A stretch of DNA of 58,594 nucleotides from Rathayibacter sp. VKM Ac-2754 (GTDB taxonomy: Bacteria; Actinomycetota; Actinomycetes; Actinomycetales; Microbacteriaceae). Where the stretch lies: assembly GCF_009807095.1 (NCBI RefSeq), contig NZ_WUCC01000015.1, forward strand, positions 1-58,594, read 5' to 3'. Numbering within the stretch: the stretch's first letter is position 1; each line of letters starts with the position of its first letter. The position numbers were made by a program, and so were the translations under genes. Positions 1 to 58,594 of the stretch are shown in pieces. Below the pieces are notes generated by a model. That model made no database searches. It saw only the letters and a list, made by a program, of their open reading frames with translations, and was not told the DNA's origin.

Positions 1-2370
1 AGCGGTGGGTGCCGTGGTCGGCGCGGTCGTCGGCGCGGCAGTCGGCGCGACGGTCGGCTCAGCAGTGGGCGTCGCGGTCGGCTCAGCGGTCGGAGTCGCG
101 GTCGGCGTCGGAACCGGCGCGGCGCCGAACACCTCGGTCGCGCTGCCGAGCGAGGCCAGCACGGTCTCGCCGTTCGCGTCGTCGACACCGTCGTTGTCGG
201 TCACGACGAACACCTCGCCGGAGCCCGTGATGCCGAGCCCCTCGAGCTTCTCCTGCGTCCAGCCGTTGCCGGCCTCGAGCGCGGGCAGCACGTCGGCCGC
301 GAGCGTCTTCTCGAGCACCGGGAGCTCCTCGCCGACGGCGGCACCGGCTCCGCCGGGCAGCGGAACCGTGTAGACCGCCTTGAGCGCCGCATCCGGACCG
401 TTGCGCTTGTCGCGCTCGATCACGGCGAGGGTGCCCGCCGGGGTCAGCGTGATCTCGGAGAGACCGTTCCAGTCGCCCTCGACGCCGGAGGCGGCCTCGA
501 GCGGGTAGCCGAAGAAGCTCCAGCTCTCGTCCGCCACGTCGTAGCGTCCGATCCGCACGATGCCGTCGGCGTCGATCGAGGCCTCGCGCTGCAGCGCGGT
601 CCAGACGATCTCGCCCTCGGCGCCCTGCTCGATGGTCACGCCCTCGAAGCCCTGCGAGCCGAGCGCGTCGGCGACCTCGGTCGGCAGGGCGATGCGCTGC
701 TGCACCGCGCCGTCGGCGTCGAGCTCGAGGAGCGCGTTCTCGGGGCCGGTCGCCCCTTCGGTGACGGCCCAGAAGCCGCCGTCGGCGCGCGCGGCGATGC
801 CCTCGAGGTCGAGGGCCGCCGGCTCACCCGCCTCGGTGACGGTGAGCGACGAGTCGATCAGCGCCGGGGTGACGGAGGTGTCGACCGAGTAGATCTCGCT
901 CGGCGCGTAGGCGCTGTCGCTGACCGCGAAGAGACGGTCGGCGTCGGCCGGGTCGGTCGAGAGGCCCGAGAGGGCGCCCCAGGGCAGCGGCGATCCGTCG
1001 ACGTCCGCCGACGCGATGGTCGGGAACGCGGGCGAGGAGGCGCCCATCGCGTAGAGCTGCACGCTCGCGCGGACGGCCGCCTCGGCGTCGTCGGTCTCGC
1101 TCGAGACGACCAGCAGGTCGCGCTCGGGCAGGGCGAGGAGCCCCTCCGGACCGGGCGTGGACGGCAGCGCCTGCACGAAGCGCGGCGCGGCCGGGTCGCT
1201 GACGTCGTAGACCGCGACGAAGTTGGCGCGCTCGGCGCCGACGAAGACGTAGGGCACGCCGTCGTAGGTGGCCGAGAGCAGGCCCTCGGGCTCGGCACCC
1301 TTGGCGTCGGAGCGCTTGTCGGGGTAGAGGCCGAGGCTCACCGCGAGGTGCTCGAACGTGTTGCCGGCGTCCCAGGTGATGGAGCCGGTGGCCGCGTCGA
1401 GGATCGACCAGCCGCGGGTTCCGCCCTTCCAGTCGCCCTCGTTCGCGATGGCGAGGTGGTCGTCGCCGACCCAGCCGATCGAGTCGGGCTCGCGGGGCAC
1501 GTCGGTGATCGAGCCGGTGAGCTCGATGTGGTCGTCGTCGAGGGTGTCGATCCCGCTGACGGAGGCGGTGCCCGCTGAGTACGAGGTGACGACGGAGCGG
1601 GTGGCCAGGTCGACGATCGCGACGGCGTTGTTCTCCTGCAGGGTCACCGCGACGGCGGTGTCGGCCGGGTTGATCGAGACATACTCGGGCTCGGGGTCGC
1701 TCGGGGTGTCGAGGCCGGCGAGTCCGGTCATGTCGACGTGCTCGGCGACCCACGCGGTGGGGTCGCCCGCGAGGTCCATCACCACGAGCTCGCCGGCGGG
1801 CGCCTGCGGGAGGTCGCCCTCGTCGCCGCCCTCGGGGGTGAACTCCTCGTCGCGCTGGTTCTCGATCGCGATGACGGCGGTGTCGCCGGCCGTGGTCACG
1901 TCGATGGAGTCGGGCTGTCCGCCGAGCTCGATCGTCGCGACCGGTGCGAGGTCGTCGGCGTGCAGGACGCTGACGTGGCCGGAGGGGTTCGCGAAGTCGC
2001 CGTCGCTGGTGTCGACGACCGCGAGCACGTACTCGCCGGTCGCGTAGACCGAGGTGGGCTCGCCTCCGACGCCCACGCCGCCCAGGGGCTTGGGTGCCTC
2101 GGGGTCGCTGATGTCGAGGACGTTGATGCGCTGACCGGCCGAGTCGGTCGAGTAGACGAGGCGGCCGTCGGGCGACGCGCTCGAGATCTCGGCGACGGCG
2201 GAGTCGACGGCCGGGTCGGCGGCGTTGAGGTACGCGGGCACGGTCGCGATGCGCGTGAAGAAGGAGTCGCCCGCGGCGGCGGCGGGCAGAGCGGCACCGA
2301 TCGTGCAGCTCGCGAGGGTGAGGGCGATCGCGGCGCCGGCGGCGCGACGGGGGGCGGTGTGACGGGGCAC
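1..2370 (-). CDS. Secreted phytase-like esterase / beta-propeller surface protein (3' end outside window)
   Basis: This frame is open for 790 codons and runs off the window, so the C terminus is missing. It starts at a GTG preceded by CAGGAGA. The N terminus is an export signal: basic VPRHTAPRR, a hydrophobic stretch with a possible lipobox LASC (residues 19-22), then an Ala-rich cleavage region. The first half has beta-propeller features (SPDGRLVYSTDSAGQRINVLD, EYVSINPADTAVAVTLQENN) of the choice-of-anchor I type. The second half (PWGALSGLSTDP, LDLEGIAARADGGFWAVTEG) resembles the 'esterase-like activity of phytase' family. The last visible residues are Pro/Thr/Ala repeats (PTATPTAEPT), typical of a wall-spanning stalk before a membrane or sortase anchor. 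A phosphate-ester hydrolysis role comes from family membership only; the true substrate is unknown. Confidence 0.8.
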   Translation of the reverse strand, partial: MPRHTAPRRAAGAAIALTLASCTIGAALPAAAAGDSFFTRIATVPAYLNAADPAVDSAVAEISSASPDGRLVYSTDSAGQRINVLDISDPEAPKPLGGVGVGGEPTSVYATGEYVLAVVDTSDGDFANPSGHVSVLHADDLAPVATIELGGQPDSIDVTTAGDTAVIAIENQRDEEFTPEGGDEGDLPQAPAGELVVMDLAGDPTAWVAEHVDMTGLAGLDTPSDPEPEYVSINPADTAVAVTLQENNAVAIVDLATRSVVTSYSAGTASVSGIDTLDDDHIELTGSITDVPREPDSIGWVGDDHLAIANEGDWKGGTRGWSILDAATGSITWDAGNTFEHLAVSLGLYPDKRSDAKGAEPEGLLSATYDGVPYVFVGAERANFVAVYDVSDPAAPRFVQALPSTPGPEGLLALPERDLLVVSSETDDAEAAVRASVQLYAMGASSPAFPTIASADVDGSPLPWGALSGLSTDPADADRLFAVSDSAYAPSEIYSVDTSVTPALIDSSLTVTEAGEPAALDLEGIAARADGGFWAVTEGATGPENALLELDADGAVQQRIALPTEVADALGSQGFEGVTIEQGAEGEIVWTALQREASIDADGIVRIGRYDVADESWSFFGYPLEAASGVEGDWNGLSEITLTPAGTLAVIERDKRNGPDAALKAVYTVPLPGGAGAAVGEELPVLEKTLAADVLPALEAGNGWTQEKLEGLGITGSGEVFVVTDNDGVDDANGETVLASLGSATEVFGAAPVPTPTATPTAEPTATPTAEPTVAPTAAPTTAPTTAPTA

Positions 2371-2506
2371 GGGTCTCCTGAGCGGTTTCGAAGGGAACCC
2401 GCCCACGCTCGCGGCCCCGGGTGAACAGCCGGGCTCACGAAGGTGTCCGCGCGGCGAACACGCGTCGGCGGCAGCAGATCGGGTCTGCACGCCTCCCCTG
2501 CTGACG

Positions 2507-2629
2507 CTGGTGGATCTCGATACGCCCGCTGCGCGGGCTACTCGATCAGTAAGAAGGGGGCGCCTCGGGTGACGTGACGCCGCCATCCATGCTGGTCGAG
2601 TAGCCGCCGCAGGCGGCGTATCGAGACCC
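2507..2629. repeat. Family A palindromic repeats (two units)
   Basis: Two units in opposite orientation: GGTGGATCTCGATACGCC...GGGCTACTCGATCAG, then CTGGTCGAGTAGCC...GGCGTATCGAGACC. They fill the gap between the start of the surface protein and the 3' end of the oxidoreductase at 2662, i.e. downstream of that operon. The same unit recurs at 5801-6410, 10138-10262, 25944-26276 and 48222-48505. Confidence 0.85.
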
Positions 2630-2661
2630 GTCTCCCTGCGAACGTCGGCTCTCCGACGCGA

Positions 2662-3759
2662 TCAGCGAGAGGAGGGGGTGAGCCCCTCGCGCGCCGAGCC
2701 CCAGGCGGCCAGCGCCGCCCGCACGCGCTCGTCGCGCGCCAGTCCGAGCGCCTCGGCGTAGCCCTCCTCGAGCACGTCCTCGATCCGCACCCGCGCCGCG
2801 GTCTCGGAGGAGCGCACCGCCGCCTCCACCATCGCGAGGCTCCGCACGTTCGCGTGCACCTCGCCCGACGGCACCTCGCCGGTGCCCAGCACCCGCACGA
2901 ACTCCGCGAGCGAGCCCGCGATCTCCTCCGGCACCGGATCCAGCGACGCGACCTGCACCGCCTCCGACTCCCGCGCCTGCCACTCCGGAGCCTCGTCGCC
3001 GTCCCAGTGCGCCGTGCCGCCGGCGCCGTTGACGCGCCAGTCGCCGTTCCACGACGTCTCGAGGCCATCGGCGCACCAGCTGCCGGTGTAGCTGAAGCGC
3101 ACTCCGTCGGCGAACTCGAAGACGGCGCTCGCCGCGGCTCCGTCGGCGTACCAGCTCCAGCCGGGGTTGTACTCCTCGCAGTAGACGGCGACCGGGTCGC
3201 TGGCGAGCAGGTAGCGCGCCGCGTCGAAGGCGTGGATCGCCATGTCGACGAGCAGCACGTGCGCCATCTCGTCGCGGAAGCCTCCGAACCGCGGTGCCTT
3301 CGCGAACGTCACCGACGCGGTGCCCAGCTGCCCGAGCCCCGCGATCTGCTCGCGGAACGCGTTGATCGCCGCGTAGTAGCGCCGCGACTGGCTCGTCATC
3401 AGCAGCTGCCCCGCCACCTCGGCGGTCGCCGCGAGGATCAGCGACTCGGCGATGGTCGGCGCGATCGGCTTCTCGGACAGCACCGGCAGCCCGGCGAACA
3501 GCGCCTCGGAGCTGACCGGCAGATGCGCGCGCGGCACGGTCACGTTGACCACCGCGTCGGCACCGGAGCGGGCGGCGACCTCGGCGACACTGCCGCCGAC
3601 CGCGATCGGGCCGACTCCCTCCTCCGCTGCCGCCCTCGTGGCCAGATCGACGTCGAGGTCGACCAGCCCGACCAGCTCGGCGTCCGGGGAGTCGCGGATC
3701 GTGCGGATCCAGGCGCGCCCCATCGCGCCGGCGCCGACCTGGACCAGGCGCACGGTCAT
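2662..3759 (-). CDS. Gfo/Idh/MocA-family oxidoreductase
   Basis: 365 residues. An N-terminal Rossmann fold has the dinucleotide-binding GAGAMG (about residues 10-15) after VRLVQV, and the family's EKP motif lies at 96-98 (LSEKPIAP). The C-terminal substrate domain includes [13 protein letters not shown], the position of the usual catalytic His/Asp. Such proteins are cytoplasmic NAD(P)-dependent sugar or inositol dehydrogenases; the substrate cannot be read from the sequence. The ATG overlaps the stop of the ThuA-like gene as ATGA, so the two are translationally coupled. The divergent LacI regulator and the sugar-type neighbours suggest a carbohydrate role. Confidence 0.88.
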
Positions 3760-4532
3760 CGGACGAGCGCTCCCTCGTAGTCGTGGCCGAGGTAGAACTG
3801 CTCGTTCTCGTAGCGCTGCAGCACCGGGAGGCGGCGCTCGGGCCGCTGAGTCCGCGCCCACTCGACGCCGTTCGCGATCACGCGGCGCACGTGCTCGTGG
3901 TGGTAGACGGGGTAGTCCTGGTCGCCGGGGGAGAAGAAGAAGATGCGGCCGTGACCGCGCTTGTAGGTCATGCCCGAGCGGAACACCTCGCCGCCCGAGA
4001 ACGTCGAAAGGAAGACGAGCTCGTCGGGCGCGGGCACGTCGAAGAACTCGCCGTACATCTCCTGCTGCGGGATGACGAAGGGGTGCGGCACGCCCTGGGC
4101 GATGGGGTGCGTGGGGTCGACGGTCCAGACCAGCTCGCGGTCCTCCTCCGAGCGCCAGCGCAGCGTGCAGGTGGTACCCATCAGCTTGCCGAAGATCTTG
4201 GACCAGTGGCCGGAGTGCAGCACGAGCAGGCCCATCCCCGAGAGGACGTGGCGGTGCACGCGCTCGACGACCTCGTCGGCGACCTCGCCGTGGGCGGCGT
4301 GCCCCCACCAGACCAGCACGTCGGTGGCGGCGAGGACCTCCTCGGTGAGGCCGTGCTCGGGCTCGTCGAGGGTGGTGGTGCGGACGACGGCGTCGCCGAG
4401 GTTCTCGCGGATTCCCTCGGCGATGGTCGTGTGCATGCCATCGGGGTAGATCGCGCGGACCTTCTCCTCGATCTGCTCGTGGCGGTTCTCGCCCCAGACG
4501 AGGACGCGGACGGGAGTGGCGGAGGTGGTCAC
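3756..4532 (-). CDS. ThuA-like domain protein (trehalose-utilisation type)
   Basis: 258 residues covering one ThuA-like, class I glutamine amidotransferase-like fold. Visible features are the opening strand [25 protein letters not shown], the block [14 protein letters not shown], and the C-terminal [23 protein letters not shown]. ThuA was first linked to trehalose use in rhizobia, but the family's reaction is poorly defined and often tied to sugar oxidation or epimerisation together with Gfo/Idh/MocA enzymes. It is first in a two-gene operon and is divergent from the LacI gene at 4680. A near-identical arrangement occurs at 49628-53814. Confidence 0.85.
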
Positions 4533-4587
4533 GGGGGTTCCTTCTTCATCGATGGAGGCGCTGCGTCGTGGGACCGGGTGCTACTGC

Positions 4588-4603
4588 GGTTAAGCGCTTC
4601 ACC
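4588..4603. promoter_or_regulatory. LacI-type operator between ThuA and LacI genes
   Basis: GGTTAAGCGCTTCACC is an inverted repeat with 7 of 8 paired positions and the central CpG usual in LacI/GalR operators. It lies in the 147-bp divergent gap, so the adjacent LacI protein could control both directions. Binding is inferred. Confidence 0.6.
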
Positions 4604-4679
4604 GGTGCGCGCTCCTAGACTGCGGGAGACCCCCGCCCTGCGTCAACCGCGCACCGGCACCCGATCGCGAGGAGTCGCC

Positions 4680-5678
4680 GTGGCCACGATGAAGGACGTC
4701 GCGCGCCTCGCCGGCGTCTCGATGACGACAGTGTCCTTCGTCGTCAACGACTCGAAGCCCGTGACCCCCGAGACCCGCGAGCGCGTGCAGGCGGCGATGC
4801 GCGAGCTCGACTACCGCCCGAACGCGCTCGCCCGCGCCCTCGCCCGCCGCAGCTCCCGCATCGTCGCGGTCGTCCATCCGCTCGTCCCGGGCCGCCCGCT
4901 CACCACGGCCACGGCCTTCTTCACCGGTGCCGCCGAGGCCGCCGCCGAGAACGGCTACTCGATCGTGCTCTGGCCGACCGTCGGCGGATCGGAGCGGCTC
5001 GCCGACCTGCGCTCCGACGGACTGATCGACGGGGTGATCCTCATGCAGGTGGCGTCCGAGGACGAGCGGGTCGCGATCCTCCGCGACGCCGGCACGCCGT
5101 TCGCTCTGATCGGCCGCACCCGCGATCCCTCGGCCCTCGACTGGGTCGACATCGACTTCGAGGGCATGGTCGGCCAGGCGATCGAGCGCCTGGCCGGGCT
5201 CGGCCACTCCCGCATCGCGCTGGTGCTCGGCGGCGAGGGCTCCGACTTCGGCCCGTACGCGCGCACCGAGGAGGCGTTCGCGCGGATGTGCGCCGCGCGC
5301 GGCCTCGCCGGGTCCCTCCTCCGCTGCGACGAGTCGCCGGCCGGCGGCCGCGCCCTGGCGCGCTCGCTCGACGTCGGCGCGGTCACGGCGGTCGTGATCA
5401 TCAACGGAGGCGCCGCCATCGGCTTCGCACACGAGCTGCGGCACCGAGGCGTGAGCGTCCCCGACGACCTCTCGATCGTGCTGCTCGCCTCCGACCCCGA
5501 CGTCGCCGACCTCGCCGACCCGGCGCTCGACCTGCTCGTCGGCCCCGGCCACGCCCTCGGCCGCCGCGGCGTCGAGGCGCTGCTCGCCCGTCTCGCCGAC
5601 CCCGCCGCGCCGCTCCTCCAGGAGCGCATCGGCGGCCCCTGGCGCCCCGGCGGCTCGGTCGCGCCGCCGCGCGCCTGA
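4680..5678 (+). CDS. LacI-family transcriptional regulator
   Basis: 332 residues. The start is GTG at 4680 behind GAGGAG; a downstream ATG at 4689 is possible. The N-terminal helix-turn-helix (MKDVARLAGVSMTTVSFVVN, about 4-23) and hinge helix (YRPNALARALAR) are typical. The remainder is a periplasmic-binding-protein-like effector domain (IVAVVHPLV, DGVILMQV, HSRIALVLGGEG). The hinge to C-terminal part is slightly short, and the final segment is Pro/Gly-rich. It is divergent from the ThuA-oxidoreductase operon and is its likely local regulator through the operator at 4588-4603. The effector is unknown. Confidence 0.9.
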   Translation: MATMKDVARLAGVSMTTVSFVVNDSKPVTPETRERVQAAMRELDYRPNALARALARRSSRIVAVVHPLVPGRPLTTATAFFTGAAEAAAENGYSIVLWPTVGGSERLADLRSDGLIDGVILMQVASEDERVAILRDAGTPFALIGRTRDPSALDWVDIDFEGMVGQAIERLAGLGHSRIALVLGGEGSDFGPYARTEEAFARMCAARGLAGSLLRCDESPAGGRALARSLDVGAVTAVVIINGGAAIGFAHELRHRGVSVPDDLSIVLLASDPDVADLADPALDLLVGPGHALGRRGVEALLARLADPAAPLLQERIGGPWRPGGSVAPPRA

Positions 5679-5800
5679 CGCGCGCCGCCGCGCCCCGTCC
5701 GCTCCCGAGGGAGCCGGCTCCCGTCGAGGCCGCCAGCTCCAACGGGCGGTCTCGACGGCAGCCGGTTCCCTCGCCGCCGTGCTCGCCGAGCCCGCAGCCC

Positions 5801-6410
5801 CGGCATGCTGGTCGAGTAGCCCCGGAGGGGCGTATCGAGACCCACCCGCTCCAGCACCTCGGTCCTCAGGCCTCGCCTTCTGGAGCTGGTGGATCTCGAT
5901 ACGCCCGCTGCGCGGGCTACTCGATCAGCGAGGGGCGCCCGGCCCCTCCATGCAGGCCGAGCCCGCAGCGGCCGGCATGCTGGTCGAGTAGCCGCCGGAG
6001 GCGGCGTATCGAGACCCACCCGCTTCAGCACCTCGGTCCTCAGGTCTCCCCCTTTGACGCTGGTGGATCTCGATACGCCCGCTACGCGGGCTGCGGGCTC
6101 GATCAGCGAGGGAGGGGCTGCCGGCATGCTGGTCGAGTAGCCGCCGGAGGCGGCGTATCGAGACCCACCCGCGTCAGCACCTCGGTCCTCAGGTCTCCCC
6201 CTTTGACGCTGGTGGATCTCGATACGCCCGCTGCGCGGGCTGCGGGCTCGATCAGCGAGGGAGGGGCTGCCGGCATGCTGGTCGAGTAGCCGCCGGAGGC
6301 GGCGTATCGAGACCCACCCGCGTCAGCACCTCGGTCCTCAGGTCTCCCCCTTTGACGCTGGTGGATCTCGATACGCCCGCTACGCGGGCTGCGGGCTCGA
6401 TCAGCAAGGG
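5801..6410. repeat. Family A palindrome array with 149-bp tandem repeats
   Basis: The 791-bp gap between two convergent genes holds no credible gene. It contains eight family A units in alternating orientation. From 5971 they form a tandem array with a 149-bp period: copies start at 5971, 6120 and 6269 with GCCGGCATGCTGGTCGAGTA, and the third stops near 6410. Copies differ by only a few bases (for example CGCTTCAGC versus CGCGTCAGC, and GCTACGCGG versus GCTGCGCGG). A degenerate earlier copy covers about 5801-5970. Each period carries one GTCGAGTAG...CGTATCGAGACC unit and one reversed unit. Confidence 0.92.
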
Positions 6411-6469
6411 GGGCCACCCGCACGAGGGCGCAGCGAGGAGGGAGTACTCGCGTGTCACTGCCACCCGGG

Positions 6470-7096
6470 TCAGGGCTGAGGTCGCGCGGCCTGCGCGTGC
6501 GTGTCGACCCAGGCGATCAGGTCCTCGACGGCCGACCAGGCGTCCTTGATCGCCGCGGGCGGCGCGATGACGGGAAGGCGGGTCAGCGCCGCGTAGTGCT
6601 TGAGGCGGAGCAGCGCGATCCGCGGGTGGTCGCGGTCGTACCCCCGCGGGGCCGTCTGCAGCGACGGGCCCGCCAGCTCGAACCCCGCGCTCGTCAGCGC
6701 GTCGACGATCTCCGCGAGGCGCGACGCGGCGGTGGGGACCGAGTCGATAGCGGCCCGTGCCCGCGCCAGCTGGTCGCGGCTGGGCTCGTAGAGTCCGCCG
6801 CCGACCTCGAGGTGCGCGGCGTTCACGCTGAGGTAGACGCCTCCGACGCTGCCGGCCCACATGCTGGCGCTGGTCCGGTACGGCGACTTGTCGTGGCTGA
6901 ACCGCACGTCCCGATTGGGGCGCATGACCCGACCGGGTCCGTACTCGGCCTCTGCCTCCGCGAGCAGGTCCTCGAGGGGCTGGCGGAGGACCTCGACGTA
7001 CTCCTGGCGGTGCTCGTCGAAGAACTGCCGCGAGTTGTCCTTCGTCAGAGCGGCGAGGAACGCGCTCGCGTCCGTCCCGAACCCGGTGAAAGTCAT
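6470..7096 (-). CDS. DUF2461 family protein
   Basis: 208 residues starting at ATG 7096 (MTFTGF). The family pattern is clear: LTKDNSRQFFDEHRQEY near the N terminus, NRDVRFSHDKSPYRTS in the middle, GGVYLSVNAAHLEVGGGLYEP, and a C-terminal YDRDHPRIALLRLKHY. The family is widespread and uncharacterised. It stands alone downstream of the SDR gene on the same strand, 186 bp apart. A longer N-terminal extension exists in frame but is Arg/Pro-rich and lacks family character, so the internal ATG was chosen. Confidence 0.85.
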   Translation of the reverse strand: MTFTGFGTDASAFLAALTKDNSRQFFDEHRQEYVEVLRQPLEDLLAEAEAEYGPGRVMRPNRDVRFSHDKSPYRTSASMWAGSVGGVYLSVNAAHLEVGGGLYEPSRDQLARARAAIDSVPTAASRLAEIVDALTSAGFELAGPSLQTAPRGYDRDHPRIALLRLKHYAALTRLPVIAPPAAIKDAWSAVEDLIAWVDTHAQAARPQP

Positions 7097-7257
7097 GTCA
7101 CCACTCTGCCGCGGCGCGTCCGGCTCGGCCTCCCCTTGCGGTCGCCGCCCGGCCACACGCGGGCGACGCCAGGAACGGACGCGCACCGGGGTCTGCGGGG
7201 CGACCGGGCCCCGGTTCGCGACCGGTCGACCGGCGCGGCCCCGTCACTCCGCTCCGT

Positions 7258-7285
7258 GAAGACCGGCCTCAGAAGACCGACCTCA
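7258..7285. repeat. 14-bp tandem duplication at an SDR gene's 3' end
   Basis: GAAGACCGGCCTCA is followed directly by GAAGACCGACCTCA, with one mismatch. The second copy contains the stop codon of the minus-strand SDR gene; the first copy repeats the same ending just downstream, giving a TCA (TGA on the minus strand) at 7269-7271. Confidence 0.7.
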
Positions 7286-8080
7286 GGGGACGATCGAGTC
7301 GATGTAGCCGCCGTCGACGCGGACGGCCGCGCCGGTCGTCGCCGAGGCGAGCGGAGACGCGAGGTAGACGACCATGTGGGCGATCTCCTCCGGCTCGATC
7401 AGGCGCTGGAGCAGCGACTGCGGGCGGTGCAGGCGCATGAACTCGCGCTCCGCCTCGTCCCACGGCAGGTCGTCGCCGACGAGCGAGCGGGCGAAGTCCT
7501 CGACGCCGCCAGTGTGCGTCGGCCCCGCGAGCACGCTGTTGACCGTGACTCCGGTGCCGGCCGCCGTCTTCGCGAAGCCGCGCGAGACGCCGAGCAAGGC
7601 CGTCTTCGAGACTCCGTAGTGGATCATCTCGGCGGGAGTGACCACGGCTGAGTCGCTGCCGATGTACATCACGCGCCCCCAGCCCCGCCCGATCATGCCG
7701 GGCAGGTAGGCGCGGGTGAGGCGCACGCCGGTCAGCACGTTGACCTCGAAGTAGCGGCGCCACTCGTCGTCGGTGATGTCGAGCGCCTCGGCGCTGCCGA
7801 AGATCCCGAGGTTGTTGACGAGCACGTCGACCGTCGGCACGGCCTCGAGCAGTGCGTCGGTGCCGGAGTCGCTCGACACGTCGGCGGCGACCCCCGAGAC
7901 GGAGGCGCCCGGCACGGTCGCGGTCACCTCCCCGATCGCGCGGTCCACCGACTCCTGCGACCGCGCGTTCACCACGACCGCGGCGCCGGCCCGCGCCAGC
8001 CCGATCGCGATGGCGAGGCCGATGCCCTGCCCCGAACCCGTGACGAGTGCCGTCTTCCCCGTGAGATCCAGCCCGATCAT
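7283..8080 (-). CDS. SDR-family oxidoreductase
   Basis: 265 residues from ATG 8080, preceded by a GGAG-containing site. Classical short-chain dehydrogenase motifs are present: TGxxxGIG cofactor loop (TGSGQGIG near residue 14), NNLG in place of the usual NNAG, Ser near SDSAVV, and YGVSK in the catalytic YxxxK position. The C-terminal VRVDGGYIDS is typical of 3-oxoacyl-ACP-reductase-like members. Substrate is not predictable. It is divergent from the ABC-F leader transcript across a 297-bp gap containing a large nested inverted repeat. Confidence 0.88.
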   Translation of the reverse strand: MIGLDLTGKTALVTGSGQGIGLAIAIGLARAGAAVVVNARSQESVDRAIGEVTATVPGASVSGVAADVSSDSGTDALLEAVPTVDVLVNNLGIFGSAEALDITDDEWRRYFEVNVLTGVRLTRAYLPGMIGRGWGRVMYIGSDSAVVTPAEMIHYGVSKTALLGVSRGFAKTAAGTGVTVNSVLAGPTHTGGVEDFARSLVGDDLPWDEAEREFMRLHRPQSLLQRLIEPEEIAHMVVYLASPLASATTGAAVRVDGGYIDSIVP

Positions 8081-8163
8081 CTGCCGCTCCGCTCCCGCGC
8101 ACCGCCCGCGGGCGCGCTTCCCGTCGAGCGTGCCACACGCGCCACGCCTCGCGCCCGGCGCGA

Positions 8164-8222
8164 TCGATCCGTCGGAGATGCACCGTGCGCTCGACTCGGA
8201 CGGTGCGTTCGTGACGGATCGA
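8164..8222. repeat. Nested 59-nt inverted repeat between SDR and ABC-F genes
   Basis: Outer arms TCGATCCGTC (8164-8173) and GACGGATCGA (8213-8222) are a perfect 10-bp match. Inner arms GCACCGT (8180-8186) and ACGGTGC (8200-8206) are a perfect 7-bp match. Equal 6-nt internal loops separate the two stems and a 13-nt loop closes them. It lies in a divergent promoter region, so either regulator binding or a structured RNA is possible. Confidence 0.6.
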
Positions 8223-8246
8223 ACACGCGTCAGGTCGAGGGGGACC

Positions 8247-8276
8247 TTGCGGCTGCGCGACGGCTGCGCGTAGCGT
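8247..8276 (+). promoter_or_regulatory. Candidate promoter of the ABC-F leader transcript
   Basis: TTGCGG (8247-8252) and TAGCGT (8271-8276) are separated by 18 bp and lie about 100 bp upstream of the candidate leader peptide. Match to sigma-70 consensus is moderate. Confidence 0.35.
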
Positions 8277-8377
8277 GCACGGGTACCTCGTCGCGAGCCG
8301 CGACGTCGGCGCGGCCACCTCACCGGCCGACCAGGCGGCTCGCGGACACGGGGGCTCCCCGCACGGAAGACGGTCCC

Positions 8378-8431
8378 TTGCGCATCAGCACCGGTACTGC
8401 GTCCACGACGCAGACGCTGCCCTCGCACTGA
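8378..8431 (+). CDS. Candidate 17-residue leader peptide upstream of ABC-F
   Basis: A TTG-initiated frame of 17 codons (LRISTGTASTTQTLPSH, with formyl-Met in place of L) follows GGAAG with 8-nt spacing and ends 13 nt before a GC-rich hairpin. It lies 85 bp upstream of the ABC-F start. Ribosome-protection ABC-F genes are commonly induced by antibiotic stalling on short leader frames, and this layout fits. Thr and Ser make up nearly half of the peptide. Translation itself is inferred; no homologue is claimed. Confidence 0.5.
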   Translation: MRISTGTASTTQTLPSH

Positions 8432-8444
8432 CGACCCCCGTGCC

Positions 8445-8476
8445 CGCCCCCTGAGGGGCGTCTCCCCTCCCGGGAG
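8445..8476 (+). promoter_or_regulatory. Putative attenuator hairpins of the ABC-F gene
   Basis: CGCCCC (8445-8450) can pair with GGGGCG (8455-8460). Alternatively AGGGG (8454-8458) can pair with CCCCT (8464-8468), so the two stems are mutually exclusive. A third palindrome CTCCCGGGAG lies at 8467-8476. Position between a short frame and the ABC-F start suggests translation-dependent attenuation; there is no clear U-tract. Confidence 0.5.
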
Positions 8477-8516
8477 TGGTGGTTCGTCGCGCGCCGACAC
8501 CGACACCTGGAGCATC

Positions 8517-10103
8517 ATGCCCACTGTCATCGCACCCTCCGTCGTCCTCACCGACTGCTCGTTCGCCTGGCCGGACGGCTCGATCGTCCTCGACCGCGTC
8601 ACCACCGCCTTCGGGCGCGGCCGCACCGGGCTCGTCGGAGCCAACGGCGCCGGCAAGTCCACGCTCGTCCGGCTCGTCACCGGCGATCTCCTCCCCTCGA
8701 GGGGAACCGTCTCGACCACGGGGCCGGTCGATCTGCTGCCGCAGCGTCTAGATCGCGGACCGGACGACACCGTCGCCGACCTGCTGGGGATCCGCCCGGA
8801 ACTCGACGCCCTGCACTCGATCCTCGGCGGCGACGCCGATCCACGGCACTTCGAGGCGCTCGACGACGACTGGGACCTCGAGGCCCGGGCGGTCGCCGCG
8901 CTGCACGACGTGGGTCTCGACCTCGACGATCTGCGGCGTCCGGTCGCGACGCTGTCCGGCGGGCAGGCGGTCCTCACCGCCGTCACAGGGGTCCGCCTGC
9001 GCGATGCGCCGATCGCCGTCCTCGACGAGCCGACGAACGACCTCGACCGCCGGTCGCGCGGGCTGCTCCTCGACCTCGTCGACCGCTGGCGCGGCACGCT
9101 GATCGTCGTCAGTCACGACCGCGAGCTGCTCGAGCACGTCGACGAGATCGCCGAGCTGCGCGACGGTGCGCTCCGCACCTCCGGAGGCTCGTGGTCGGTG
9201 TTCGAGGAGCGGCTCGTTCTCGAGCGCGCGGCGGCCGAGCGCGATCTGCGCGACGCCGACCAACTGCTGCGCGCCGAGCGCCGGCAGCGGATCGAGGCCG
9301 AGACGACCATCGCGCGCCGGGCGAAGGCGGGCGCCCGATCGGCGGAGTCGATGCCGAAGATCCTCGCGAACGCCCGGAAGAACAGGGCCGAGACGACCGC
9401 CGGGCGTCTGCGGGCCGGTCACGGCGAGGCGGAGGCGCGCGCCCGCGAGCAGGTCGACGCGGCCTCGCGGGCGATCCGCGACGACGACACGGTCCGGATC
9501 GAGCTCCCCGATCCGGGGCTGCCGGCGGGGCGGCGGCTGGCCGAGCTCACAGTGCGCGGGCGGACCACCGTGCTGCAGGGACCGGAGCGGATCGCCGTCG
9601 TCGGGGCCAACGGCACGGGGAAGACGACCCTGCTCGAGCAGCTCGTCGGCGCTCGGGACGCCCGCCCGCATCCGATCGTCGACACTCGCGCGACCGCGCT
9701 GACCGACCGGATCGGCTGGCTCCCGCAGCGCCGGGACGGGCTGCTCGACGACGACCGCACCGTGCTCGAGCACGTGTCCCGCGCGGCGCCCGCCGTGCCG
9801 ACGGGCGACCTGCGCAACGCGCTGGCCCGGCTGCTCCTCCGGGGCGCGATCGTCGACCGGAGGGCCGCGGCGCTGTCGGGCGGGGAGCGCTTCCGCGTGG
9901 CGCTCGCCGGCCTGGTCCTCGCGCAGCCCGCTCCGCAGCTGCTCGTGCTCGACGAGCCGACGAACGACCTCGACATGGCCACGACCGACCACCTCGTCGA
10001 CGTGCTCGCGGCCTGGCGCGGCGCTCTGCTCGTGGTGAGCCACGACGAGACGTTCCTGGATCGCTTGCGACTGGACGCGCGGGTGACCCTCGACCCCGGG
10101 TGA
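8517..10103 (+). CDS. ABC-F family ATPase (possible ribosome-protection protein)
   Basis: 528 residues with two ABC domains and no membrane segments. The first has Walker A GANGAGKST (about 42-50), signature LSGGQ and Walker B AVLDEPTNDLD. The second has Walker A GANGTGKTT (about residue 364), signature LSGGE and LVLDEPTNDLD. The linker between them is charged and helix-forming (ERAAAERDLRDADQLLRAER, then a long RAKAGARSAESMPK stretch), as in ABC-F proteins that bind the ribosomal E site. The members closest in design give antibiotic resistance or act as translation factors; which applies cannot be decided here. The leader peptide and hairpins upstream favour an inducible resistance factor. 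Confidence 0.88.
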   Translation: MPTVIAPSVVLTDCSFAWPDGSIVLDRVTTAFGRGRTGLVGANGAGKSTLVRLVTGDLLPSRGTVSTTGPVDLLPQRLDRGPDDTVADLLGIRPELDALHSILGGDADPRHFEALDDDWDLEARAVAALHDVGLDLDDLRRPVATLSGGQAVLTAVTGVRLRDAPIAVLDEPTNDLDRRSRGLLLDLVDRWRGTLIVVSHDRELLEHVDEIAELRDGALRTSGGSWSVFEERLVLERAAAERDLRDADQLLRAERRQRIEAETTIARRAKAGARSAESMPKILANARKNRAETTAGRLRAGHGEAEARAREQVDAASRAIRDDDTVRIELPDPGLPAGRRLAELTVRGRTTVLQGPERIAVVGANGTGKTTLLEQLVGARDARPHPIVDTRATALTDRIGWLPQRRDGLLDDDRTVLEHVSRAAPAVPTGDLRNALARLLLRGAIVDRRAAALSGGERFRVALAGLVLAQPAPQLLVLDEPTNDLDMATTDHLVDVLAAWRGALLVVSHDETFLDRLRLDARVTLDPG

Positions 10104-10137
10104 CCGCCCGCGGAGTCGAGGGTGCGGCCAGAACCTT

Positions 10138-10262
10138 CTGATCGAGTAGCCCGTGGAGCGGGCGTATCGAGATCCACCAGCGTCAGAAGAACCGGTCGGA
10201 TGGCCGATCTGCTGGCGGACAGTGGTCTCGATACGCCCCTGCAGGGCTACTCGACCAGCAGG
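10138..10262. repeat. Family A palindromic repeats (two units)
   Basis: CTGATCGAGTAGCC...GGCGTATCGAGATCC, then GGTCTCGATACGCCCC...GGGCTACTCGACCAGC. They lie between the convergent ABC-F and GNAT genes. Confidence 0.85.
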
Positions 10263-10319
10263 CAGGGGGCGGGCGCTCCTATTACTCATCACCGAGGCGC
10301 GAAGCGGTTTCGCCGTTCG

Positions 10320-10730
10320 TCACAACGCAGGCAGCGTGCACCGGTACCGCGGCCGGCCCGGCCAGCGGGGGTCGGCGGGAGCGGGGACGTCCGTGAATCC
10401 GAGACGCCGGTAGAAGCCGATGGCGTCGTCGTCGGTCTCGGCGACGATGACGACTCCCGGATGCCTCCGCCGCAGCTCGCTCACGAGCGCCGACCCCAGC
10501 CCCCGCACCCGGGACGCGATGTACTCGATCTCGAGTCCGTCCTCGCGGATCCGCACCGCAGCGAACGCGTCGAGGCCCCCGTCCCCCACCGCTCCGATGA
10601 TCGAGAGCGTCGGCAGCTCCTCGTCGCGCAGGCGGGCGAGCTCCTCGTCGGGGAGCTCTGCCGCCATCCGCAGCAGCTCGAGGAACCGCGGTGTCGCGAG
10701 GTCGGCGGGTGAGAGATCGCGGAGGGCCAT
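10320..10730 (-). CDS. GNAT-family N-acetyltransferase
   Basis: 136 residues. The acetyl-CoA-binding region is seen in LEIEYIASRVRGLGSALVSELRRR, where RGLGSAL stands for the usual RGxGxG/A loop, and the C-terminal DDDAIGFYRRLGFTDVP is the typical beta-6/alpha-4 motif. The N terminus (ALRDLSPADLATPRFLELL) is variable. The acceptor is unknown. It is convergent with the ABC-F gene and sits downstream of the siderophore transporter operon on the same strand, 72 bp away. Confidence 0.85.
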   Translation of the reverse strand: MALRDLSPADLATPRFLELLRMAAELPDEELARLRDEELPTLSIIGAVGDGGLDAFAAVRIREDGLEIEYIASRVRGLGSALVSELRRRHPGVVIVAETDDDAIGFYRRLGFTDVPAPADPRWPGRPRYRCTLPAL

Positions 10731-10772
10731 CCCCCGATCCTGCCCCCCCCGTCGCCGCGCCTACTGCGGAGT

Positions 10773-10800
10773 CGAGGCGGGAGATCCGGGAGTCGCCTCG
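10773..10800 (-). terminator. Candidate terminator hairpin after siderophore operon
   Basis: Arms CGAGGCG (10773-10779) and CGCCTCG (10794-10800) lie just beyond the stop of the ATP-binding protein gene. The stem is only 7 bp with a 14-nt loop and there is no T-run, so this is tentative. Confidence 0.3.
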
Positions 10801-10802
10801 CG

Positions 10803-11618
10803 TCAGCCCGAGTGGTGCCGCCCGATCGGCAGCACCAGCGGGGTGCGCGACACCGGGTCCTCGATCACGCGCGACTCCATCCCGAAGACGGCGCGCACCG
10901 TCTCGGGCGTCACCACCTCGCCCGGCGTCCCGGAGGCGTACAGCGCGCCGTCGCGCACCGCGAACAGGTGGTCGGCGTAGCGCGCGGCGAGGTTGAGGTC
11001 GTGCAGCACGATCACGATCGTGGTGCCGCGGGAGCGGTTGAGGTCGGTCAGCAGGTCGAGCACCTCGATCTGGTGCGAGACGTCGAGGTAGGTGGTCGGC
11101 TCGTCGAGCAGCAGCACGTCGGTGCGCTGCGCCAGCGCCATCGCGATCCAGACGCGCTGGCGCTGGCCGCCTGAGAGCTCGTCGACCGGCCGGTCCGCGA
11201 TCTCGAGGGTGCCGGTCGCGCGCAGGGCGTCCTCGACCACGGCGTCGTCGTCGGCGGAGGCGCCGCGGCCGAACCAGCCGCGGTGCGGGTACCGGCCGCG
11301 CGCGACCAGATCCGACACGGCGATCCCCTCCGGCGCGATCGGCGTCTGCGGCAGCAGCCCGACCTGCTGGGCGACCTGCCGCGTCGGGAGGCGGTGGATC
11401 GCCTGCCCGTCGAGCAGCACGGCGCCCTCGCGCGGCGTGATCAGCCGCGCCATCGCCCGCAGCAGCGTCGACTTGCCGCAGGCGTTCGCGCCGACGATGA
11501 CGCTGATCGCGCCGGTCGGCACGGTCAGCGAGAGGCCGTCGACCACCACGCGCTCGTCGTAGGCGAGGGTGACGGAGTCGACCGACAGGGTGCGGGCGAT
11601 TCCAATTGAGACGGTCAC
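10803..11618 (-). CDS. Iron-siderophore ABC transporter, ATP-binding protein
   Basis: 271 residues of the FecE/FepC type. Walker A is GANACGKST, an odd variant with Ala-Cys before GKST. Signature LSGGQRQRVWIAMAL and Walker B VLLLDEPTTYLDVSHQ follow, with the H-loop in VLHDLNLAARYADH. It powers import through the two permeases encoded upstream. The GTG start overlaps the preceding permease stop (GTGA) behind GGAGG. It is the last gene of a four-gene operon. Confidence 0.93.
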   Translation of the reverse strand: MTVSIGIARTLSVDSVTLAYDERVVVDGLSLTVPTGAISVIVGANACGKSTLLRAMARLITPREGAVLLDGQAIHRLPTRQVAQQVGLLPQTPIAPEGIAVSDLVARGRYPHRGWFGRGASADDDAVVEDALRATGTLEIADRPVDELSGGQRQRVWIAMALAQRTDVLLLDEPTTYLDVSHQIEVLDLLTDLNRSRGTTIVIVLHDLNLAARYADHLFAVRDGALYASGTPGEVVTPETVRAVFGMESRVIEDPVSRTPLVLPIGRHHSG

Positions 11619-12664
11619 AGGGAGCCTCCGGTGCGGTTGCGGCGGGCGAGGAGCCAGAGCAGGAACGGCGCGCCGATGGCGCCCGTGACCACTCCGACGG
11701 GGAAGCGGGCGCCGCTGAAGACGAGGCCGGCGACGTACTGGGCGACGAGGTCGGCCGTGAGCACGACGACCACGCCGACGAGGGCGGAGGGGATCAGCAG
11801 CGATCGCGCGTCGGGCACGATCCGCCGCGCGATCGGCCCCGACACGAAGGCGACGAACGCGATCGGCCCGGTGGCGGCGGTGGCGACGGCGACGAGTCCG
11901 ACTCCGACGGCCAGGAGCGCGAGACGGCTGCGGCGCACGTCGATGCCGAGCGCGGTCGCCGACTCGTCGCCGAGCTGCAGCACCGCGAGCCGGCCCGCGA
12001 GGAGCAGGGCGAGCGGCACGAGCACGAGCATCGAGATCGCGAGCGGGGGCACGCCGTCCCACAGCGCCGTGTTGAGGCTGCCGGTCAGCCAGCGCAGCGA
12101 CTCCTGGACGTCCTCGAAGTCGGCGCGGGTCTGCACGAACGCGATCACGCTCTGGAACATCGCGCCGACGCCGATGCCGATCAGGATCAGGCGCGCGCCG
12201 ACGACCCCGCCGCCGTCGGCGAGGGAGGCGATCAGCAGCGCCGTCGCGAGCCCGGCCGCGACCGCGATCACCGAGACCGTGGTGCCCGAGAGACCGAAGA
12301 ACGCGATGGCGACCACGGCGGCCGCGCTCGCGCCCGAGGTGATGCCGATGATGTCGGGGCTGGCCAGCGCGTTCCGCAGCATCGTCTGGAAGATCACGCC
12401 GCCCATCCCGAACCCGACGCCGACGAGCACGGCGGTGATGGTGCGCGGCAGGCGCAGAGTGCCGACGGTGAAGGAGGCGCCGGGCACGGTCTCGCCGAGC
12501 AGCACCCGCAGCACGTCGAGCGGCGAGTAGACGGTGTTGCCCACGGTGAGCGAGACCACGACCAGCGCGAGGGCGAGGAGCGCGAGGACCGTGCATCCGA
12601 TCACCGTGCGGCGCAGCCGCTGCCGGCGCCCGGCGACGATGCCGGGAGGCGCGACGGCGCTCAC
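11615..12664 (-). CDS. Iron-siderophore ABC transporter permease (FecCD type)
   Basis: 349 residues, mostly hydrophobic, about nine to ten membrane segments after a basic N-terminal tail. The family core is visible: RLPRTITAVLVGVGFGMGGVIFQTMLRNALASPDIIGITSGASAAA, here spanning about residues 70-120, and GPIAFVAFVSGPIARRIV near the C terminus. It pairs with the 12661-13719 permease to form the inner-membrane channel. GTG start overlaps the previous stop by GTGA, pointing to coupled translation. Confidence 0.92.
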   Translation of the reverse strand: MSAVAPPGIVAGRRQRLRRTVIGCTVLALLALALVVVSLTVGNTVYSPLDVLRVLLGETVPGASFTVGTLRLPRTITAVLVGVGFGMGGVIFQTMLRNALASPDIIGITSGASAAAVVAIAFFGLSGTTVSVIAVAAGLATALLIASLADGGGVVGARLILIGIGVGAMFQSVIAFVQTRADFEDVQESLRWLTGSLNTALWDGVPPLAISMLVLVPLALLLAGRLAVLQLGDESATALGIDVRRSRLALLAVGVGLVAVATAATGPIAFVAFVSGPIARRIVPDARSLLIPSALVGVVVVLTADLVAQYVAGLVFSGARFPVGVVTGAIGAPFLLWLLARRNRTGGSL

Positions 12665-13719
12665 AGGGCCCGCACCTTCGAGCGGCGGACGATCGCGATC
12701 AGCACCGGGGCGCCGATCAGGGCGGTGACGATGCCGACCTCGATGTCGCTGGGGCGGGCGACGACGCGCCCGAGTACGTCGGCGACGAGCAGGAGCAGCG
12801 CGCCGAGCAGGGCCGAGAAGGGGAGCAGCCAGGAGTGCGCCGGTCCGGTGACGCGGCGCGCGAGGTGCGGGACGATCAGGCCGATGAAGCCGATCGGCCC
12901 CGCGATCGCCGTGGCCGCGCCGCAGAGCAGCACCGCGGCGACGCCCGCGACGAGGCGGGTGCGCCCCACGCGGCGGCCGAGTCCGGTGGCGAGGTCGTCG
13001 CCGAGCGCGAGGGCGTCGAGGCCGCGGGCGCTGCCGAGCGCGAGTACCGCGCCGACGGCCAGGAACGGGAGGACCTGGACGATGCCGACGGTCTCGGCGC
13101 CGCCCACTCCGCCGACCTGCCAGAAGCGGAAGCGGTTGAGCGTCGCCTCCTGCGTCAGCAGCACGGCGGTGAGGAGGGAGGTCAGCGCGGCGGCCGTCGC
13201 GGCACCGGCCAGGGCGAGCTTGAGCGGAGTCGCGCCCTCGCGACCCAGGGAGGCGACCGCGTAGACGAACGCGCCGGCCGCGGCCGCGCCGACGAAGGCG
13301 AGCCAGATGAACTGGGGGAGCGTCGTCGCTCCGACGGTCGCGATGCCGAGGACGACCGCGAGCGACGCGCCGGCATTGAGGCCGAGGATGCCCGGGTCGG
13401 CGAGCGGATTGCGGGTCATGCCCTGCATCACCGCACCGGCCAGCCCGAGGGAGGCGCCCACCAGCAGGGCGAGCACCGTGCGCGGCACGCGGCCCTGCAC
13501 CGCCGCATCGGCGATCGAGTCGGGATCGGGGGCGGTCAGCGCCGGCCAGATCTCGCCGAACGGGATCTCGCGCGAGCCGTAGACGAGCGAGAGCACCATC
13601 GCGACGGCCAGCGCCGCGATCACGACGACGAGCGCGACGGCCCTCGTGCGACCGGCGCCCCGCCCGCGAGTGTCGTCGGGGGCGGGGCGCCGGTGCGGCA
13701 GGGAGGTACCGGTGCTCAC
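12661..13719 (-). CDS. Iron-siderophore ABC transporter permease (FecCD type)
   Basis: 352 residues. A basic cytoplasmic tail (SLPHRRPAPDD) precedes about nine to ten membrane segments. Core motifs include GRVPRTVLALLVGASLGLAG, MQGMTRNPLADPGILGLNAGAS and IAGPIGFIGLIVPHLARRVTG, the last facing the ATPase. The start is GTG 13719, which overlaps the binding-protein stop as GTGA; an upstream in-frame extension is Arg-rich and has no site for initiation. Second gene of the siderophore import operon. Confidence 0.92.
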   Translation of the reverse strand: MSTGTSLPHRRPAPDDTRGRGAGRTRAVALVVVIAALAVAMVLSLVYGSREIPFGEIWPALTAPDPDSIADAAVQGRVPRTVLALLVGASLGLAGAVMQGMTRNPLADPGILGLNAGASLAVVLGIATVGATTLPQFIWLAFVGAAAAGAFVYAVASLGREGATPLKLALAGAATAAALTSLLTAVLLTQEATLNRFRFWQVGGVGGAETVGIVQVLPFLAVGAVLALGSARGLDALALGDDLATGLGRRVGRTRLVAGVAAVLLCGAATAIAGPIGFIGLIVPHLARRVTGPAHSWLLPFSALLGALLLLVADVLGRVVARPSDIEVGIVTALIGAPVLIAIVRRSKVRAL

Positions 13720-14753
13720 GACACCTTGTCGGCGGCGGCGGCGAGGCCCGCGGTGTACTCGTCGAGCACCCACGGGATGCTGAGCAGGTTGGGCGACGAG
13801 GTCGCCATGGCCTCGGAGGAGTCGTCGGTCAGCACGTAGACCGAGCCGCGCGCGACGGCCGGGATCTTCGAGAGCAGCGGGTCGGCCTGCAGCGCGGCGA
13901 GCGTGGTGTCGTCGCCGTAGACGATCAGCACGTCGGCGTCGAGCTGGTCGGCGTTCTCGGAGCTGAGGGTGCCGCTGAACGCCTCGGAGTCGCCCGTGAG
14001 GTCGACGACGCTCGGCGCGAGCTCGAGACCCAGGTCCTCGACGAACTTCACGCGGGCGTCGTTCGCCGTGTAGTAGGTGAACGAGCTGGCGTCGGTCGGG
14101 TCGTACCAGCCGTACGTGAAGGTCTTGCCCTCGAGCGAGGGGTGCTCGGCGACCGCGGCGTCGATGTCGGACTCGACGTCGGCGACCTCCGCCTCCGCCT
14201 CGTCCTCGAGACCCAGAGCCGCGCCGTCGAGCTTCGCCGAGTCCTGCCAGGTCGTGCCCCAGGCCAGGCCCGGGTAGGCGACGGTCGGCGCGATCTGCGA
14301 CAGGGTGTCGTAGTCCTCCTGCGTCATGCCGGAGTAGGCGCCGAGGATCACGGACGGCGTGAGGTCGGAGATGGCCTCGTAGGGGATCCCGTCGGTCTCG
14401 TCGAAGAGCGTCGGAGTCTCGTCGCCGGCCGCGTCGAGTGCGTCCTTCGTCCAGGCGAGCAGTCCGTCGCCGTCCTCGTCGCCGTAGGAGGCGCGGGTGA
14501 AGCCGACCGGGGTCACGCCGAGCGCGAGGGCGACGTCCTGGTTGGTCCAGCTGATCGCGACGACGCGGTCGGCCGACTCGACCGTGGTCTCGCCGAACGC
14601 GTGCTCGACGGTGACGGGGAACGCTCCGCCGCCGGCCGTGGCGGCATCGGTCGCACCGGCGTCGGCGCCTCCGGAGCAGGCCGTGAGCAGCAGGGCGGTG
14701 AGGCCGAGCGAGGCGACGGCGGTGAGGCGGAGGGGGGTGCGGGAGGAGGGCAC
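13716..14753 (-). CDS. Iron-siderophore ABC transporter, substrate-binding lipoprotein
   Basis: 345 residues. The signal peptide ends in the lipobox LTAC, with Cys26 as lipidation site, followed by a Gly/Ala/Asp linker. The mature part matches the FecB/FhuD type: VVAISWTNQDVALALGVTPVGF near the start, LTPSVILGAYSGMTQEDYDTLSQIAPTVAYPG in the middle, and a helical backbone between lobes. GTG start lies behind AGAAGGAT. It captures ferric siderophore outside the membrane for the permease pair encoded downstream. A DtxR/IdeR-type box at 14785-14803 indicates iron repression. Confidence 0.93.
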   Translation of the reverse strand: MPSSRTPLRLTAVASLGLTALLLTACSGGADAGATDAATAGGGAFPVTVEHAFGETTVESADRVVAISWTNQDVALALGVTPVGFTRASYGDEDGDGLLAWTKDALDAAGDETPTLFDETDGIPYEAISDLTPSVILGAYSGMTQEDYDTLSQIAPTVAYPGLAWGTTWQDSAKLDGAALGLEDEAEAEVADVESDIDAAVAEHPSLEGKTFTYGWYDPTDASSFTYYTANDARVKFVEDLGLELAPSVVDLTGDSEAFSGTLSSENADQLDADVLIVYGDDTTLAALQADPLLSKIPAVARGSVYVLTDDSSEAMATSSPNLLSIPWVLDEYTAGLAAAADKVS

Positions 14754-14784
14754 GGACGATCCTTCTGAGGGAGTGACGGGTTGC

Positions 14785-14803
14785 GAAGGTTAACCTAACC
14801 TAA
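14785..14803 (-). promoter_or_regulatory. DtxR/IdeR-type iron box
   Basis: On the minus strand the sequence TTAGGTTAGGTTAACCTTC matches 16 of 19 positions of the known DtxR/IdeR consensus. It lies 32 bp upstream of the binding-protein start, consistent with iron-dependent repression of the whole operon. Confidence 0.85.
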
Positions 14804-14915
14804 CTCCCTGGACGCGCTCAAGGCGGGCGCCGTCGACCCTCCAGAAGTCGTCGTGCTCAGCGCTCGAGTACGACGACTGTCGGACTCCCGGGATGCGTCG
14901 GTGCCCGAGGGAGCG

Positions 14916-15446
14916 TCAGAGCGCGCGGAGGACGCGCTCGACGTGCGCGGCCGGCCAGCCCGGCTCGAAGGGGCGCGAGCGCAGCAGCCACCGGTGCAGG
15001 ACCGGGCCGAGGAGGAGCTCGGCCGCCTCCTCCGCGTCGGGGACGCCTCCGCGGCGCAGCCGGTCGGCGACGGCGGCGAGCTGGGGCGCGAGGAGGCGCT
15101 CGCGGTACTGCTCGGCGAGGGCGGCATCGGTCTGGATCGCGGCGGTGAGAGTGCGCAGCAGCGCCTCCCGGGGCGGAGCGGTCAGCTCGGCGATCGTCCC
15201 GGTGACGAGCAGCTCGAGATCGGCGGCGAGGTCGCCGGTGTCGGGCACGGCGACCCGCCCGTCGGCGCCGAGACTCTCCGCGAGCAGTGCGTCGAAGAGG
15301 ATCGCGCCGGTCGACGGCCAGGTGCGGTAGAGCGTCTGCTTGCTCACTCCTGCGCGCGCGGCGATGCCTTCCATGGTGAGGGGGCCGGTCTCGGCGAGTG
15401 CCAGGGCGGCGGTGTGCACGAGGGTCTGAGTCCGGAGGCGCGCCAC
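14916..15446 (-). CDS. TetR-family transcriptional regulator
   Basis: 176 residues. The N-terminal helix-turn-helix is clear: LVHTAALALAETGPLTMEGI then ARAGVSKQTLYRTWPST (about 25-50). The rest is a TetR ligand domain with a TetR_C-like tail (EEAAELLLGPVLHRWLLRSRPF). Start GTG 15446 was chosen because the frame further upstream lacks an initiation codon near the domain; its ribosome site is weak. It is divergent from the SDR gene at 15507, only 60 bp apart, and probably controls it. A short inverted repeat CTCG-N6-CGAG at 15460-15473 is a candidate operator. Confidence 0.87.
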   Translation of the reverse strand: MARLRTQTLVHTAALALAETGPLTMEGIAARAGVSKQTLYRTWPSTGAILFDALLAESLGADGRVAVPDTGDLAADLELLVTGTIAELTAPPREALLRTLTAAIQTDAALAEQYRERLLAPQLAAVADRLRRGGVPDAEEAAELLLGPVLHRWLLRSRPFEPGWPAAHVERVLRAL

Positions 15447-15506
15447 GGGTTCGAGGGTACTCGACGATACGAGACGGTGCGTCCAGTTCTGAGTAGGGTG
15501 GGCGGC

Positions 15507-16322
15507 ATGACCGATGCCACCTGGATGATCACGGGCGCGGGCCGCGGACTGGGCCGGGCACTGACCGAGGCGGCCCTCGAGGAGGGGCACGCGGTCGTCG
15601 CGACGGTGCGCGGCGAGCACGATCTGCCTCCGCACGACCGGCTCGTCGTGCACCGGCTCGACGTGCGCGAGCGAGCAGGGGCCGCCGAGGCCGTGGCGCG
15701 GGCGGTCGAGGCCTTCGGCGGGCTCGACGTGCTGGTCAACAATGCCGGGCACGGTCTGATCGGCGCCGCGGAGGAGGTGTCGGAGGAGGAGGCGCGCACG
15801 ATCCTCGACACCGACCTGCTCGGACCGCTCTGGCTGTGCCAGGCGGCGATCCCGGTGATGCGGGCCGCCGGCTCCGGGCACCTCGTGCAGATCTCGACCG
15901 TGGGCGCGGTCGGGACGATGCCGACGCTCGGCCTCTACAACGCGGCCAAGTGGGGGCTCGAGGGATTCAGTGAGGCCATGGCCGCCGAGGTGCGGGCCTT
16001 CGGCATCCGCGTGACGATCGTCGAGCCGGGCGCCCTCGACACCGCTTGGGCGGGGAGCGGGATGCGCTTCAGCCGCCCGCTGCCCGCGTACGACCCGCTG
16101 CGGACCGAGCTGTTCGGGACGCCGACCGTGCCGTGGCCCGCGAGCTCCGGAGGCGAGGGGCTGGCACCGGGCGAGGCCGCGCGGGCGATCCTGGCGCACG
16201 TCGCGTCCGGCGACGACCGCCTCCGCCTGCTCGTCGGCGACGACGCGCCGGCCCAGGTCGCGGCGGCTCTCGAGCTGCGGCGCCGGGACTACGAGCGCGA
16301 CGCGCGCTTCCCGCGCGACTGA
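15507..16322 (+). CDS. SDR-family oxidoreductase
   Basis: 271 residues. Cofactor loop TGAGRGLGRA (about 8-17), NNAGHG at the NNAG site, Ser in QISTVGAVG, and YNAAKWGLEGFSEAM as the YxxxK helix. The tail (IVEPGALDTAWAGSGMRF) is typical of members that use ketones or aldehydes with unknown substrate. It is divergently paired with a TetR regulator, a common inducible detoxification layout. Family B and C palindromes follow the stop codon. Confidence 0.9.
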   Translation: MTDATWMITGAGRGLGRALTEAALEEGHAVVATVRGEHDLPPHDRLVVHRLDVRERAGAAEAVARAVEAFGGLDVLVNNAGHGLIGAAEEVSEEEARTILDTDLLGPLWLCQAAIPVMRAAGSGHLVQISTVGAVGTMPTLGLYNAAKWGLEGFSEAMAAEVRAFGIRVTIVEPGALDTAWAGSGMRFSRPLPAYDPLRTELFGTPTVPWPASSGGEGLAPGEAARAILAHVASGDDRLRLLVGDDAPAQVAAALELRRRDYERDARFPRD

Positions 16323-16334
16323 CCCGCCGATTCA

Positions 16335-16376
16335 GCAGAAGTCGCGGTAGTCGCACGCGAGTACCGCAACTTCTGC
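16335..16376. repeat. Family C hairpin
   Basis: GCAGAAGTCGCGGTA (16335-16349) and TACCGCAACTTCTGC (16362-16376) form a 15-bp stem with one mismatch. It lies just after the SDR stop at a convergent junction and shares AAGTYGCGGTAGTCGC with the hairpin at 57271-57320. It may act as a terminator. Confidence 0.75.
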
Positions 16377-16429
16377 GGAGTCGTCGAGCCTTGAAGCGGC
16401 GCGGAGCCCGGGAGGCGAGGTTCGGCTCG

Positions 16430-16588
16430 CGGAATCGCGTTCGGCTCGTGGGAAGGCGCCGATTCCACGAGCCGAACGTGCTCTGACGAGCCCGAGCGTC
16501 CCGGCGGCCGAGGTCCGGCTCGCGGAATCGCGTTCGGCTCGCGAGAACGCGCCGATTCCACGAGCCGAACGCGTTCTCGCGAGCCGGA
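16430..16588. repeat. Family B palindromes (two units)
   Basis: The second unit has 28-bp arms at 16514-16541 and 16561-16588 matching at 24 positions, built on CCGGCTCGCG and GCGTTCGGCTCG. The first unit (about 16432-16495) is similar but more worn. Shared words are GGCTCGCGGAATCGCGTTCGG and CGATTCCACGAGCCGAAC. They lie between convergent genes. Confidence 0.85.
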
Positions 16589-16609
16589 GGTGCCCGGCGG
16601 CAGCACCGG

Positions 16610-16831
16610 TCAGCGGGGCGTGTTCAGGAGGCGGTACCTCCGTTCGCGCTCGAGCAGGTCGGCGCGTTCGCGGCGCAGCGCGGCGACGTCGGCGTGCGTG
16701 AGGGGGAGGCGCCGGTCGCGCCGGCTCCACGCCACCAGCGCGACTCCGAGGCGGAGGGCGAGGCGGTCGAGGAGTCCGGCGGTGCGGCGTCGTGGTCGGG
16801 CGAGTGCGGTCGCTCCGAGTGCGGTGTTCAC
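16610..16831 (-). CDS. Small basic hypothetical protein
   Basis: 73 residues from a GTG start behind AGAAGGAC, a good ribosome site. The sequence is Arg/Leu-rich: a basic PRRRTAGLLDRLALRLGVALVAWSRR core with a possible amphipathic helix, then a charged helix VAALRRERADLLERERRYR. No known domain recognised. It is the second frame in a transcript that also carries the 23-residue peptide at 17052-17123, 220 bp upstream. A DNA- or membrane-surface-associated role would fit the charge pattern, but this is speculation. Confidence 0.6.
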   Translation of the reverse strand: MNTALGATALARPRRRTAGLLDRLALRLGVALVAWSRRDRRLPLTHADVAALRRERADLLERERRYRLLNTPR

Positions 16832-17051
16832 GAGAATGTCCTTCTGGCAGGGCGCGCAGGCGCGCCGAAGAGCGCCTTGAGGGCGCGGCGAGGAGCGCGC
16901 CGAGGGCGCGCGGAGGCACCGCCGAGGAGGCGGCGCGGAGGACCTGCGAGGGTCCCGGACGGGACGTCGATCCGCACGGCGAGACCGTGGGACCGGGAGC
17001 TTCTTCAGCGCCGTCACCGTCTGAGCGATGACGAGCGGGAGGCTCGACCGG

Positions 17052-17123
17052 TCAGTCGGAGAGGGCGCCGAAGAAGCCGGCGGTGGTGAAGTGCACTGTG
17101 GTGAACTGCGCTGCGTGCTGCAT
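17052..17123 (-). CDS. 23-residue peptide with strong ribosome site
   Basis: ATG 17123 follows AAAGGAG at good spacing and opens a 23-codon frame ending in TGA. The peptide reads MQHAAQFTTVHFTT then AGFFGALSD: two TTVHF/FTT-like blocks, five Phe, three His and no Lys or Arg. A consensus-like promoter lies just upstream (17156-17185). It could be a regulatory leader for the 73-residue gene downstream or a functional micropeptide. Not recognised. Confidence 0.55.
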   Translation of the reverse strand: MQHAAQFTTVHFTTAGFFGALSD

Positions 17124-17155
17124 GGCCAGGCTCCTTTCGTAGATCGGCTCCGACG

Positions 17156-17185
17156 ACCGTAGCGGCCGGGGGTCGCGCCTGACAA
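17156..17185 (-). promoter_or_regulatory. Promoter of the 23-residue peptide transcript
   Basis: On the minus strand TTGTCA (17180-17185) and TACGGT (17156-17161) are 18 bp apart. Transcription would start about 25-30 bp before the peptide's ATG. Confidence 0.55.
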
Positions 17186-17443
17186 GAGGCGGCGCGCATG
17201 AGGGCGGCCTCGATGTCCTCGAGCCGACGCGACCGGGCCGCGACGATGCGCGAGGCGGGGAGCCGCCGAATCGACGCACCGTTGGACACCACCGGGCACG
17301 CCCTTCGCCACTTCTCGCCGCTCGGACGAGAGCACCGGGGCGAGAGTCGGCGAACGGACCCCCGGGAGCGCATCGCACCCCTCCTATGTCACGAACCTCT
17401 CGCCCCCGGGGCGCACGTCACAGGCCGACGGACGCGCCGCCGC
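17186..17443. other. Gap without a recognised gene
   Basis: No credible coding frame was seen between the peptide promoter and the 3' end of the alpha-galactosidase gene. It holds an inverted repeat with a long loop: CCGGGGCGAGAG (17335-17346) and CTCTCGCCCCCGG (17397-17409), one bulged base. Confidence 0.4.
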
Positions 17444-19609
17444 TCACCCGCCGACGCGCTGCACCGAGTACACGACTCCCGTCTCGGGCCGCAGCAGCGG
17501 CGCCATGAGGCCTGCGCTCCCGAGCAGTCCGCCCGAGAGCTCGATGCCGGACTCGCCCCACCACGGAGCCGGCGTGACGCGGTCGCCGCCGCCTCCGATG
17601 GTCACCGGCGTCACCCGGTACACCGCCTCCGGGTCGAGGCCCGGCAGACGGAGGCGTCCCGGCGAGACCACTCCCGAGCGCGCGAGCGAGACGTACGAGT
17701 AGAGGGCTGCGCTCCGGTCGGAGGCGACCACGCCGTGCACCGCGAGGGTCTCGTCCGGGTGGTCGAGCCGCACCAGGTCGCCGCCGTGCAGCAGGGCGCG
17801 GTGCTCCCGGTAGAAGGCGATCCACGCGCCGAGCTCGGCGCGCTCCGCGTCGCTCGCCGCGCGCAGGTCCCACTCGATGCCGAGGTGGCCGAACAGTGCG
17901 GTGACGGCGCGGAACGACAGGTCGTGCCAGCGGCCCGTCGTGTGCGAGACGCCCGAGGCGATGTGCGAGCCCATCAGCTCCGGCGGGATCAGCTGGGTCG
18001 TCCAGCGGTTCATCTGCTGACGGTCGAGCGGATCGATGTTGTCGGACACCCAGACCCGGTCGGTGCGCTCGAGCACCCCGAGGTCGACGCGGGCGCCGCC
18101 GGAGGAGCACGACTCGATCTCGAGGGCCGGGTACCGCTCCCTGATCTCGTCGAGCAGCCGGTAGAAGGCGAGCGTCTGCGTGTGCACGCCGGCCCGGCCG
18201 CCGGGGGAGGTCCCGGCGTCCACGAGGTCGCGGTTGTGGTCCCACTTGACGTAGGCGATGTCGTACTCGTCGAGGATCGCGAAGATCGCGCCGCGGATGT
18301 GCTCGAAGCACTCGGGGATCCCGAGGTTCAGCACCTGCTGGTTCCGCGAGGAGACCGGGAGGCGTCCGCCGGTCGCCATGATCCACTCGGGGTGCTCGCG
18401 GGCGAGATCGGAGTCGGTGTTGACCATCTCGGGCTCGAACCAGAGCCCGAACTGCATGCCGAGGGCGCGGACGCGGTCGACGAGCGGGTGCAGGCCCTGA
18501 GGCCACACGTCGGTCGAGACGGTCCAGTCGCCCAGCCCCGAGGTGTCGTCGCGGCGGCTGCCGAACCAGCCGTCGTCGAGGACGTAGCGCTCCACGCCGA
18601 GCGCGGCGGCCTGCTCGGCGAGCTCGACGAGGACGTCGAGGTCGTGGTCGAAGTAGACCGCCTCCCAGACGTTCAGCGTGACGGGGCGCGGGGAGGAGGG
18701 GTGCTGGGGCCGCGCCCGCAGCAGGCGGTGGAAGCGGCGGGCCACCGCGTCGAGGCCGACTCCGTGGGCGGCGTAGAGCCAGGGGCTCCGGTAGCTCTCG
18801 CCCTGCGCGAGCCGCACCTCGCCCGGGAGCAGCAGCTCGCCTCCGCCGAGCGTCTGCACGCCCGTCGAGACGCGCTCGACCTGGTGCACGTGGTTGCCCG
18901 ACCAGCCGACGTGCAGGCTCCAGATCTCGCCGCCGGCGAAGCCGAAGCCGGGCTCGCCGACCGAGAGCAGCGTCGCGGCGTCGGCTCCGGTGCGACCGTG
19001 CCGGCCCTCGCGGCGGTGCGCGCCGATGGTCACGCTCGAGCGCTGCGGGACCCGCTCCTTGCCCCAGCGCCCGGCGAAGTCGAGGATCTCGCTCGCCGCG
19101 GGGGTGACGGGCAGGGCGAGGAGGAGCTCGTCGAGCTGGTAGACCTCGGCGCCGAGGTTCGTCACCTCGCCGCGCAGCCGAGCGATCCCGGAGGCGTCCA
19201 TCTCGACCTCGAGATCGAGCGCGAGGGCGGCGACCGGGTCCTCCGCGCGCACCGTCAGCGCGCGCGCCTCCGCGACTCCGGTGAACGGCTCGCCGTCGGC
19301 CAGGGCGCTGACGACCCGGAAGCGGGGCGAGAAGTCGGCGCCGGCGCGGGAGCCGTTCAGGCCGGGCCTGCCGCTCCAGCCGGTCCACTCCTCGGGGAGC
19401 AGGGCGAGCCTGACCGGCTCGTCCATGTCGTTCGGGCCGGGACGCGCGGCCGCCGAGAGCGCGAGCGCCTCGAAGGCGCGGGCGTCGAGCGGGCCGCAGT
19501 CGGTGCCCCAGTGCAGGACCGCGGGGAGGAGGGAGTCGCCGAGGTCGAGGACGAGGGCAACGCCGGCGGCGCGCAGGACGACTCCGGTCGGGGAGGTGGT
19601 GCCGGTCAT
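17444..19609 (-). CDS. Alpha-galactosidase, glycoside hydrolase family 36
   Basis: 721 residues, the usual length for bacterial GH36. An N-terminal beta-sandwich precedes a TIM barrel starting near PVTLNVWEAVYFD (about 310). Barrel landmarks are YVLDDGWFGSRRDD, FGLWFEPEMV, the nucleophile in YVKWDHNRD (Asp457), ESCSSGGARVD, and the acid/base in WVSDNIDPLDR (Asp523). No signal peptide, so it acts in the cytoplasm on imported alpha-galactosides such as melibiose or raffinose. The ATG overlaps the LacI stop as ATGA, so it is co-translated with its probable regulator. Confidence 0.95.
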   Translation of the reverse strand: MTGTTSPTGVVLRAAGVALVLDLGDSLLPAVLHWGTDCGPLDARAFEALALSAAARPGPNDMDEPVRLALLPEEWTGWSGRPGLNGSRAGADFSPRFRVVSALADGEPFTGVAEARALTVRAEDPVAALALDLEVEMDASGIARLRGEVTNLGAEVYQLDELLLALPVTPAASEILDFAGRWGKERVPQRSSVTIGAHRREGRHGRTGADAATLLSVGEPGFGFAGGEIWSLHVGWSGNHVHQVERVSTGVQTLGGGELLLPGEVRLAQGESYRSPWLYAAHGVGLDAVARRFHRLLRARPQHPSSPRPVTLNVWEAVYFDHDLDVLVELAEQAAALGVERYVLDDGWFGSRRDDTSGLGDWTVSTDVWPQGLHPLVDRVRALGMQFGLWFEPEMVNTDSDLAREHPEWIMATGGRLPVSSRNQQVLNLGIPECFEHIRGAIFAILDEYDIAYVKWDHNRDLVDAGTSPGGRAGVHTQTLAFYRLLDEIRERYPALEIESCSSGGARVDLGVLERTDRVWVSDNIDPLDRQQMNRWTTQLIPPELMGSHIASGVSHTTGRWHDLSFRAVTALFGHLGIEWDLRAASDAERAELGAWIAFYREHRALLHGGDLVRLDHPDETLAVHGVVASDRSAALYSYVSLARSGVVSPGRLRLPGLDPEAVYRVTPVTIGGGGDRVTPAPWWGESGIELSGGLLGSAGLMAPLLRPETGVVYSVQRVGG

Positions 19610-20658
19610 GAGGAGGGTCCTTCCGAGTGGCCAGCCGCGCTGCGAGCGCCGCATCCGCAGGATTCGCGGAGGACGAGCTCGCCGTGGAACGCGGTGTGAC
19701 CGGAGTGGGGCGATGAGGGGGAGGTGACGAGGTCGATGGCCCGGCGCGCCATGGCGGCGACGGGCTGCTCGAGGGTGGTGAGGCGGGGGATGCTGAACGC
19801 CGACTCCGAGGTGCCGTCGTACGAGATGATCGCGAGCTCCTCCGGGACGCGGATCCCCAGGTCGGAGGCTCCGCGCAGGAGTCCGATCCCCAGCAGGTCC
19901 GAGCCGGCGAAGACGGCGTCGGGCCGCCGGGAGCCCGAGAGCAGGCGCTCGGCGGCGAGCAGCCCGCCCTCCCTGGTCCAGCTGGTGATCTCGACGGAGC
20001 CGAGCGGGAGGCCGGCGGCCGAGAGTGCCTCGGCCCAGCCGATCTCGCGGGGGTCGGTGGCGCCGGTCGGGTCGGAGCTCGCGCCGAGCACCAGGTCGAT
20101 CGACCGGCAGCCGTGCGCCTCGACGAGGTGCCGGACGACCGCGTGCGCACTGGCGACGGCGTCGAGGCCGATCGAGGGGGCCCCGGCGACGGGGCTGAAC
20201 GAGTCGATCAGGACCGTCGGGATCGCCGGGTCGGCCGCGGGCTGCAGGCTCTCGTGGAACACGCTCGCGAGGATCACCCCGTCGACGCCCCGCGAGTGCA
20301 TCTCGTTCAGGAGTCGCACTTCGCGCTCGGGGTCGTCGTGGGTGTTCGTGATGATCAGGGCGTAGCCGCGCTCGGCGGCGGCGCTCTCGATCTGCATCGC
20401 GAACTCGGCGAAGTACGGGTTGCTGCTGTCGGGCATGAGCAGGGCGAGCACGTGGGTCCGTCCCGTCCGCAGCGCCCGCGCACTGCTGTTGGGCCGGTAG
20501 CCGAGCTCCGCGATCGCCTCGCGCACGCGGCGCTGCTTCTCGGGGGTGACGTTCTTCGCCCCCGTGAGGACGTAGCTGACCACCGCGGTGCTCACCTGCG
20601 CCCGCTCCGCGACGTCGTTGCGGGTGGGAGCCCGCGGGGATCGTGGTGCGCTCGTCAC
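19606..20658 (-). CDS. LacI-family transcriptional regulator
   Basis: 350 residues from GTG 20658 behind GAGGAGG; a longer frame upstream is Pro/Arg-rich and was not used. Helix-turn-helix TRNDVAERAQVSTAVVSYVL and hinge YRPNSSARALRTGRT lead into a sugar-binding effector domain (VLALLMPDSSNPYFAEFAMQ, DGVILASVFHESL). Its C terminus is unusual: CGCGARSAAGHSEG with two Cys. It sits between an alpha-galactosidase and a sugar ABC importer on the same strand and probably controls both, with operators at 24146-24183 as candidate targets. Confidence 0.9.
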   Translation of the reverse strand: MTSAPRSPRAPTRNDVAERAQVSTAVVSYVLTGAKNVTPEKQRRVREAIAELGYRPNSSARALRTGRTHVLALLMPDSSNPYFAEFAMQIESAAAERGYALIITNTHDDPEREVRLLNEMHSRGVDGVILASVFHESLQPAADPAIPTVLIDSFSPVAGAPSIGLDAVASAHAVVRHLVEAHGCRSIDLVLGASSDPTGATDPREIGWAEALSAAGLPLGSVEITSWTREGGLLAAERLLSGSRRPDAVFAGSDLLGIGLLRGASDLGIRVPEELAIISYDGTSESAFSIPRLTTLEQPVAAMARRAIDLVTSPSSPHSGHTAFHGELVLRESCGCGARSAAGHSEGPSS

Positions 20659-20716
20659 GGTCGGCCTCCTCGGCCACGGCCCGGGGCCCGGACGATCCGG
20701 GCCCCCACCGCTTCGG

Positions 20717-22102
20717 CTATTCAAACAGCGCGTTGACCTGCTCGTTGGCGTCCGTGAGCGAGGACGGGTCGGCCTGGCCCTCGAGGACGGCGTCGACGGC
20801 GGGCGTCATGATGCCCGTGATCTTCGCTGCGTTGTCCGAGATCGGGAAGAGGAACGTGGTCCCGTCGTCGACCTGCTGGGTGAACGCGCTCACATCGATG
20901 CCGCGCTCCGAGAACGCGGCCTGGGCCTTCTCGGTGCCGCTCGGGATGGCGGGGAACACCACGCCCTGCTCGCCGATGACGTCCTGGCAGGCGGGGGAGG
21001 CCATGTACTCGACCCAGGCCGCCGCGGCGTCCTTGTTGTCGGAGCCGGACCAGATCGAGTCGGCGAGGCCGTTGAACATCGTCGAGCGGGTGCCGTCGGG
21101 GCCGGCCGGCGTCGGGGCGATGCCCACCTCGACTCCGCTGAGACCGGTCAACGAGTTGATGTTCCACGAGCCGTTCGTGAGCATCGCGTACTTGCCGGCG
21201 CCGAAGGTCTGCGTCGAGTCGCTGCCCGTGACGGCGGCGACCGAGGGCATGTAGCCCTTCTCGATCAGTCCGGCCATCCAGCCGATGGTGTCCTGGAAGC
21301 GCTCGTCGTCGTAGTTGTACTGCGTGCCCCACGGGTTCTTGTCGGTGTAGGTCCAGCCGGTGGTGCCGGCGTACATGCTCCACTGGGTCTGGCCGTTGCC
21401 GCCGCCCGAGCCGCTGTCGAGGCCGAGGCCGTAGACGGCGACCCGGCTCTTGTCGAAGCCGGGCTCGTCGCCGCGGACGCCGTTCACATCGACCGTGAGG
21501 TGCGCGATCGCCTGCTCGTAGCTGCCGCCGTCGTCCGGGTTCCACTGCAGGGCGGCGATCTGCTCGGGCGTGTAGCCGCCGTCGGTGATGAGCGCCTGGT
21601 TGTAGAAGACGGCGACGGTGTCCCAGTCCTTCGGGAGTCCGTAGCGGTTGCCGTCCTGGCCGACCCACAGGTCGGCGAGGCCGTCCTGGTACTGCGTGAC
21701 GTCGATGCCGTCCTTCTCGACGACGCCGTCGAGGGCGACGAGCTGGTCGTTGTTGACGAAGTCGGCGAACTTCGACAGGTGGTCGGTGAACACGTCCGGC
21801 GCGGTGCCGGCGACGAAGCCGTTGGTCAGCTTGGTCCAGTAGTCGTCCCACGAGTACTGCGAGATGGTCACGGTGACGTCGGGGTTCGCCTCCTGGAATC
21901 CGTCGGCGCAGCTCTGGTAGGCGGCCTTCTGGTTGTTGTCCCAGAGCCAGTAGTCGATGGTGCCCGAGGCGGCGCTGGTGTCGATGTCGGCGCTGTCGGC
22001 GGTCCCGGTGCCGGAGCCGCCGCCCACGCAGCCGGCGAGGGAGAGTCCGAGGGCGGTGACGCCGGCGAGGGTGAGGGCGGACCTCTGGAGGGTTCTGGAC
22101 AT
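20717..22102 (-). CDS. Sugar ABC transporter, substrate-binding lipoprotein
   Basis: 461 residues. Signal peptide with lipobox LAGC (Cys25) and a Gly/Ser/Thr linker. Mature part is a carbohydrate-binding family 1 protein: TIDYWLWDNNQKAAYQSCAD, the WDDYWTKLTNGFVAGTAPDVF block, FGAGKYAMLTNGSWNI, and AAAAWVEYMASPACQ. ATG 22102 was chosen over an upstream ATG because it directly precedes the signal peptide. With permeases 22162 and 23128 it forms an importer lacking its own ATPase; a shared MsiK-type ATPase elsewhere is usual in actinobacteria. Context points to alpha-galactosides. Confidence 0.92.
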   Translation of the reverse strand: MSRTLQRSALTLAGVTALGLSLAGCVGGGSGTGTADSADIDTSAASGTIDYWLWDNNQKAAYQSCADGFQEANPDVTVTISQYSWDDYWTKLTNGFVAGTAPDVFTDHLSKFADFVNNDQLVALDGVVEKDGIDVTQYQDGLADLWVGQDGNRYGLPKDWDTVAVFYNQALITDGGYTPEQIAALQWNPDDGGSYEQAIAHLTVDVNGVRGDEPGFDKSRVAVYGLGLDSGSGGGNGQTQWSMYAGTTGWTYTDKNPWGTQYNYDDERFQDTIGWMAGLIEKGYMPSVAAVTGSDSTQTFGAGKYAMLTNGSWNINSLTGLSGVEVGIAPTPAGPDGTRSTMFNGLADSIWSGSDNKDAAAAWVEYMASPACQDVIGEQGVVFPAIPSGTEKAQAAFSERGIDVSAFTQQVDDGTTFLFPISDNAAKITGIMTPAVDAVLEGQADPSSLTDANEQVNALFE

Positions 22103-22161
22103 GGTGCTGCGACCTTTCTGCTTCATTGCGAGGGAGGGGGTGCGAGGGGTTCGGGAGGGCG

Positions 22162-23118
22162 TCACTTGACGCCGGAGTAGCCGATGGAGTCGACGATCCG
22201 GCGCCCGAACGCGAGGAACAGGATCAGGACGGGGACGGCGGCGACGAGGGTCGCGGCCATGAGCCCTGCCCAGTCGGGGCTGCCGTTGGGGGTCTGCGAG
22301 CGGAACACGCCGAGCGCGACGGTGAGCACGCGCGACTCCTCCGTGTTGCCGGCGAGCAGCGGCCAGAAGTAGTCGTTCCAGGTGTTGATGTAGGTGAGGA
22401 TCCCGAGCGTGGCGAGCGGGGCGACGCTCATCGGCACGATCAGCCGGAAGAAGATGCGGAGCTTGCCGGCGCCGTCGAGCTCGGCCGCCTCCTCGATCTC
22501 GCGGCTGATGCCGAGGAAGAACTGGCGGAGGAAGAACACCGCGAACGGGGTCATCAGCAGGGTCGGCAGGGCGAGCCCGGGGATCGTGTTGAGCAGCCCC
22601 AGGTCGCGCATCAGCACGAAGTTCGGCAGCGCCGTGAAGATCGGCGGGACCATCAGCGCCGTCAGGAACGCCGAGAACACGAGGTTCCGACCCGGCCAGC
22701 GCAGGCGGGCGAAGGCGTAGGCGGCGAGCGAGCAGAACAGCAGCTGACCGGCGGTGACGAGCGTCGCGTAGGCGACGGAGTTGCGCAGGTAGAGCCAGAA
22801 GTCGACGGAGGCGCCCGAGCCGCCCTCGGCGATCGCCTGCTCCTGCGTCGCGAAGCCGAGCACCCGGGCGAACGCGCCCCAGGTGAACTCGACCGGCAGG
22901 AGCGAGGTGGGGTTGCTCGCGAGGGCGTTCTCGGTCGAGAAGGCCGTGCGGATCATCCAGAAGAAGGGGAACAGCGTCACGAACAGGGCCACGATCATCG
23001 CGGTCCAGGCGAGGACCCGGCCGAACGAGGGGCGGCGGCGGCGGACGGCTCGGCGGGGCGAGCCGGGGTCGGGGGCGGCGGGGCCGACGACGGCGTCGGC
23101 GATCAGGGTGGAGGTCAT
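22162..23118 (-). CDS. Sugar ABC transporter permease (MalG/CUT1 type)
   Basis: 318 residues with about six membrane segments. The CUT1 permease signature EEAAELDGAGKLRIFFRLIVPMSVAPLATLGI carries the EAA loop that docks the ATPase, here spread over about residues 205-236. The first segment follows a Pro/Arg-rich cytoplasmic tail. ATG lies behind AGGGAT. Second permease of the importer, 9 bp downstream of the MalF-type gene. Confidence 0.92.
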   Translation of the reverse strand: MTSTLIADAVVGPAAPDPGSPRRAVRRRRPSFGRVLAWTAMIVALFVTLFPFFWMIRTAFSTENALASNPTSLLPVEFTWGAFARVLGFATQEQAIAEGGSGASVDFWLYLRNSVAYATLVTAGQLLFCSLAAYAFARLRWPGRNLVFSAFLTALMVPPIFTALPNFVLMRDLGLLNTIPGLALPTLLMTPFAVFFLRQFFLGISREIEEAAELDGAGKLRIFFRLIVPMSVAPLATLGILTYINTWNDYFWPLLAGNTEESRVLTVALGVFRSQTPNGSPDWAGLMAATLVAAVPVLILFLAFGRRIVDSIGYSGVK

Positions 23119-23127
23119 CGGGGATCC

Positions 23128-24051
23128 CTAGGCGAGGTCGGACTGGTCGGCGCGCATCAGCCGGAGCTGGAAGAACGCGACGCAGGCGAGGATGAGGAGC
23201 AGGACGACCGAGATCGCACTGGCGTAGCCGAAGTCGTTCTCGCCGAAGCCGACCTGGTAGATGTAGTACTGGATCACCCGGGTGGCGTTGACCGGCCCGC
23301 CCCTGGTCGTCACGGCGACGGTGTCGAACACCTGGAACGACCCGGTGACGGTGATGACGAGCACCAGCGCGAGGATCGGCCGCAGCAGCGGGAGGGTGAT
23401 CCTCCAGAACGAGCGCCACTCGCTCGAGCCGTCGATCGCCGCCGCCTCGTAGACGTACGGCGGGATCATCTGCAGCCCGGCGAAGACGAGCAGGGCGGTG
23501 TAGCCCATGTGCCGCCACACGTTCACCAGCGCGATGGTGGGGATCGCCCAGCCGGAGTCGGCGAAGAACGGGATCCGCGTGAGGCCGAGCCACTCGATCA
23601 CGCTGTTCACGAAGCCGAGCTGGTAGTCGAGCAGCAGGAACCAGATCATCGCCGCGATCACGTTCGAGATCAGGAACGGCAGGAGGATCGTGCCGCGGAT
23701 GACGACGGACTGCGTCAAGCGGTGCATCAGCACGGCGAGACCGACGGCGACGATCGTCTGCACGACGATGTTGATGGCGACGTACTGCAGGGTCACGCCG
23801 ACCGAGTTCCAGAACAGCGGGTCGGAGGCGAGGCGCACGTAGTTGTCGAGGCCGATGAACGACGGGGCGCTCATCAGGTTGTAGTCGGTGAAGCTCAGGT
23901 AGATGCCGCGGACGGCGGGGGCGACGTAGAACGCGCCGAAGCCGATCGCCGCCGGCAGCACGAACGCGAGGGCGACGAGGATCTCGCGGCGCTTGGCGGC
24001 CCGGCGGCCGGGGGAGACCTTCGCGGGGAGGGCGGGGCGGGTCGCGGTCAT
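23128..24051 (-). CDS. Sugar ABC transporter permease (MalF/CUT1 type)
   Basis: 307 residues with about six membrane segments; the first is EILVALAFVLPAAIGFGAFYV. The EAA loop is YEAAAIDGSSEWRSFWRITLPLL. It is first in the operon permease-permease-binding protein, an order reversed from many CUT1 systems where the binding protein leads. The divergent gap to the hydrolase at 24271 carries two matching operator-like palindromes. Confidence 0.92.
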   Translation of the reverse strand: MTATRPALPAKVSPGRRAAKRREILVALAFVLPAAIGFGAFYVAPAVRGIYLSFTDYNLMSAPSFIGLDNYVRLASDPLFWNSVGVTLQYVAINIVVQTIVAVGLAVLMHRLTQSVVIRGTILLPFLISNVIAAMIWFLLLDYQLGFVNSVIEWLGLTRIPFFADSGWAIPTIALVNVWRHMGYTALLVFAGLQMIPPYVYEAAAIDGSSEWRSFWRITLPLLRPILALVLVITVTGSFQVFDTVAVTTRGGPVNATRVIQYYIYQVGFGENDFGYASAISVVLLLILACVAFFQLRLMRADQSDLA

Positions 24052-24145
24052 CGGCTGCGCCGCTCGCCGCGGGGGGCGCGGGTCGGATGTGAGTGCACGG
24101 TGACTCCTTCGTCGAATGCCGTGGTGCTGCCCGGTCGGGCCTTTA

Positions 24146-24183
24146 GCTACTCGTGTAGCCAAGAGGGAAGCTACACGGGTAGA
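24146..24183. promoter_or_regulatory. Paired LacI-type operators
   Basis: GCTACTCGTGTAGC (24146-24159) and GCTACACGGGTAGA (24170-24183) share the pattern GCTAC-N4-GTAGC with a central CpG, 24 bp between starts. They lie between the divergent importer and hydrolase genes, so one repressor could control both. Confidence 0.7.
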
Positions 24184-24270
24184 TTCTTGGCGCGCAAGGT
24201 TTGCGCCAATGTCGTGACATATAGCCGTCGCTTGTCGTTCTTCGGCAGGCCGCGGCGAGAAGGAGCCCCC

Positions 24271-25878
24271 GTGACAGAGCTGTCCGTCCCCGCCCCCGAC
24301 TCGATCCGGGTGCAGGTCGACCCCTCCGGCCCGTTCGTCGCGAGCGATCGCTCGGGCGTGCGGGTCGCGCTGACGGGGGTCGGTCACGGCCTCCGGATCG
24401 ACGTCGCGGCGCTCGCCGGAGTCGCGCGGGTCGCCCTGCGCTGGCACGAGGCGACGCCCTCCTCGGCCCGCGTGCTCGGCGACGCATGGGAGCGCTCGTA
24501 CGGCGAGCTGGAGTGGTGCGCGGTGCGACCGGAGCGCGTGCTGCCGTGGACGGCGCTGGTCGCCGACCCGGTCTCCGGGGTCACCCGGGGCTTCGGCGTC
24601 GAGGTCCGCGGCGGCGCCTTCGCGTTCTGGCAGGTCGACCCGCACGGGGTCACGCTGACGCTCGACCTGCGGAGCGGAGGAGCGGCCGTCCGCCCGGGCG
24701 ACCGCGCGATCCACGCCGCCACCGTCCGCCGCACGACGTCCGACGCCGGAGCGTTCCGCGCGCAGCAGGAGCTGATGCGCCTCCTCTGCGCCGATCCGCT
24801 CGACACGGCGGGGCCACTGGTCGGCGCCAACAACTGGTACTACGCCTACGGTCGCGACTTCGGGCTCGACGCGGTGGTCCGCGACGCGCGCCTGGTCGCC
24901 GACCTCGCCGGCGACCACGCGGTGCGCCCCTTCGGCGTCATCGACGACGGCTGGAGCCTCGAGGGCACCGCCGACGGTCTCGCCTCCTCCCCGGGCCCGT
25001 GGCGGCGCGGTCGACCCCGGGAGTTCCCCGACATGGCCGCGGCCGCCGCAGCGATCCGGGAGGAGGGCGTGCGACCGGGCGTCTGGTTCCGGCCGCTGCT
25101 GACCCGCGACTCCTCGATCGAGGGCGCCCGTGCTGCCCGGGACGGTGCGATCGCGCTCGACCCGAGCTCGCCCGCGGTCCTCGAGCTCGTCACCGAGGAC
25201 TTCGCCCGGCTGAGCGGCTGGGGCTTCGAGCTCATCAAGCACGACTTCTCGACCTACGACCTGCTCGGCCAGTGGGGCCCCGAGATGGGAGCGTCACCGG
25301 GCGGCGGGCCGGCGCTGCACGATCCCTCGGCGACCACGGCGGAGGCGCTCGTCGGCTTCTACCGCGCGGCACTGGCCGCCTCCGGTGATGCGATGGTCCT
25401 CGGCTGCGACGTCGTCGGGCACCTCGCGGCGGGCCTCGTGCACGCCCAGCGGATCGGCGACGACACCTCAGGACTCGACTGGGACCGCACCCGCCGCGTG
25501 GGCGTCAACACCATCGCCTTCCGGCTCGCGCAGCACGGCGCCTTCTTCACCGCCGACCCCGACTGCGTGGCGAGCACACCGGGCACCGACTGGGAGCTGA
25601 ACCGCCGGTTCCTCGACCTCGTCGCCCGCAGCGGCACCGCGCTGTTCGTCTCGGTCGACCCCTCGACCCGCTCGGCCGCCGTCGACGACGACCTGGCGGC
25701 GGCCCTCCGGATCGCGCTCGACGGAGGCGCCCCCGGCGGCGTGGAGCCGGTCGACTGGCTCGACTCGCCCACTCCGTCGACCTGGTGCATCGGCGGCGAG
25801 AGTGTCGAGTACGACTGGCTCGAGGCCGGCGGAGCCGACCCGTTCGAGCCGTTCGTCTCGGCGAGCCCGGAGGCCTGA
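24271..25878 (+). CDS. Alpha-galactosidase-like glycoside hydrolase (GH36/GH27 clan)
   Basis: 535 residues, shorter than the 721-residue GH36 enzyme at 17444. The GTG start follows GAAGGAG. TIM-barrel landmarks of clan GH-D are present: GANNWYYAYG, FGVIDDGWSLEG (about 221-232), VWFRPLLTRDSS, the probable nucleophile in LIKHDFSTYD (Asp325) and a probable acid/base in RIGDDTSG (Asp397 or Asp398). The N-terminal beta domain is short. No signal peptide. It may act on an alpha-galactoside different from the classical enzyme's or on another alpha-linked sugar. It is divergent from the ABC importer. Confidence 0.82.
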   Translation: MTELSVPAPDSIRVQVDPSGPFVASDRSGVRVALTGVGHGLRIDVAALAGVARVALRWHEATPSSARVLGDAWERSYGELEWCAVRPERVLPWTALVADPVSGVTRGFGVEVRGGAFAFWQVDPHGVTLTLDLRSGGAAVRPGDRAIHAATVRRTTSDAGAFRAQQELMRLLCADPLDTAGPLVGANNWYYAYGRDFGLDAVVRDARLVADLAGDHAVRPFGVIDDGWSLEGTADGLASSPGPWRRGRPREFPDMAAAAAAIREEGVRPGVWFRPLLTRDSSIEGARAARDGAIALDPSSPAVLELVTEDFARLSGWGFELIKHDFSTYDLLGQWGPEMGASPGGGPALHDPSATTAEALVGFYRAALAASGDAMVLGCDVVGHLAAGLVHAQRIGDDTSGLDWDRTRRVGVNTIAFRLAQHGAFFTADPDCVASTPGTDWELNRRFLDLVARSGTALFVSVDPSTRSAAVDDDLAAALRIALDGGAPGGVEPVDWLDSPTPSTWCIGGESVEYDWLEAGGADPFEPFVSASPEA

Positions 25879-25943
25879 CGGGCGGCTCGCGTGCTCCTCT
25901 CGAGCGGAGGGGGCGCCGGCGCCGGCCGACGTTCGAAGGGAGA

Positions 25944-26283
25944 TGGGTCTCGATACGCCCCTGCGGGGCTGCGGGCTCGACCAGCGAGCTTGCGAAGGTC
26001 TGTGAGGAGAATCGACCTTCTGGGGATGGTCCCCTCCCTCGCTGATCGAGCCCGCAGCCGCGGAACGCGGCGTATCGAGATCCACGTCCATCAGAAGCCC
26101 GGGGCTGACGCCTGATCTGCTGACCTCCTGCGTGTGGTCCTCTTCTTCGCTGATCGAGTAGCGCGGGACGCGGCGTATCGAGATCGACGTCCGTCAGTAG
26201 GCCGGGGCAGAAGACCGATCCGCTGACGCTGGTGGGTCTCGATACGCCCCTGCGGGGCTACTCGACCAGCAGGGGGGGGGGGG
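25944..26283. repeat. Family A palindromes (four units) ending in a 12-G run
   Basis: The 449-bp gap between convergent hydrolase and LacI genes holds four family A units at about 25944-25985, 26040-26083, 26150-26190 and 26227-26271, in alternating orientation. The last runs into twelve consecutive G at 26272-26283. No coding frame is credible here. Confidence 0.85.
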
Positions 26284-26327
26284 CGAAGCGGCTCCGCCGC
26301 GTGCGGCGGCTGCGGTGCACCCCTCGG

Positions 26328-27365
26328 TCAGGGGGCGGGCGGTGCCTGCACGGAGTCGCGGCGGACCAGCGGGCAGGGCAGCAGGACGGGGTGCGATGCC
26401 AGCAGCAGCTCCTCGCCGCGGCCCGCGAGGAGGCCGACGAGGGTGTCGACCGCCCAGGCGCCCATCTCGTAGTGCGGGAGGGCGACGGTGGTGAGGGGCG
26501 GGTAGAGGCCCTCGGCGATGATCTCCTGGTTGTCGAAGCCGACGACGGAGAGGTCGCGGGGGATCTCGAGGTGCAGCTCGGCGGCGGCGCGGTAGGCGCC
26601 CATCGCCATGCGGTCGTTGTAGCAGAAGAGCGCGGTGGGCCGGTCGGCCCGCTCGAGCAGCAGCTTGCCCGCTCGGTAGCCGCCCGGGCTCTCGGAGAGC
26701 TCCTCGACGATCAGCGACTCGTCGATCGGGATACCGGCCTCGGTGAGGATCTCGCGGTAGGCCTGCAGGCGCAGGCGGGTCGCGGGCACGTCCTCCCGGT
26801 TGGTCAGGAACCCGATGCGCCGGTGCCCGGCGTCGACCAGCTCCGACACCGCGGCCCTCGCTCCGCCGACCTCGTCCGGGACCGCGGAGGGGATGAGCCC
26901 GCCGAGGTCGCGCGCGTCGATGAGGACGGTCGGCACCGACGGCGGGTGGGGGAGCGAGACCTCGCGGTGGAACATCGTGGCGAAGAGGATCCCGTCGACC
27001 TGCTGGCGGAGCAGCGTGTCGATGTCCGCGCTCAGGTCGGACGACTCGCGCACGGTATTGATCAGGACCAGCGTCAGCCCGTGGGCGTGCGCCGCCTCCT
27101 GTGCGCCGAGGATGATCCGGCCGGCGTGCGGGGTGGTGGCGATCTCCTCGCTGATGAGGCCGATCATCTCGGTCCGCTGCCGACGCAGGCTCCGCGCGAT
27201 CCGGTTCGCTCCGTAGCCGAGGCGGGCCGCGGTCGCCCGCACCCGCTCCCGGGTCTCGACGCTCGCCCGGGCCGACTCCACGTCGTTCAGGATGTGCGAG
27301 ACCGTGGTGACGGAGACGCCCGCCTCGCGAGCGACGTCGCGGATGCCGACTGCCTTCTGCGCCAT
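26328..27365 (-). CDS. LacI-family regulator, probable fructan-locus repressor
   Basis: 345 residues. ATG 27365 sits 7-8 nt after GAGGAGGT, whereas the GTG at 27374 would overlap that site, so the ATG was preferred. DNA-binding domain GIRDVAREAGVSVTTVSHIL and hinge YGANRIARSLRRQRT are followed by a sugar-binding effector domain (MIGLISEEIATTPHAGRIIL, DGILFATMFHREV, LSVVGFDNQEIIAEGLYPPLTTVALP). It is 45 bp downstream of the importer permease and shares its strand. The palindromes near 30640 and 34850 are its likely operators, with fructose, inulobiose or a difructose anhydride as possible inducer. Confidence 0.9.
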   Translation of the reverse strand: MAQKAVGIRDVAREAGVSVTTVSHILNDVESARASVETRERVRATAARLGYGANRIARSLRRQRTEMIGLISEEIATTPHAGRIILGAQEAAHAHGLTLVLINTVRESSDLSADIDTLLRQQVDGILFATMFHREVSLPHPPSVPTVLIDARDLGGLIPSAVPDEVGGARAAVSELVDAGHRRIGFLTNREDVPATRLRLQAYREILTEAGIPIDESLIVEELSESPGGYRAGKLLLERADRPTALFCYNDRMAMGAYRAAAELHLEIPRDLSVVGFDNQEIIAEGLYPPLTTVALPHYEMGAWAVDTLVGLLAGRGEELLLASHPVLLPCPLVRRDSVQAPPAP

Positions 27366-27410
27366 GTCCGACACCTCCTCGATCGTTCGCCGCCGCCGAG
27401 ACTACCGGCG

Positions 27411-28250
27411 TCAGCCCTTGACGGCGCCGAGCGTGAGCCCGGCGACGATGTGGCGCTGGAGCACCAGGGTGAGCAGGATCACGGGCACCGAGTACAGGAC
27501 GGCGAGGGCGGTCATCGCGCCCCAGTCGAGGCCGAACTGGGTCTGGAAGTTCGCGATCACGATCGGAGTCGTCTGCGCGCGGACGGCGGTGAGCAGCAGC
27601 GCGAACAGGAACTCGTTCCACGACGCGAGGAACGCGAAGATCGCGGTCACCGCGACTCCGCCCGCCGTGACCGGGATCACGACCCGCCACAGTGCGCCGA
27701 GCCGGCTCGCGCCGTCGATCTTCGCCGCCTCCTCGAGCTCGGCCGGGACCGCCTCGAAGAAGCTCGACATCAGCCAGATCGAGAGGGGCAGCGAGATCGT
27801 GGTGTGCGCGATCGCCAGGGCGAGGGACGTGTCGGCGATGCCGAGGCTCCGGAAGATCGAGATCATCGGCGCCCCGACGACGATCGGCGGGACCATCCGC
27901 ATGACCAGCGCGCCGACGATGAAGACGCGCCCCAGGCGGGTCCGGAACCTCGTGACCGCGTAGGCCGCAGGGATAGCGAGGACGAGCGAGACGGCCGTGC
28001 TCAGCACCGCGGTGACGATGCTGTTGATGAACGAGGCGACGACTCCGTCCCGGGAGAGCGCCGCGGAGTAGTTGTCGAGCGTCCACTGGGTCGGCAGGAT
28101 CCGCGGCGGGACCGAGATCGTCTCGAGCGGCGTCTTGAAGGACGTCAGCAGCATGTAGACGAACGGGAATCCGTACAGGACGACGGCGAGGGCGAGGGCG
28201 ATCCAGATGATCGCGCGCGGGCCGACGCGGGTGGCTTCGAGGCCTTTCAT
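27411..28250 (-). CDS. Sugar ABC transporter permease (MalG/CUT1 type), fructan locus
   Basis: 279 residues, about six membrane segments. The first (AIIWIALALAVVLYGFPFVYM) follows a short basic start. EAA loop: EEAAKIDGASRLGALWRVVIP. The ATG overlaps the upstream permease stop (ATGA). Third gene of a binding protein-permease-permease operon. No ATPase gene is nearby, so a shared multi-system ATPase is likely. Confidence 0.92.
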   Translation of the reverse strand: MKGLEATRVGPRAIIWIALALAVVLYGFPFVYMLLTSFKTPLETISVPPRILPTQWTLDNYSAALSRDGVVASFINSIVTAVLSTAVSLVLAIPAAYAVTRFRTRLGRVFIVGALVMRMVPPIVVGAPMISIFRSLGIADTSLALAIAHTTISLPLSIWLMSSFFEAVPAELEEAAKIDGASRLGALWRVVIPVTAGGVAVTAIFAFLASWNEFLFALLLTAVRAQTTPIVIANFQTQFGLDWGAMTALAVLYSVPVILLTLVLQRHIVAGLTLGAVKG

Positions 28251-29218
28251 GAGTTCTGCTCTCCACCGGGTCGCCAGATCGCGAGGATCGCGACGAGCGC
28301 GACGGCGAGCATGACGACGAGGTACATCGTGCCCATCGCGCTGGCGAGACCCGGATCTCCGAATCGGATCATGGTGCGGTAGATCAGCAGCGACATCGTC
28401 TCGGTGCTCTGCTGGGGTCCGCCGTTGGTCTGGATGAGGATCACGTCGAACGCGCGGGCGGCGTCGATCCCGCGCAGGATCAGTGCGACGGCGATGACGG
28501 GGCGCAGCAGCGGGATCACGATCCGGAAGAGGATCGCCGGGTAGCGCGCTCCGTCGAGGCGGGCGGCCTCGATGATGTCGCCGGGGATGTTCTGGAGGCC
28601 GGCGAACAGCACGAGGGTGATGAACGAGGTGGTCAGCCAGATGTCGGGGATGGCGACCGAGAACAGCGCGATCGAGGGGTCGCTCAGCCAGGCGATCTGG
28701 CCGGGCGAGGAGAGGATCCCGATCCGGGCGAGCACCTCGTTGACGATGCCGACGTTGTCGATCAGGAGGAACCGCCAGAGCAGCCCGGCCACGATCGGCG
28801 CGATCATCAGCGGGTACAGGAAGATCGTGCGGAAGACCCGGGACGCGTCGCCGAGGGCCGTGAAGAGCAGCGCGACACCCAGGCCGAGGACGAACTCGAG
28901 GGCGACGACGATGATCGTGTAGACGACCGTCCGCCACGACGCGTTCAGGAAGTCGGGCGAGGCGAACGCTGCGGCGTAGTTGCCGAGCCCGATGAAGTCG
29001 CGCGTCCCGCCGATCGGGTCGATCGAGAAGAACGAGTCGCCGACGAACTGCAGCAGCGGCCAGCCGACGAAGACGGCCAGGAACAGCGTCGCCGGGACCA
29101 TCAGGAGGGTGGCGAAGCGCTTGTCGCTCAGCGAGCGGCGCGGGGGCCGGTCCGGCCGGGGGCCGGAGGGGGAGGTCCCCGTCCGGCCCGCGGCCGGCGC
29201 CTGAGTGGCGGAGGTCAC
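28247..29218 (-). CDS. Sugar ABC transporter permease (MalF/CUT1 type), fructan locus
   Basis: 323 residues. A disordered Pro/Gly/Arg-rich N-terminal tail precedes about six membrane segments, starting ATLLMVPATLFLAVFVGW. EAA loop: IEAARLDGARYPAILFRIVIP. Start GTG overlaps the binding-protein stop as GTGA. It forms the channel with the 27411 permease. Confidence 0.92.
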   Translation of the reverse strand: MTSATQAPAAGRTGTSPSGPRPDRPPRRSLSDKRFATLLMVPATLFLAVFVGWPLLQFVGDSFFSIDPIGGTRDFIGLGNYAAAFASPDFLNASWRTVVYTIIVVALEFVLGLGVALLFTALGDASRVFRTIFLYPLMIAPIVAGLLWRFLLIDNVGIVNEVLARIGILSSPGQIAWLSDPSIALFSVAIPDIWLTTSFITLVLFAGLQNIPGDIIEAARLDGARYPAILFRIVIPLLRPVIAVALILRGIDAARAFDVILIQTNGGPQQSTETMSLLIYRTMIRFGDPGLASAMGTMYLVVMLAVALVAILAIWRPGGEQNS

Positions 29219-30537
29219 TTCGCCACCAGGGTCTCGACCTGCTGCGCGGCGTCGTCGAGGAGCTGCTGGTTGTCGGCTCCGGGCTCGACCGACTTCTGCA
29301 GCATCGGGATCAGCACCGTGTCGACGATCTGCTGCCACTCGGCGACCGCGGGGCGCGGGAGGGTGGCGGGGGAGTTCAGGGTGTCGAGCAGCGGCTTGTA
29401 GTTCTCGAAGCCCTCGACGTCCTGGTACTTCTCGAGGACCGAGATGCGCGAGGCGAGGCCCAGGCTGGTCTCGGCGCTGAGCTCGTTGTTGTCGTAGGCG
29501 TACTGCACGAACTCGAGTGCCTTCTCCTGCTTCTCGCTCGCCTCCGCGACCGAGAGGTACCACGCGCCGGGCACTCCCGCGGGCCCGGCCTCGCCGCCGA
29601 TCATCGGCGCGACTCCGACGTTGCCGGCGACCGCGGCGTCGGCCGGGATCTGCCGGTAGGCGTGCGCCCAGAAGCGCATCATGGCCGTCTGGCCCTGGTT
29701 GAAGAGGTTCTGCGCCCCGGCCCAGTCGAGCTGCGCGGCGCCGGGAGGAGCGTAGGGCAGCAGGCTCGTGTAGAAGTCGAGCGCCTCCTTGCTCTCGGCG
29801 TCGCCGAGCGAGACGGCTCCCTCGGTGTCCGTCACCATGGTCGTCTCGCCGGTCTGCGACAGCGTCGCGAGCCACTCCGTCTCGACGGCGCCCTTCACGT
29901 CGGTCCCGTACAGGTCGGTCGTGCCGTCGCCGTCGGTGTCCTGGGTGAAGAAGGCGGCTGCGTCGCGGTACTGCTGCCAGGTGGTCGGCGGGACGAGGTC
30001 GTAGCCGTACTCGGCCTTGAAGGCCGCCTGCTGAGCGGGGTCCTCGAAGAGGTCGGTGCGGTAGTAGAGGATCTCGGAGTTTGTCCACGCCGGCATGCCG
30101 ACGTAGCTGCCGTCGACGTCCGCCTCCTCGACGAGGGAGGGGAAGAGGTCTGCGACGACGTCGTCGGTGTAGAGGTCGTCGAGCGGAGTCACGGCGCCGG
30201 CGAAGGCGGGCAGCCAGATCGCGTCGAGGGCCGCCACGTCGAACGAGACGCTGCCCGCGGAGAACTCGCTGTTGAGGCGGTTGTAGAGCCCGTCGTAGGG
30301 CAGCTCGACGAAGTCGACGGTCGTCCCCGTGTCCTCGGTGAACTTGTCCGCGATGGGCTGGAGCTCGACGAGACCGCCTGCCTCGACCAGGACGATGACC
30401 GTGTCGGCATCGCCGGAGGCGCCGGTGCCGCCGCCCGCGCCGCAGCCGGCGAGGACGGTGGTCGAGGCGAGGGCGACGGCGCCGACCAGGAGGACTCTGC
30501 GCCGGGCGAGGGGGCGGGGTGTTCTGCGAAGCGACAT
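29215..30537 (-). CDS. Sugar ABC transporter, substrate-binding lipoprotein, fructan locus
   Basis: 440 residues from ATG 30537 behind TTGGAG. Signal peptide starts MSLRRTPRPLARRR and ends in lipobox VLAGC (Cys32). Mature part is a family 1 sugar-binding protein: VIVLVEAGGLVELQPIADKF, FVELPYDGLYNRLNSEFSAG, a Trp/Thr-rich ligand region, and LEFVQYAYDNNELSAET. It is divergent from the GH32 gene, with two overlapping operators between. Given the GH91 and GH32 enzymes it probably binds difructose anhydride or short fructo-oligosaccharides; this is inferred from context. Confidence 0.9.
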   Translation of the reverse strand: MSLRRTPRPLARRRVLLVGAVALASTTVLAGCGAGGGTGASGDADTVIVLVEAGGLVELQPIADKFTEDTGTTVDFVELPYDGLYNRLNSEFSAGSVSFDVAALDAIWLPAFAGAVTPLDDLYTDDVVADLFPSLVEEADVDGSYVGMPAWTNSEILYYRTDLFEDPAQQAAFKAEYGYDLVPPTTWQQYRDAAAFFTQDTDGDGTTDLYGTDVKGAVETEWLATLSQTGETTMVTDTEGAVSLGDAESKEALDFYTSLLPYAPPGAAQLDWAGAQNLFNQGQTAMMRFWAHAYRQIPADAAVAGNVGVAPMIGGEAGPAGVPGAWYLSVAEASEKQEKALEFVQYAYDNNELSAETSLGLASRISVLEKYQDVEGFENYKPLLDTLNSPATLPRPAVAEWQQIVDTVLIPMLQKSVEPGADNQQLLDDAAQQVETLVAK

Positions 30538-30625
30538 TGATTCGGCTCCAATCGAGAGCGCTGTGCGGGGGTGCCGGGGGGTCGACGGATGCCGACGAAG
30601 GACAGCATGCACGGGATGCCGACGT

Positions 30626-30655
30626 TTGACAAGACGTTTTGGCAAAACGTATTGT
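30626..30655 (+). promoter_or_regulatory. Consensus promoter of the GH32 gene, apparently leaderless
   Basis: A perfect -35 TTGACA (30626-30631), an 18-bp spacer and -10 TATTGT (30650-30655) place the transcription start about 7 nt downstream, at or within one base of the ATG at 30662. No ribosome site is present, so the mRNA is probably leaderless. Confidence 0.75.
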
Positions 30656-30656
30656 C
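30628..30656. promoter_or_regulatory. Two overlapping LacI-type operators
   Basis: GACAAGACGTTTTGGC (30628-30643) and GGCAAAACGTATTGTC (30641-30656) each match the perfect palindrome at 34843-34858 with two or three changes. Their CpG centres are 13 bp apart. Together they also form the odd palindrome ACGTTTTGGCAAAACGT (30634-30650). They cover the GH32 spacer and -10, so bound repressor would block that promoter. Confidence 0.8.
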
Positions 30657-30661
30657 ACCTC

Positions 30662-31945
30662 ATGACCTCGACCTCCATCGACGCGGCTGGACGTCTCGAC
30701 GGCGCCCCCGCGCCTCGGGCGGAACGCCCCCGCATCCACTTCACCGCCGAGTCCGGCTGGATCAACGATCCGCACGGGATCACCGTCCACGACGGGCGGT
30801 ACCACCTGTTCCACCAGTACGTGCCCGGCAGCGCGGTCTGGCAGCCGACCTGCCACTGGGGCCACGCGGTCGGGACGGACCTGCTGCACTGGGAGCGCCG
30901 CCCGATCGCACTCGCCCCGGGCGACGGCGACGGCGGGATCTGGACCGGTAGCCTCGTCGATGCGGAGGACGGTGCTCGCATCCTCTACACCTCGACGATC
31001 GCGGAGGATTACGCGCTCGGGCGGATCCGCGTCGCGCGCCCGACCGATCCGAGCTGGGACGTGTGGGAGAAGGGCGACGTCCTCCTCCGGCCGCCCGCCG
31101 ACCTCGACCTCGTGGTCTTCCGCGATCCCTTCGTGCTCCGCGAGGAGGCCGGGTGGCGGATGTTCGTCGGCGCGGGCACCTCCTCCGGCGACGCGCTCGC
31201 GATCACCTACACCTCCGCCGACCTCGACTCGTGGCAGTACGACGGCGTCGCCGCCCGCCGCTCGACGAGCGAGCGCGAGCCGGTGTGGACGGGGGCGCTC
31301 TGGGAGTGCCCGCAGATCGTCGAGATCGACTGTCGGCACGTGCTGATCAGCTCCGTGTGGGACGCCGACGTCCTGCACTACGCGGCCTACGGGATCGGCG
31401 AGTACCGTGACGGCCGCTTCGAGGCGCGCGACTGGGGGCGGCTCAGCTTCGGCGACTCCTACTACGCCCCGTCGTTCTTCCGCGACGCGGAGGGCCGCCC
31501 CTGCCTGATGTTCTGGATGCGCGGCGTCGAGGACGCGGAGGCGGGCTGGACCGGTGCGCTCAGCGTCCCGCACCTGCTCGGGATCCGCGACGACCGGCTC
31601 GTCGTGCTGCCCCACCCCGCGTGGGCGTCGGCCCCCGGTGCTCCCGTCGACCTCGAGGATCTGACGGGTGCCCCGGTGCTGATCGGCTGGACCCCGGAGG
31701 GCGCGGGCGACCGGCTCGAGCTCGGGGCGGCGACGGCGCTGGTCTGGGACGGTGCCGCGGTCGCGCTCGAGCGCTCAGGCGCGGAGACCTCGAGCGCCCC
31801 CCACCGCGGCGGTCGCCTCGAGGTGCTCCTCGACGGGCCGGTCCTCGAGGTCGTGACCTCGGCCGGAGTGCTGGGCGGGCCGATCGCCCCGGCGACGAGC
31901 GCCCGCGCCGTCGGCGGGCGGGCGGAGGCGCGGGCGCTCGCCTGA
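30662..31945 (+). CDS. Beta-fructosidase, glycoside hydrolase family 32
   Basis: 427 residues. All three GH32 catalytic motifs are present: nucleophile in WINDPHG (Asp36), transition-state stabiliser in FRDPF (Asp155) and acid/base in WECPQ (Glu215). The five-bladed propeller is followed by a short beta-sandwich. No signal peptide, so it works inside the cell on imported fructosides, releasing fructose from sucrose, inulobiose or short fructans. It is divergent from the importer operon and convergent with the GH91 gene, only 21 bp apart. Start at ATG 30662 fits a leaderless transcript. Confidence 0.93.
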   Translation: MTSTSIDAAGRLDGAPAPRAERPRIHFTAESGWINDPHGITVHDGRYHLFHQYVPGSAVWQPTCHWGHAVGTDLLHWERRPIALAPGDGDGGIWTGSLVDAEDGARILYTSTIAEDYALGRIRVARPTDPSWDVWEKGDVLLRPPADLDLVVFRDPFVLREEAGWRMFVGAGTSSGDALAITYTSADLDSWQYDGVAARRSTSEREPVWTGALWECPQIVEIDCRHVLISSVWDADVLHYAAYGIGEYRDGRFEARDWGRLSFGDSYYAPSFFRDAEGRPCLMFWMRGVEDAEAGWTGALSVPHLLGIRDDRLVVLPHPAWASAPGAPVDLEDLTGAPVLIGWTPEGAGDRLELGAATALVWDGAAVALERSGAETSSAPHRGGRLEVLLDGPVLEVVTSAGVLGGPIAPATSARAVGGRAEARALA

Positions 31946-31966
31946 TCGAGCGGCGCCCGCCCTCCG

Positions 31967-33304
31967 TCAGTCCCCGATCCCGGGCGTGGCTCTGACGGCG
32001 TTGACGCTCCGGTCGGCGACGACCTCGGCGTCGGTCCCGGAGTCGAGGATCGTGTTGCCGACCGACTCGGCGTCGACGACGACGGTCGCGAGGGCGAGCC
32101 CGCCGGCGGCTCCGGTGTGCAGCAGCGCGTCCACCTGCGCCTCGAAGGCCGAGCCGCCCGAGGCCGCGCGCACGTCCTTGCCCACCATGTGGTTGGCGGC
32201 GATGTGGTTCCCGGTCCCCGCCGTCAGCCGGATGACGACCGGTCGCTCGCCGGCGGGACGGACCTTCTGCGAGTCGACCACCTCGGAGAAGTTGCCGATC
32301 ACGGAGTTGTCGCTGCCGTCGAGGACGAGGAGCCCGTCGCTGTCGGCCCGCCCGTTGTCGACGCCCAGGAACGGCGTCCACGGCTCGTGGTCGCGGAGGA
32401 GGTGGTTCGAGCCGACGAGGTTCTCGGAGCTGCCCGCCTCGAGCACGACCATCCCGGGGTAGAAGGAGTGCAGCCGGTTGTTGGTCACGCTCGACCGGGT
32501 GACGCCGCGGAGGCGGACGCTGCTCTCGCCGCGCGGGAAGACGTTGTTCGCCGTGATCAGCAGCCCGCCGTGGTTCTCGGCGTAGATCGAGTGACCGCGG
32601 GGTCCGGCTCCGATCAGGTTGTCGGTGATCTTCGACGCCTGACCCCAGCCACGCAGCTCGATGCAGGATCCGCACTCGGCGATGAAGTTGTCGTGGATCG
32701 AGAGCGCGTCGGCGTTGTCGATCCGGAGGGCGTGCTCGAGGTAGACGAACCCCATGCCGGTGACGCGGAACGAGTCGTTGGCGCCGGCGACGCGGATGCC
32801 GGTCCTCCCGTTGACGTAGGTGTTCTCGGGGTGCCGGTCGGAGCCGTCCGCCTCGAAGTGCAGCCCGTCGATGCAGAAGTCCGCGAACTCGACCGAGCTG
32901 ATCCGGGGGCTGCCCTCGCGCTTCACGAGGAACGCCGCCCCCTCGCTCTCGTCGGCGCCGTCGGCCACGGGGATCCGGACCATGATCCGGCTGCCCCCCG
33001 GCCAGAGCTCGTGCAGGTCGGGCCACTCCTCCTCGGGCACGTTGAAGCGGATGCTCGACGAGGTGAAGCCGTGCCCGGAGCCCTGGATCCTGAGGTAGCT
33101 GATGTCGATCACGACCTGCGTCAGGAGGGGGTAGTCGCCGGGCGGCACGACGATCACGGCCCCCGGCTTGCCGCGGCTGTCGTCATCGGTGGCCGTCTGC
33201 CGGCTCTTGATGTCGGCGAGGATGCTGGTGAAGACCTCGCCGATGTCCTCGAAGGGATCGCCGATCGGCCAGGTGGTCACGTCGTAGAGGTTGGCGGACG
33301 GCAT
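31967..33304 (-). CDS. GH91 family enzyme, probably cytoplasmic DFA-III hydrolase
   Basis: 445 residues of right-handed beta-helix type, with family blocks YDVTTWPIGDP, PGAVIVVPPGDYPLLTQVVI, GSGHGFTSSSIRF, TGMGFVYLEHAL, NFIAECGSCIEL and LHSFYPGM. Inulin fructotransferases (exported, making difructose anhydride) and DFA-III hydrolases (cytoplasmic, opening it to inulobiose) are both in GH91. The lack of any signal peptide and the C-terminal insert with SAFEAQVDALLHTGA favour the hydrolase. Asp205 and Glu216, 11 residues apart, have the spacing of the catalytic pair reported for GH91 enzymes (as recalled). It is downstream of the second GH91 gene, across an 88-bp gap with a strong hairpin. Confidence 0.85.
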   Translation of the reverse strand: MPSANLYDVTTWPIGDPFEDIGEVFTSILADIKSRQTATDDDSRGKPGAVIVVPPGDYPLLTQVVIDISYLRIQGSGHGFTSSSIRFNVPEEEWPDLHELWPGGSRIMVRIPVADGADESEGAAFLVKREGSPRISSVEFADFCIDGLHFEADGSDRHPENTYVNGRTGIRVAGANDSFRVTGMGFVYLEHALRIDNADALSIHDNFIAECGSCIELRGWGQASKITDNLIGAGPRGHSIYAENHGGLLITANNVFPRGESSVRLRGVTRSSVTNNRLHSFYPGMVVLEAGSSENLVGSNHLLRDHEPWTPFLGVDNGRADSDGLLVLDGSDNSVIGNFSEVVDSQKVRPAGERPVVIRLTAGTGNHIAANHMVGKDVRAASGGSAFEAQVDALLHTGAAGGLALATVVVDAESVGNTILDSGTDAEVVADRSVNAVRATPGIGD

Positions 33305-33340
33305 GGGTGTCTCTCTCGCTCTCGGGTCGGTGCTGGGGTG

Positions 33341-33373
33341 GAGGGGGGCGCGGCGGGCGGCCGCGCCCCCCTC
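33341..33373 (-). terminator. Hairpin between the two GH91 genes
   Basis: Perfect 13-bp arms GAGGGGGGCGCGG (33341-33353) and CCGCGCCCCCCTC (33361-33373), 7-nt loop. It follows the stop of the exported GH91 gene and precedes the start of the cytoplasmic one, so it may end or reduce transcription into the latter. No T-run is present. Confidence 0.6.
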
Positions 33374-33392
33374 CTGTCTCTGCCTCTGCAGG

Positions 33393-34634
33393 TCAGGGTG
33401 TCGGACGGAATCCGTAGCTGGTCGTCGCGGCCCTGAACTGCGCCTCGGTGCCGCTGTCGAACACGTGCGAGTTCGTCGTGCCGGCGTCGAGCACCACGGT
33501 GTGGACGACGAGGTTCGTGATCACGTGGTTCGCGCCGATCTGGTTCTGGTCCCCCGACTGCACGCGGAAGACGGCGGGCGTCGCTCCCGCCGGCGCGACC
33601 TGCTCCGGCGGCATGATCAGCGAGACGTGGTTCGCGGTGATCGTGTTGCCGTCGCCGTTCACCTGGACGACGCCGAACAGGTCGTCGCGCCCGTTCCCGA
33701 CCCCGATGAAGGGCCCGAAGGTCTCGACCTGGCGCTCGAGCACGTTGGAGGCGATCAGGTTCTCCTTGCAGTTCCCCTCGAGGGTGATCATGCCCGGGTA
33801 GAAGGAGTGCAGGCGGTTCGACGAGACGCTCGAGCGGTAGCAGTTCTTCAGGTGCACCGAGTCGATCCCGCGCGGGAACACGTTGTTCCCGGTGATCAGG
33901 AGTCCGTTGTGCCCCTCCGCGAAGAGCGAGAAGCCGACGGGACCGGCCCCCAGGTGGTTGTCGCTCACCTTCGACGCCTGGCCCGAGCCGACGAGCTCGA
34001 TGCAGCTGCCGCACTCGGCGAGGAAGTTGCCCGAGACGTCGAGGGCGTCGGCGTCCTGGACGATGAGCCCGCGCTCGAGGTAGACCATGCCCATGCCGCG
34101 CACCCGCGTCGCGTCGGTCGCCGTGGCGAACCGGATGCCGACCTTGCCGTTGCGGTAGGAGTTCTCGTCGGCGCCGAACGAGACTCCGTCGAGGCAGAAG
34201 TTCTCGAAGGTGACCGAGTTGAGGCGGGGGTCGCCCGTGCGGGTGACGAGGAACGCCTCCGAGGTGCCGTCGGTGTTCTCGACGCGGACGTGGCTGCCGC
34301 CGGGGTTCAGCTCCTTCCACGCCGAGGTGACGCCGGCGTTGTAGCGGATGCTGAGCGAGGTGAAGCCGTGGCCGGATCCGCGGATCGTCAGGTAGCTGAT
34401 GTCGACGACGACGCGGGTCTTCAGCGAGTAGGTCCCCGGCGGGATGTAGACGACGGCGCCGGGCTTGTCGGCCTGGGCGGGCTGCGTGCGCTTGATCTCG
34501 GCGATGATGTCGTTGATCACGGCGCCCAGATCGCTCTGCGCGGTCACCTTCCGGCCGCGCACCTTCCAGTCGGTGACGTCGTAGACGTTCGAGACACGGG
34601 CGTCGCTCGACGTCGTCGCGACGGCGGCGGTCAC
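33393..34634 (-). CDS. GH91 inulin fructotransferase-like enzyme (lacks in-frame signal peptide)
   Basis: 413 residues from GTG 34634. It shows the full GH91 beta-helix pattern: VYDVTDWKVRG, QSDLGAVINDIIAEI, PGAVVYIPPGTYSLKTRVVV, SGHGFTSLSIRY, FLAECGSCIELVGSGQ and LHSFYPGM, ending FDSGTEAQFRAATTSYGFRPTP. The family splits inulin into difructose anhydrides outside the cell and normally carries a signal peptide. Here the peptide is in another frame, in the ORF at 34631-34789 that overlaps the GTG by GTGA. Gly202 stands where the 31967 copy has catalytic-type Asp205; Glu213 is kept. DFA-I- versus DFA-III-forming specificity is not decided. Confidence 0.82.
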   Translation of the reverse strand: MTAAVATTSSDARVSNVYDVTDWKVRGRKVTAQSDLGAVINDIIAEIKRTQPAQADKPGAVVYIPPGTYSLKTRVVVDISYLTIRGSGHGFTSLSIRYNAGVTSAWKELNPGGSHVRVENTDGTSEAFLVTRTGDPRLNSVTFENFCLDGVSFGADENSYRNGKVGIRFATATDATRVRGMGMVYLERGLIVQDADALDVSGNFLAECGSCIELVGSGQASKVSDNHLGAGPVGFSLFAEGHNGLLITGNNVFPRGIDSVHLKNCYRSSVSSNRLHSFYPGMITLEGNCKENLIASNVLERQVETFGPFIGVGNGRDDLFGVVQVNGDGNTITANHVSLIMPPEQVAPAGATPAVFRVQSGDQNQIGANHVITNLVVHTVVLDAGTTNSHVFDSGTEAQFRAATTSYGFRPTP

Positions 34635-34789
34635 AGCAGGCCCACCGGGACGGAGCGGCGGCCCGCGGCGACCGGGGCGGCAGCGGCAGCGGCAGCCGGC
34701 TCGAGCTGACCGGACCACGCGGCGACGACGGTGCTGATGCTCGCCGCGACCCGGAGGACGGTGCGGCGGCTGAGGACGGGGGTGGACAT
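34631..34789 (-). CDS. Stand-alone Tat signal peptide ORF preceding GH91
   Basis: 52 residues from ATG 34789 behind GAGGAGA. The peptide is MSTPVLSRRTVLRVAASIST, a twin-arginine motif plus hydrophobic core, then AAWSGQLEPAAAAAAAPVAA with a cleavage-like Ala-rich end, then a short linker GRRSVPVGLL and TGA. Its stop overlaps the GTG of the GH91 gene (GTGA). A minus-one shift near CCCGGTGGGCC would join the two into one exported protein. It could be a frameshifted gene, a sequencing error, or a programmed shift; a free 52-residue secreted peptide is less likely. Confidence 0.75.
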   Translation of the reverse strand: MSTPVLSRRTVLRVAASISTVVAAWSGQLEPAAAAAAAPVAAGRRSVPVGLL

Positions 34790-34842
34790 GCTGTCTCCTC
34801 TTCGAGTGCAGGTCGCTCGGCGGACGATGTCCACCGGCGGCC

Positions 34843-34858
34843 GCCAAAACGTTTTGGC
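34843..34858. promoter_or_regulatory. Perfect LacI-type operator
   Basis: GCCAAAACGTTTTGGC is a perfect 16-bp palindrome with central CpG, 54 bp upstream of the Tat-signal ORF. It is the best copy of the motif found at 30628-30656, tying the GH91 genes to the same LacI regulon. Confidence 0.85.
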
Positions 34859-35094
34859 ACGAGACGACAAGACTAGTGCCGAGTCGCCGGCGAACGGAAG
34901 GGCCGGCTCCGCGGCGATGCCGAGCCCACCTGTCGACCGGCGTCCGTGCGCGACAGCGAGGGGGAACATCCTCGCCCTCTTCGGCGAGTAGACCGGGCGC
35001 GCCGGTGGCCCTCGACCGGGCGGGAACGCGAGCCTAGAGTGGCTGCTGCGGGCTCGCCGGAGAGCGCGCTACCGTCATCGAGCGGAAGGTGAGC
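34859..35094. other. Divergent gap between GH91 and MFS genes
   Basis: No coding frame recognised. A weak -10 TAGAGT lies at 35035-35040 before the MFS gene. A short hairpin GCGAGG...CCTCGC occurs around 34956-34975. The MFS start follows GGAAGG. Confidence 0.35.
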
Positions 35095-36543
35095 ATGTCC
35101 TCCGACACTCCCGCCCCCGAGACCGCGGATCTCGGGAGGACGAGCCTCCGCACCTTCCACCAGATCCTCGTCAACACGGCGTTCGCGAACGTGACGACGA
35201 GCTTCCTCTGGTTCGCGCTCACATTCTGGGTGTACCTCGAGACGCGGTCGGTGCTCGCGACCGGCATCATCGGCGGCGCCTACATGCTGCTCGTCGCGAT
35301 CTTCGCGATGGCCTTCGGCAGCATCGTCGACCGGCACCGCAAGTACCGGGTGATGCTGTTCGCCGGCGCGGTCACGCTCGTGTCGTTCGGCGTCGCGGGC
35401 GGGCTGTACCTCGTGCTCCCGGAGTCGGTGCTGCTCGACTTCGGCGGTCCCTGGTTCTGGGTGTTCTCGGGCACGATCCTGTTCGGCGCCGTCATCGAGA
35501 ACATGCGCAACATCGCCCTGTCCACCTCGGTGACGCTCCTGGTCCCGGTGGAGCGCCACGCGAACGCGAACGGGCTGGTCGGCACGGTGCAGGGGCTCGC
35601 CTTCGTGGTCACGAGCGTGTTCAGCGGACTGTCGATCGGCGTGCTCGGCATGGGGTGGACGATGCTGATCGCGATCGCCGCCTCCGCCGCCGCCCTCGTC
35701 CACCTGCTGTTCCTGAGCATCCCGGAGGACCGGCCCGCGACGGACGGCGAGCAGGCCCCGTTCATCGATCTGCGGGGCAGCGTGTCGGCGGTGCGGGCGG
35801 CGACCGGACTGTTCGCGCTGATCGTCTTCTCGACCTTCAACAACCTGATCGGCGGCGTCTACATGGCGCTGATGGATCCGTACGGGCTGGAGCTCTTCCC
35901 CGTGGAGGTGTGGGGGATCGTGCTCGGCGTGACCGCGACGGGCTTCATCATCGGCGGTCTGCTGGTCGCGAGGTTCGGCCTCGGGAGGAACCCGGTCCGG
36001 ACGATGCTGCTGCTCGTGATGGCGATGGGCCTGATCGGCGCCGTGTTCACCCTCCGCGACTGGTGGTGGCTCTACGCCGGCGGCATCTGGATCTACATGA
36101 CGCTGATCCCGGCGGTCGAGGCCGCCGAGCAGACGGTGATCCAGAAGGTCGTGCCGTTCGAGACCCAGGGGCGGGTCTTCGGCTTCGCGGCGGCCTTCGA
36201 GTCGGCCGCGGCTCCGGTCACGGCGTTCCTCATCGCGCCGATCGCCGAGTTCGCGCTCATCCCCTACATGGAGTCGGCGGAGGGACGGTCGGCCTGGGGA
36301 GGGCTGCTCGGCGACGGGATCGGCCGCGGCATCGCGCTGGTGTTCCTGATCGGCGGGATCATCATGATCCTCGCGGCGGCCGCGGCGCTCGGGACCCGGT
36401 CGTTCCGCGTGATCTCCGCGCAGTACCTGCGCGGGGAGCCGGCCTCCGGGGAGTCCGGGGAGGCCGGTTCGGGCCGTGCTCCTGTCGGCGAGTCTCCCGA
36501 GCCCGCGCCGGAGGAGAGCGCGCCCGACCGGTCGCGTCGCTGA
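35095..36543 (+). CDS. MFS transporter
   Basis: 482 residues with about twelve membrane segments. ATG 35095 lies 5 nt after GGAAGG; the GTG at 35089 overlaps that site. Loop 2-3 carries the MFS motif GSIVDRHRKYRVMLF, and segments such as TGIIGGAYMLLVAIFAMAF and VVTSVFSGLSIGVLGMG are clear. The C-terminal 40 residues are a charged Pro/Glu/Ser-rich tail. The layout resembles DHA-type multidrug or macrolide exporters (MefA-like). It is convergent with rhaB and does not look like part of the rhamnose operon. Substrate unknown. Confidence 0.85.
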   Translation: MSSDTPAPETADLGRTSLRTFHQILVNTAFANVTTSFLWFALTFWVYLETRSVLATGIIGGAYMLLVAIFAMAFGSIVDRHRKYRVMLFAGAVTLVSFGVAGGLYLVLPESVLLDFGGPWFWVFSGTILFGAVIENMRNIALSTSVTLLVPVERHANANGLVGTVQGLAFVVTSVFSGLSIGVLGMGWTMLIAIAASAAALVHLLFLSIPEDRPATDGEQAPFIDLRGSVSAVRAATGLFALIVFSTFNNLIGGVYMALMDPYGLELFPVEVWGIVLGVTATGFIIGGLLVARFGLGRNPVRTMLLLVMAMGLIGAVFTLRDWWWLYAGGIWIYMTLIPAVEAAEQTVIQKVVPFETQGRVFGFAAAFESAAAPVTAFLIAPIAEFALIPYMESAEGRSAWGGLLGDGIGRGIALVFLIGGIIMILAAAAALGTRSFRVISAQYLRGEPASGESGEAGSGRAPVGESPEPAPEESAPDRSRR

Positions 36544-36559
36544 GCACGCCCGAGCGCTC

Positions 36560-36682
36560 ACGTCGGGCTCGCGGAATCACCTTGGGCTCGCGACATCACG
36601 TCGGGCTCGCGAAACGTCCTTCGGCTCGCGGAATCAGCCGGTTCCGACGAGCCGAACGGGATCCTGCGAGCCCGAGGTGGCG
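36560..36682. repeat. Family B palindromes at a convergent junction
   Basis: Repeated words GGGCTCGCGGAATC, GGGCTCGCGACATC, GGGCTCGCGAAACG and TTCGGCTCGCGGAATC, answered by CGACGAGCCGAACGG and GCGAGCCCGAGG. They fill the 150-bp gap between the MFS and rhaB 3' ends. Confidence 0.8.
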
Positions 36683-36693
36683 CCGGAGTGCTC

Positions 36694-38124
36694 TCAGCGC
36701 CCGCGCGGCGTGTAGCGCACCGGAGGGAACGCCGCCCGCACCAGGGCGCGCAGCGACTCCAGCGACCCCGAGGCCAGGCCCTGCGCCCGCGCCTGCACGA
36801 GGATGTTGCCGATCGCCGTCGCCTCGACCGGGCCGGCGAGCACGGGCAGCCCGGTGCGGTCGGCGGTCAGCTGGCAGAGCAGCTCGTTCTGCGACCCGCC
36901 GCCGACGACGTGCACCGCGGCGATCCGCGTGCCCGAGAGCGCCGCGGCCTGCTCGAGCGTCGTCGCGTACGCCTCCGCGAGCGATTCGAGGATCGAGCGC
37001 ACGAACTCCGCCCGGGTCCGCGGCTGGGCGAGACCGCGCTCGACGCACCACTCCACGATCCGGCCGGGGATGTTGCCCGGCGGCGTGAAGCGCTCGTCGG
37101 CCGCGTCGAAGGTCGTGATCGGTCCGCGGATGGCGGCGGCCGCGGCGAGCAGCGCCGTCAGGTCGATCCGCTCGCCCGTCTGCTTCTCCCAGGTGCGGAT
37201 CGACTCCGACAGGAGCCACAGTCCCGATACGTTCTTCAGGAATCGGACACGCCCGTCGACGCCGCCCTCGTTGGTGAAGTTGGCGGCCCGACCCTCCAGC
37301 GAGACCACCGGCTTCTCGAGTTCGACGCCGACGAGCGACCAGGTTCCGCTCGAGATGTACGCGATGTCGTCGTCGGTGGACGGCACCGCGACGACGGCCG
37401 AGGCCGTGTCGTGGGAGCCGACGGCGACGACGCCGAGCCGCGCGGGCGCGCCGGGCAACTCGGAGGCGACCTCGGGCAGCAGCGGGCCGAGCGCGGAGCC
37501 CGGCTCGATCAGCGGCGCGAGGATCTCGTGCGGAAGGTCGAGGCGCGCGAGGAGCTCGTCGTCCCACGCGCGGGTGTCGGGGCGCAGCAGCCCCGTGGTC
37601 GAGGCGTTGGTGATCTCGGTCGCGGCGACGCCGGTCAGCCAGTAGCCGATCAGATCCGGGATCAGCAGCGCCCGATCGGCGAGCGCGAGCGTCTCGCGCT
37701 CGGCCGCGAGCTGGAACAGCGTGTTGAACGCGAGGTGCTGGAGCCCGTTGCGCTGGTACAGCTCGTCGGCGCCGATGCGGGCGTGCACGTCGGCGACGCC
37801 CCGCGCGGCGCGCTCGTCGCGGTAGTGGTACGGCGTGCCGAGCATCCGCCCCCCGCGCAGCAGCGCGTAGTCGACGGCCCAGGAGTCGACGCCGATCGAC
37901 ACCACGTCGGGCTCCTCGCGCACGGCATCGGCGAGCCCGGCGCTCAGCGAGCGGTAGAGCTCGAGCACGTTCCAGTGCAGTCCGGAGGTGTTCCCCTCGG
38001 TCACCCGCACCGGCTGGTTCGGGAAGCGGGCCACGTGCCGCATCCGCAGCTCGTCGCGCCCGACGTAGCCGAGGATGACCCGGCCGCTGGTCGCGCCGAG
38101 GTCGACGGCCGCGACGGCCTTCAT
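36694..38124 (-). CDS. rhaB: Rhamnulokinase
   Basis: 476 residues from ATG 38124 behind GAGGAG. FGGY-kinase fold: phosphate-binding VDLGATSGRVILG (about 7-19), substrate motif IGVDSWAVDYALL, GSHDTASAVVAVP, YISSGTWSLVGVE, and adenosine-binding VVGGGSQNELLCQLTAD. The DSWAVDYALL block is characteristic of RhaB among FGGY kinases. It phosphorylates L-rhamnulose to rhamnulose-1-phosphate, the substrate of the aldolase encoded just upstream. The gap to that gene is 154 bp. No rhamnose isomerase is present in the window. Confidence 0.92.
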   Translation of the reverse strand: MKAVAAVDLGATSGRVILGYVGRDELRMRHVARFPNQPVRVTEGNTSGLHWNVLELYRSLSAGLADAVREEPDVVSIGVDSWAVDYALLRGGRMLGTPYHYRDERAARGVADVHARIGADELYQRNGLQHLAFNTLFQLAAERETLALADRALLIPDLIGYWLTGVAATEITNASTTGLLRPDTRAWDDELLARLDLPHEILAPLIEPGSALGPLLPEVASELPGAPARLGVVAVGSHDTASAVVAVPSTDDDIAYISSGTWSLVGVELEKPVVSLEGRAANFTNEGGVDGRVRFLKNVSGLWLLSESIRTWEKQTGERIDLTALLAAAAAIRGPITTFDAADERFTPPGNIPGRIVEWCVERGLAQPRTRAEFVRSILESLAEAYATTLEQAAALSGTRIAAVHVVGGGSQNELLCQLTADRTGLPVLAGPVEATAIGNILVQARAQGLASGSLESLRALVRAAFPPVRYTPRGR

Positions 38125-38278
38125 CGGAGGACTCCTCGGAGTGCTGACGTCTCTGGGCGCTGGATCTCTCGGGAGACCGGGATGCGACCCATTGAGGGTC
38201 GCCGTTGCGTTCCACGATCTACCGGAGTGAGGGCTGCCGCCTTTCGGGCGCGGCGGCGGCGTTCCCGCGATGACGATG

Positions 38279-40312
38279 TCATCGCAGGAAGGCCGCCGCC
38301 ACGCCCGCGTCGACGGGCACATGCAGCCCGGTCGTGTGCGAGAAGTCCGAGGTGCACAGCGCGAACACCGCGTTCGCGACGTTCTCGGGGACGACCTCGC
38401 GCTTGAGGATGGTGCGCTGGGCGTAGAACCTGCCCAGGTCCTCCTCCTCGATGCCGTAGGTCTTGGCGCGGTTCGCGCCCCAGCCCGAGGCGAAGATGCC
38501 GGAGCCGCGGACGACTCCGTCGGGGTTGATGCCGTTGACCTTGATGCCGAACTCGCCGAGCTCGGCGGCGAGAAGGCGGACCTGGTGCGCCTGGTCGGCC
38601 TTGGTAGCCGAGTACGCGATGTTGTTGGGGCCGGCGAAGACCGAGTTCTTCGACGAGATGTAGATGATGTCGCCGCCGAGCTTCTGGTCGACGAGGACCC
38701 GCGCGGCCGCCTTCGAGACGAGGAACGAGCCCTTCGCCATCACGTTGTGCTGCAGGTCCCAGTCGGCCTCTGTGGTGTCGAAGAGCGACTTCGAGAGCGA
38801 GAGTCCGGCGTTGTTGACGACCAGGTCGAGTCCGCCGAAGGCGAGCACGGTGGCGTCGATCGCCGACTGCACGGCGGCCTCGTTCGACACGTTCGCGGCG
38901 ACGCCCACGGCGACGTCCGTCGATCCGAGCTCGGCCGCGGCGGCCTGCGCCTTGGCGAGGTCCAGGTCGGCGATGACGACGCACGCGCCCTCGGCGGCGA
39001 GACGGGTGGCGATGGCCTTGCCGATGCCGGAGGCGGCGCCCGTGACGAGCGCGATCCGCGACGCGAGCGGCTTCGGCTTCGGCATCCGCTGCAGCTTCGC
39101 CTCCTCGAGCGCCCAATACTCGATGCGGAACTTCTCGGCCTCGTCGATCGGCGCGTAGGTCGAGATCGCCTCGGCACCGCGCATCACGTTGATCGCGTTC
39201 ACGTAGAACTCGCCGGCCACGCGGGCGGTCTGCTTGTTCGCGCCGTACGAGAACATGCCGACGCCGGGCACCAGCACGACGAGCGGATCGGCACCGCGGA
39301 TGGCGGGGCTCTCGGGCGTCGCGTGGGCGTCGTAGTAGGCCTGGTAGTCGGCCCGGTACGCCTCGTGCAGCGCGGGGAGGCGCTCGAGGATCTCGGCGGC
39401 GGAGGCGGTGGCGGGCAGGTCGACCAGCAGCGGCTTCACCTTGGTGCGGAGGAAGTGGTCGGGGCAGGAGGTGCCGAGCGCCGCGAGGCGGGGGTGCTCG
39501 GTGCTCGCCAGGAAGTCGAGGACCTCGGTCGAGTCGGTGAAGTGGCCGACCATCGGGCGGTCGTGCGAGGCGACGGCGCGCAGGTGCGGGGCGAGGGCGG
39601 CGGCCTTCGCGCGGCGCTCCTCCTCGGGCAGGGCGGCGTAGCCGTCGAGGGCGGGGCCGAAGGGCTCGGGAGCGCCGTGCTCGGCGATGTAGGCGGCGGC
39701 GGCCCGGATGATCTCGAGCGAGTTCGCCTCCGCCTCCTCGCTCGTGTCGCCCCAGGCGGTGATGCCGTGGCCGCCGAGGATCGCCCCGATGACGCCGGGA
39801 TTCGCCTCCTTGATCGCCGCGATGTCGAGACCGAGCTGGAACCCGGGGCGGCGCCACGGGACCCACGCGACCCGGCCGCCGAACGCCTCGGCGGTGAGCT
39901 TCTCGCCGTCGGCGGCGGTCGCGAACGCGATGCCGGAGTCGGGGTGCAGGTGGTCGACGTGCGCGGCGTCGACGAGGCCGTGCATCGCGGTGTCGATCGA
40001 GGGGGCGGCGCCGCCCTTGCCGTGCAGGGTGTAGTCGAAGGCGGCGACCATCTCGTCCTCGCGGTCGAGGCCCGGGTACACGTTCGCCAGCGCGCGGAGG
40101 CGGTCGAGCCGCAGCACGGCGAGGCCGGCCTCGGTGAGCGTGCCCAGGTCTCCTCCGGAGCCCTTGACCCACATCAGCTCGACGGGCTCGCCCGTGACGG
40201 GGTCGGTCTCGACACCCTTCGCGGAGGTGTTGCCACCCGCGTAGTTCGTGTTCTTCGGGTCGGCGCCGAGGCGGTTCGAGCGGGCGATGAGCTCTGCGGC
40301 GGTCGAGGCCAT
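38279..40312 (-). CDS. Bifunctional rhamnulose-1-phosphate aldolase / lactaldehyde dehydrogenase (SDR)
   Basis: 677 residues in two domains. The N-terminal class II aldolase has GGNTSAKG (about 26-33), zinc His in HVDHLHPDSG (118-127) and GGHGITAWG (180-188). A linker leads to a C-terminal SDR domain: VTGAASGIGKA near 430, VVNNAGLSLSK, and YSATKADQAHQ as YxxxK. The aldolase splits rhamnulose-1-phosphate into dihydroxyacetone phosphate and L-lactaldehyde, and the dehydrogenase oxidises the lactaldehyde to lactate. This fusion (RhaEW/RhaD-like) is known in Bacillus and actinobacteria. ATG 40312 lies behind GGAGAAG. First gene of the rhamnose pair. Confidence 0.92.
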   Translation of the reverse strand: MASTAAELIARSNRLGADPKNTNYAGGNTSAKGVETDPVTGEPVELMWVKGSGGDLGTLTEAGLAVLRLDRLRALANVYPGLDREDEMVAAFDYTLHGKGGAAPSIDTAMHGLVDAAHVDHLHPDSGIAFATAADGEKLTAEAFGGRVAWVPWRRPGFQLGLDIAAIKEANPGVIGAILGGHGITAWGDTSEEAEANSLEIIRAAAAYIAEHGAPEPFGPALDGYAALPEEERRAKAAALAPHLRAVASHDRPMVGHFTDSTEVLDFLASTEHPRLAALGTSCPDHFLRTKVKPLLVDLPATASAAEILERLPALHEAYRADYQAYYDAHATPESPAIRGADPLVVLVPGVGMFSYGANKQTARVAGEFYVNAINVMRGAEAISTYAPIDEAEKFRIEYWALEEAKLQRMPKPKPLASRIALVTGAASGIGKAIATRLAAEGACVVIADLDLAKAQAAAAELGSTDVAVGVAANVSNEAAVQSAIDATVLAFGGLDLVVNNAGLSLSKSLFDTTEADWDLQHNVMAKGSFLVSKAAARVLVDQKLGGDIIYISSKNSVFAGPNNIAYSATKADQAHQVRLLAAELGEFGIKVNGINPDGVVRGSGIFASGWGANRAKTYGIEEEDLGRFYAQRTILKREVVPENVANAVFALCTSDFSHTTGLHVPVDAGVAAAFLR

Positions 40313-40338
40313 GACTTCTCCGTCGGGTTGAACGAACT

Positions 40339-40362
40339 TGTTAACTGTCACAGAAGCTAACA
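40339..40362. promoter_or_regulatory. Candidate DeoR-type operator before rhamnose genes
   Basis: TGTTAAC (40339-40345) and GCTAACA (40356-40362) form an inverted repeat with one mismatch and a 10-bp spacer that itself contains CTGTCACAG. It is 27 bp upstream of the aldolase start; the DeoR protein encoded at 40496 is the likely binder. Confidence 0.6.
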
Positions 40363-40408
40363 GCCACCGCCGGATGCGTCAACGGTCGGCGGGCGGGTCT
40401 CGGTGCTC

Positions 40409-40490
40409 GGAGCCGCACAACCAAGGCTGAGAAGGACGGATCGCCGAGAATTCGCCGTTCTCGGCTTCTCAGCCTTCGTTGTGCGGCTCC
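40409..40490 (-). terminator. Long cruciform-like hairpin after deoR
   Basis: Arms of 26 bp at 40409-40434 and 40465-40490 match at 25 positions. Within the loop a second perfect 8-bp stem GCCGAGAA / TTCTCGGC (40443-40450, 40458-40465) is present. It follows the DeoR stop on the minus strand and precedes the rhamnose promoter, so it may insulate the two transcripts. Confidence 0.7.
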
Positions 40491-40495
40491 CGCCG

Positions 40496-41242
40496 TCACC
40501 GCAGCTCCACCAGCCCGCGGAACGGCTCGAGGCGCTCGTCGGACGGCTCGAGCTCGGTGACCATCACGCTGATCGCCGCCCAGTCGAGCGCGCGGGCGAG
40601 CGCCGACCGCTCGAGCTTCGACGAGTCGACGAGCAGCACGGTCTCGCTCGAGGCGGCGACGAAGACCCGCTTCACCTGCGCCTCCTGCAGCGTCACCTCG
40701 CTGGTGCCCGCGATCGAGACGGCGGAGGCGGAGGTGAAGAAGCGGTCGTAGTGCAGCTCGGCCGCGCTCGCGCAGGCCAGGGGGCCGACGAAGCTGTCGG
40801 TCTCCTCCTCGAGCTCGCCGCCGATCAGGACGACGCGGGCCCGGGTGGTGCGGGCGCTGGCGTGGTTCTCGAGCGAGTTCGTCGCGACCAGGAGCCCCGG
40901 CGACTCGGGGGCGGTGCCGAGGAGGGTGCCCGCGGTCGAGGAGGCGTCGACCGCCACGGCGCCGGACGAGGGCAGCAGGGCGACGGCCTTGCGCGCGATC
41001 TCGCGCTTCGCGGCGGCTCCCGCGGCGAGGCGTTCGGCGAAGGGGCGCGGGCGGAGCGCGGCGACGGCACCACCGCGGACCCGGCTGAGCCGGCCCTCCG
41101 CCTCGAGGTCGGCGAGATCCCGCCGCACCGTCATGGTCGAGACGTCGAGCTCGGCCGCGGCGTCGTCGAGTCGGATCGCGCCGTCGCGCTCGAGCAGCCC
41201 GATCAGCCGAGCTCGCCGCTCAGCGGAGTCCACCGTGGCCAT
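40496..41242 (-). CDS. DeoR-family transcriptional regulator
   Basis: 248 residues. N-terminal winged helix with RLDDAAAELDVSTMTVRRDL and LSRVRGGAV, then a DeoR sugar-phosphate sensor domain (IARKAVALLPSSGAVAVDASST, VVLIGGELEEETDSFVGPLA, VTLQEAQVKRVFVAASSETV). Length is standard. It lies directly upstream of the rhamnose catabolic genes on the same strand and is probably their repressor, with rhamnulose-1-phosphate or a related sugar phosphate as effector (inference). Confidence 0.9.
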   Translation of the reverse strand: MATVDSAERRARLIGLLERDGAIRLDDAAAELDVSTMTVRRDLADLEAEGRLSRVRGGAVAALRPRPFAERLAAGAAAKREIARKAVALLPSSGAVAVDASSTAGTLLGTAPESPGLLVATNSLENHASARTTRARVVLIGGELEEETDSFVGPLACASAAELHYDRFFTSASAVSIAGTSEVTLQEAQVKRVFVAASSETVLLVDSSKLERSALARALDWAAISVMVTELEPSDERLEPFRGLVELR

Positions 41243-41305
41243 GCCGCTCCCGTCCGCGGGCGTGAGGGCGCCCGCCGGTCGAGCGTACTGTCGAGGCCGC
41301 TCGGA

Positions 41306-42841
41306 TCAGCTCGTGCCGTCGTCGTCGCGGCGGACCCGGTTGGCGGGGTCGCGCCCGGTGACCGGGAAGGGGCCGGTCACTCCGTCGCGCAGCTCGGCGA
41401 TCCGGAGGATGCGGTCGCGCTGAAGGAACCAGCCGGCCACGAGCAGGGGGACGACGATGACGAGCGACGCGATCGTCAGCGTGCCGACCGGGAAGTCGAT
41501 CGCCATCAGCACCAGCACGACGGCCAGGAAGACCAGCGTGAGCCACGAGGTGACCGGGGCGCCCGGCAGCTTGAACGACGGCTCCTTCGCGAGGCCCTTC
41601 TTCGCCCACTGCCGCAGCCGCATCTGGCAGAGGATGATCGTCCCCCAGGCCGTGATGATGCCGAGACTCGCGATGTTGAGGGCGATCTCGAACGCCTGGC
41701 TCGGCACGAAGTAGTTCAGCACCACCCCGGCGACCGTGAAGGACGCGGTGAGCAGGATCCCGGCGTACGGGACTCCGCCGCGGGACATCCTCGTCGTCCA
41801 CTTCGGTGCCGATCCGTTCATGCCCATCGAGTGCAGGGCGCGGCCGGTCGAGTACAGGCCGGCGTTGAGCGAGGAGAGCGCGGCGGTGAGGACCACGAAG
41901 TTCATGATCGACCCGGCGATCGCGCCCACCTCGGGCCCGCCGATCGAGGAGAAGAACGTGACGAAGGGGCTCTCGCCCTCCTTGTAGGCGGTGTAGGGGA
42001 GCAGCAGCGACAGCAGGACGATCGAGCCGACGTAGAAGACCGCGATGCGGACGATCACGGAGTTGATCGCGCGCGGGATCACCTTCTCGGTGTCCTGCGT
42101 CTCGCCGGAGGCTGTCCCGACGAGCTCGATCGCGGCGTAGGCGAAGACGACGCCCTGCATCACGAGGACCGCGGGCAGGAGTCCGTTGGGGAGGATCCCG
42201 CCGTTGTCGGACAGGATCGAGAACCCCGTCCGCACGCTCTCGCCGCCGGCCTGCACGGGGAAGGCGAAGACCAGCCAGATGAGGGCGACCACGAGGAACG
42301 CGACGAGCGCCGTCACCTTGATCAGGGCGAACCAGAACTCGAGCTCGCCGAACACCTTGACCGCCACCATGTTCGCCGCGAGGACGACGACGAGGGCGAT
42401 CAGCGCGAGGAGCCACTGCGGCGCTGCGGTGAACGCCGACCAGTACTTGAGGTACACGGCGACGGCGGTCGTGTCGACGATCGAGGTCATCGCCCAGTTG
42501 AGGAAGTACATCCACCCGGCCGCGTAGGCGAACTTCTCGCCGTAGAACTCGCGGGCGTACGAGATGAACGACCCGGAGGAGGGGCGGTGCAGGACGAGCT
42601 CGCCGAGCGCGCGGAGGATGAAGAAGGCGAAGATCCCCGCGACGAGGTAGGCGATCGCCAGCGCGGGCCCGGCCGAGTTGAGGCGGCCGCCGGCGCCGAG
42701 GAAGAGCCCGGTGCCGATCGCCCCGCCGATCGCGATCATCTGCAGCTGACGGGGCTTCAGGCCGTGCTGGTAGCCCTCCTGCTCGTGCGAGAAGTCCTTC
42801 GCGGGCGCGCGGTCCGCGTCGATGTCGTCCTGCGCTGTCAT
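41306..42841 (-). CDS. Amino acid permease, L-asparagine permease-like (AAT family)
   Basis: 511 residues, about twelve membrane segments. The APC-superfamily start [21 protein letters not shown] and [20 protein letters not shown] are clear. The segments [20 protein letters not shown] and [13 protein letters not shown], and [12 protein letters not shown]-like [16 protein letters not shown], are closest to AnsP among relatives. It imports an amino acid, probably asparagine, with protons. Isolated gene, 64 bp upstream of the DeoR gene on the same strand. Specificity is moderately certain. Confidence 0.85.
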
Positions 42842-42949
42842 GGCGGCACGCTACCGGGGGTCGACTCACCGCCTCCTCCGGGGTCGATGAAAACTCTGGA
42901 AGGAACGCGCGCGACAGGGCCTGGGGAGGAGCGTGTCGAGACGGCGGGG

Positions 42950-42980
42950 GCGGAGGAGGGGCGCGCGGCCCCTCCTCCGC
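42950..42980 (-). terminator. Strong hairpin after the VOC gene
   Basis: Perfect 13-bp GC-rich arms (42950-42962 and 42968-42980: GCGGAGGAGGGGC / GCCCCTCCTCCGC) with a 5-nt loop, directly after the minus-strand stop at 42986. Confidence 0.7.
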
Positions 42981-42985
42981 TCGGC

Positions 42986-43408
42986 TCACTCGCCCCAGGA
43001 GACCTCGAGGTCGAGCACCCAGGTGACGCCGAAGGGGTCGCGGACCATGCCGTACAGCGGCGACCACGCGGCGGGCCCGAGCGGCACGACGACCGCGGAT
43101 CCCTCGGCGAGCTTCTGCCAGTAGCCCTGCAGCTCGTCGCCGTCGGCACCGCGGACCGAGACGAACACGGGGATCGTGCCGGGCTCGTAGGGCGTGTGCG
43201 ACGGCACGTCGTACGCCATCACGCGGAAGCCCGCCTCGGAGGCGACCTGGCCCCACATCAGCTGGTCCGCCTCCTCGGGGGCGGTGACGTTGTGCGCATC
43301 GGAGTAGCTGAGGGCGTCGAGCCGTCCGCCGAAGACGGACTGGTAGAAGGCGAGCGCCTCGCGCGCCTGGCCGCGGAAGTTGAGGTGGGTGGTGGTGGTG
43401 ATGCTCAT
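42986..43408 (-). CDS. VOC-family protein (PhnB/glyoxalase type)
   Basis: 140 residues from ATG 43408 behind GAGGAG. Paired beta-alpha-beta-beta-beta units: HLNFRGQAREALAFYQSVFGG at the start and LGPAAWSPLYGMVRDPFGVTWVLDLE at the end, as in PhnB-like (3-demethylubiquinone methyltransferase-type) VOC proteins. Function of the group is generally unknown. It is divergent from the WYL regulator and the two share a 98-bp gap with a perfect inverted repeat, a common regulator-VOC pairing. Confidence 0.87.
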   Translation of the reverse strand: MSITTTTHLNFRGQAREALAFYQSVFGGRLDALSYSDAHNVTAPEEADQLMWGQVASEAGFRVMAYDVPSHTPYEPGTIPVFVSVRGADGDELQGYWQKLAEGSAVVVPLGPAAWSPLYGMVRDPFGVTWVLDLEVSWGE

Positions 43409-43462
43409 GATCTGCTCCTCGAAGGGCCGGGATCCGTTCCCGGTGAGACCTACTCTCGTCGC

Positions 43463-43489
43463 AGAAGAGGACGACTGCGGTCCTCTTCT
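43463..43489. promoter_or_regulatory. Operator-like inverted repeat for the VOC/WYL pair
   Basis: AGAAGAGGAC (43463-43472) and GTCCTCTTCT (43480-43489) are a perfect 10-bp match with a 7-nt spacer, 18 bp before the regulator's ATG. The first nucleotides outside remain partly symmetric (CGC/CGA). Confidence 0.65.
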
Positions 43490-43507
43490 CGACATAGCAT
43501 CGGAGAC

Positions 43508-44452
43508 ATGACCTCGGCCTCCTCGCGTGCCCTCCAGCTGCTCTCCCTCCTGCAGCTGCGCCGGGTGTGGCCGGGCGAGCTGCTGTCGGAGCGGCTCGAG
43601 ATCACGCCGCGGACGGTGCGCCGCGACATCGAACGGCTGCGCGGGATGGGCTACCGGATCCGCGCGATCAAGGGCCCCGACGGCGGCTACCGGCTCGAAG
43701 CGGGATCGGAGCTGCCGCCCCTGCTCTTCGACGACGAGCAGGCGCTGGCGCTCGCCGTCGCGCTGCAGTCGCCCGTCCCCGTGGCGGCGCTCGAGGAGGC
43801 GGCGGCGCGGGCGCTCGCGGCGGTGCGGCAAGTGCTGCCCGAGCGCCTCCGGCACCGGCTCGACGCGCTCCGCTTCACCGCGATCGCAGCGGAGGCGCCC
43901 GCCGTGGCGCCCGAGGTGCTCGTCGCGGTGTCCGCGGCCGTGCGGGCCAGGGAGGTGCTGCGCTTCGACTACGGCTCGGGGGAGGTTCCGCGGCGGGTCG
44001 AGCCGCACCACCTCGTCGCGCGAGAGGGGCGGTGGTACCTCGTGGGCTGGGATCTCGACCGCGACGACTGGCGGGTGTTCCGCGTCGACCGGCTGGCGCC
44101 GCGGACGCCTCGCGGCGCGCGCTTCACGCGGAGGGAGCTGCCCGGAGGGGGCGTGGCGGCGTTTCTCGACGCCCGGTTCCGCGGCGGCGAGGTGGGCGGC
44201 GGCTGGCCGTGCCGGGGGGTCGTGACGCTCCGGATGCCGCTGCGCGAGGTGGCGCCCTACGTGGGCGACGGCGCGGTCGAGGACCTCGGCGACGACGGCT
44301 GCCGCCTCTCGCTCGGGGCGTGGTCGTGGGAGGCGCTCGCCGCGTCGTTCGGGAGGTTCGGCGGCGAGATGACGGCAGCGGAGCCGGCCGAGCTGGTGGC
44401 GGCGTTCGGGGTGCTGGCGCGGCGGTTCGAGGCGGTGGGCCCGGAGCTCTGA
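43508..44452 (+). CDS. WYL-domain transcriptional regulator (YafY type)
   Basis: 314 residues. N-terminal HTH_11 domain: ALQLLSLLQLRRVWPGELLS, then LEITPRTVRRDIERLRGMGY. The middle WYL domain contains EVLRFDYGSGEVPRRVEPHH and GRWYLVGWDLDRDDWRVFRV with the W-Y-L triad (WYLVGWD), and a WCX-like C-terminal part follows. Such proteins sense small ligands or nucleic acids. It is divergent from a VOC gene and probably controls that gene and itself. Confidence 0.88.
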   Translation: MTSASSRALQLLSLLQLRRVWPGELLSERLEITPRTVRRDIERLRGMGYRIRAIKGPDGGYRLEAGSELPPLLFDDEQALALAVALQSPVPVAALEEAAARALAAVRQVLPERLRHRLDALRFTAIAAEAPAVAPEVLVAVSAAVRAREVLRFDYGSGEVPRRVEPHHLVAREGRWYLVGWDLDRDDWRVFRVDRLAPRTPRGARFTRRELPGGGVAAFLDARFRGGEVGGGWPCRGVVTLRMPLREVAPYVGDGAVEDLGDDGCRLSLGAWSWEALAASFGRFGGEMTAAEPAELVAAFGVLARRFEAVGPEL

Positions 44453-44621
44453 GGGCGTCGACGCTCCTCCACAGGGCGGATTCTGCGCCCGACTTCTTCA
44501 TTCGCACCCCTGCATGGGCATACTCGTCTGGGTCCGGTCGTACGGTTCCCTCGCTGCAGCACTCGCAGCCCGCATCGCCGGCCCCGGCGACGGCGGACCG
44601 AGATCAGAAACGGGTTCCACC

Positions 44622-44930
44622 ATGTCCTTCCGCGCCCCCGGCTCGCGCCGCTCCTTCCTCGCCGCCCTCGCCCTGACGGGCACGATCCTCGTCGCGCCGG
44701 CGGCCGCGGCGGCCTACACGACCTCGTATCCGGAGGGAGGGACGTGGATCCACGGGGTCAGCAACGGGACGGTCCTCTCGTCGTACCAGCACCCGTCGCG
44801 CTGGCACCGGGCGTCGGTCGACAACGGGACGATCCACCGGACCGGCTGCACGAGCCCGACGCGGGCGGCCGGCGTCAGCGCCCCGGCTCGGCCCTTCCAG
44901 ACCGACTACGCCTACTACAGCTTCTGCTGA
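44622..44930 (+). CDS. Lactococcin 972-family bacteriocin precursor
   Basis: 102 residues. Sec-type signal peptide: basic SFRAPGSRRSF, core LAALALTGTILVAPAAAAA. The mature part of about 67 residues matches the family pattern: YPEGGTWIHGVSNGTVLSSY, HPSRWHRASVDNG, then TGCTSPTRAAGVS and a Tyr/Phe-rich end YAYYSFC, with two Cys. Lactococcin 972 binds lipid II and blocks septum formation. The ribosome site is weak. Next on the strand come a DUF1430 membrane protein and an ABC ATPase, the classic companions for immunity or secretion of this family. Confidence 0.88.
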   Translation: MSFRAPGSRRSFLAALALTGTILVAPAAAAAYTTSYPEGGTWIHGVSNGTVLSSYQHPSRWHRASVDNGTIHRTGCTSPTRAAGVSAPARPFQTDYAYYSFC

Positions 44931-44944
44931 GTCACCGTCCGTCG

Positions 44945-44970
44945 GTGGGCGGGGCAGAGGCCCCGCCCAC
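44945..44970 (+). terminator. Intercistronic hairpin after the bacteriocin gene
   Basis: Perfect 11-bp arms GTGGGCGGGGC (44945-44955) and GCCCCGCCCAC (44960-44970), 4-nt loop. It sits between the bacteriocin stop and the start of the membrane protein and may lower expression of the immunity genes relative to the bacteriocin. Confidence 0.65.
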
Positions 44971-44990
44971 CTCTGCAGCAGGGGAGAGCT

Positions 44991-47045
44991 GTGAGAAGCA
45001 GGAGCGTGGTCCTCGGCTACGTGCTGGCCGTCGTCCTCGCGGCGGTGTTCGCCGTCGCGTTCGTGCGGGCGTTCGACGCGCGCGGTCCGATCTGGAACGG
45101 CGGGTGGCAGCTGCGCGTCTCGGGTGACGCCGCTCCCACGATGCCGGCGGACGAGCTCTACCGGGAGCTGACGGGTCTCGCTCAGAGCCGGGGGCTCGAC
45201 CTCGTCCGGTACGTGGACGACGCCGACGATCCCGCCCACCTCCGCCACCTCTACGTCGCGGGTGACGGTGTCGCGGCCGAGCTGCTCCGCGACGGGTACG
45301 GCGCCGTCGACACCTCGATCACCACCACCGTCGCACCTCTCATCGACCTCGGTGCACTCGATGCTCGGGGCGCCTACCTGGTCGGCGGGGAGCGAGTCGA
45401 TGCCGAGGCGGTCCTCGCCGCGATCGAGGAGGCCGGCTGGTCGGGTGAGGTGTACCCGTACGCCTCGGGCATCGAGATCGACACCTACCGGGAGTACGGA
45501 GACCTGATGCGGGCGCTGATCGTGGCGCTCCTCGCGATCCTCGTCCTCGTCGGCGCCGGGACGGTCCTCCGCAGTCGGGCGCACGGTGTCCAGCGACTGC
45601 ACGGGGCAGGCTTCCTCGGGATCCTCCTCGGCGAGGGGCGGCGACTCGCCGCGCCCGTCCTGCTCCTGTCCCTCGTGTCGCTGGCCGCGGTGACCGTCAC
45701 GGTGGGCGTCCTGAACGGCCTGGCGCAGCTGCCCACGACCTCGTCGCTGTTCGGGCGGCTCCTCCTGATCCTGCTGCCGGCCGCCGTGGCCGCCCACGTC
45801 ATCGGGATCGCCCTGACCGACGGTCGCCGCCTCGTCGACCAGGTGAAGGGCGAGATCGACGGCTGGTGGGTCCTGCTCGGGATCTACGCGGTGCGTGTCC
45901 CCGCGGTCCTCGTCCTCCTCGCCGTCGTCGCGTCGCTCGGGCAGAGCGCCCGTGTCGCCGACGTCGAGAGCCGGGGGCGCGCGTTCTGGAGCGCGGCCGG
46001 CGATGCGGTCGTCCTCGGGATCAACGGGTACGGGAGCGAGAGCGGCTACCGCGCCACCATCCCCGGCTTCGCCGCTCTCGTCGAGGCGCAGGCGGCAGCG
46101 GGGCACGCCGTCTTCGTCGATCAGACGCTGGGGGAGGAGCGCGGCGTGCTCCTCGTCGACGAGGGCTACCTCCGCGCGGTCGAGGTGACGGGCGGCGGTG
46201 GCGAGCGGATCACCGAGGTCCCCGACGATGCCGTCACCGTCCTCGAGCCCGACGGCACTCCGATGGATCGGACCCGAGCCGTGCTCGAGGAGCTCCGCCT
46301 GTGGCAGCGGATCCAGTCGCAGGTGTCCGATCCCGCACCCGAGACCGCCGGTCTCGCCGTCGAGGAGCGCACGATCCCCGCGGGCCAGACGCTCTACACG
46401 TTCCGAGCGGGCGACTCCGACCCTTTCGCGACCGAGACGATGCTGGAGGATCCGATCGTCGTCGTCCTGCCCTCGATCTCGGCGGTCGCCCCCTCCGAGC
46501 TGTTCTCCGCGATCACGCGGGGCTCGGTCGTCTTCACCGAGCCGGAGGCGCTGCCCGCCGCCCTGGAGGAACGCGGCCTGACCGAGGCCGTCGCCTCGAT
46601 CACGCCGGTCGCCTACCAGGCGAACGAGCAGTACCGCCGGGCCCTCGGCACCCTGTCGATCAATGTCATCGGCCTCGTCGGCGCCGCGGTGGTCGTCCTG
46701 CTCACCGGCCTCGTCGCCGCCGTGGTGCTCGTCGAGAAGGACCGCCGGCGCGCCTTCGTGCACCGCTTCTCGGGGCTGGGGCCGCTGTCCGCGCACCGGA
46801 GCGGACTCCTCCTCGAGGGGGTGCTGCTGTCGGCGACGCTCGCGCTCGCGGTCGTGCCGATGTGGTTCCGGGATCCGCGGGACGTCAGGACGGTGCTCGA
46901 CCTCGGGTCGGTCGACACCGAGACGTTCGTCGTCGAGCAGACCGCGCTCGCGCTGGGGCTGACTGCGCTCAGCGGGGCGCTCCTCCTCGCGTGCCTCGCC
47001 CTCGCCCACGTCCGCGCGGCGCGGTCGCGCTCCGTCGACTCCTGA
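44991..47045 (+). CDS. Bacteriocin-associated integral membrane protein (DUF1430 type)
   Basis: 684 residues from GTG 44991 behind GGGGAGAG. An N-terminal anchor (VVLGYVLAVVLAAVFAVAFV) precedes an outside domain of about 130 residues. Several membrane segments follow near residues 175-330, then a second large outside domain (about 340-535) and C-terminal segments (NVIGLVGAAVVVLLTGLVAAVVL, and two more). This FtsX/MacB-like arrangement is typical of DUF1430 proteins linked with lactococcin 972. With the ATPase it likely forms an immunity or export ABC complex. Confidence 0.87.
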   Translation: MRSRSVVLGYVLAVVLAAVFAVAFVRAFDARGPIWNGGWQLRVSGDAAPTMPADELYRELTGLAQSRGLDLVRYVDDADDPAHLRHLYVAGDGVAAELLRDGYGAVDTSITTTVAPLIDLGALDARGAYLVGGERVDAEAVLAAIEEAGWSGEVYPYASGIEIDTYREYGDLMRALIVALLAILVLVGAGTVLRSRAHGVQRLHGAGFLGILLGEGRRLAAPVLLLSLVSLAAVTVTVGVLNGLAQLPTTSSLFGRLLLILLPAAVAAHVIGIALTDGRRLVDQVKGEIDGWWVLLGIYAVRVPAVLVLLAVVASLGQSARVADVESRGRAFWSAAGDAVVLGINGYGSESGYRATIPGFAALVEAQAAAGHAVFVDQTLGEERGVLLVDEGYLRAVEVTGGGGERITEVPDDAVTVLEPDGTPMDRTRAVLEELRLWQRIQSQVSDPAPETAGLAVEERTIPAGQTLYTFRAGDSDPFATETMLEDPIVVVLPSISAVAPSELFSAITRGSVVFTEPEALPAALEERGLTEAVASITPVAYQANEQYRRALGTLSINVIGLVGAAVVVLLTGLVAAVVLVEKDRRRAFVHRFSGLGPLSAHRSGLLLEGVLLSATLALAVVPMWFRDPRDVRTVLDLGSVDTETFVVEQTALALGLTALSGALLLACLALAHVRAARSRSVDS

Positions 47046-47069
47046 CCTCCGAACTCCGAAGGGACCACC

Positions 47070-47705
47070 GTGATCCTCGCCACCGACCTGACCAAGGGCT
47101 ACGGCCGCCGCGCGCTCTGGAGCGGACTCGACGTGACCGTCGCCTCCGGGAGCACCCTCGCCCTGACCGGCGCGAGCGGCAGCGGCAAGTCGACGCTGCT
47201 CGACTGCCTCGGGCTCCTCGACGCCCCCGACTCCGGCTCGATCGAGGTGGACGGCGAGGAGATCACCCGGCTGCGGGCGGGCGGCCGGCGACGGTTCCGC
47301 CGGCACCGGCTCGGCTACCTGTTCCAGAGCTACGCCCTCGTCGACACCGCCACGGTCGAGCAGAACCTGGCGATCGCCCTGGGGGAGCGGCGCGGCAGGG
47401 CGGGCCGCTTCGAGAGCGCCCTCGACCGCGTCGGGCTCGGCGGGAGGGGGCGCGAGCGGGTCTCGCGACTCAGCGGAGGCGAGCAGCAGCGGGTCGCGCT
47501 GGCCCGCCTCCTGGTCAAGAGCCCGACCGTCGTGCTCGCCGACGAGCCGACCGGCGCGCTCGACGCCGGCAACGCCGCGATGGTCCTCGACGTGCTCGGC
47601 GAGCTCGCCGGCCACGGCGCGAGCGTCGTCGTCGCCACCCACGACGACTCCGTCGCCGGCTGGTGCGACGCCCGCCTGCACCTCTCGACCCCGGTGTCCG
47701 CGTGA
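47070..47705 (+). CDS. ABC transporter ATP-binding protein of the bacteriocin locus
   Basis: 211 residues, LolD/MacB-like. Walker A GASGSGKST (about 34-42), Q-loop YLFQSYALVD, signature LSGGEQQRVALARLL, Walker B VVLADEPTGALD and H-loop VATHDDS. GTG start behind GAAGGG, 24 bp after the DUF1430 gene. It drives the DUF1430 membrane partner, probably removing lactococcin 972-like peptide from the membrane as self-immunity. Confidence 0.92.
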   Translation: MILATDLTKGYGRRALWSGLDVTVASGSTLALTGASGSGKSTLLDCLGLLDAPDSGSIEVDGEEITRLRAGGRRRFRRHRLGYLFQSYALVDTATVEQNLAIALGERRGRAGRFESALDRVGLGGRGRERVSRLSGGEQQRVALARLLVKSPTVVLADEPTGALDAGNAAMVLDVLGELAGHGASVVVATHDDSVAGWCDARLHLSTPVSA

Positions 47706-47787
47706 CGCGCGGGGTGGCGAGGAGTCGAGGGGTTGCCAACCGGGCGGCGAAGCGGTGGGCTGGCGGGACGACAGAGAGAGGTGTCCC

Positions 47788-48030
47788 ATGACGCAGACCT
47801 TCCCCGCATGGTTGCGGGACCAGGAGAAGAGGGACGACGAGGTGGGCGGGTTCGCCCAGGCCTTCGCCGACCGCGACGACCTGCCCGAGCACGGCGGCCG
47901 CGCGATCTACGACGGCTACTTCGCCAGCGAGTCCGCCGAAGCCCAGGCCGGTCTCGACCGGGCCTGGATGGAGTTCGAGGCGCACCCCGAGCCCTCGGCC
48001 ACCTCGGACCGGCCGGAGGGATTCCGATGA
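47788..48030 (+). CDS. YozE SAM-like domain small protein
   Basis: 80 residues from ATG 47788 behind GAGAGAGG. The pattern TFPAWLRDQEKRDDEVGGFAQAFADRDDLP, then a helix GLDRAWMEFEAH, fits the YozE SAM-like fold, a small helical domain of unknown role in Gram-positives. It overlaps the next small gene by ATGA. It is 82 bp downstream of the bacteriocin ABC ATPase; whether it belongs to that operon is uncertain. Confidence 0.75.
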   Translation: MTQTFPAWLRDQEKRDDEVGGFAQAFADRDDLPEHGGRAIYDGYFASESAEAQAGLDRAWMEFEAHPEPSATSDRPEGFR

Positions 48031-48185
48031 GCGACTCGACGTCGATGGACGACCAGACGCCGAGCCCCGTGCAGGATCCGCTGGACCAGCCCGACAAGCC
48101 CTCGCAGGCCGAGGGCGAGGACGCGCTCGACACCCCGGTCGAGGTGCTTCCGGCCGACGGGAAGCCGTCGAAGGCCGAGGGCTGA
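48027..48185 (+). CDS. Small acidic hypothetical protein
   Basis: 52 residues, rich in Asp, Pro and Ser and probably disordered (SMDDQTPSPVQDPLDQPDKP; ends ADGKPSKAEG). Start overlaps the stop of the YozE gene (ATGA), suggesting coupled translation. It contains two related PSQAEGEDA and PSKAEG motifs. No domain recognised. Confidence 0.6.
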   Translation: MSDSTSMDDQTPSPVQDPLDQPDKPSQAEGEDALDTPVEVLPADGKPSKAEG

Positions 48186-48221
48186 GCCTCCGCAAGCCCG
48201 AGCAGCGCGCGCTCTCCCGGC

Positions 48222-48505
48222 GGGTCGAGTAGCCGCCGCAGGCGGCGTATCGAGACCCGCCGGCGTCAGCAGATCGGGCTTCTGCCCTGGACTTCTGACG
48301 CTGGTGGATCTCGATACGCCGCGTTCCGCGGCTACTCGATCAGCGAAGAGGGGCCGCTGGGAAAGACGTCGCTGCTGCAGATGCAAGGGGAAGAGACCCT
48401 CGCAAGCCTGCTGGTCGAGTAGCCGCCGCAGGAGGCGTATCGAGACCCGCCGGCTTCAGCAGATCAGGCTTCCGACCCGGGCTACTCGATCAGCGAGGCA
48501 GCGGC
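48222..48505. repeat. Family A palindromes (four units)
   Basis: The 331-bp gap between convergent genes holds units at about 48223-48263, 48300-48345 and 48410-48452, then a half unit CTACTCGATCAGCGA (48482-48496). They alternate in orientation. No coding frame is credible. Confidence 0.85.
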
Positions 48506-48516
48506 TGCGTGCAGCG

Positions 48517-49425
48517 TCAGCGGCTCGCCGCCGCCATCAGCTCCCGGGCCTCCGGGCTCTCGGGGTAAAGCGCGAGGACGCGCTCGAGGTCGCGGCGGGC
48601 CGGTGCGCGGCGGCCGTCGGCCAGGTGGGTGCTCGCCCGTTCGAAGAGCGCCTCGACGCGCAGCTCGACGGGGCGGGCCGTGGTCACGTTCGGCCGCACC
48701 ACCCGGTCGAAGGCGTCGAGGGAGCTCTCGATCAGCCCGAGCTCGCGCAGGGCGATGCCGCGGCGGATCAGCACCGCCGCCGACGCCGCGTCGACGTTGA
48801 CGACGCTGCCCGAGAACTGGGCGACGTCGCTCCACCTCCGCCGGGCCGAGTAGAGCGCCGAGAGCGTCGATGCCGCGAGGGTCGACGGCTCCAGCGACTC
48901 GACGGCGGCCGTCGCACCCGTCGGGTCGTCGGCCGAGGCCAGCTCGGCGTAGAGCAGGCGCAGAGCCGTCGCATCGAGCGGCACGTCGACGTCGAGCCCC
49001 GCGCTCAGCGGCAGGTGCGCCGTGAGACCGATCCCGTAGCGGCGGAGGAACGGGTCGGCGGCCGGGTCGTAGCGCGTGCGCACCAGCCAGCCGGCGAGGC
49101 GGATCGCCCGGTCGTCCTCGGGGCGCGCGAGCGCATCGCGCACGAGCTCGATGACGGCGGCCAGACGGGATCCCTCGGGCGAGGCGGCGGTCGCGTCGTG
49201 CAGCGCGGCGGCGGGAGCGCCCGCCCTGATGAGGCGGATCAGCGGTGCCTCCCACGCCTGGGCGACGGCCGACGGCCTCACCAGTCCGGGGCCGCTCGGC
49301 ATCGTCAGGGCCGCCGAGAGGCGGGAGCGCTCACGGTTCCGGGTCAGCGCCGGGCCCACGACAGGGCGCAGCCGCGCTCCCGAGAGGCTCCGCAGCTCAC
49401 CCTCGTGTCGGAATCCCACTCCCAC
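48517..49425 (-). CDS. Hypothetical helical-repeat (TPR-like) protein
   Basis: 302 residues from GTG 49425; a further GTG at 49419 is possible. The protein is Ala/Leu/Arg-rich and mostly helical, with TPR-like pairs toward the C terminus: IRRGIALRELGLIESSLDAF, RVEALFERASTHLADGRRAP and ARRDLERVLALYPESPEAR. The N-terminal half (RPSAVAQAWEAPLIRLIRAG) is not recognised. No signal or membrane segment. It resembles family-specific actinobacterial proteins of unknown role. A -10-like TAGAAT on the minus strand (49479-49484) lies about 55 bp upstream. Confidence 0.65.
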   Translation of the reverse strand: MGVGFRHEGELRSLSGARLRPVVGPALTRNRERSRLSAALTMPSGPGLVRPSAVAQAWEAPLIRLIRAGAPAAALHDATAASPEGSRLAAVIELVRDALARPEDDRAIRLAGWLVRTRYDPAADPFLRRYGIGLTAHLPLSAGLDVDVPLDATALRLLYAELASADDPTGATAAVESLEPSTLAASTLSALYSARRRWSDVAQFSGSVVNVDAASAAVLIRRGIALRELGLIESSLDAFDRVVRPNVTTARPVELRVEALFERASTHLADGRRAPARRDLERVLALYPESPEARELMAAASR

Positions 49426-49554
49426 GTGCCGTCCCCCCGCGCCCGACGAAGAGCATGGCGACACCCCCCGAAAGGCCGATTCTAGGACTATCCGGCGGGT
49501 AATTCCCCCCGAAAGGGGCCCGACCCGCTGGCGCGGTTCGACGGACGCGGTTCA

Positions 49555-49585
49555 CGGCCGGTGAAGTCGCGTGCTCGACCGGCCG
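49555..49585 (-). terminator. Candidate hairpin after the Gfo/Idh/MocA operon
   Basis: CGGCCGGT (49555-49562) and ACCGGCCG (49578-49585) form a perfect 8-bp stem with a 15-nt loop, 43 bp beyond the operon's last stop. Confidence 0.45.
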
Positions 49586-49627
49586 AAGAGGACGAGGGGG
49601 CGCAGAAGAGGGCGAGGGGGCGGAGGC

Positions 49628-50785
49628 TCAGACCGAGGTGTACCGCGACGCATCCGCTGCGCTGCGCTCGACCGCATCGAGCACGCGCTGCACCTGCAGG
49701 GCGTCGCCGAACGACGGCGTCGGCTGCCGGCCCTCGGCGATCGCCGTGACCAGGTCGACGACCTGGTGGCTGAAGACGTGCTCGTAGCCGAGTCCGTGAC
49801 CGGTCGGCCACCAGGCGCCCGTGTACGGGTGCGACGGCTCGGTGACCTGGATGCGCCGGAAGCCCTGCGCCTCCTGGGGATCGCGGCCGTCGTAGTACTC
49901 GAGCTCGTTCATCCGCTCGAAGTCGAAAGCGACCGAGCCGAGCTCGCCGTTGATCTCGATGCGGTTCGCGTTGCGGCGCCCGAGAGCCATCCGCGTCGAC
50001 TCGAAGACCCCGAGCGCCCCGCCGGCGAAGGTCGCGGTGAAGGCGGCGGCGTCGTCGACCGTGACCGGCCCGCGTTCGGCGCCCTCCTCGGCGCGACCGC
50101 CGAGACCGGCCTGCTCGGCGAGCACCGGGCGGTCGGTGACGAAGGTCCGCAGCATCGCCGAGACGCCCGCGATGCTCTGCCCGGTGAGCCACTGAGCGGT
50201 GTCGATGCTGTGCGCGCCGATGTCGCCGAGCGCGCCCGAGCCCGCCTTCTGCTTGTCGAGGCGCCAGGTCAGCGGGGCCTCGGAGGAGCTCAGCCAGTCC
50301 TGCAGGTACTGCGCGCGGACGTGGCGGATCGCGCCCAGCCGCCCCTCCTCGACGAAGCGCTTCGCCAGGGCGAGGGCCGGCGTGCGGCGGTAGCTGAAGC
50401 CGCACATGGCGAGGGCGTCCGAGGCGTCGGCCGCCGCGGTCATCTCCTCCGCCTCCGGAACCGATCGCGCCAGCGGCTTCTCGCAGAGCACGTGCTTGCC
50501 CGCCGCGAGCGCGGCGATCGCGATCTCGGCGTGCTGGTCGCCCGGGGTGCAGATGTCGACGAGGTCGATGTCGTCGCGGGCGATCACCGCGCGCCAGTCG
50601 TCCGACGACTCCTCGGCGCCGAAGTTCTGCGCCGCGGCCGACGCCCGGCCGGCGTCGCGACCGACGACGACCGCGAGCTGCGGCTGCAGGGGCAGCTCGA
50701 AGAAGCGCGGTGCGGTCCGCCAGGCCTGCGCGTGGGCACGGCCCATGAAGGAGTGGCCGATCATCGCGACGCGGAGGGTGGTCAT
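49628..50785 (-). CDS. Gfo/Idh/MocA-family oxidoreductase
   Basis: 385 residues. Nucleotide loop GHSFMGRAHA in place of GxGxxG near residue 10, then CEKPLARS (EKP about residue 105), and substrate-domain helix GDIGAHSIDTAQWLTG with the catalytic-site DxxxH-like DIGAHSID. ATG overlaps the upstream dehydrogenase stop (ATGA). Third gene of the operon ThuA-like, oxidoreductase, oxidoreductase. NAD(P)-dependent sugar oxidation is likely; substrate unknown. Confidence 0.88.
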   Translation of the reverse strand: MTTLRVAMIGHSFMGRAHAQAWRTAPRFFELPLQPQLAVVVGRDAGRASAAAQNFGAEESSDDWRAVIARDDIDLVDICTPGDQHAEIAIAALAAGKHVLCEKPLARSVPEAEEMTAAADASDALAMCGFSYRRTPALALAKRFVEEGRLGAIRHVRAQYLQDWLSSSEAPLTWRLDKQKAGSGALGDIGAHSIDTAQWLTGQSIAGVSAMLRTFVTDRPVLAEQAGLGGRAEEGAERGPVTVDDAAAFTATFAGGALGVFESTRMALGRRNANRIEINGELGSVAFDFERMNELEYYDGRDPQEAQGFRRIQVTEPSHPYTGAWWPTGHGLGYEHVFSHQVVDLVTAIAEGRQPTPSFGDALQVQRVLDAVERSAADASRYTSV

Positions 50786-51900
50786 GCGGGTGCTCCGTCC
50801 TCGGCGACGAGATCGCCCGCCGTCGTCTGCAGCGGCACGACGGCGGGCCGCTCCGCGGTGCTGGCGATCGCCACGACCGCCCTGTCGGCACTCGAGCGCA
50901 GGACCGCGTCCATGATCTCGAGCACGTGCAGACCGAGCCGACCGGAGGCGCGGTGCGGCCGATCCTCCTCGATCGCGTCGGCGAGATCGGCGAGCCCGAC
51001 TCCGCGGCCCGTGTCGACGACGCCGGCCGAGTCGGGGACGTTCCGCCACTCGCCGTCGCGCACCGCGACCTCGACGGGGTCCGAGAACCGGTTGGGATCG
51101 GGGACCGCGATGGTCCCCTCCGTGCCGTAGATCTCGAACTGCGGGGCGCGGCTCCGCCACACCTCGAAGCTCACGGTGACGGTCGAGGTCACGCCGCTCG
51201 CGTGCTCGAGCAGTGCACTGATGTGCGTGTCGACCGCCACCGGCAGAGGCGTTCCCGCTCGGGGCCCGGTCTCGATCATCCGCGGGCGGGCGGAGCGCGT
51301 CGCGAGGCCGGTGACACGGACGACCGGTCCGAAGAAGTGCACGAGCGCCGTCAGGTAGTAGGGGCCCATGTCGAGCAGGGGTCCGCCTCCGGGCTGGTAG
51401 TAGAACTCGGGTGCCGGGTGCCAGCGCTCGTGCCCGGGCGCCGTCCACTGCACCTGCGCGGCGATCGGGTCGCCGATCAGTCCGGAGTCGAGGGTGCGGC
51501 GGGCGGTCTGGATGCCCGTGCCGAGGACTGTGTCGGGCGCGCTGCCGACGCGCAGGCCGAGGCGCTCGGCGAGGTCGAGCATCGGCGCGGCCTCCGCGGG
51601 GTCGAGGCCCAGCGGCTTCTCGGCGAAGACGTGCTTGCCGGCCTCGAGCGCCCGCGTGCCGATCTCGACGTGCGCCGCGGGGATCGTGAGGTTGAGCACC
51701 GCGTCGACCTCGGGGTCGGCGAGCAGCTCGTCGACCGAGAGCGCCCGGACGCCCTGCCCGTCGGCGACCTCGCGGGCGCGCTCGGTGTTCAGATCGGCGA
51801 CGGCGACCAGGCGCAGCCCGGGGAACGTCGGGAGGTTGGCGAGGTACTGCTCGCTGATCTTCCCGACTCCGATGATGCCGACTCTCAGCGGGAGGCCCAC
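50782..51900 (-). CDS. Gfo/Idh/MocA-family oxidoreductase
   Basis: 372 residues from GTG 51900, which overlaps the ThuA-like gene's end by 16 bp. Rossmann loop GIIGVGKISEQYL (about 8-20), FAEKPLGLDP at the EKP site, and LLDMGPYYLTALVHFFGPV in the substrate domain. It differs clearly from the neighbouring 49628 oxidoreductase, so the two probably act in series on one substrate. Second gene of the operon. Confidence 0.87.
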   Translation of the reverse strand: MGLPLRVGIIGVGKISEQYLANLPTFPGLRLVAVADLNTERAREVADGQGVRALSVDELLADPEVDAVLNLTIPAAHVEIGTRALEAGKHVFAEKPLGLDPAEAAPMLDLAERLGLRVGSAPDTVLGTGIQTARRTLDSGLIGDPIAAQVQWTAPGHERWHPAPEFYYQPGGGPLLDMGPYYLTALVHFFGPVVRVTGLATRSARPRMIETGPRAGTPLPVAVDTHISALLEHASGVTSTVTVSFEVWRSRAPQFEIYGTEGTIAVPDPNRFSDPVEVAVRDGEWRNVPDSAGVVDTGRGVGLADLADAIEEDRPHRASGRLGLHVLEIMDAVLRSSADRAVVAIASTAERPAVVPLQTTAGDLVAEDGAPA

Positions 51901-52601
51901 AGCAGCCCCCGCTCGATGATGGTGCGGACGTTCGCGTCCTCGAGGATCTCGACGCGGTGGCCCGGGGTCGAGACGAAGATGCGGCCGGCGCCCCACCGGC
52001 GGGTCCAGATCGCGGGCGAGGTGATCGGGCGGTGCCACGGGTCCCACGGGCGGACGGCCTGGGTGGTGGTCGCCAGCACGTCGTTGTAGTCGTCGTGCAG
52101 CACCCAGTACTGCTCGGTGGTCAGCTCGAAGTCGCCGATGCCCTGCGTGATCGGATGGTCGGCGGCGGCCGGCGTCATCTCGATCCGGTGCGGCACGTAG
52201 TTGTCGGACTGCTCGCCGGTGCGCTCGTCGGGGTGCTTGCCGGGGTGCGAGGCGAACTGACCGCCGATCAGCTGGAGGTAGTCGGCGGTGCTGCGGTACG
52301 AGTCCGCGATGCCGCCGTGCCAGCCGGCCAGACCGGTGCCGTTCTCGATCGCGGTGCGGAGGCCCACGAACTCGGGCCACTCGATCGACGTCATCGTGTT
52401 CGCCTGCACGATCAGGTCGACGGTGCGGAGGTACTCCTCGTCGGCGTAGACGGCGGTCGACTCCTCGACGCGCACCTCGAAGCCGTTCTCGGCGAGGAAG
52501 GGAAGGAACAGCTCGGTCGCCTCGACGGGCTGGTGCCCGTCCCACCCGCCGCGGACGACGAGCGCCCTCTTCACGGGGGAGGTCGGTGTGGGGTCGGTCA
52601 T
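51885..52601 (-). CDS. ThuA-like domain protein
   Basis: 238 residues. ThuA-like fold: ALVVRGGWDGHQPVEATELF at the start, LIVQANTMTSIEWPEF, NGTGLAGWHGGIADSYR (the GWHGG nucleophile-elbow region) and GGQFASHPGKH, then GAGRIFVSTPGHRVEILED. It differs in these motifs from the 3756 paralogue, belonging to the GWHGG subtype. ATG behind GAGGAC. First gene of the operon, divergent from the LacI gene with two similar operators between. Confidence 0.87.
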   Translation of the reverse strand: MTDPTPTSPVKRALVVRGGWDGHQPVEATELFLPFLAENGFEVRVEESTAVYADEEYLRTVDLIVQANTMTSIEWPEFVGLRTAIENGTGLAGWHGGIADSYRSTADYLQLIGGQFASHPGKHPDERTGEQSDNYVPHRIEMTPAAADHPITQGIGDFELTTEQYWVLHDDYNDVLATTTQAVRPWDPWHRPITSPAIWTRRWGAGRIFVSTPGHRVEILEDANVRTIIERGLLWASR

Positions 52602-52646
52602 CGTCGTCCTCGCTTGGCGGGCGGATCGCTCCGCGTTCGTCCTCGA

Positions 52647-52658
52647 ACTTGCGCAAGT
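52647..52658. promoter_or_regulatory. LacI-type operator upstream of the ThuA-like gene
   Basis: ACTTGCGCAAGT is a perfect 12-bp palindrome with core TTGCGCAA, 46 bp upstream of the ThuA-like start. It shares its core with the site at 52742-52755. Confidence 0.65.
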
Positions 52659-52741
52659 CGCATGGTCTGCGGCAGGGCGTCCGATCATTCTGCCGGTGCT
52701 CATGACCGCGGGCAAGGGCGAGGCGGCTCGGGAGTGACCAC

Positions 52742-52755
52742 TAGTTGCGCAACTA
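52742..52755. promoter_or_regulatory. LacI-type operator upstream of the LacI gene
   Basis: TAGTTGCGCAACTA is a perfect 14-bp palindrome, 21 bp before the LacI ATG. Together with 52647-52658 it suggests autoregulation and repression of the operon, possibly through a DNA loop of about 96 bp between centres. Confidence 0.7.
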
Positions 52756-52776
52756 CCGGGCGGGTACGGTGGGCGG

Positions 52777-53814
52777 ATGGACGGCACCGACGAGACTCCG
52801 CGGCCCACGATGGCCCGCATCGCCGAGCTCGCGGCGACGAGTGTGCCGACCGTCTCGAAGGTGCTCAACGGAGGCACGGACGTGTCGGAGGCGACGCGCT
52901 TGCGGGTGATGGCGGTGGCGCACGAGCTCGGCTACCGGAGGCGGCCGAAGCTCCGCCCGCCGGTCGAGGATCCGCGGGTCGTCGGCATCGTCGACGTGGT
53001 CGTCAGCCACCTCGGCGGCAGCTGGATCGGCCCTGTCCTCGGCGGGATCGAGGAGGAGGCGTCGGCTGCGGGGGTCGACCTCGTGCTCACCCGCGCGCGG
53101 CCCGACGGCGGCTGGGTCAGCCGCCTCCTGCGCCGGACCTCCCTCGGCGCGATCGTCGTGCTGGTCGACGTCTCGCCGGCCCAGCTGCACCTGCTGACGA
53201 GCGCCGACATCCCCGTCGTCGTCGTCGATCCGAGCACCCGGCCGCCGGCGGATGTGGCGAGCATCGGCGCCACCAACTGGGACGGCGGGCGGATGGCGGC
53301 CGAGCACCTGCTCGGTCTGGGTCACCGGCGGATCGGGATCCTCGGCGGGGCTCGAACCCAGCTCTACAGCAGCGCGCGGATCGACGGCTTCGGCACGGCG
53401 CTCCGCGCGGCGGGCGTCTCGGGCGCCCGCGTCGCCTACTGCGACTGGGATCGCGAGCGGGCCCGGGCGGCGGCGGGCGCGATGCTGGACGCCTCCGACC
53501 CGCCCACCGCCTTCTTCGCCTGCTCCGACGTCATGGCCCTCGGTGTCTACGAGGCCGCCGACGACGCCGGTCTGCGGATCCCGGAGGACCTGAGCGTGAT
53601 CGGATTCGACGATGTGCAGGAGGCGGCGTGGGCGACGCCGCCGATGACGACCGTGCAGCAGCCGATCGCCGAGATGGGCGCGGCGGCCTTCCGGATGCTG
53701 CACCAGGCGCACCGCTCGTCGCGGCCGCTGTCGTCGAGCGCGACGCGGATGGAGCTGGAGACGCGTCTGATCGAGCGGGCCTCTGTGGCGGCGCCGCGCG
53801 GGGCGGCGGGCTGA
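52777..53814 (+). CDS. LacI-family transcriptional regulator
   Basis: 345 residues. Helix-turn-helix TMARIAELAATSVPTVSKVL (about 11-30) with hinge YRRRPKLRPP, then a sugar-binding effector domain: VVGIVDVVVSHLGGSWIGPVLGGIEEE, IGATNWDGGRMAAEHLLGLGHRRIGILGG, and LSVIGFDDVQEAAWATPPMTTVQQP. The hinge lacks the common LacI-type YxPNxxAR pattern and is rich in Arg/Lys/Pro. Divergent from the ThuA-oxidoreductase operon, which it probably represses. Confidence 0.9.
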   Translation: MDGTDETPRPTMARIAELAATSVPTVSKVLNGGTDVSEATRLRVMAVAHELGYRRRPKLRPPVEDPRVVGIVDVVVSHLGGSWIGPVLGGIEEEASAAGVDLVLTRARPDGGWVSRLLRRTSLGAIVVLVDVSPAQLHLLTSADIPVVVVDPSTRPPADVASIGATNWDGGRMAAEHLLGLGHRRIGILGGARTQLYSSARIDGFGTALRAAGVSGARVAYCDWDRERARAAAGAMLDASDPPTAFFACSDVMALGVYEAADDAGLRIPEDLSVIGFDDVQEAAWATPPMTTVQQPIAEMGAAAFRMLHQAHRSSRPLSSSATRMELETRLIERASVAAPRGAAG

Positions 53815-53825
53815 GGTTCGGACGC

Positions 53826-53998
53826 ACTTCCGGCTCGTGAAATCCGGTTCGGCTCGCAGGATTCGGCGGTTCTCTCGAGCCGAAGCGGGTTCTGCGAGCC
53901 GAAGCGGGTCCGGAGGTGCCTCGGGCTCGTTGAATCCGGTTCGGCTCTTAGAAATCGGCGGTTCTCGCGAGCCGAACACGATTCGACGAGCCGGAGGT
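53826..53998. repeat. Family B palindromes (two units) at a convergent junction
   Basis: Units built on CCGGCTCGTGAAATCCGGTTCGG / CCGAAGCGGGTTCTGCGAGCC and CGGGCTCGTTGAATCCGGTTCGG / CGAGCCGAACACG. They fill the 201-bp gap between the LacI and DoxX 3' ends. Confidence 0.8.
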
Positions 53999-54015
53999 GC
54001 TGCGGGGGCCCGGCG

Positions 54016-54471
54016 TCAGCGGCGGCGGCGCAGCAGGGCGTCGACCGAGAGGCGGCCGGCGCCGGTGAGAGCGAGCGCCGCGGATCCGGCGGCCAGGACG
54101 AGGACGAACTCGATCCCGCCGGTCGCCGCGAAGAAGCCGTTCGGCAGGTGGACGACGACGAGCGCGACGAGTGCGGTGATCGCGAGGCCGGCGGCGGCGA
54201 TCCGGGTCAGGAGGCCGACGATGACCGCAGCGCCGGCGAGCAGCTCGGTGAACGCCGCCACGGGGGCGAGGACGGCCGCGAACGGTATGCCCATCGCTCC
54301 GAAGCCCTCGGTCGTCGCGGCGAGACCGTCGACCGCGACCTTCTGCCAGCCGTGGGCGAGGAAGACGGCGCCCAGCGCGACGCGGAGGACGAGGAGGCCG
54401 AGCGACGATCCGAGCGGAGCGGCCCGGTGGGTCGTGGGAGCGGCGGGGGCGTGGTCGAGCGTGGCGGTCAT
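54016..54471 (-). CDS. DoxX family membrane protein
   Basis: 151 residues from ATG 54471 behind GGAAGG. A disordered N terminus (TLDHAPAAPTTHRAAP) leads to four membrane segments: LGLLVLRVALGAVFLAHGWQK, then FAAVLAPVAAFTELLAGAAVIVG, IAAAGLAITALVALVVVHL and FVLVLAAGSAALAL. DoxX proteins are small redox- or thiol-linked membrane proteins. Isolated gene; a longer upstream frame lacks family features. Confidence 0.87.
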   Translation of the reverse strand: MTATLDHAPAAPTTHRAAPLGSSLGLLVLRVALGAVFLAHGWQKVAVDGLAATTEGFGAMGIPFAAVLAPVAAFTELLAGAAVIVGLLTRIAAAGLAITALVALVVVHLPNGFFAATGGIEFVLVLAAGSAALALTGAGRLSVDALLRRRR

Positions 54472-54627
54472 GGCGGGCCTTCCGGTCGGAGCGGATCTCG
54501 AGGGGGAGTCGTGCACGCCGTCGTGCCTGTGAACGACCGTAGGCAGCCCCGGTCGCTCCCGCCGTTCCGTGGAGTGGACACTGAGAACTCGCACAGGCCC
54601 CGCTCAGTCGCGGTCGCTCGCGGAGCA

Positions 54628-54710
54628 CCTCGGGCTCGCGGGATCGCGTTCGGCTCGTCGGATCCGGCGAATCCAGCGAGCCGGACGTGGTCCTGCGAGC
54701 CGGAGCTCGG
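54628..54710. repeat. Family B palindrome after the GH2 gene
   Basis: One unit: CTCGGGCTCGCGGGATCGCG and TTCGGCTCGTCGGATCC, answered by CCAGCGAGCCGGACG and CCTGCGAGCCGGAG. It sits directly beyond the GH2 stop on the minus strand. Confidence 0.75.
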
Positions 54711-54712
54711 CG

Positions 54713-57118
54713 TCAGGCGACCGTCAGCTCCACCACCGCGTCGGCCAGTCCCTCCGCCGACGCGCGCACCGTCACGGTGCCCGGCCCCGTCGGCCGGACG
54801 ATCGCCAGCGCGCGCCCGTCGAACGTCGTCCGCGTCGCGGCGTCGAAGCGCTCGGTCGTCGCCGGAGCGCCGCTGCCGTAGCCCGCGAGCACGGCGGCTC
54901 CGTCGACCGTGACCGTCACGGCGCGGTCGTCGCCGGTGACCAGCACGCCGTTCTCGCCGCGGAGCTCCAGCGACACGAACGCGAGATCCTCGTCGCCGGC
55001 CTCGAGCGCCGACCGGTCGGCCGAGGCGACGAGCCGCACCGCCCCGGTCGCCGTCCGGAGCTCGGTGCGGCCGGTCTCGACTCCGCCGCACAGCGCAACG
55101 GCGACGAGCGTGCCCGGTCGGTAGGTCGTCTCGAGCGTCGCCAGCATCGGGCGGACCCCGCCGACCGTCGCGCGGGCCACCTCGACATCGTCCAGGAGCA
55201 GCGCGACCTCGTCCGCGTCGGCCGCCACTTCGACGGTCACGGGGCGGCCCTCGGAGCCGGGCCAGGTCCAGGACGAGACGGAGTCGCTCCACGCCCACGG
55301 CGACTGCATGGTGATCGAGTGGCCGTGGTGCTCGGGGCGGAGCACCGCGATCGCCGGCTCGGAGCGCAGGCCCCACACGATCTCGCGGTAGTACGAGACC
55401 GGGCGCCGGTGCCCCGTGATGTCGAGGTCGCCGCACCAGGCGGTGAGGTACGGGAACTCGCGCTCGAGGGCGCCGTTCGCGGCCGGGTCCTCGGCGTACG
55501 AGGTGGCGCCGATGCCGACCTCGCCGAGGTAGTCCCAGCCGGTCCAGGTGAAGTCGCCGATCACGTTCGGGTTCGCGAGCACCATCGGCCAGAGGTCGCC
55601 GATCCGCGACGGGAAGGTCTCGGAGCCGACGATCACGCGGTGCGGGAACGTCTCGGCATCCGCGGCGTAGCGCCCGTCGGCGTAGTTGAGGCCGAGCACG
55701 TCGAGCACCGAGCTCGACTCGGCCGTGCGCCGGGTCACGGCGTCGGAGGAGCCGATCGCGCTCATCATGTCGGCGCCCGACTCGCCCATCAGCTCGTTCA
55801 GGCCCTGCTCGGCCTGGAGGATGTCGTCCAGCTCGTCGAGGACGGTGAGGGCCGCGTTCACTCCGTTGGTCACGGGCCTGGTCGGGTCGAGCGAGCGGAC
55901 GTGCTCGGCGAGGTCGCGCGCCTGCACCGCGCCGTGGGGCGTCCCGGCCTCGACGATCTCGTTGCCGATCGAGTACATGATCACGCTGGGGTGGTTGTAG
56001 TCCTTCGCGACCATCGACTCGAGGTCGGCCCGCCACCACTGGGCGAAGTCGAGGGCGTAGTCGTAGTCGGTCTTGCCGCGCGCCCACATGTCGAACGCCT
56101 CGTCCATCACGAGCATCCCGAGGCGGTCGCAGGCGTCGAGCATCGACGGCGACGCCGGGTTGTGCGCGGTGCGGATGGCGTTGAAGCCCGCCTCCTTGAG
56201 CAGCTCGATGCGGCGGAACTCCGCCCGTGCGATCGACGCCGCCCCGAGAGGCCCGTTGTCGCTGTGGAGGCAGGCGCCGCGCAGCAGCACCGGCTCGCCG
56301 TTGATCCGCAGGCCCTTGCGCGGGTCGACGGTCACGGTGCGGATGCCGTGCACCGTCCTGACGGCCGCCTCGCCGATCGTCGTCGTCGCCGTGTAGAGGT
56401 GCGGCGACTCGACGCTCCAGAGCTCGGGCTGCTGCACGTACAGGCGCTGGCGCACCACCGCGGTGCGGCCCGGCGCGACGGTGACCGGCGTCCGCTCGGT
56501 CTCAACCACGCGCGCTCCGGAGGCGAGGCTCGTCTCGACGGTGCGGTTCGCGGTGACGAGGCCGCGGTTGACGACGCTGGTGACCACCTCGACGACGGCC
56601 TGGTCGTCCTCGACGCGCACCGTCGTGATGCGCACGCCGTCGGGCTCGATGTGCGTCGGCTCGTCGACGTGCAGCAGCACGGGACGGTGCAGTCCGGCGC
56701 CGGCGTACCAGCGGGTGTCCTGCCCCGAGCGGACCTCGATCCTCAGGGTGTTGGTCGCGCCGAAGCGGAGGAACGGGGTCAGCTCGACGAAGAAGCGCGC
56801 GAAGCCGTCGGCCCGGTTGCCGACGAACTCGTCGTTGAGGAAGACCATGGCGTGCCGGAACGCCCCCTGGACCTCGAGCCGGACCAACCGGCCGGCCCAC
56901 TCCTCCGGGACCTCGAACCGCTTGAGGTAGCTGAAGGCGCCGGCGGGGTAGTAGGCGGCGCTGCCGGCGCCGGGCACGTCGGGCGCGCGCTCCGCGTCGC
57001 GCAGGGCGTCGTGCGGGAGGGTGACCGCGACGGCGTCATCGGCGCCCCTCTGAGCGGCGGCGAACGGCCCGCGGGGAGCCCTGACCGTCCAGTCGGCGGT
57101 GAACGGGGTGACGGTCAT
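54713..57118 (-). CDS. Glycoside hydrolase family 2 enzyme (beta-galactosidase/glucuronidase-like)
   Basis: 801 residues. Sugar-binding domain (GAFSYLKRFEVPEEWAG, VFLNDEFVGNRADGF), immunoglobulin-like domain, then a TIM barrel with RTAHNPASPSMLDACDRLGM, acid/base in MYSIGNEIVE (Glu387) and nucleophile in VIVGSETFPSR (Glu500). Further C-terminal beta domains follow, as in longer GH2 enzymes. No signal peptide, so it acts in the cytoplasm. Specificity among beta-galactosides, glucuronides and related sugars is not fixed by the visible residues. A palindrome GGAAACTGTTTCC lies 40 bp upstream, a possible operator. Confidence 0.9.
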   Translation of the reverse strand: MTVTPFTADWTVRAPRGPFAAAQRGADDAVAVTLPHDALRDAERAPDVPGAGSAAYYPAGAFSYLKRFEVPEEWAGRLVRLEVQGAFRHAMVFLNDEFVGNRADGFARFFVELTPFLRFGATNTLRIEVRSGQDTRWYAGAGLHRPVLLHVDEPTHIEPDGVRITTVRVEDDQAVVEVVTSVVNRGLVTANRTVETSLASGARVVETERTPVTVAPGRTAVVRQRLYVQQPELWSVESPHLYTATTTIGEAAVRTVHGIRTVTVDPRKGLRINGEPVLLRGACLHSDNGPLGAASIARAEFRRIELLKEAGFNAIRTAHNPASPSMLDACDRLGMLVMDEAFDMWARGKTDYDYALDFAQWWRADLESMVAKDYNHPSVIMYSIGNEIVEAGTPHGAVQARDLAEHVRSLDPTRPVTNGVNAALTVLDELDDILQAEQGLNELMGESGADMMSAIGSSDAVTRRTAESSSVLDVLGLNYADGRYAADAETFPHRVIVGSETFPSRIGDLWPMVLANPNVIGDFTWTGWDYLGEVGIGATSYAEDPAANGALEREFPYLTAWCGDLDITGHRRPVSYYREIVWGLRSEPAIAVLRPEHHGHSITMQSPWAWSDSVSSWTWPGSEGRPVTVEVAADADEVALLLDDVEVARATVGGVRPMLATLETTYRPGTLVAVALCGGVETGRTELRTATGAVRLVASADRSALEAGDEDLAFVSLELRGENGVLVTGDDRAVTVTVDGAAVLAGYGSGAPATTERFDAATRTTFDGRALAIVRPTGPGTVTVRASAEGLADAVVELTVA

Positions 57119-57157
57119 GGTGGATCCGATCGAGAGTGCGGGTGCGATCCTCAGTGA

Positions 57158-57170
57158 GGAAACTGTTTCC
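57158..57170. promoter_or_regulatory. Possible operator upstream of GH2
   Basis: GGAAAC-T-GTTTCC is a 6-bp-arm palindrome around an odd centre. It lies 40 bp before the GH2 ATG on the minus strand and overlaps the region where the promoter should be. Confidence 0.45.
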
Positions 57171-57270
57171 CTCTGTTTCGCAGCCTCTGCAGCCTAGGCG
57201 CGACGACGCGAGCGGGTCAACGCCCTCGCGCCTGGCCGGTCCTCGGTCGGCTCGTTCGCGCCTCACTCAC

Positions 57271-57320
57271 TCCTCGAAAGTTGCGGTAGTCGCGCTCGAC
57301 TACCGCGACTTTCGAGGAGT
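57271..57320. repeat. Family C hairpin
   Basis: Arms of 23 bp at 57271-57293 and 57298-57320 match at 22 positions with a 4-nt loop. The core AAGTYGCGGTAGTCGC is shared with 16335-16376, in reversed orientation. It lies downstream of the Lrp/AsnC gene. Confidence 0.75.
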
Positions 57321-57335
57321 CGCGCGCCGATCCGG

Positions 57336-57419
57336 TGCGATCTGCGGGTGATCCGCCCCGCCGGGAGCCGGTCGTGCGACGGAGAGCGCTCCCCGGCGCG
57401 CCGCACCTGCAGATCGCAC
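57336..57419. repeat. Widely spaced inverted repeat near the Lrp/AsnC 3' end
   Basis: GTGCGATCTGCGGGTG (57336-57351) and CACCTGCAGATCGCAC (57404-57419) match at 15 of 16 positions with a 52-nt loop. The loop has no frame. It could be a small mobile repeat or a structured terminator. Confidence 0.6.
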
Positions 57420-57434
57420 GATCGGCCCACGGAG

Positions 57435-57959
57435 TCAGCGGCCTCCGCTCCTCCGCCCGCCGCCCTCGCGGGTCTCCAGCGGCAGCACGACGTGCTCCTG
57501 CAGGTGCTGGTAGACCACCGACGTGCGGACGTCCGCGACCTCGCGGCGCTGGGTCAGCCCGTCGATGACGAAGGCGTAGAGGTCGTCATTGTCGCGGACG
57601 GCGACGTGGATGATGAAGTCCTCGTTGCCGGCGGTGACGAACAGGCCGACGGTCTCGTCGAGGCCGCTGACCCAGTCGCGGAACGCCTCGATCACCTCGC
57701 GCGACGGCGGACGGATGCGGACGGCGATGAGCGCCTGCACCGGCCGCCCGATCGACGGGAGATCGACCGCGAGGGTCGCCCGCACGATGACGCCGCGCTG
57801 GCGGAGGCTCCTGGTGCGGTCGAGCGCGGTCGTCGGACTCACGCCGACGGCCGCGGCGAGGTCGCGGTTCGTCATCCGTGCATCCGACTGCAGGAAGCGC
57901 AGTATCCGGATGTCGAGCTCGTCCAACGCGGCTCCGCGGCCGTTCCACTGGTCGTTCAT
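57435..57959 (-). CDS. Lrp/AsnC-family transcriptional regulator
   Basis: 174 residues. Winged helix: LDELDIRILRFLQSDARMTN, then LAAAVGVSPTTALDRTRSLRQRGVI (about 38-62). RAM effector domain follows: VQALIAVRIRPPSREVIEAF, VTAGNEDFIIHVAVRDNDDLY and a short Arg/Gly-rich tail. ATG 57959. It is divergent from the DUF2000 gene across 79 bp, a common Lrp-DUF2000 pair, and probably controls it in response to an amino acid. Confidence 0.92.
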   Translation of the reverse strand: MNDQWNGRGAALDELDIRILRFLQSDARMTNRDLAAAVGVSPTTALDRTRSLRQRGVIVRATLAVDLPSIGRPVQALIAVRIRPPSREVIEAFRDWVSGLDETVGLFVTAGNEDFIIHVAVRDNDDLYAFVIDGLTQRREVADVRTSVVYQHLQEHVVLPLETREGGGRRSGGR

Positions 57960-58038
57960 ACGGACATCCTGCGCTACTGCCGCCGTTGCGCTTATCTGTG
58001 GGGCGCCATCGCGTACAGAAGTAGACCCGAGGAGACCC

Positions 58039-58512
58039 ATGACCGAGCACGCCGCCACCCCCGTCGGATTCGCTCCCGACGAGATCGACACCTCGGCGCC
58101 CACCCGCGCCGCCCGCCTGAAGTGGGTGGTCGTCGTCGATGAGGCGCTGCCGCCCGGCCGGGCCGTCAACGCCGCGATCTGCGTGAGCGCGGCCACGACC
58201 GCCGGCGTCGCGGGGCTCCTGGGTCCGTCGGCGACCGACGCCTCGGGATCGACGCACCCCGGGATCCCCTGGGTGGGCTGCACCGTGCTCGCCGCCGACA
58301 CGGCGACCCTCCGCGCGATCCGGGCGAAGGCGATCGCGCACGAGGGCACCTTCGTCGCCGACATGCCCGCCGAGGCGCAGGCCATCCGGGTCTACGACGA
58401 CTACCGGGCCGTCGTGGCGACGACGGAGGAGTTCGACTACCTCGCCGTCAGCGTCGTCGGTCCGAAGAACCGCATCGCGAAGCTCGTGGACCGCCTGCCG
58501 CTGCTGCCGTAG
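58039..58512 (+). CDS. DUF2000 family protein
   Basis: 157 residues from ATG 58039 behind GAGGAG. Family features: KWVVVVDEALPPGRAVNAAI near residue 28 and VGCTVLAADTATLRAIRAKA, then EEFDYLAVSVVGPKNRIAKLVDRLPLLP at the end. The family resembles peptidyl-tRNA hydrolase II in fold but has no assigned reaction. Its partner regulator is the Lrp/AsnC gene. Only 82 bp of non-coding sequence remain before the window end. Confidence 0.85.
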   Translation: MTEHAATPVGFAPDEIDTSAPTRAARLKWVVVVDEALPPGRAVNAAICVSAATTAGVAGLLGPSATDASGSTHPGIPWVGCTVLAADTATLRAIRAKAIAHEGTFVADMPAEAQAIRVYDDYRAVVATTEEFDYLAVSVVGPKNRIAKLVDRLPLLP

Positions 58513-58594
58513 CCGTGCGCGTGCGGGTGCTGCGGCTCCTCCACAGGCGCTCCTCGAGGTCCGGTCTTCCGGTTCGAGCGGTCGGGCCGGTTGT

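Follow-up and report, generated by a model that had tools for sequence, protein, structure and literature searches.

The GH91 locus and its upstream micro-ORF

The window, by which we mean the whole 58,594-nucleotide stretch of Rathayibacter sp. VKM Ac-2754 DNA that was analyzed, carries on its minus strand a gene for an inulin fructotransferase of family GH91, preceded by a micro-ORF that encodes a twin-arginine (Tat) signal peptide. The features at this locus are:

34844..34857, no strand: palindrome CCAAAACGTTTTGG, 54 nt upstream of the micro-ORF start (from sequence)
34795..34800, minus: Shine-Dalgarno GAGGAG of the micro-ORF (from sequence)
34631..34789, minus: micro-ORF, putative Tat carrier, 52 aa plus stop, MSTPVLSRRTVLRVAASISTVVAAWSGQLEPAAAAAAAPVAAGRRSVPVGLL (direct reading)
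34751..34771, minus: twin-arginine motif SRRTVLR, both arginines invariant in a 21-row alignment (A5)
34634..34645, minus: conserved C-terminal V-G-L-L abutting the stop (set of 50 micro-ORFs)
34631..34634, minus: GTGA overlap of micro-ORF stop and GH91 start (direct reading)
33393..34634, minus: leaderless GH91 inulin fructotransferase, 413 aa (PF18835; phmmer to 2inu and 9j4i)
31967..33304, minus: second GH91, DFA-IIIase type, 445 aa (phmmer to 5zl5/5zks, E about 1e-221)
30569..31945, plus: GH32 fructosidase (PF00251, E 9.2e-58)
29215..30540, minus: ABC sugar-binding protein (PF01547, E 2.7e-27)

The micro-ORF runs from ATG 34789 to TGA 34633-34631; after its twin-arginine motif come a hydrophobic segment, an end rich in Ala and the short tail VGLL. 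The GH91 gene starts at GTG 34634 in another frame and runs to 33393, with no signal peptide visible to the eye. A first-pass annotation of the same DNA had described a signal-peptide-only ORF overlapping, stop on start, a leaderless GH91 gene in a different frame; direct reading bears out both parts of this description.

Assignment of the enzyme to GH91 is certain from its matches: residues 15-413 align with 2inu, an inulin fructotransferase (phmmer, E 2.5e-137), and PF18835 is hit above its cut-off (E 6.5e-20), inulin fructotransferases being classed as GH91 (PMC4640833, seen in excerpt). D196 and E207 are invariant across 17 GH91 rows and lie 11 residues apart, and from this equal spacing they appear equivalent to the catalytic pair D207/E218 of AaDFA-IIIase (PMC4640833, in excerpt).

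The second GH91 gene has no signal peptide that we could see and no micro-ORF, and its product is the likely cytoplasmic GH91 of the window. Together with the GH32 fructosidase, the ABC sugar-binding protein, an ABC permease, an MFS transporter and a sugar kinase, the GH91 pair makes the neighborhood a fructan utilization cluster. Between the first GH91 stop and the DFA-IIIase-type gene lies an inverted repeat, rich in GC but lacking a run of T (33340-33374), which might govern the proportion in which the two enzymes are made or stabilize the upstream message.

Distribution and conservation of the micro-ORF

Relatives were drawn from overlapping genome sets: 60 relatives, 396 genomes of the order, 15 of the genus, 394 of the class, 198 of the genus of G363 and 295 of that of G777; the contig scan retained 80 of 141 relatives. 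In the genus of G363, loci came from 30 of a larger number of matches and from 20 further stretches, with L148 and L149 left out. With identical proteins counted as one row, the tree comprises 123 distinct GH91 rows (L030 shortened to 270 aa), which fall into clade A (41 rows), group D (8), clade B (7), clade C (66) and a single outlier, L102. Clade A (SH-aLRT 86) holds the window enzyme and those of Microbacteriaceae bacterium VKM Ac-2855 (locus L010), Curtobacterium, Microbacterium, Leifsonia, Subtercola, Galbitalea, Glycomyces, Sinomonas, Kocuria, and Arthrobacter and kin. The second GH91 of the window (L009) is placed in clade C. Group D lies beside the outlier near the midpoint root, so that its exact placement is unsure and we claim neither one origin nor two.

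To count micro-ORFs, we took any ORF of at least 35 aa ending in [VIL]G[VLM][LI]-stop within 750 nt upstream of a GH91 gene. Such an ORF precedes 40/41 genes of clade A and 8/8 of group D, but 0/7 of clade B and 0/66 of clade C, i.e. 48/49 rows of the leaderless groups against 0/73 of the others. An RR pair formed no part of this search, which looked at the C-terminus only, yet one lies 25-75 aa before the end in all 48 ORFs. The same criterion applied to the antisense strand as a control gave 1 hit for A, 0 for D, 0 for B and 3 for C. L015, the one A/D row lacking a micro-ORF of its own, comes second in a GH91 tandem whose first gene has the micro-ORF in front of it. The suggestion that the arrangement is real and conserved is thus upheld by these counts of a separate Tat ORF, and the junction proved comparable in a relative as had been proposed: VKM Ac-2855 shares both the ORF and its GTGA overlap.

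Some loci stand outside these counts. L114, L137, L138 and L143/L144 were excluded from both tree and counts, and L102 from the counts. A micro-ORF is present at L114, at L137 and at L145, a group D-like locus from the genus of G363, while none was found at L102, a leaderless long branch, or at L143/L144, pieces of one broken gene in G1124.

The first-pass annotation had also proposed a search of GH91 relatives for in-frame signal peptides, and the outcome divides by clade. In all seven clade B rows the Tat signal is fused to the enzyme in its own frame, and a separate ORF is absent; the same holds for L138 and 16 other clade B loci, some of the same species. The A and D rows that were read have none, their GH91 start lying 3-16 residues upstream of a VYDVT anchor, and clade C likewise showed no in-frame Tat signal on reading. 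These labels were set by hand; script flags on WIN/L091, L009, L015, L052, L058 and L063 were judged false because the start codon follows the flagged stretch. Among plasmid GH91 genes, mostly of Rhizobium, the single N-terminus read (Agrobacterium) had no Tat signal.

We note two further features of these groups: (i) Six positions (V17, Q54, N120, D122, G123 and V358, with 1 as GTG 34634) are conserved in A and D and different in B and C; these are possible candidates for docking or specificity residues. (ii) The tandem at L015:2580-5221 comprises two clade A-like GH91 genes after one micro-ORF, and a single carrier may serve both enzymes there.

For sequence comparison, 50 micro-ORFs were chosen by a regular expression on their last three residues, with RR also a selection criterion in this set. 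They are 52-77 aa long (median 63), and by eye all 50 have the RR motif and a hydrophobic stretch. Every one ends in [VIL]-G-[VLM]-[LI]-stop, with varied synonymous codons: position -4 is Ile (31), Val (16) or Leu (3); position -3 is Gly in 50/50, using four codons; position -2 is Val (28), Leu (17) or Met (5); and the last residue is Leu in 47/50, in five codons, or Ile in 3/50. Because that expression chose the ORFs, conservation of the tail letters is partly built in, and the part free of selection is the presence of exactly one such ORF in 48/49 A/D rows and none in the 73 B/C rows. Often the tail can be written as H-R-x-x-[VIL]-G-[VLM]-[LI]-COOH, and the spacer is Pro/Ala-rich and variable. 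Alignment A5 (21 rows) likewise has a conserved Tat motif and C-terminus around a variable middle; another alignment (A2), in which MAFFT put tails within the enzyme, was set aside. Between the window and VKM Ac-2855, micro-ORF differences number 7, 10 and 25 at the three codon positions, most of them at third positions. Synonymous change, together with a tail that ends at the stop, fits selection on a protein rather than on a junction that must be crossed, and we consider protein-level selection on the tail to be shown.

For the 52-aa ORF of the window, neither Pfam nor NCBIfam gave a family above cut-off. A profile built from A5 and run against the genome that holds the window finds the locus (E 3.9e-11) and then 16 weak matches starting at 0.005; 15 of these lie in open frames of at least 175 aa, and the remaining one in a frame of 84 aa interrupted by a stop. 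Among ten genomes of the genus, E values below 1e-6 occur only in the two with a clade A GH91 (3.9e-11 and 7.2e-13), the next best being 3.8e-4. Three matches were inspected in G040: two are ordinary Tat proteins and one is a DUF4331-type pair, treated below.

Proposed export of GH91 and the alternatives

We propose, with a probability of roughly three in four, that the micro-ORF encodes a minimal Tat carrier, on a gene separate from that of its cargo, and that GH91, once folded and bound by the carrier's tail, leaves the cell as a hitchhiker. The carrier, which begins with a twin-arginine signal peptide, continues through the variable spacer and ends in the conserved C-terminal tail, would be translated from the GH91 message just ahead of the enzyme. 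Its tail would dock on GH91 already folded in the cytoplasm and its signal peptide would guide the complex to TatC; the enzyme, having no leader, would cross as a hitchhiker, to be released by signal peptidase. Outside, GH91 would convert inulin to difructose anhydride, which would be imported and hydrolyzed by the DFA-IIIase-type enzyme of the next gene. Shared transcript, binding, Tat dependence, cleavage and the product of the window enzyme are what we infer here from the observed gene pair, its linkage, the selection on the tail and the absence of the micro-ORF from two other GH91 clades.

As with Tat hitchhikers, the partner with the RR signal is encoded beside its cargo, and the cargo has no signal peptide of its own. 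The leaderless A and D enzymes, which judging by the published S14-3 case described below can be extracellular, have the micro-ORF, the B enzymes with fused Tat signals do not, and the DFA-IIIase-type C enzymes have neither; this partition of signals makes hitchhiking through Tat the simplest mechanism. A characterized DFA-IIIase is described as having no signal peptide (PMC4640833, in excerpt). The carrier would also answer a published puzzle, the secretion of a DFA I-forming inulin fructotransferase that has no signal peptide: the enzyme of A. globiformis S14-3 is found in the culture supernatant, although no signal peptide structure is present in its gene (PMC5448860; Haraguchi 2011). The S14-3 ORF is 1182 bp and its product 49.8% identical to a DFA III enzyme (PMC5448860). 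L109 and L110 have the same length (393 codons plus stop), and identity to clade B is 43-53% for nine group D or D-like rows and 51-56% for eight clade A rows; by ORF length and identity range, the S14-3 enzyme fits with group D.

When two natural read-through fusions (L013 and L014) were modeled with AlphaFold, the enzyme folded well and the tail stayed undocked (pLDDT <50); as monomers with a forced linker of 15-17 residues and almost no tail alignment, both models are weak tests.

One alternative overlaps with the carrier reading: the tail could in addition act as a dedicated chaperone, keeping GH91 inactive or unassembled in the cytoplasm until export, much as MelC1 acts on apotyrosinase. 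We think this unlikely, at perhaps the upper end of that word. We know of no cofactor requirement for GH91, and neither Pfam nor NCBIfam assigns the micro-ORF a domain above cut-off; in favor, MelC1 combines both roles (PMC2758597, in excerpt).

Less probable, and in our judgment rather doubtful, is an independent secreted peptide, a signal or an enzyme regulator, with GH91 leaving by another route or staying inside. What signal peptidase would set free is indeed short, with its C-terminus conserved, and the AlphaFold fusions lend GH91 binding no support. Against this stand the linkage of the micro-ORF to leaderless GH91 genes, its absence from clades B and C, and the confinement of A5 profile matches below 1e-6, within the ten genomes of the genus, to holders of a clade A GH91.

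Could the micro-ORF instead be a leader that controls GH91 expression by coupling or attenuation and has no role in export? The window itself offers some encouragement, having the GTGA overlap and no Shine-Dalgarno that we could find before GTG 34634, so that its GH91 is probably translated by coupling to the micro-ORF; we read the overlap as probable translational coupling. Yet GH91 is preceded by a Shine-Dalgarno of its own in 44/48 pairs, 11-211 nt past the micro-ORF stop, and the tail is kept as protein despite synonymous change, as are the Tat arginines, which together make a leader improbable. By the script's choice of starts, 2/48 pairs overlap, the window and L011, the latter through TGATG; for VKM Ac-2855 the script chose a later GTG, where a start at the GTGA overlap is also possible.

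Regarding transcription, we take the palindrome CCAAAACGTTTTGG to be a putative LacI-type operator. The site CNAAACGTTTNG, allowing at most 2 mismatches, occurs within 300 nt upstream of the micro-ORF at 38/50 loci (0/8 in group D); a similar site lies inside the micro-ORF at 1/50 and between micro-ORF and GH91 anchor at 5/49, the three stretches being unequal in length. No terminator-like site was found within 33250-35100, and micro-ORF and GH91 probably form one transcript with a shared start.

The first-pass annotation had envisaged a programmed minus-one shift at the junction that would fuse signal and enzyme and yield exported and cytoplasmic forms of one protein. The 4-nt overlap in the window and in VKM Ac-2855 does place the two ORFs in a relative frame that suits such a shift. 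Across 49 pairs, however, all three relative frames occur (26:14:9), the enzyme start lies as far as 211 nt beyond the micro-ORF stop and usually has the Shine-Dalgarno noted above, the conserved C-terminus terminates at its stop in 50/50, and reading of the junction revealed no X-XXY-YYZ slippery heptamer. The micro-ORF stop lies 20-220 nt upstream of the VYDVT anchor, and closer relatives have their separate Tat ORF upstream in another frame or at a distance. We therefore abandon the shift as very improbable, and in place of two forms of one protein put a two-gene system of carrier and cargo. Least credible is a sequencing error or recent one-base deletion that split a single gene in this strain, as had also been raised: a small shift would fuse the window frames and another GH91 clade has an in-frame Tat signal, but a second species (VKM Ac-2855, 91% protein identity) has the same arrangement, and the 48/49 rows of two groups with a separate ORF include no fused member. 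A single gene read in the GH91 frame from an upstream TTG was considered separately and ruled out, the Tat frame being the conserved one.

A second candidate Tat pair and known systems

A second kind of pair emerged from the search, in which a Tat ORF of ~80-95 aa lies 0 to ~100 nt ahead of a leaderless DUF4331-type protein (MSSHREAPEISKDP...):

L178:1441-1713 and 74-1438, minus: DUF4331-type pair, also at L181-L186

The pairing holds at 6/6 loci in 5 genomes, among 246 searched, with a TGATG overlap in two of the six. Assignment to DUF4331 comes from Pfam in one locus and from a SHREAP start in the others. This Tat ORF has a conserved C-terminal stretch of its own but not the tail motif of the GH91 carrier. 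The word DUF4331 was not met in the literature searched, which was mostly non-subscription.

This second candidate pair suggests that detached Tat carriers form a class. We give about even odds to the joint claim that there is a general class of tiny genes, each encoding a Tat signal joined to a short tail for recognition, that export a leaderless partner in trans, the GH91 hook being some five C-terminal residues and the DUF4331 carrier using a different C-terminus. If such a class exists, a signal peptide need neither belong to the exported protein nor join a folded subunit of it, and many proteins labeled cytoplasmic may leave the cell by detached carriers; in genome annotation, leaderless enzymes next to tiny Tat ORFs may be misassigned in this way. 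If the carrier reading is right, we know of no smaller Tat carrier, and a short C-terminal tail could be used to export folded enzymes without signal fusion.

In hydrogenases, formate dehydrogenases and PaoABC, which unlike GH91 are redox complexes, the signal is carried on a full subunit. One subunit's signal serves the others in these systems (PMC10924467 and PMC4273604, in excerpt). In the BcGDH system, the FAD glucose dehydrogenase of Burkholderia cepacia, the alpha subunit hitchhikes on gamma, which contacts the cargo through a hydrophobic cluster formed by its C-terminal region (PMC6719666, in excerpt). Unlike the GH91 carrier, gamma is a subunit of solved structure that remains in the complex, and the enzyme is, unlike GH91, a redox enzyme with FAD and 3Fe-4S.

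Within family GH91 itself, the DFA III-forming inulin fructotransferases are exported, as is proposed for the window enzyme, but unlike it they have an in-frame signal peptide of 32-40 aa (PMC5448860). In the literature searched, mostly non-subscription, the one paper to mention both fructotransferase and twin-arginine appears to be an unrelated genome survey, and earlier reports elsewhere are possible.

The tyrosinase operon of Streptomyces offers a similar gene order: as here, the upstream gene (MelC1) has the Tat signal and the downstream enzyme (MelC2) is leaderless, MelC2 being secreted by hitchhiking on MelC1 (PMC2758597, in excerpt). MelC1 also performs copper incorporation and activation, whereas the GH91 carrier would consist of signal peptide, spacer and short tail. 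In comparisons with Pfam and NCBIfam profiles, the micro-ORF has no match above cut-off to the MelC1 or BcGDH-gamma families. On the genomic evidence assembled here, we read the arrangement as a variant of Tat hitchhiking, in which a real and conserved Tat microprotein is paired with a leaderless GH91.
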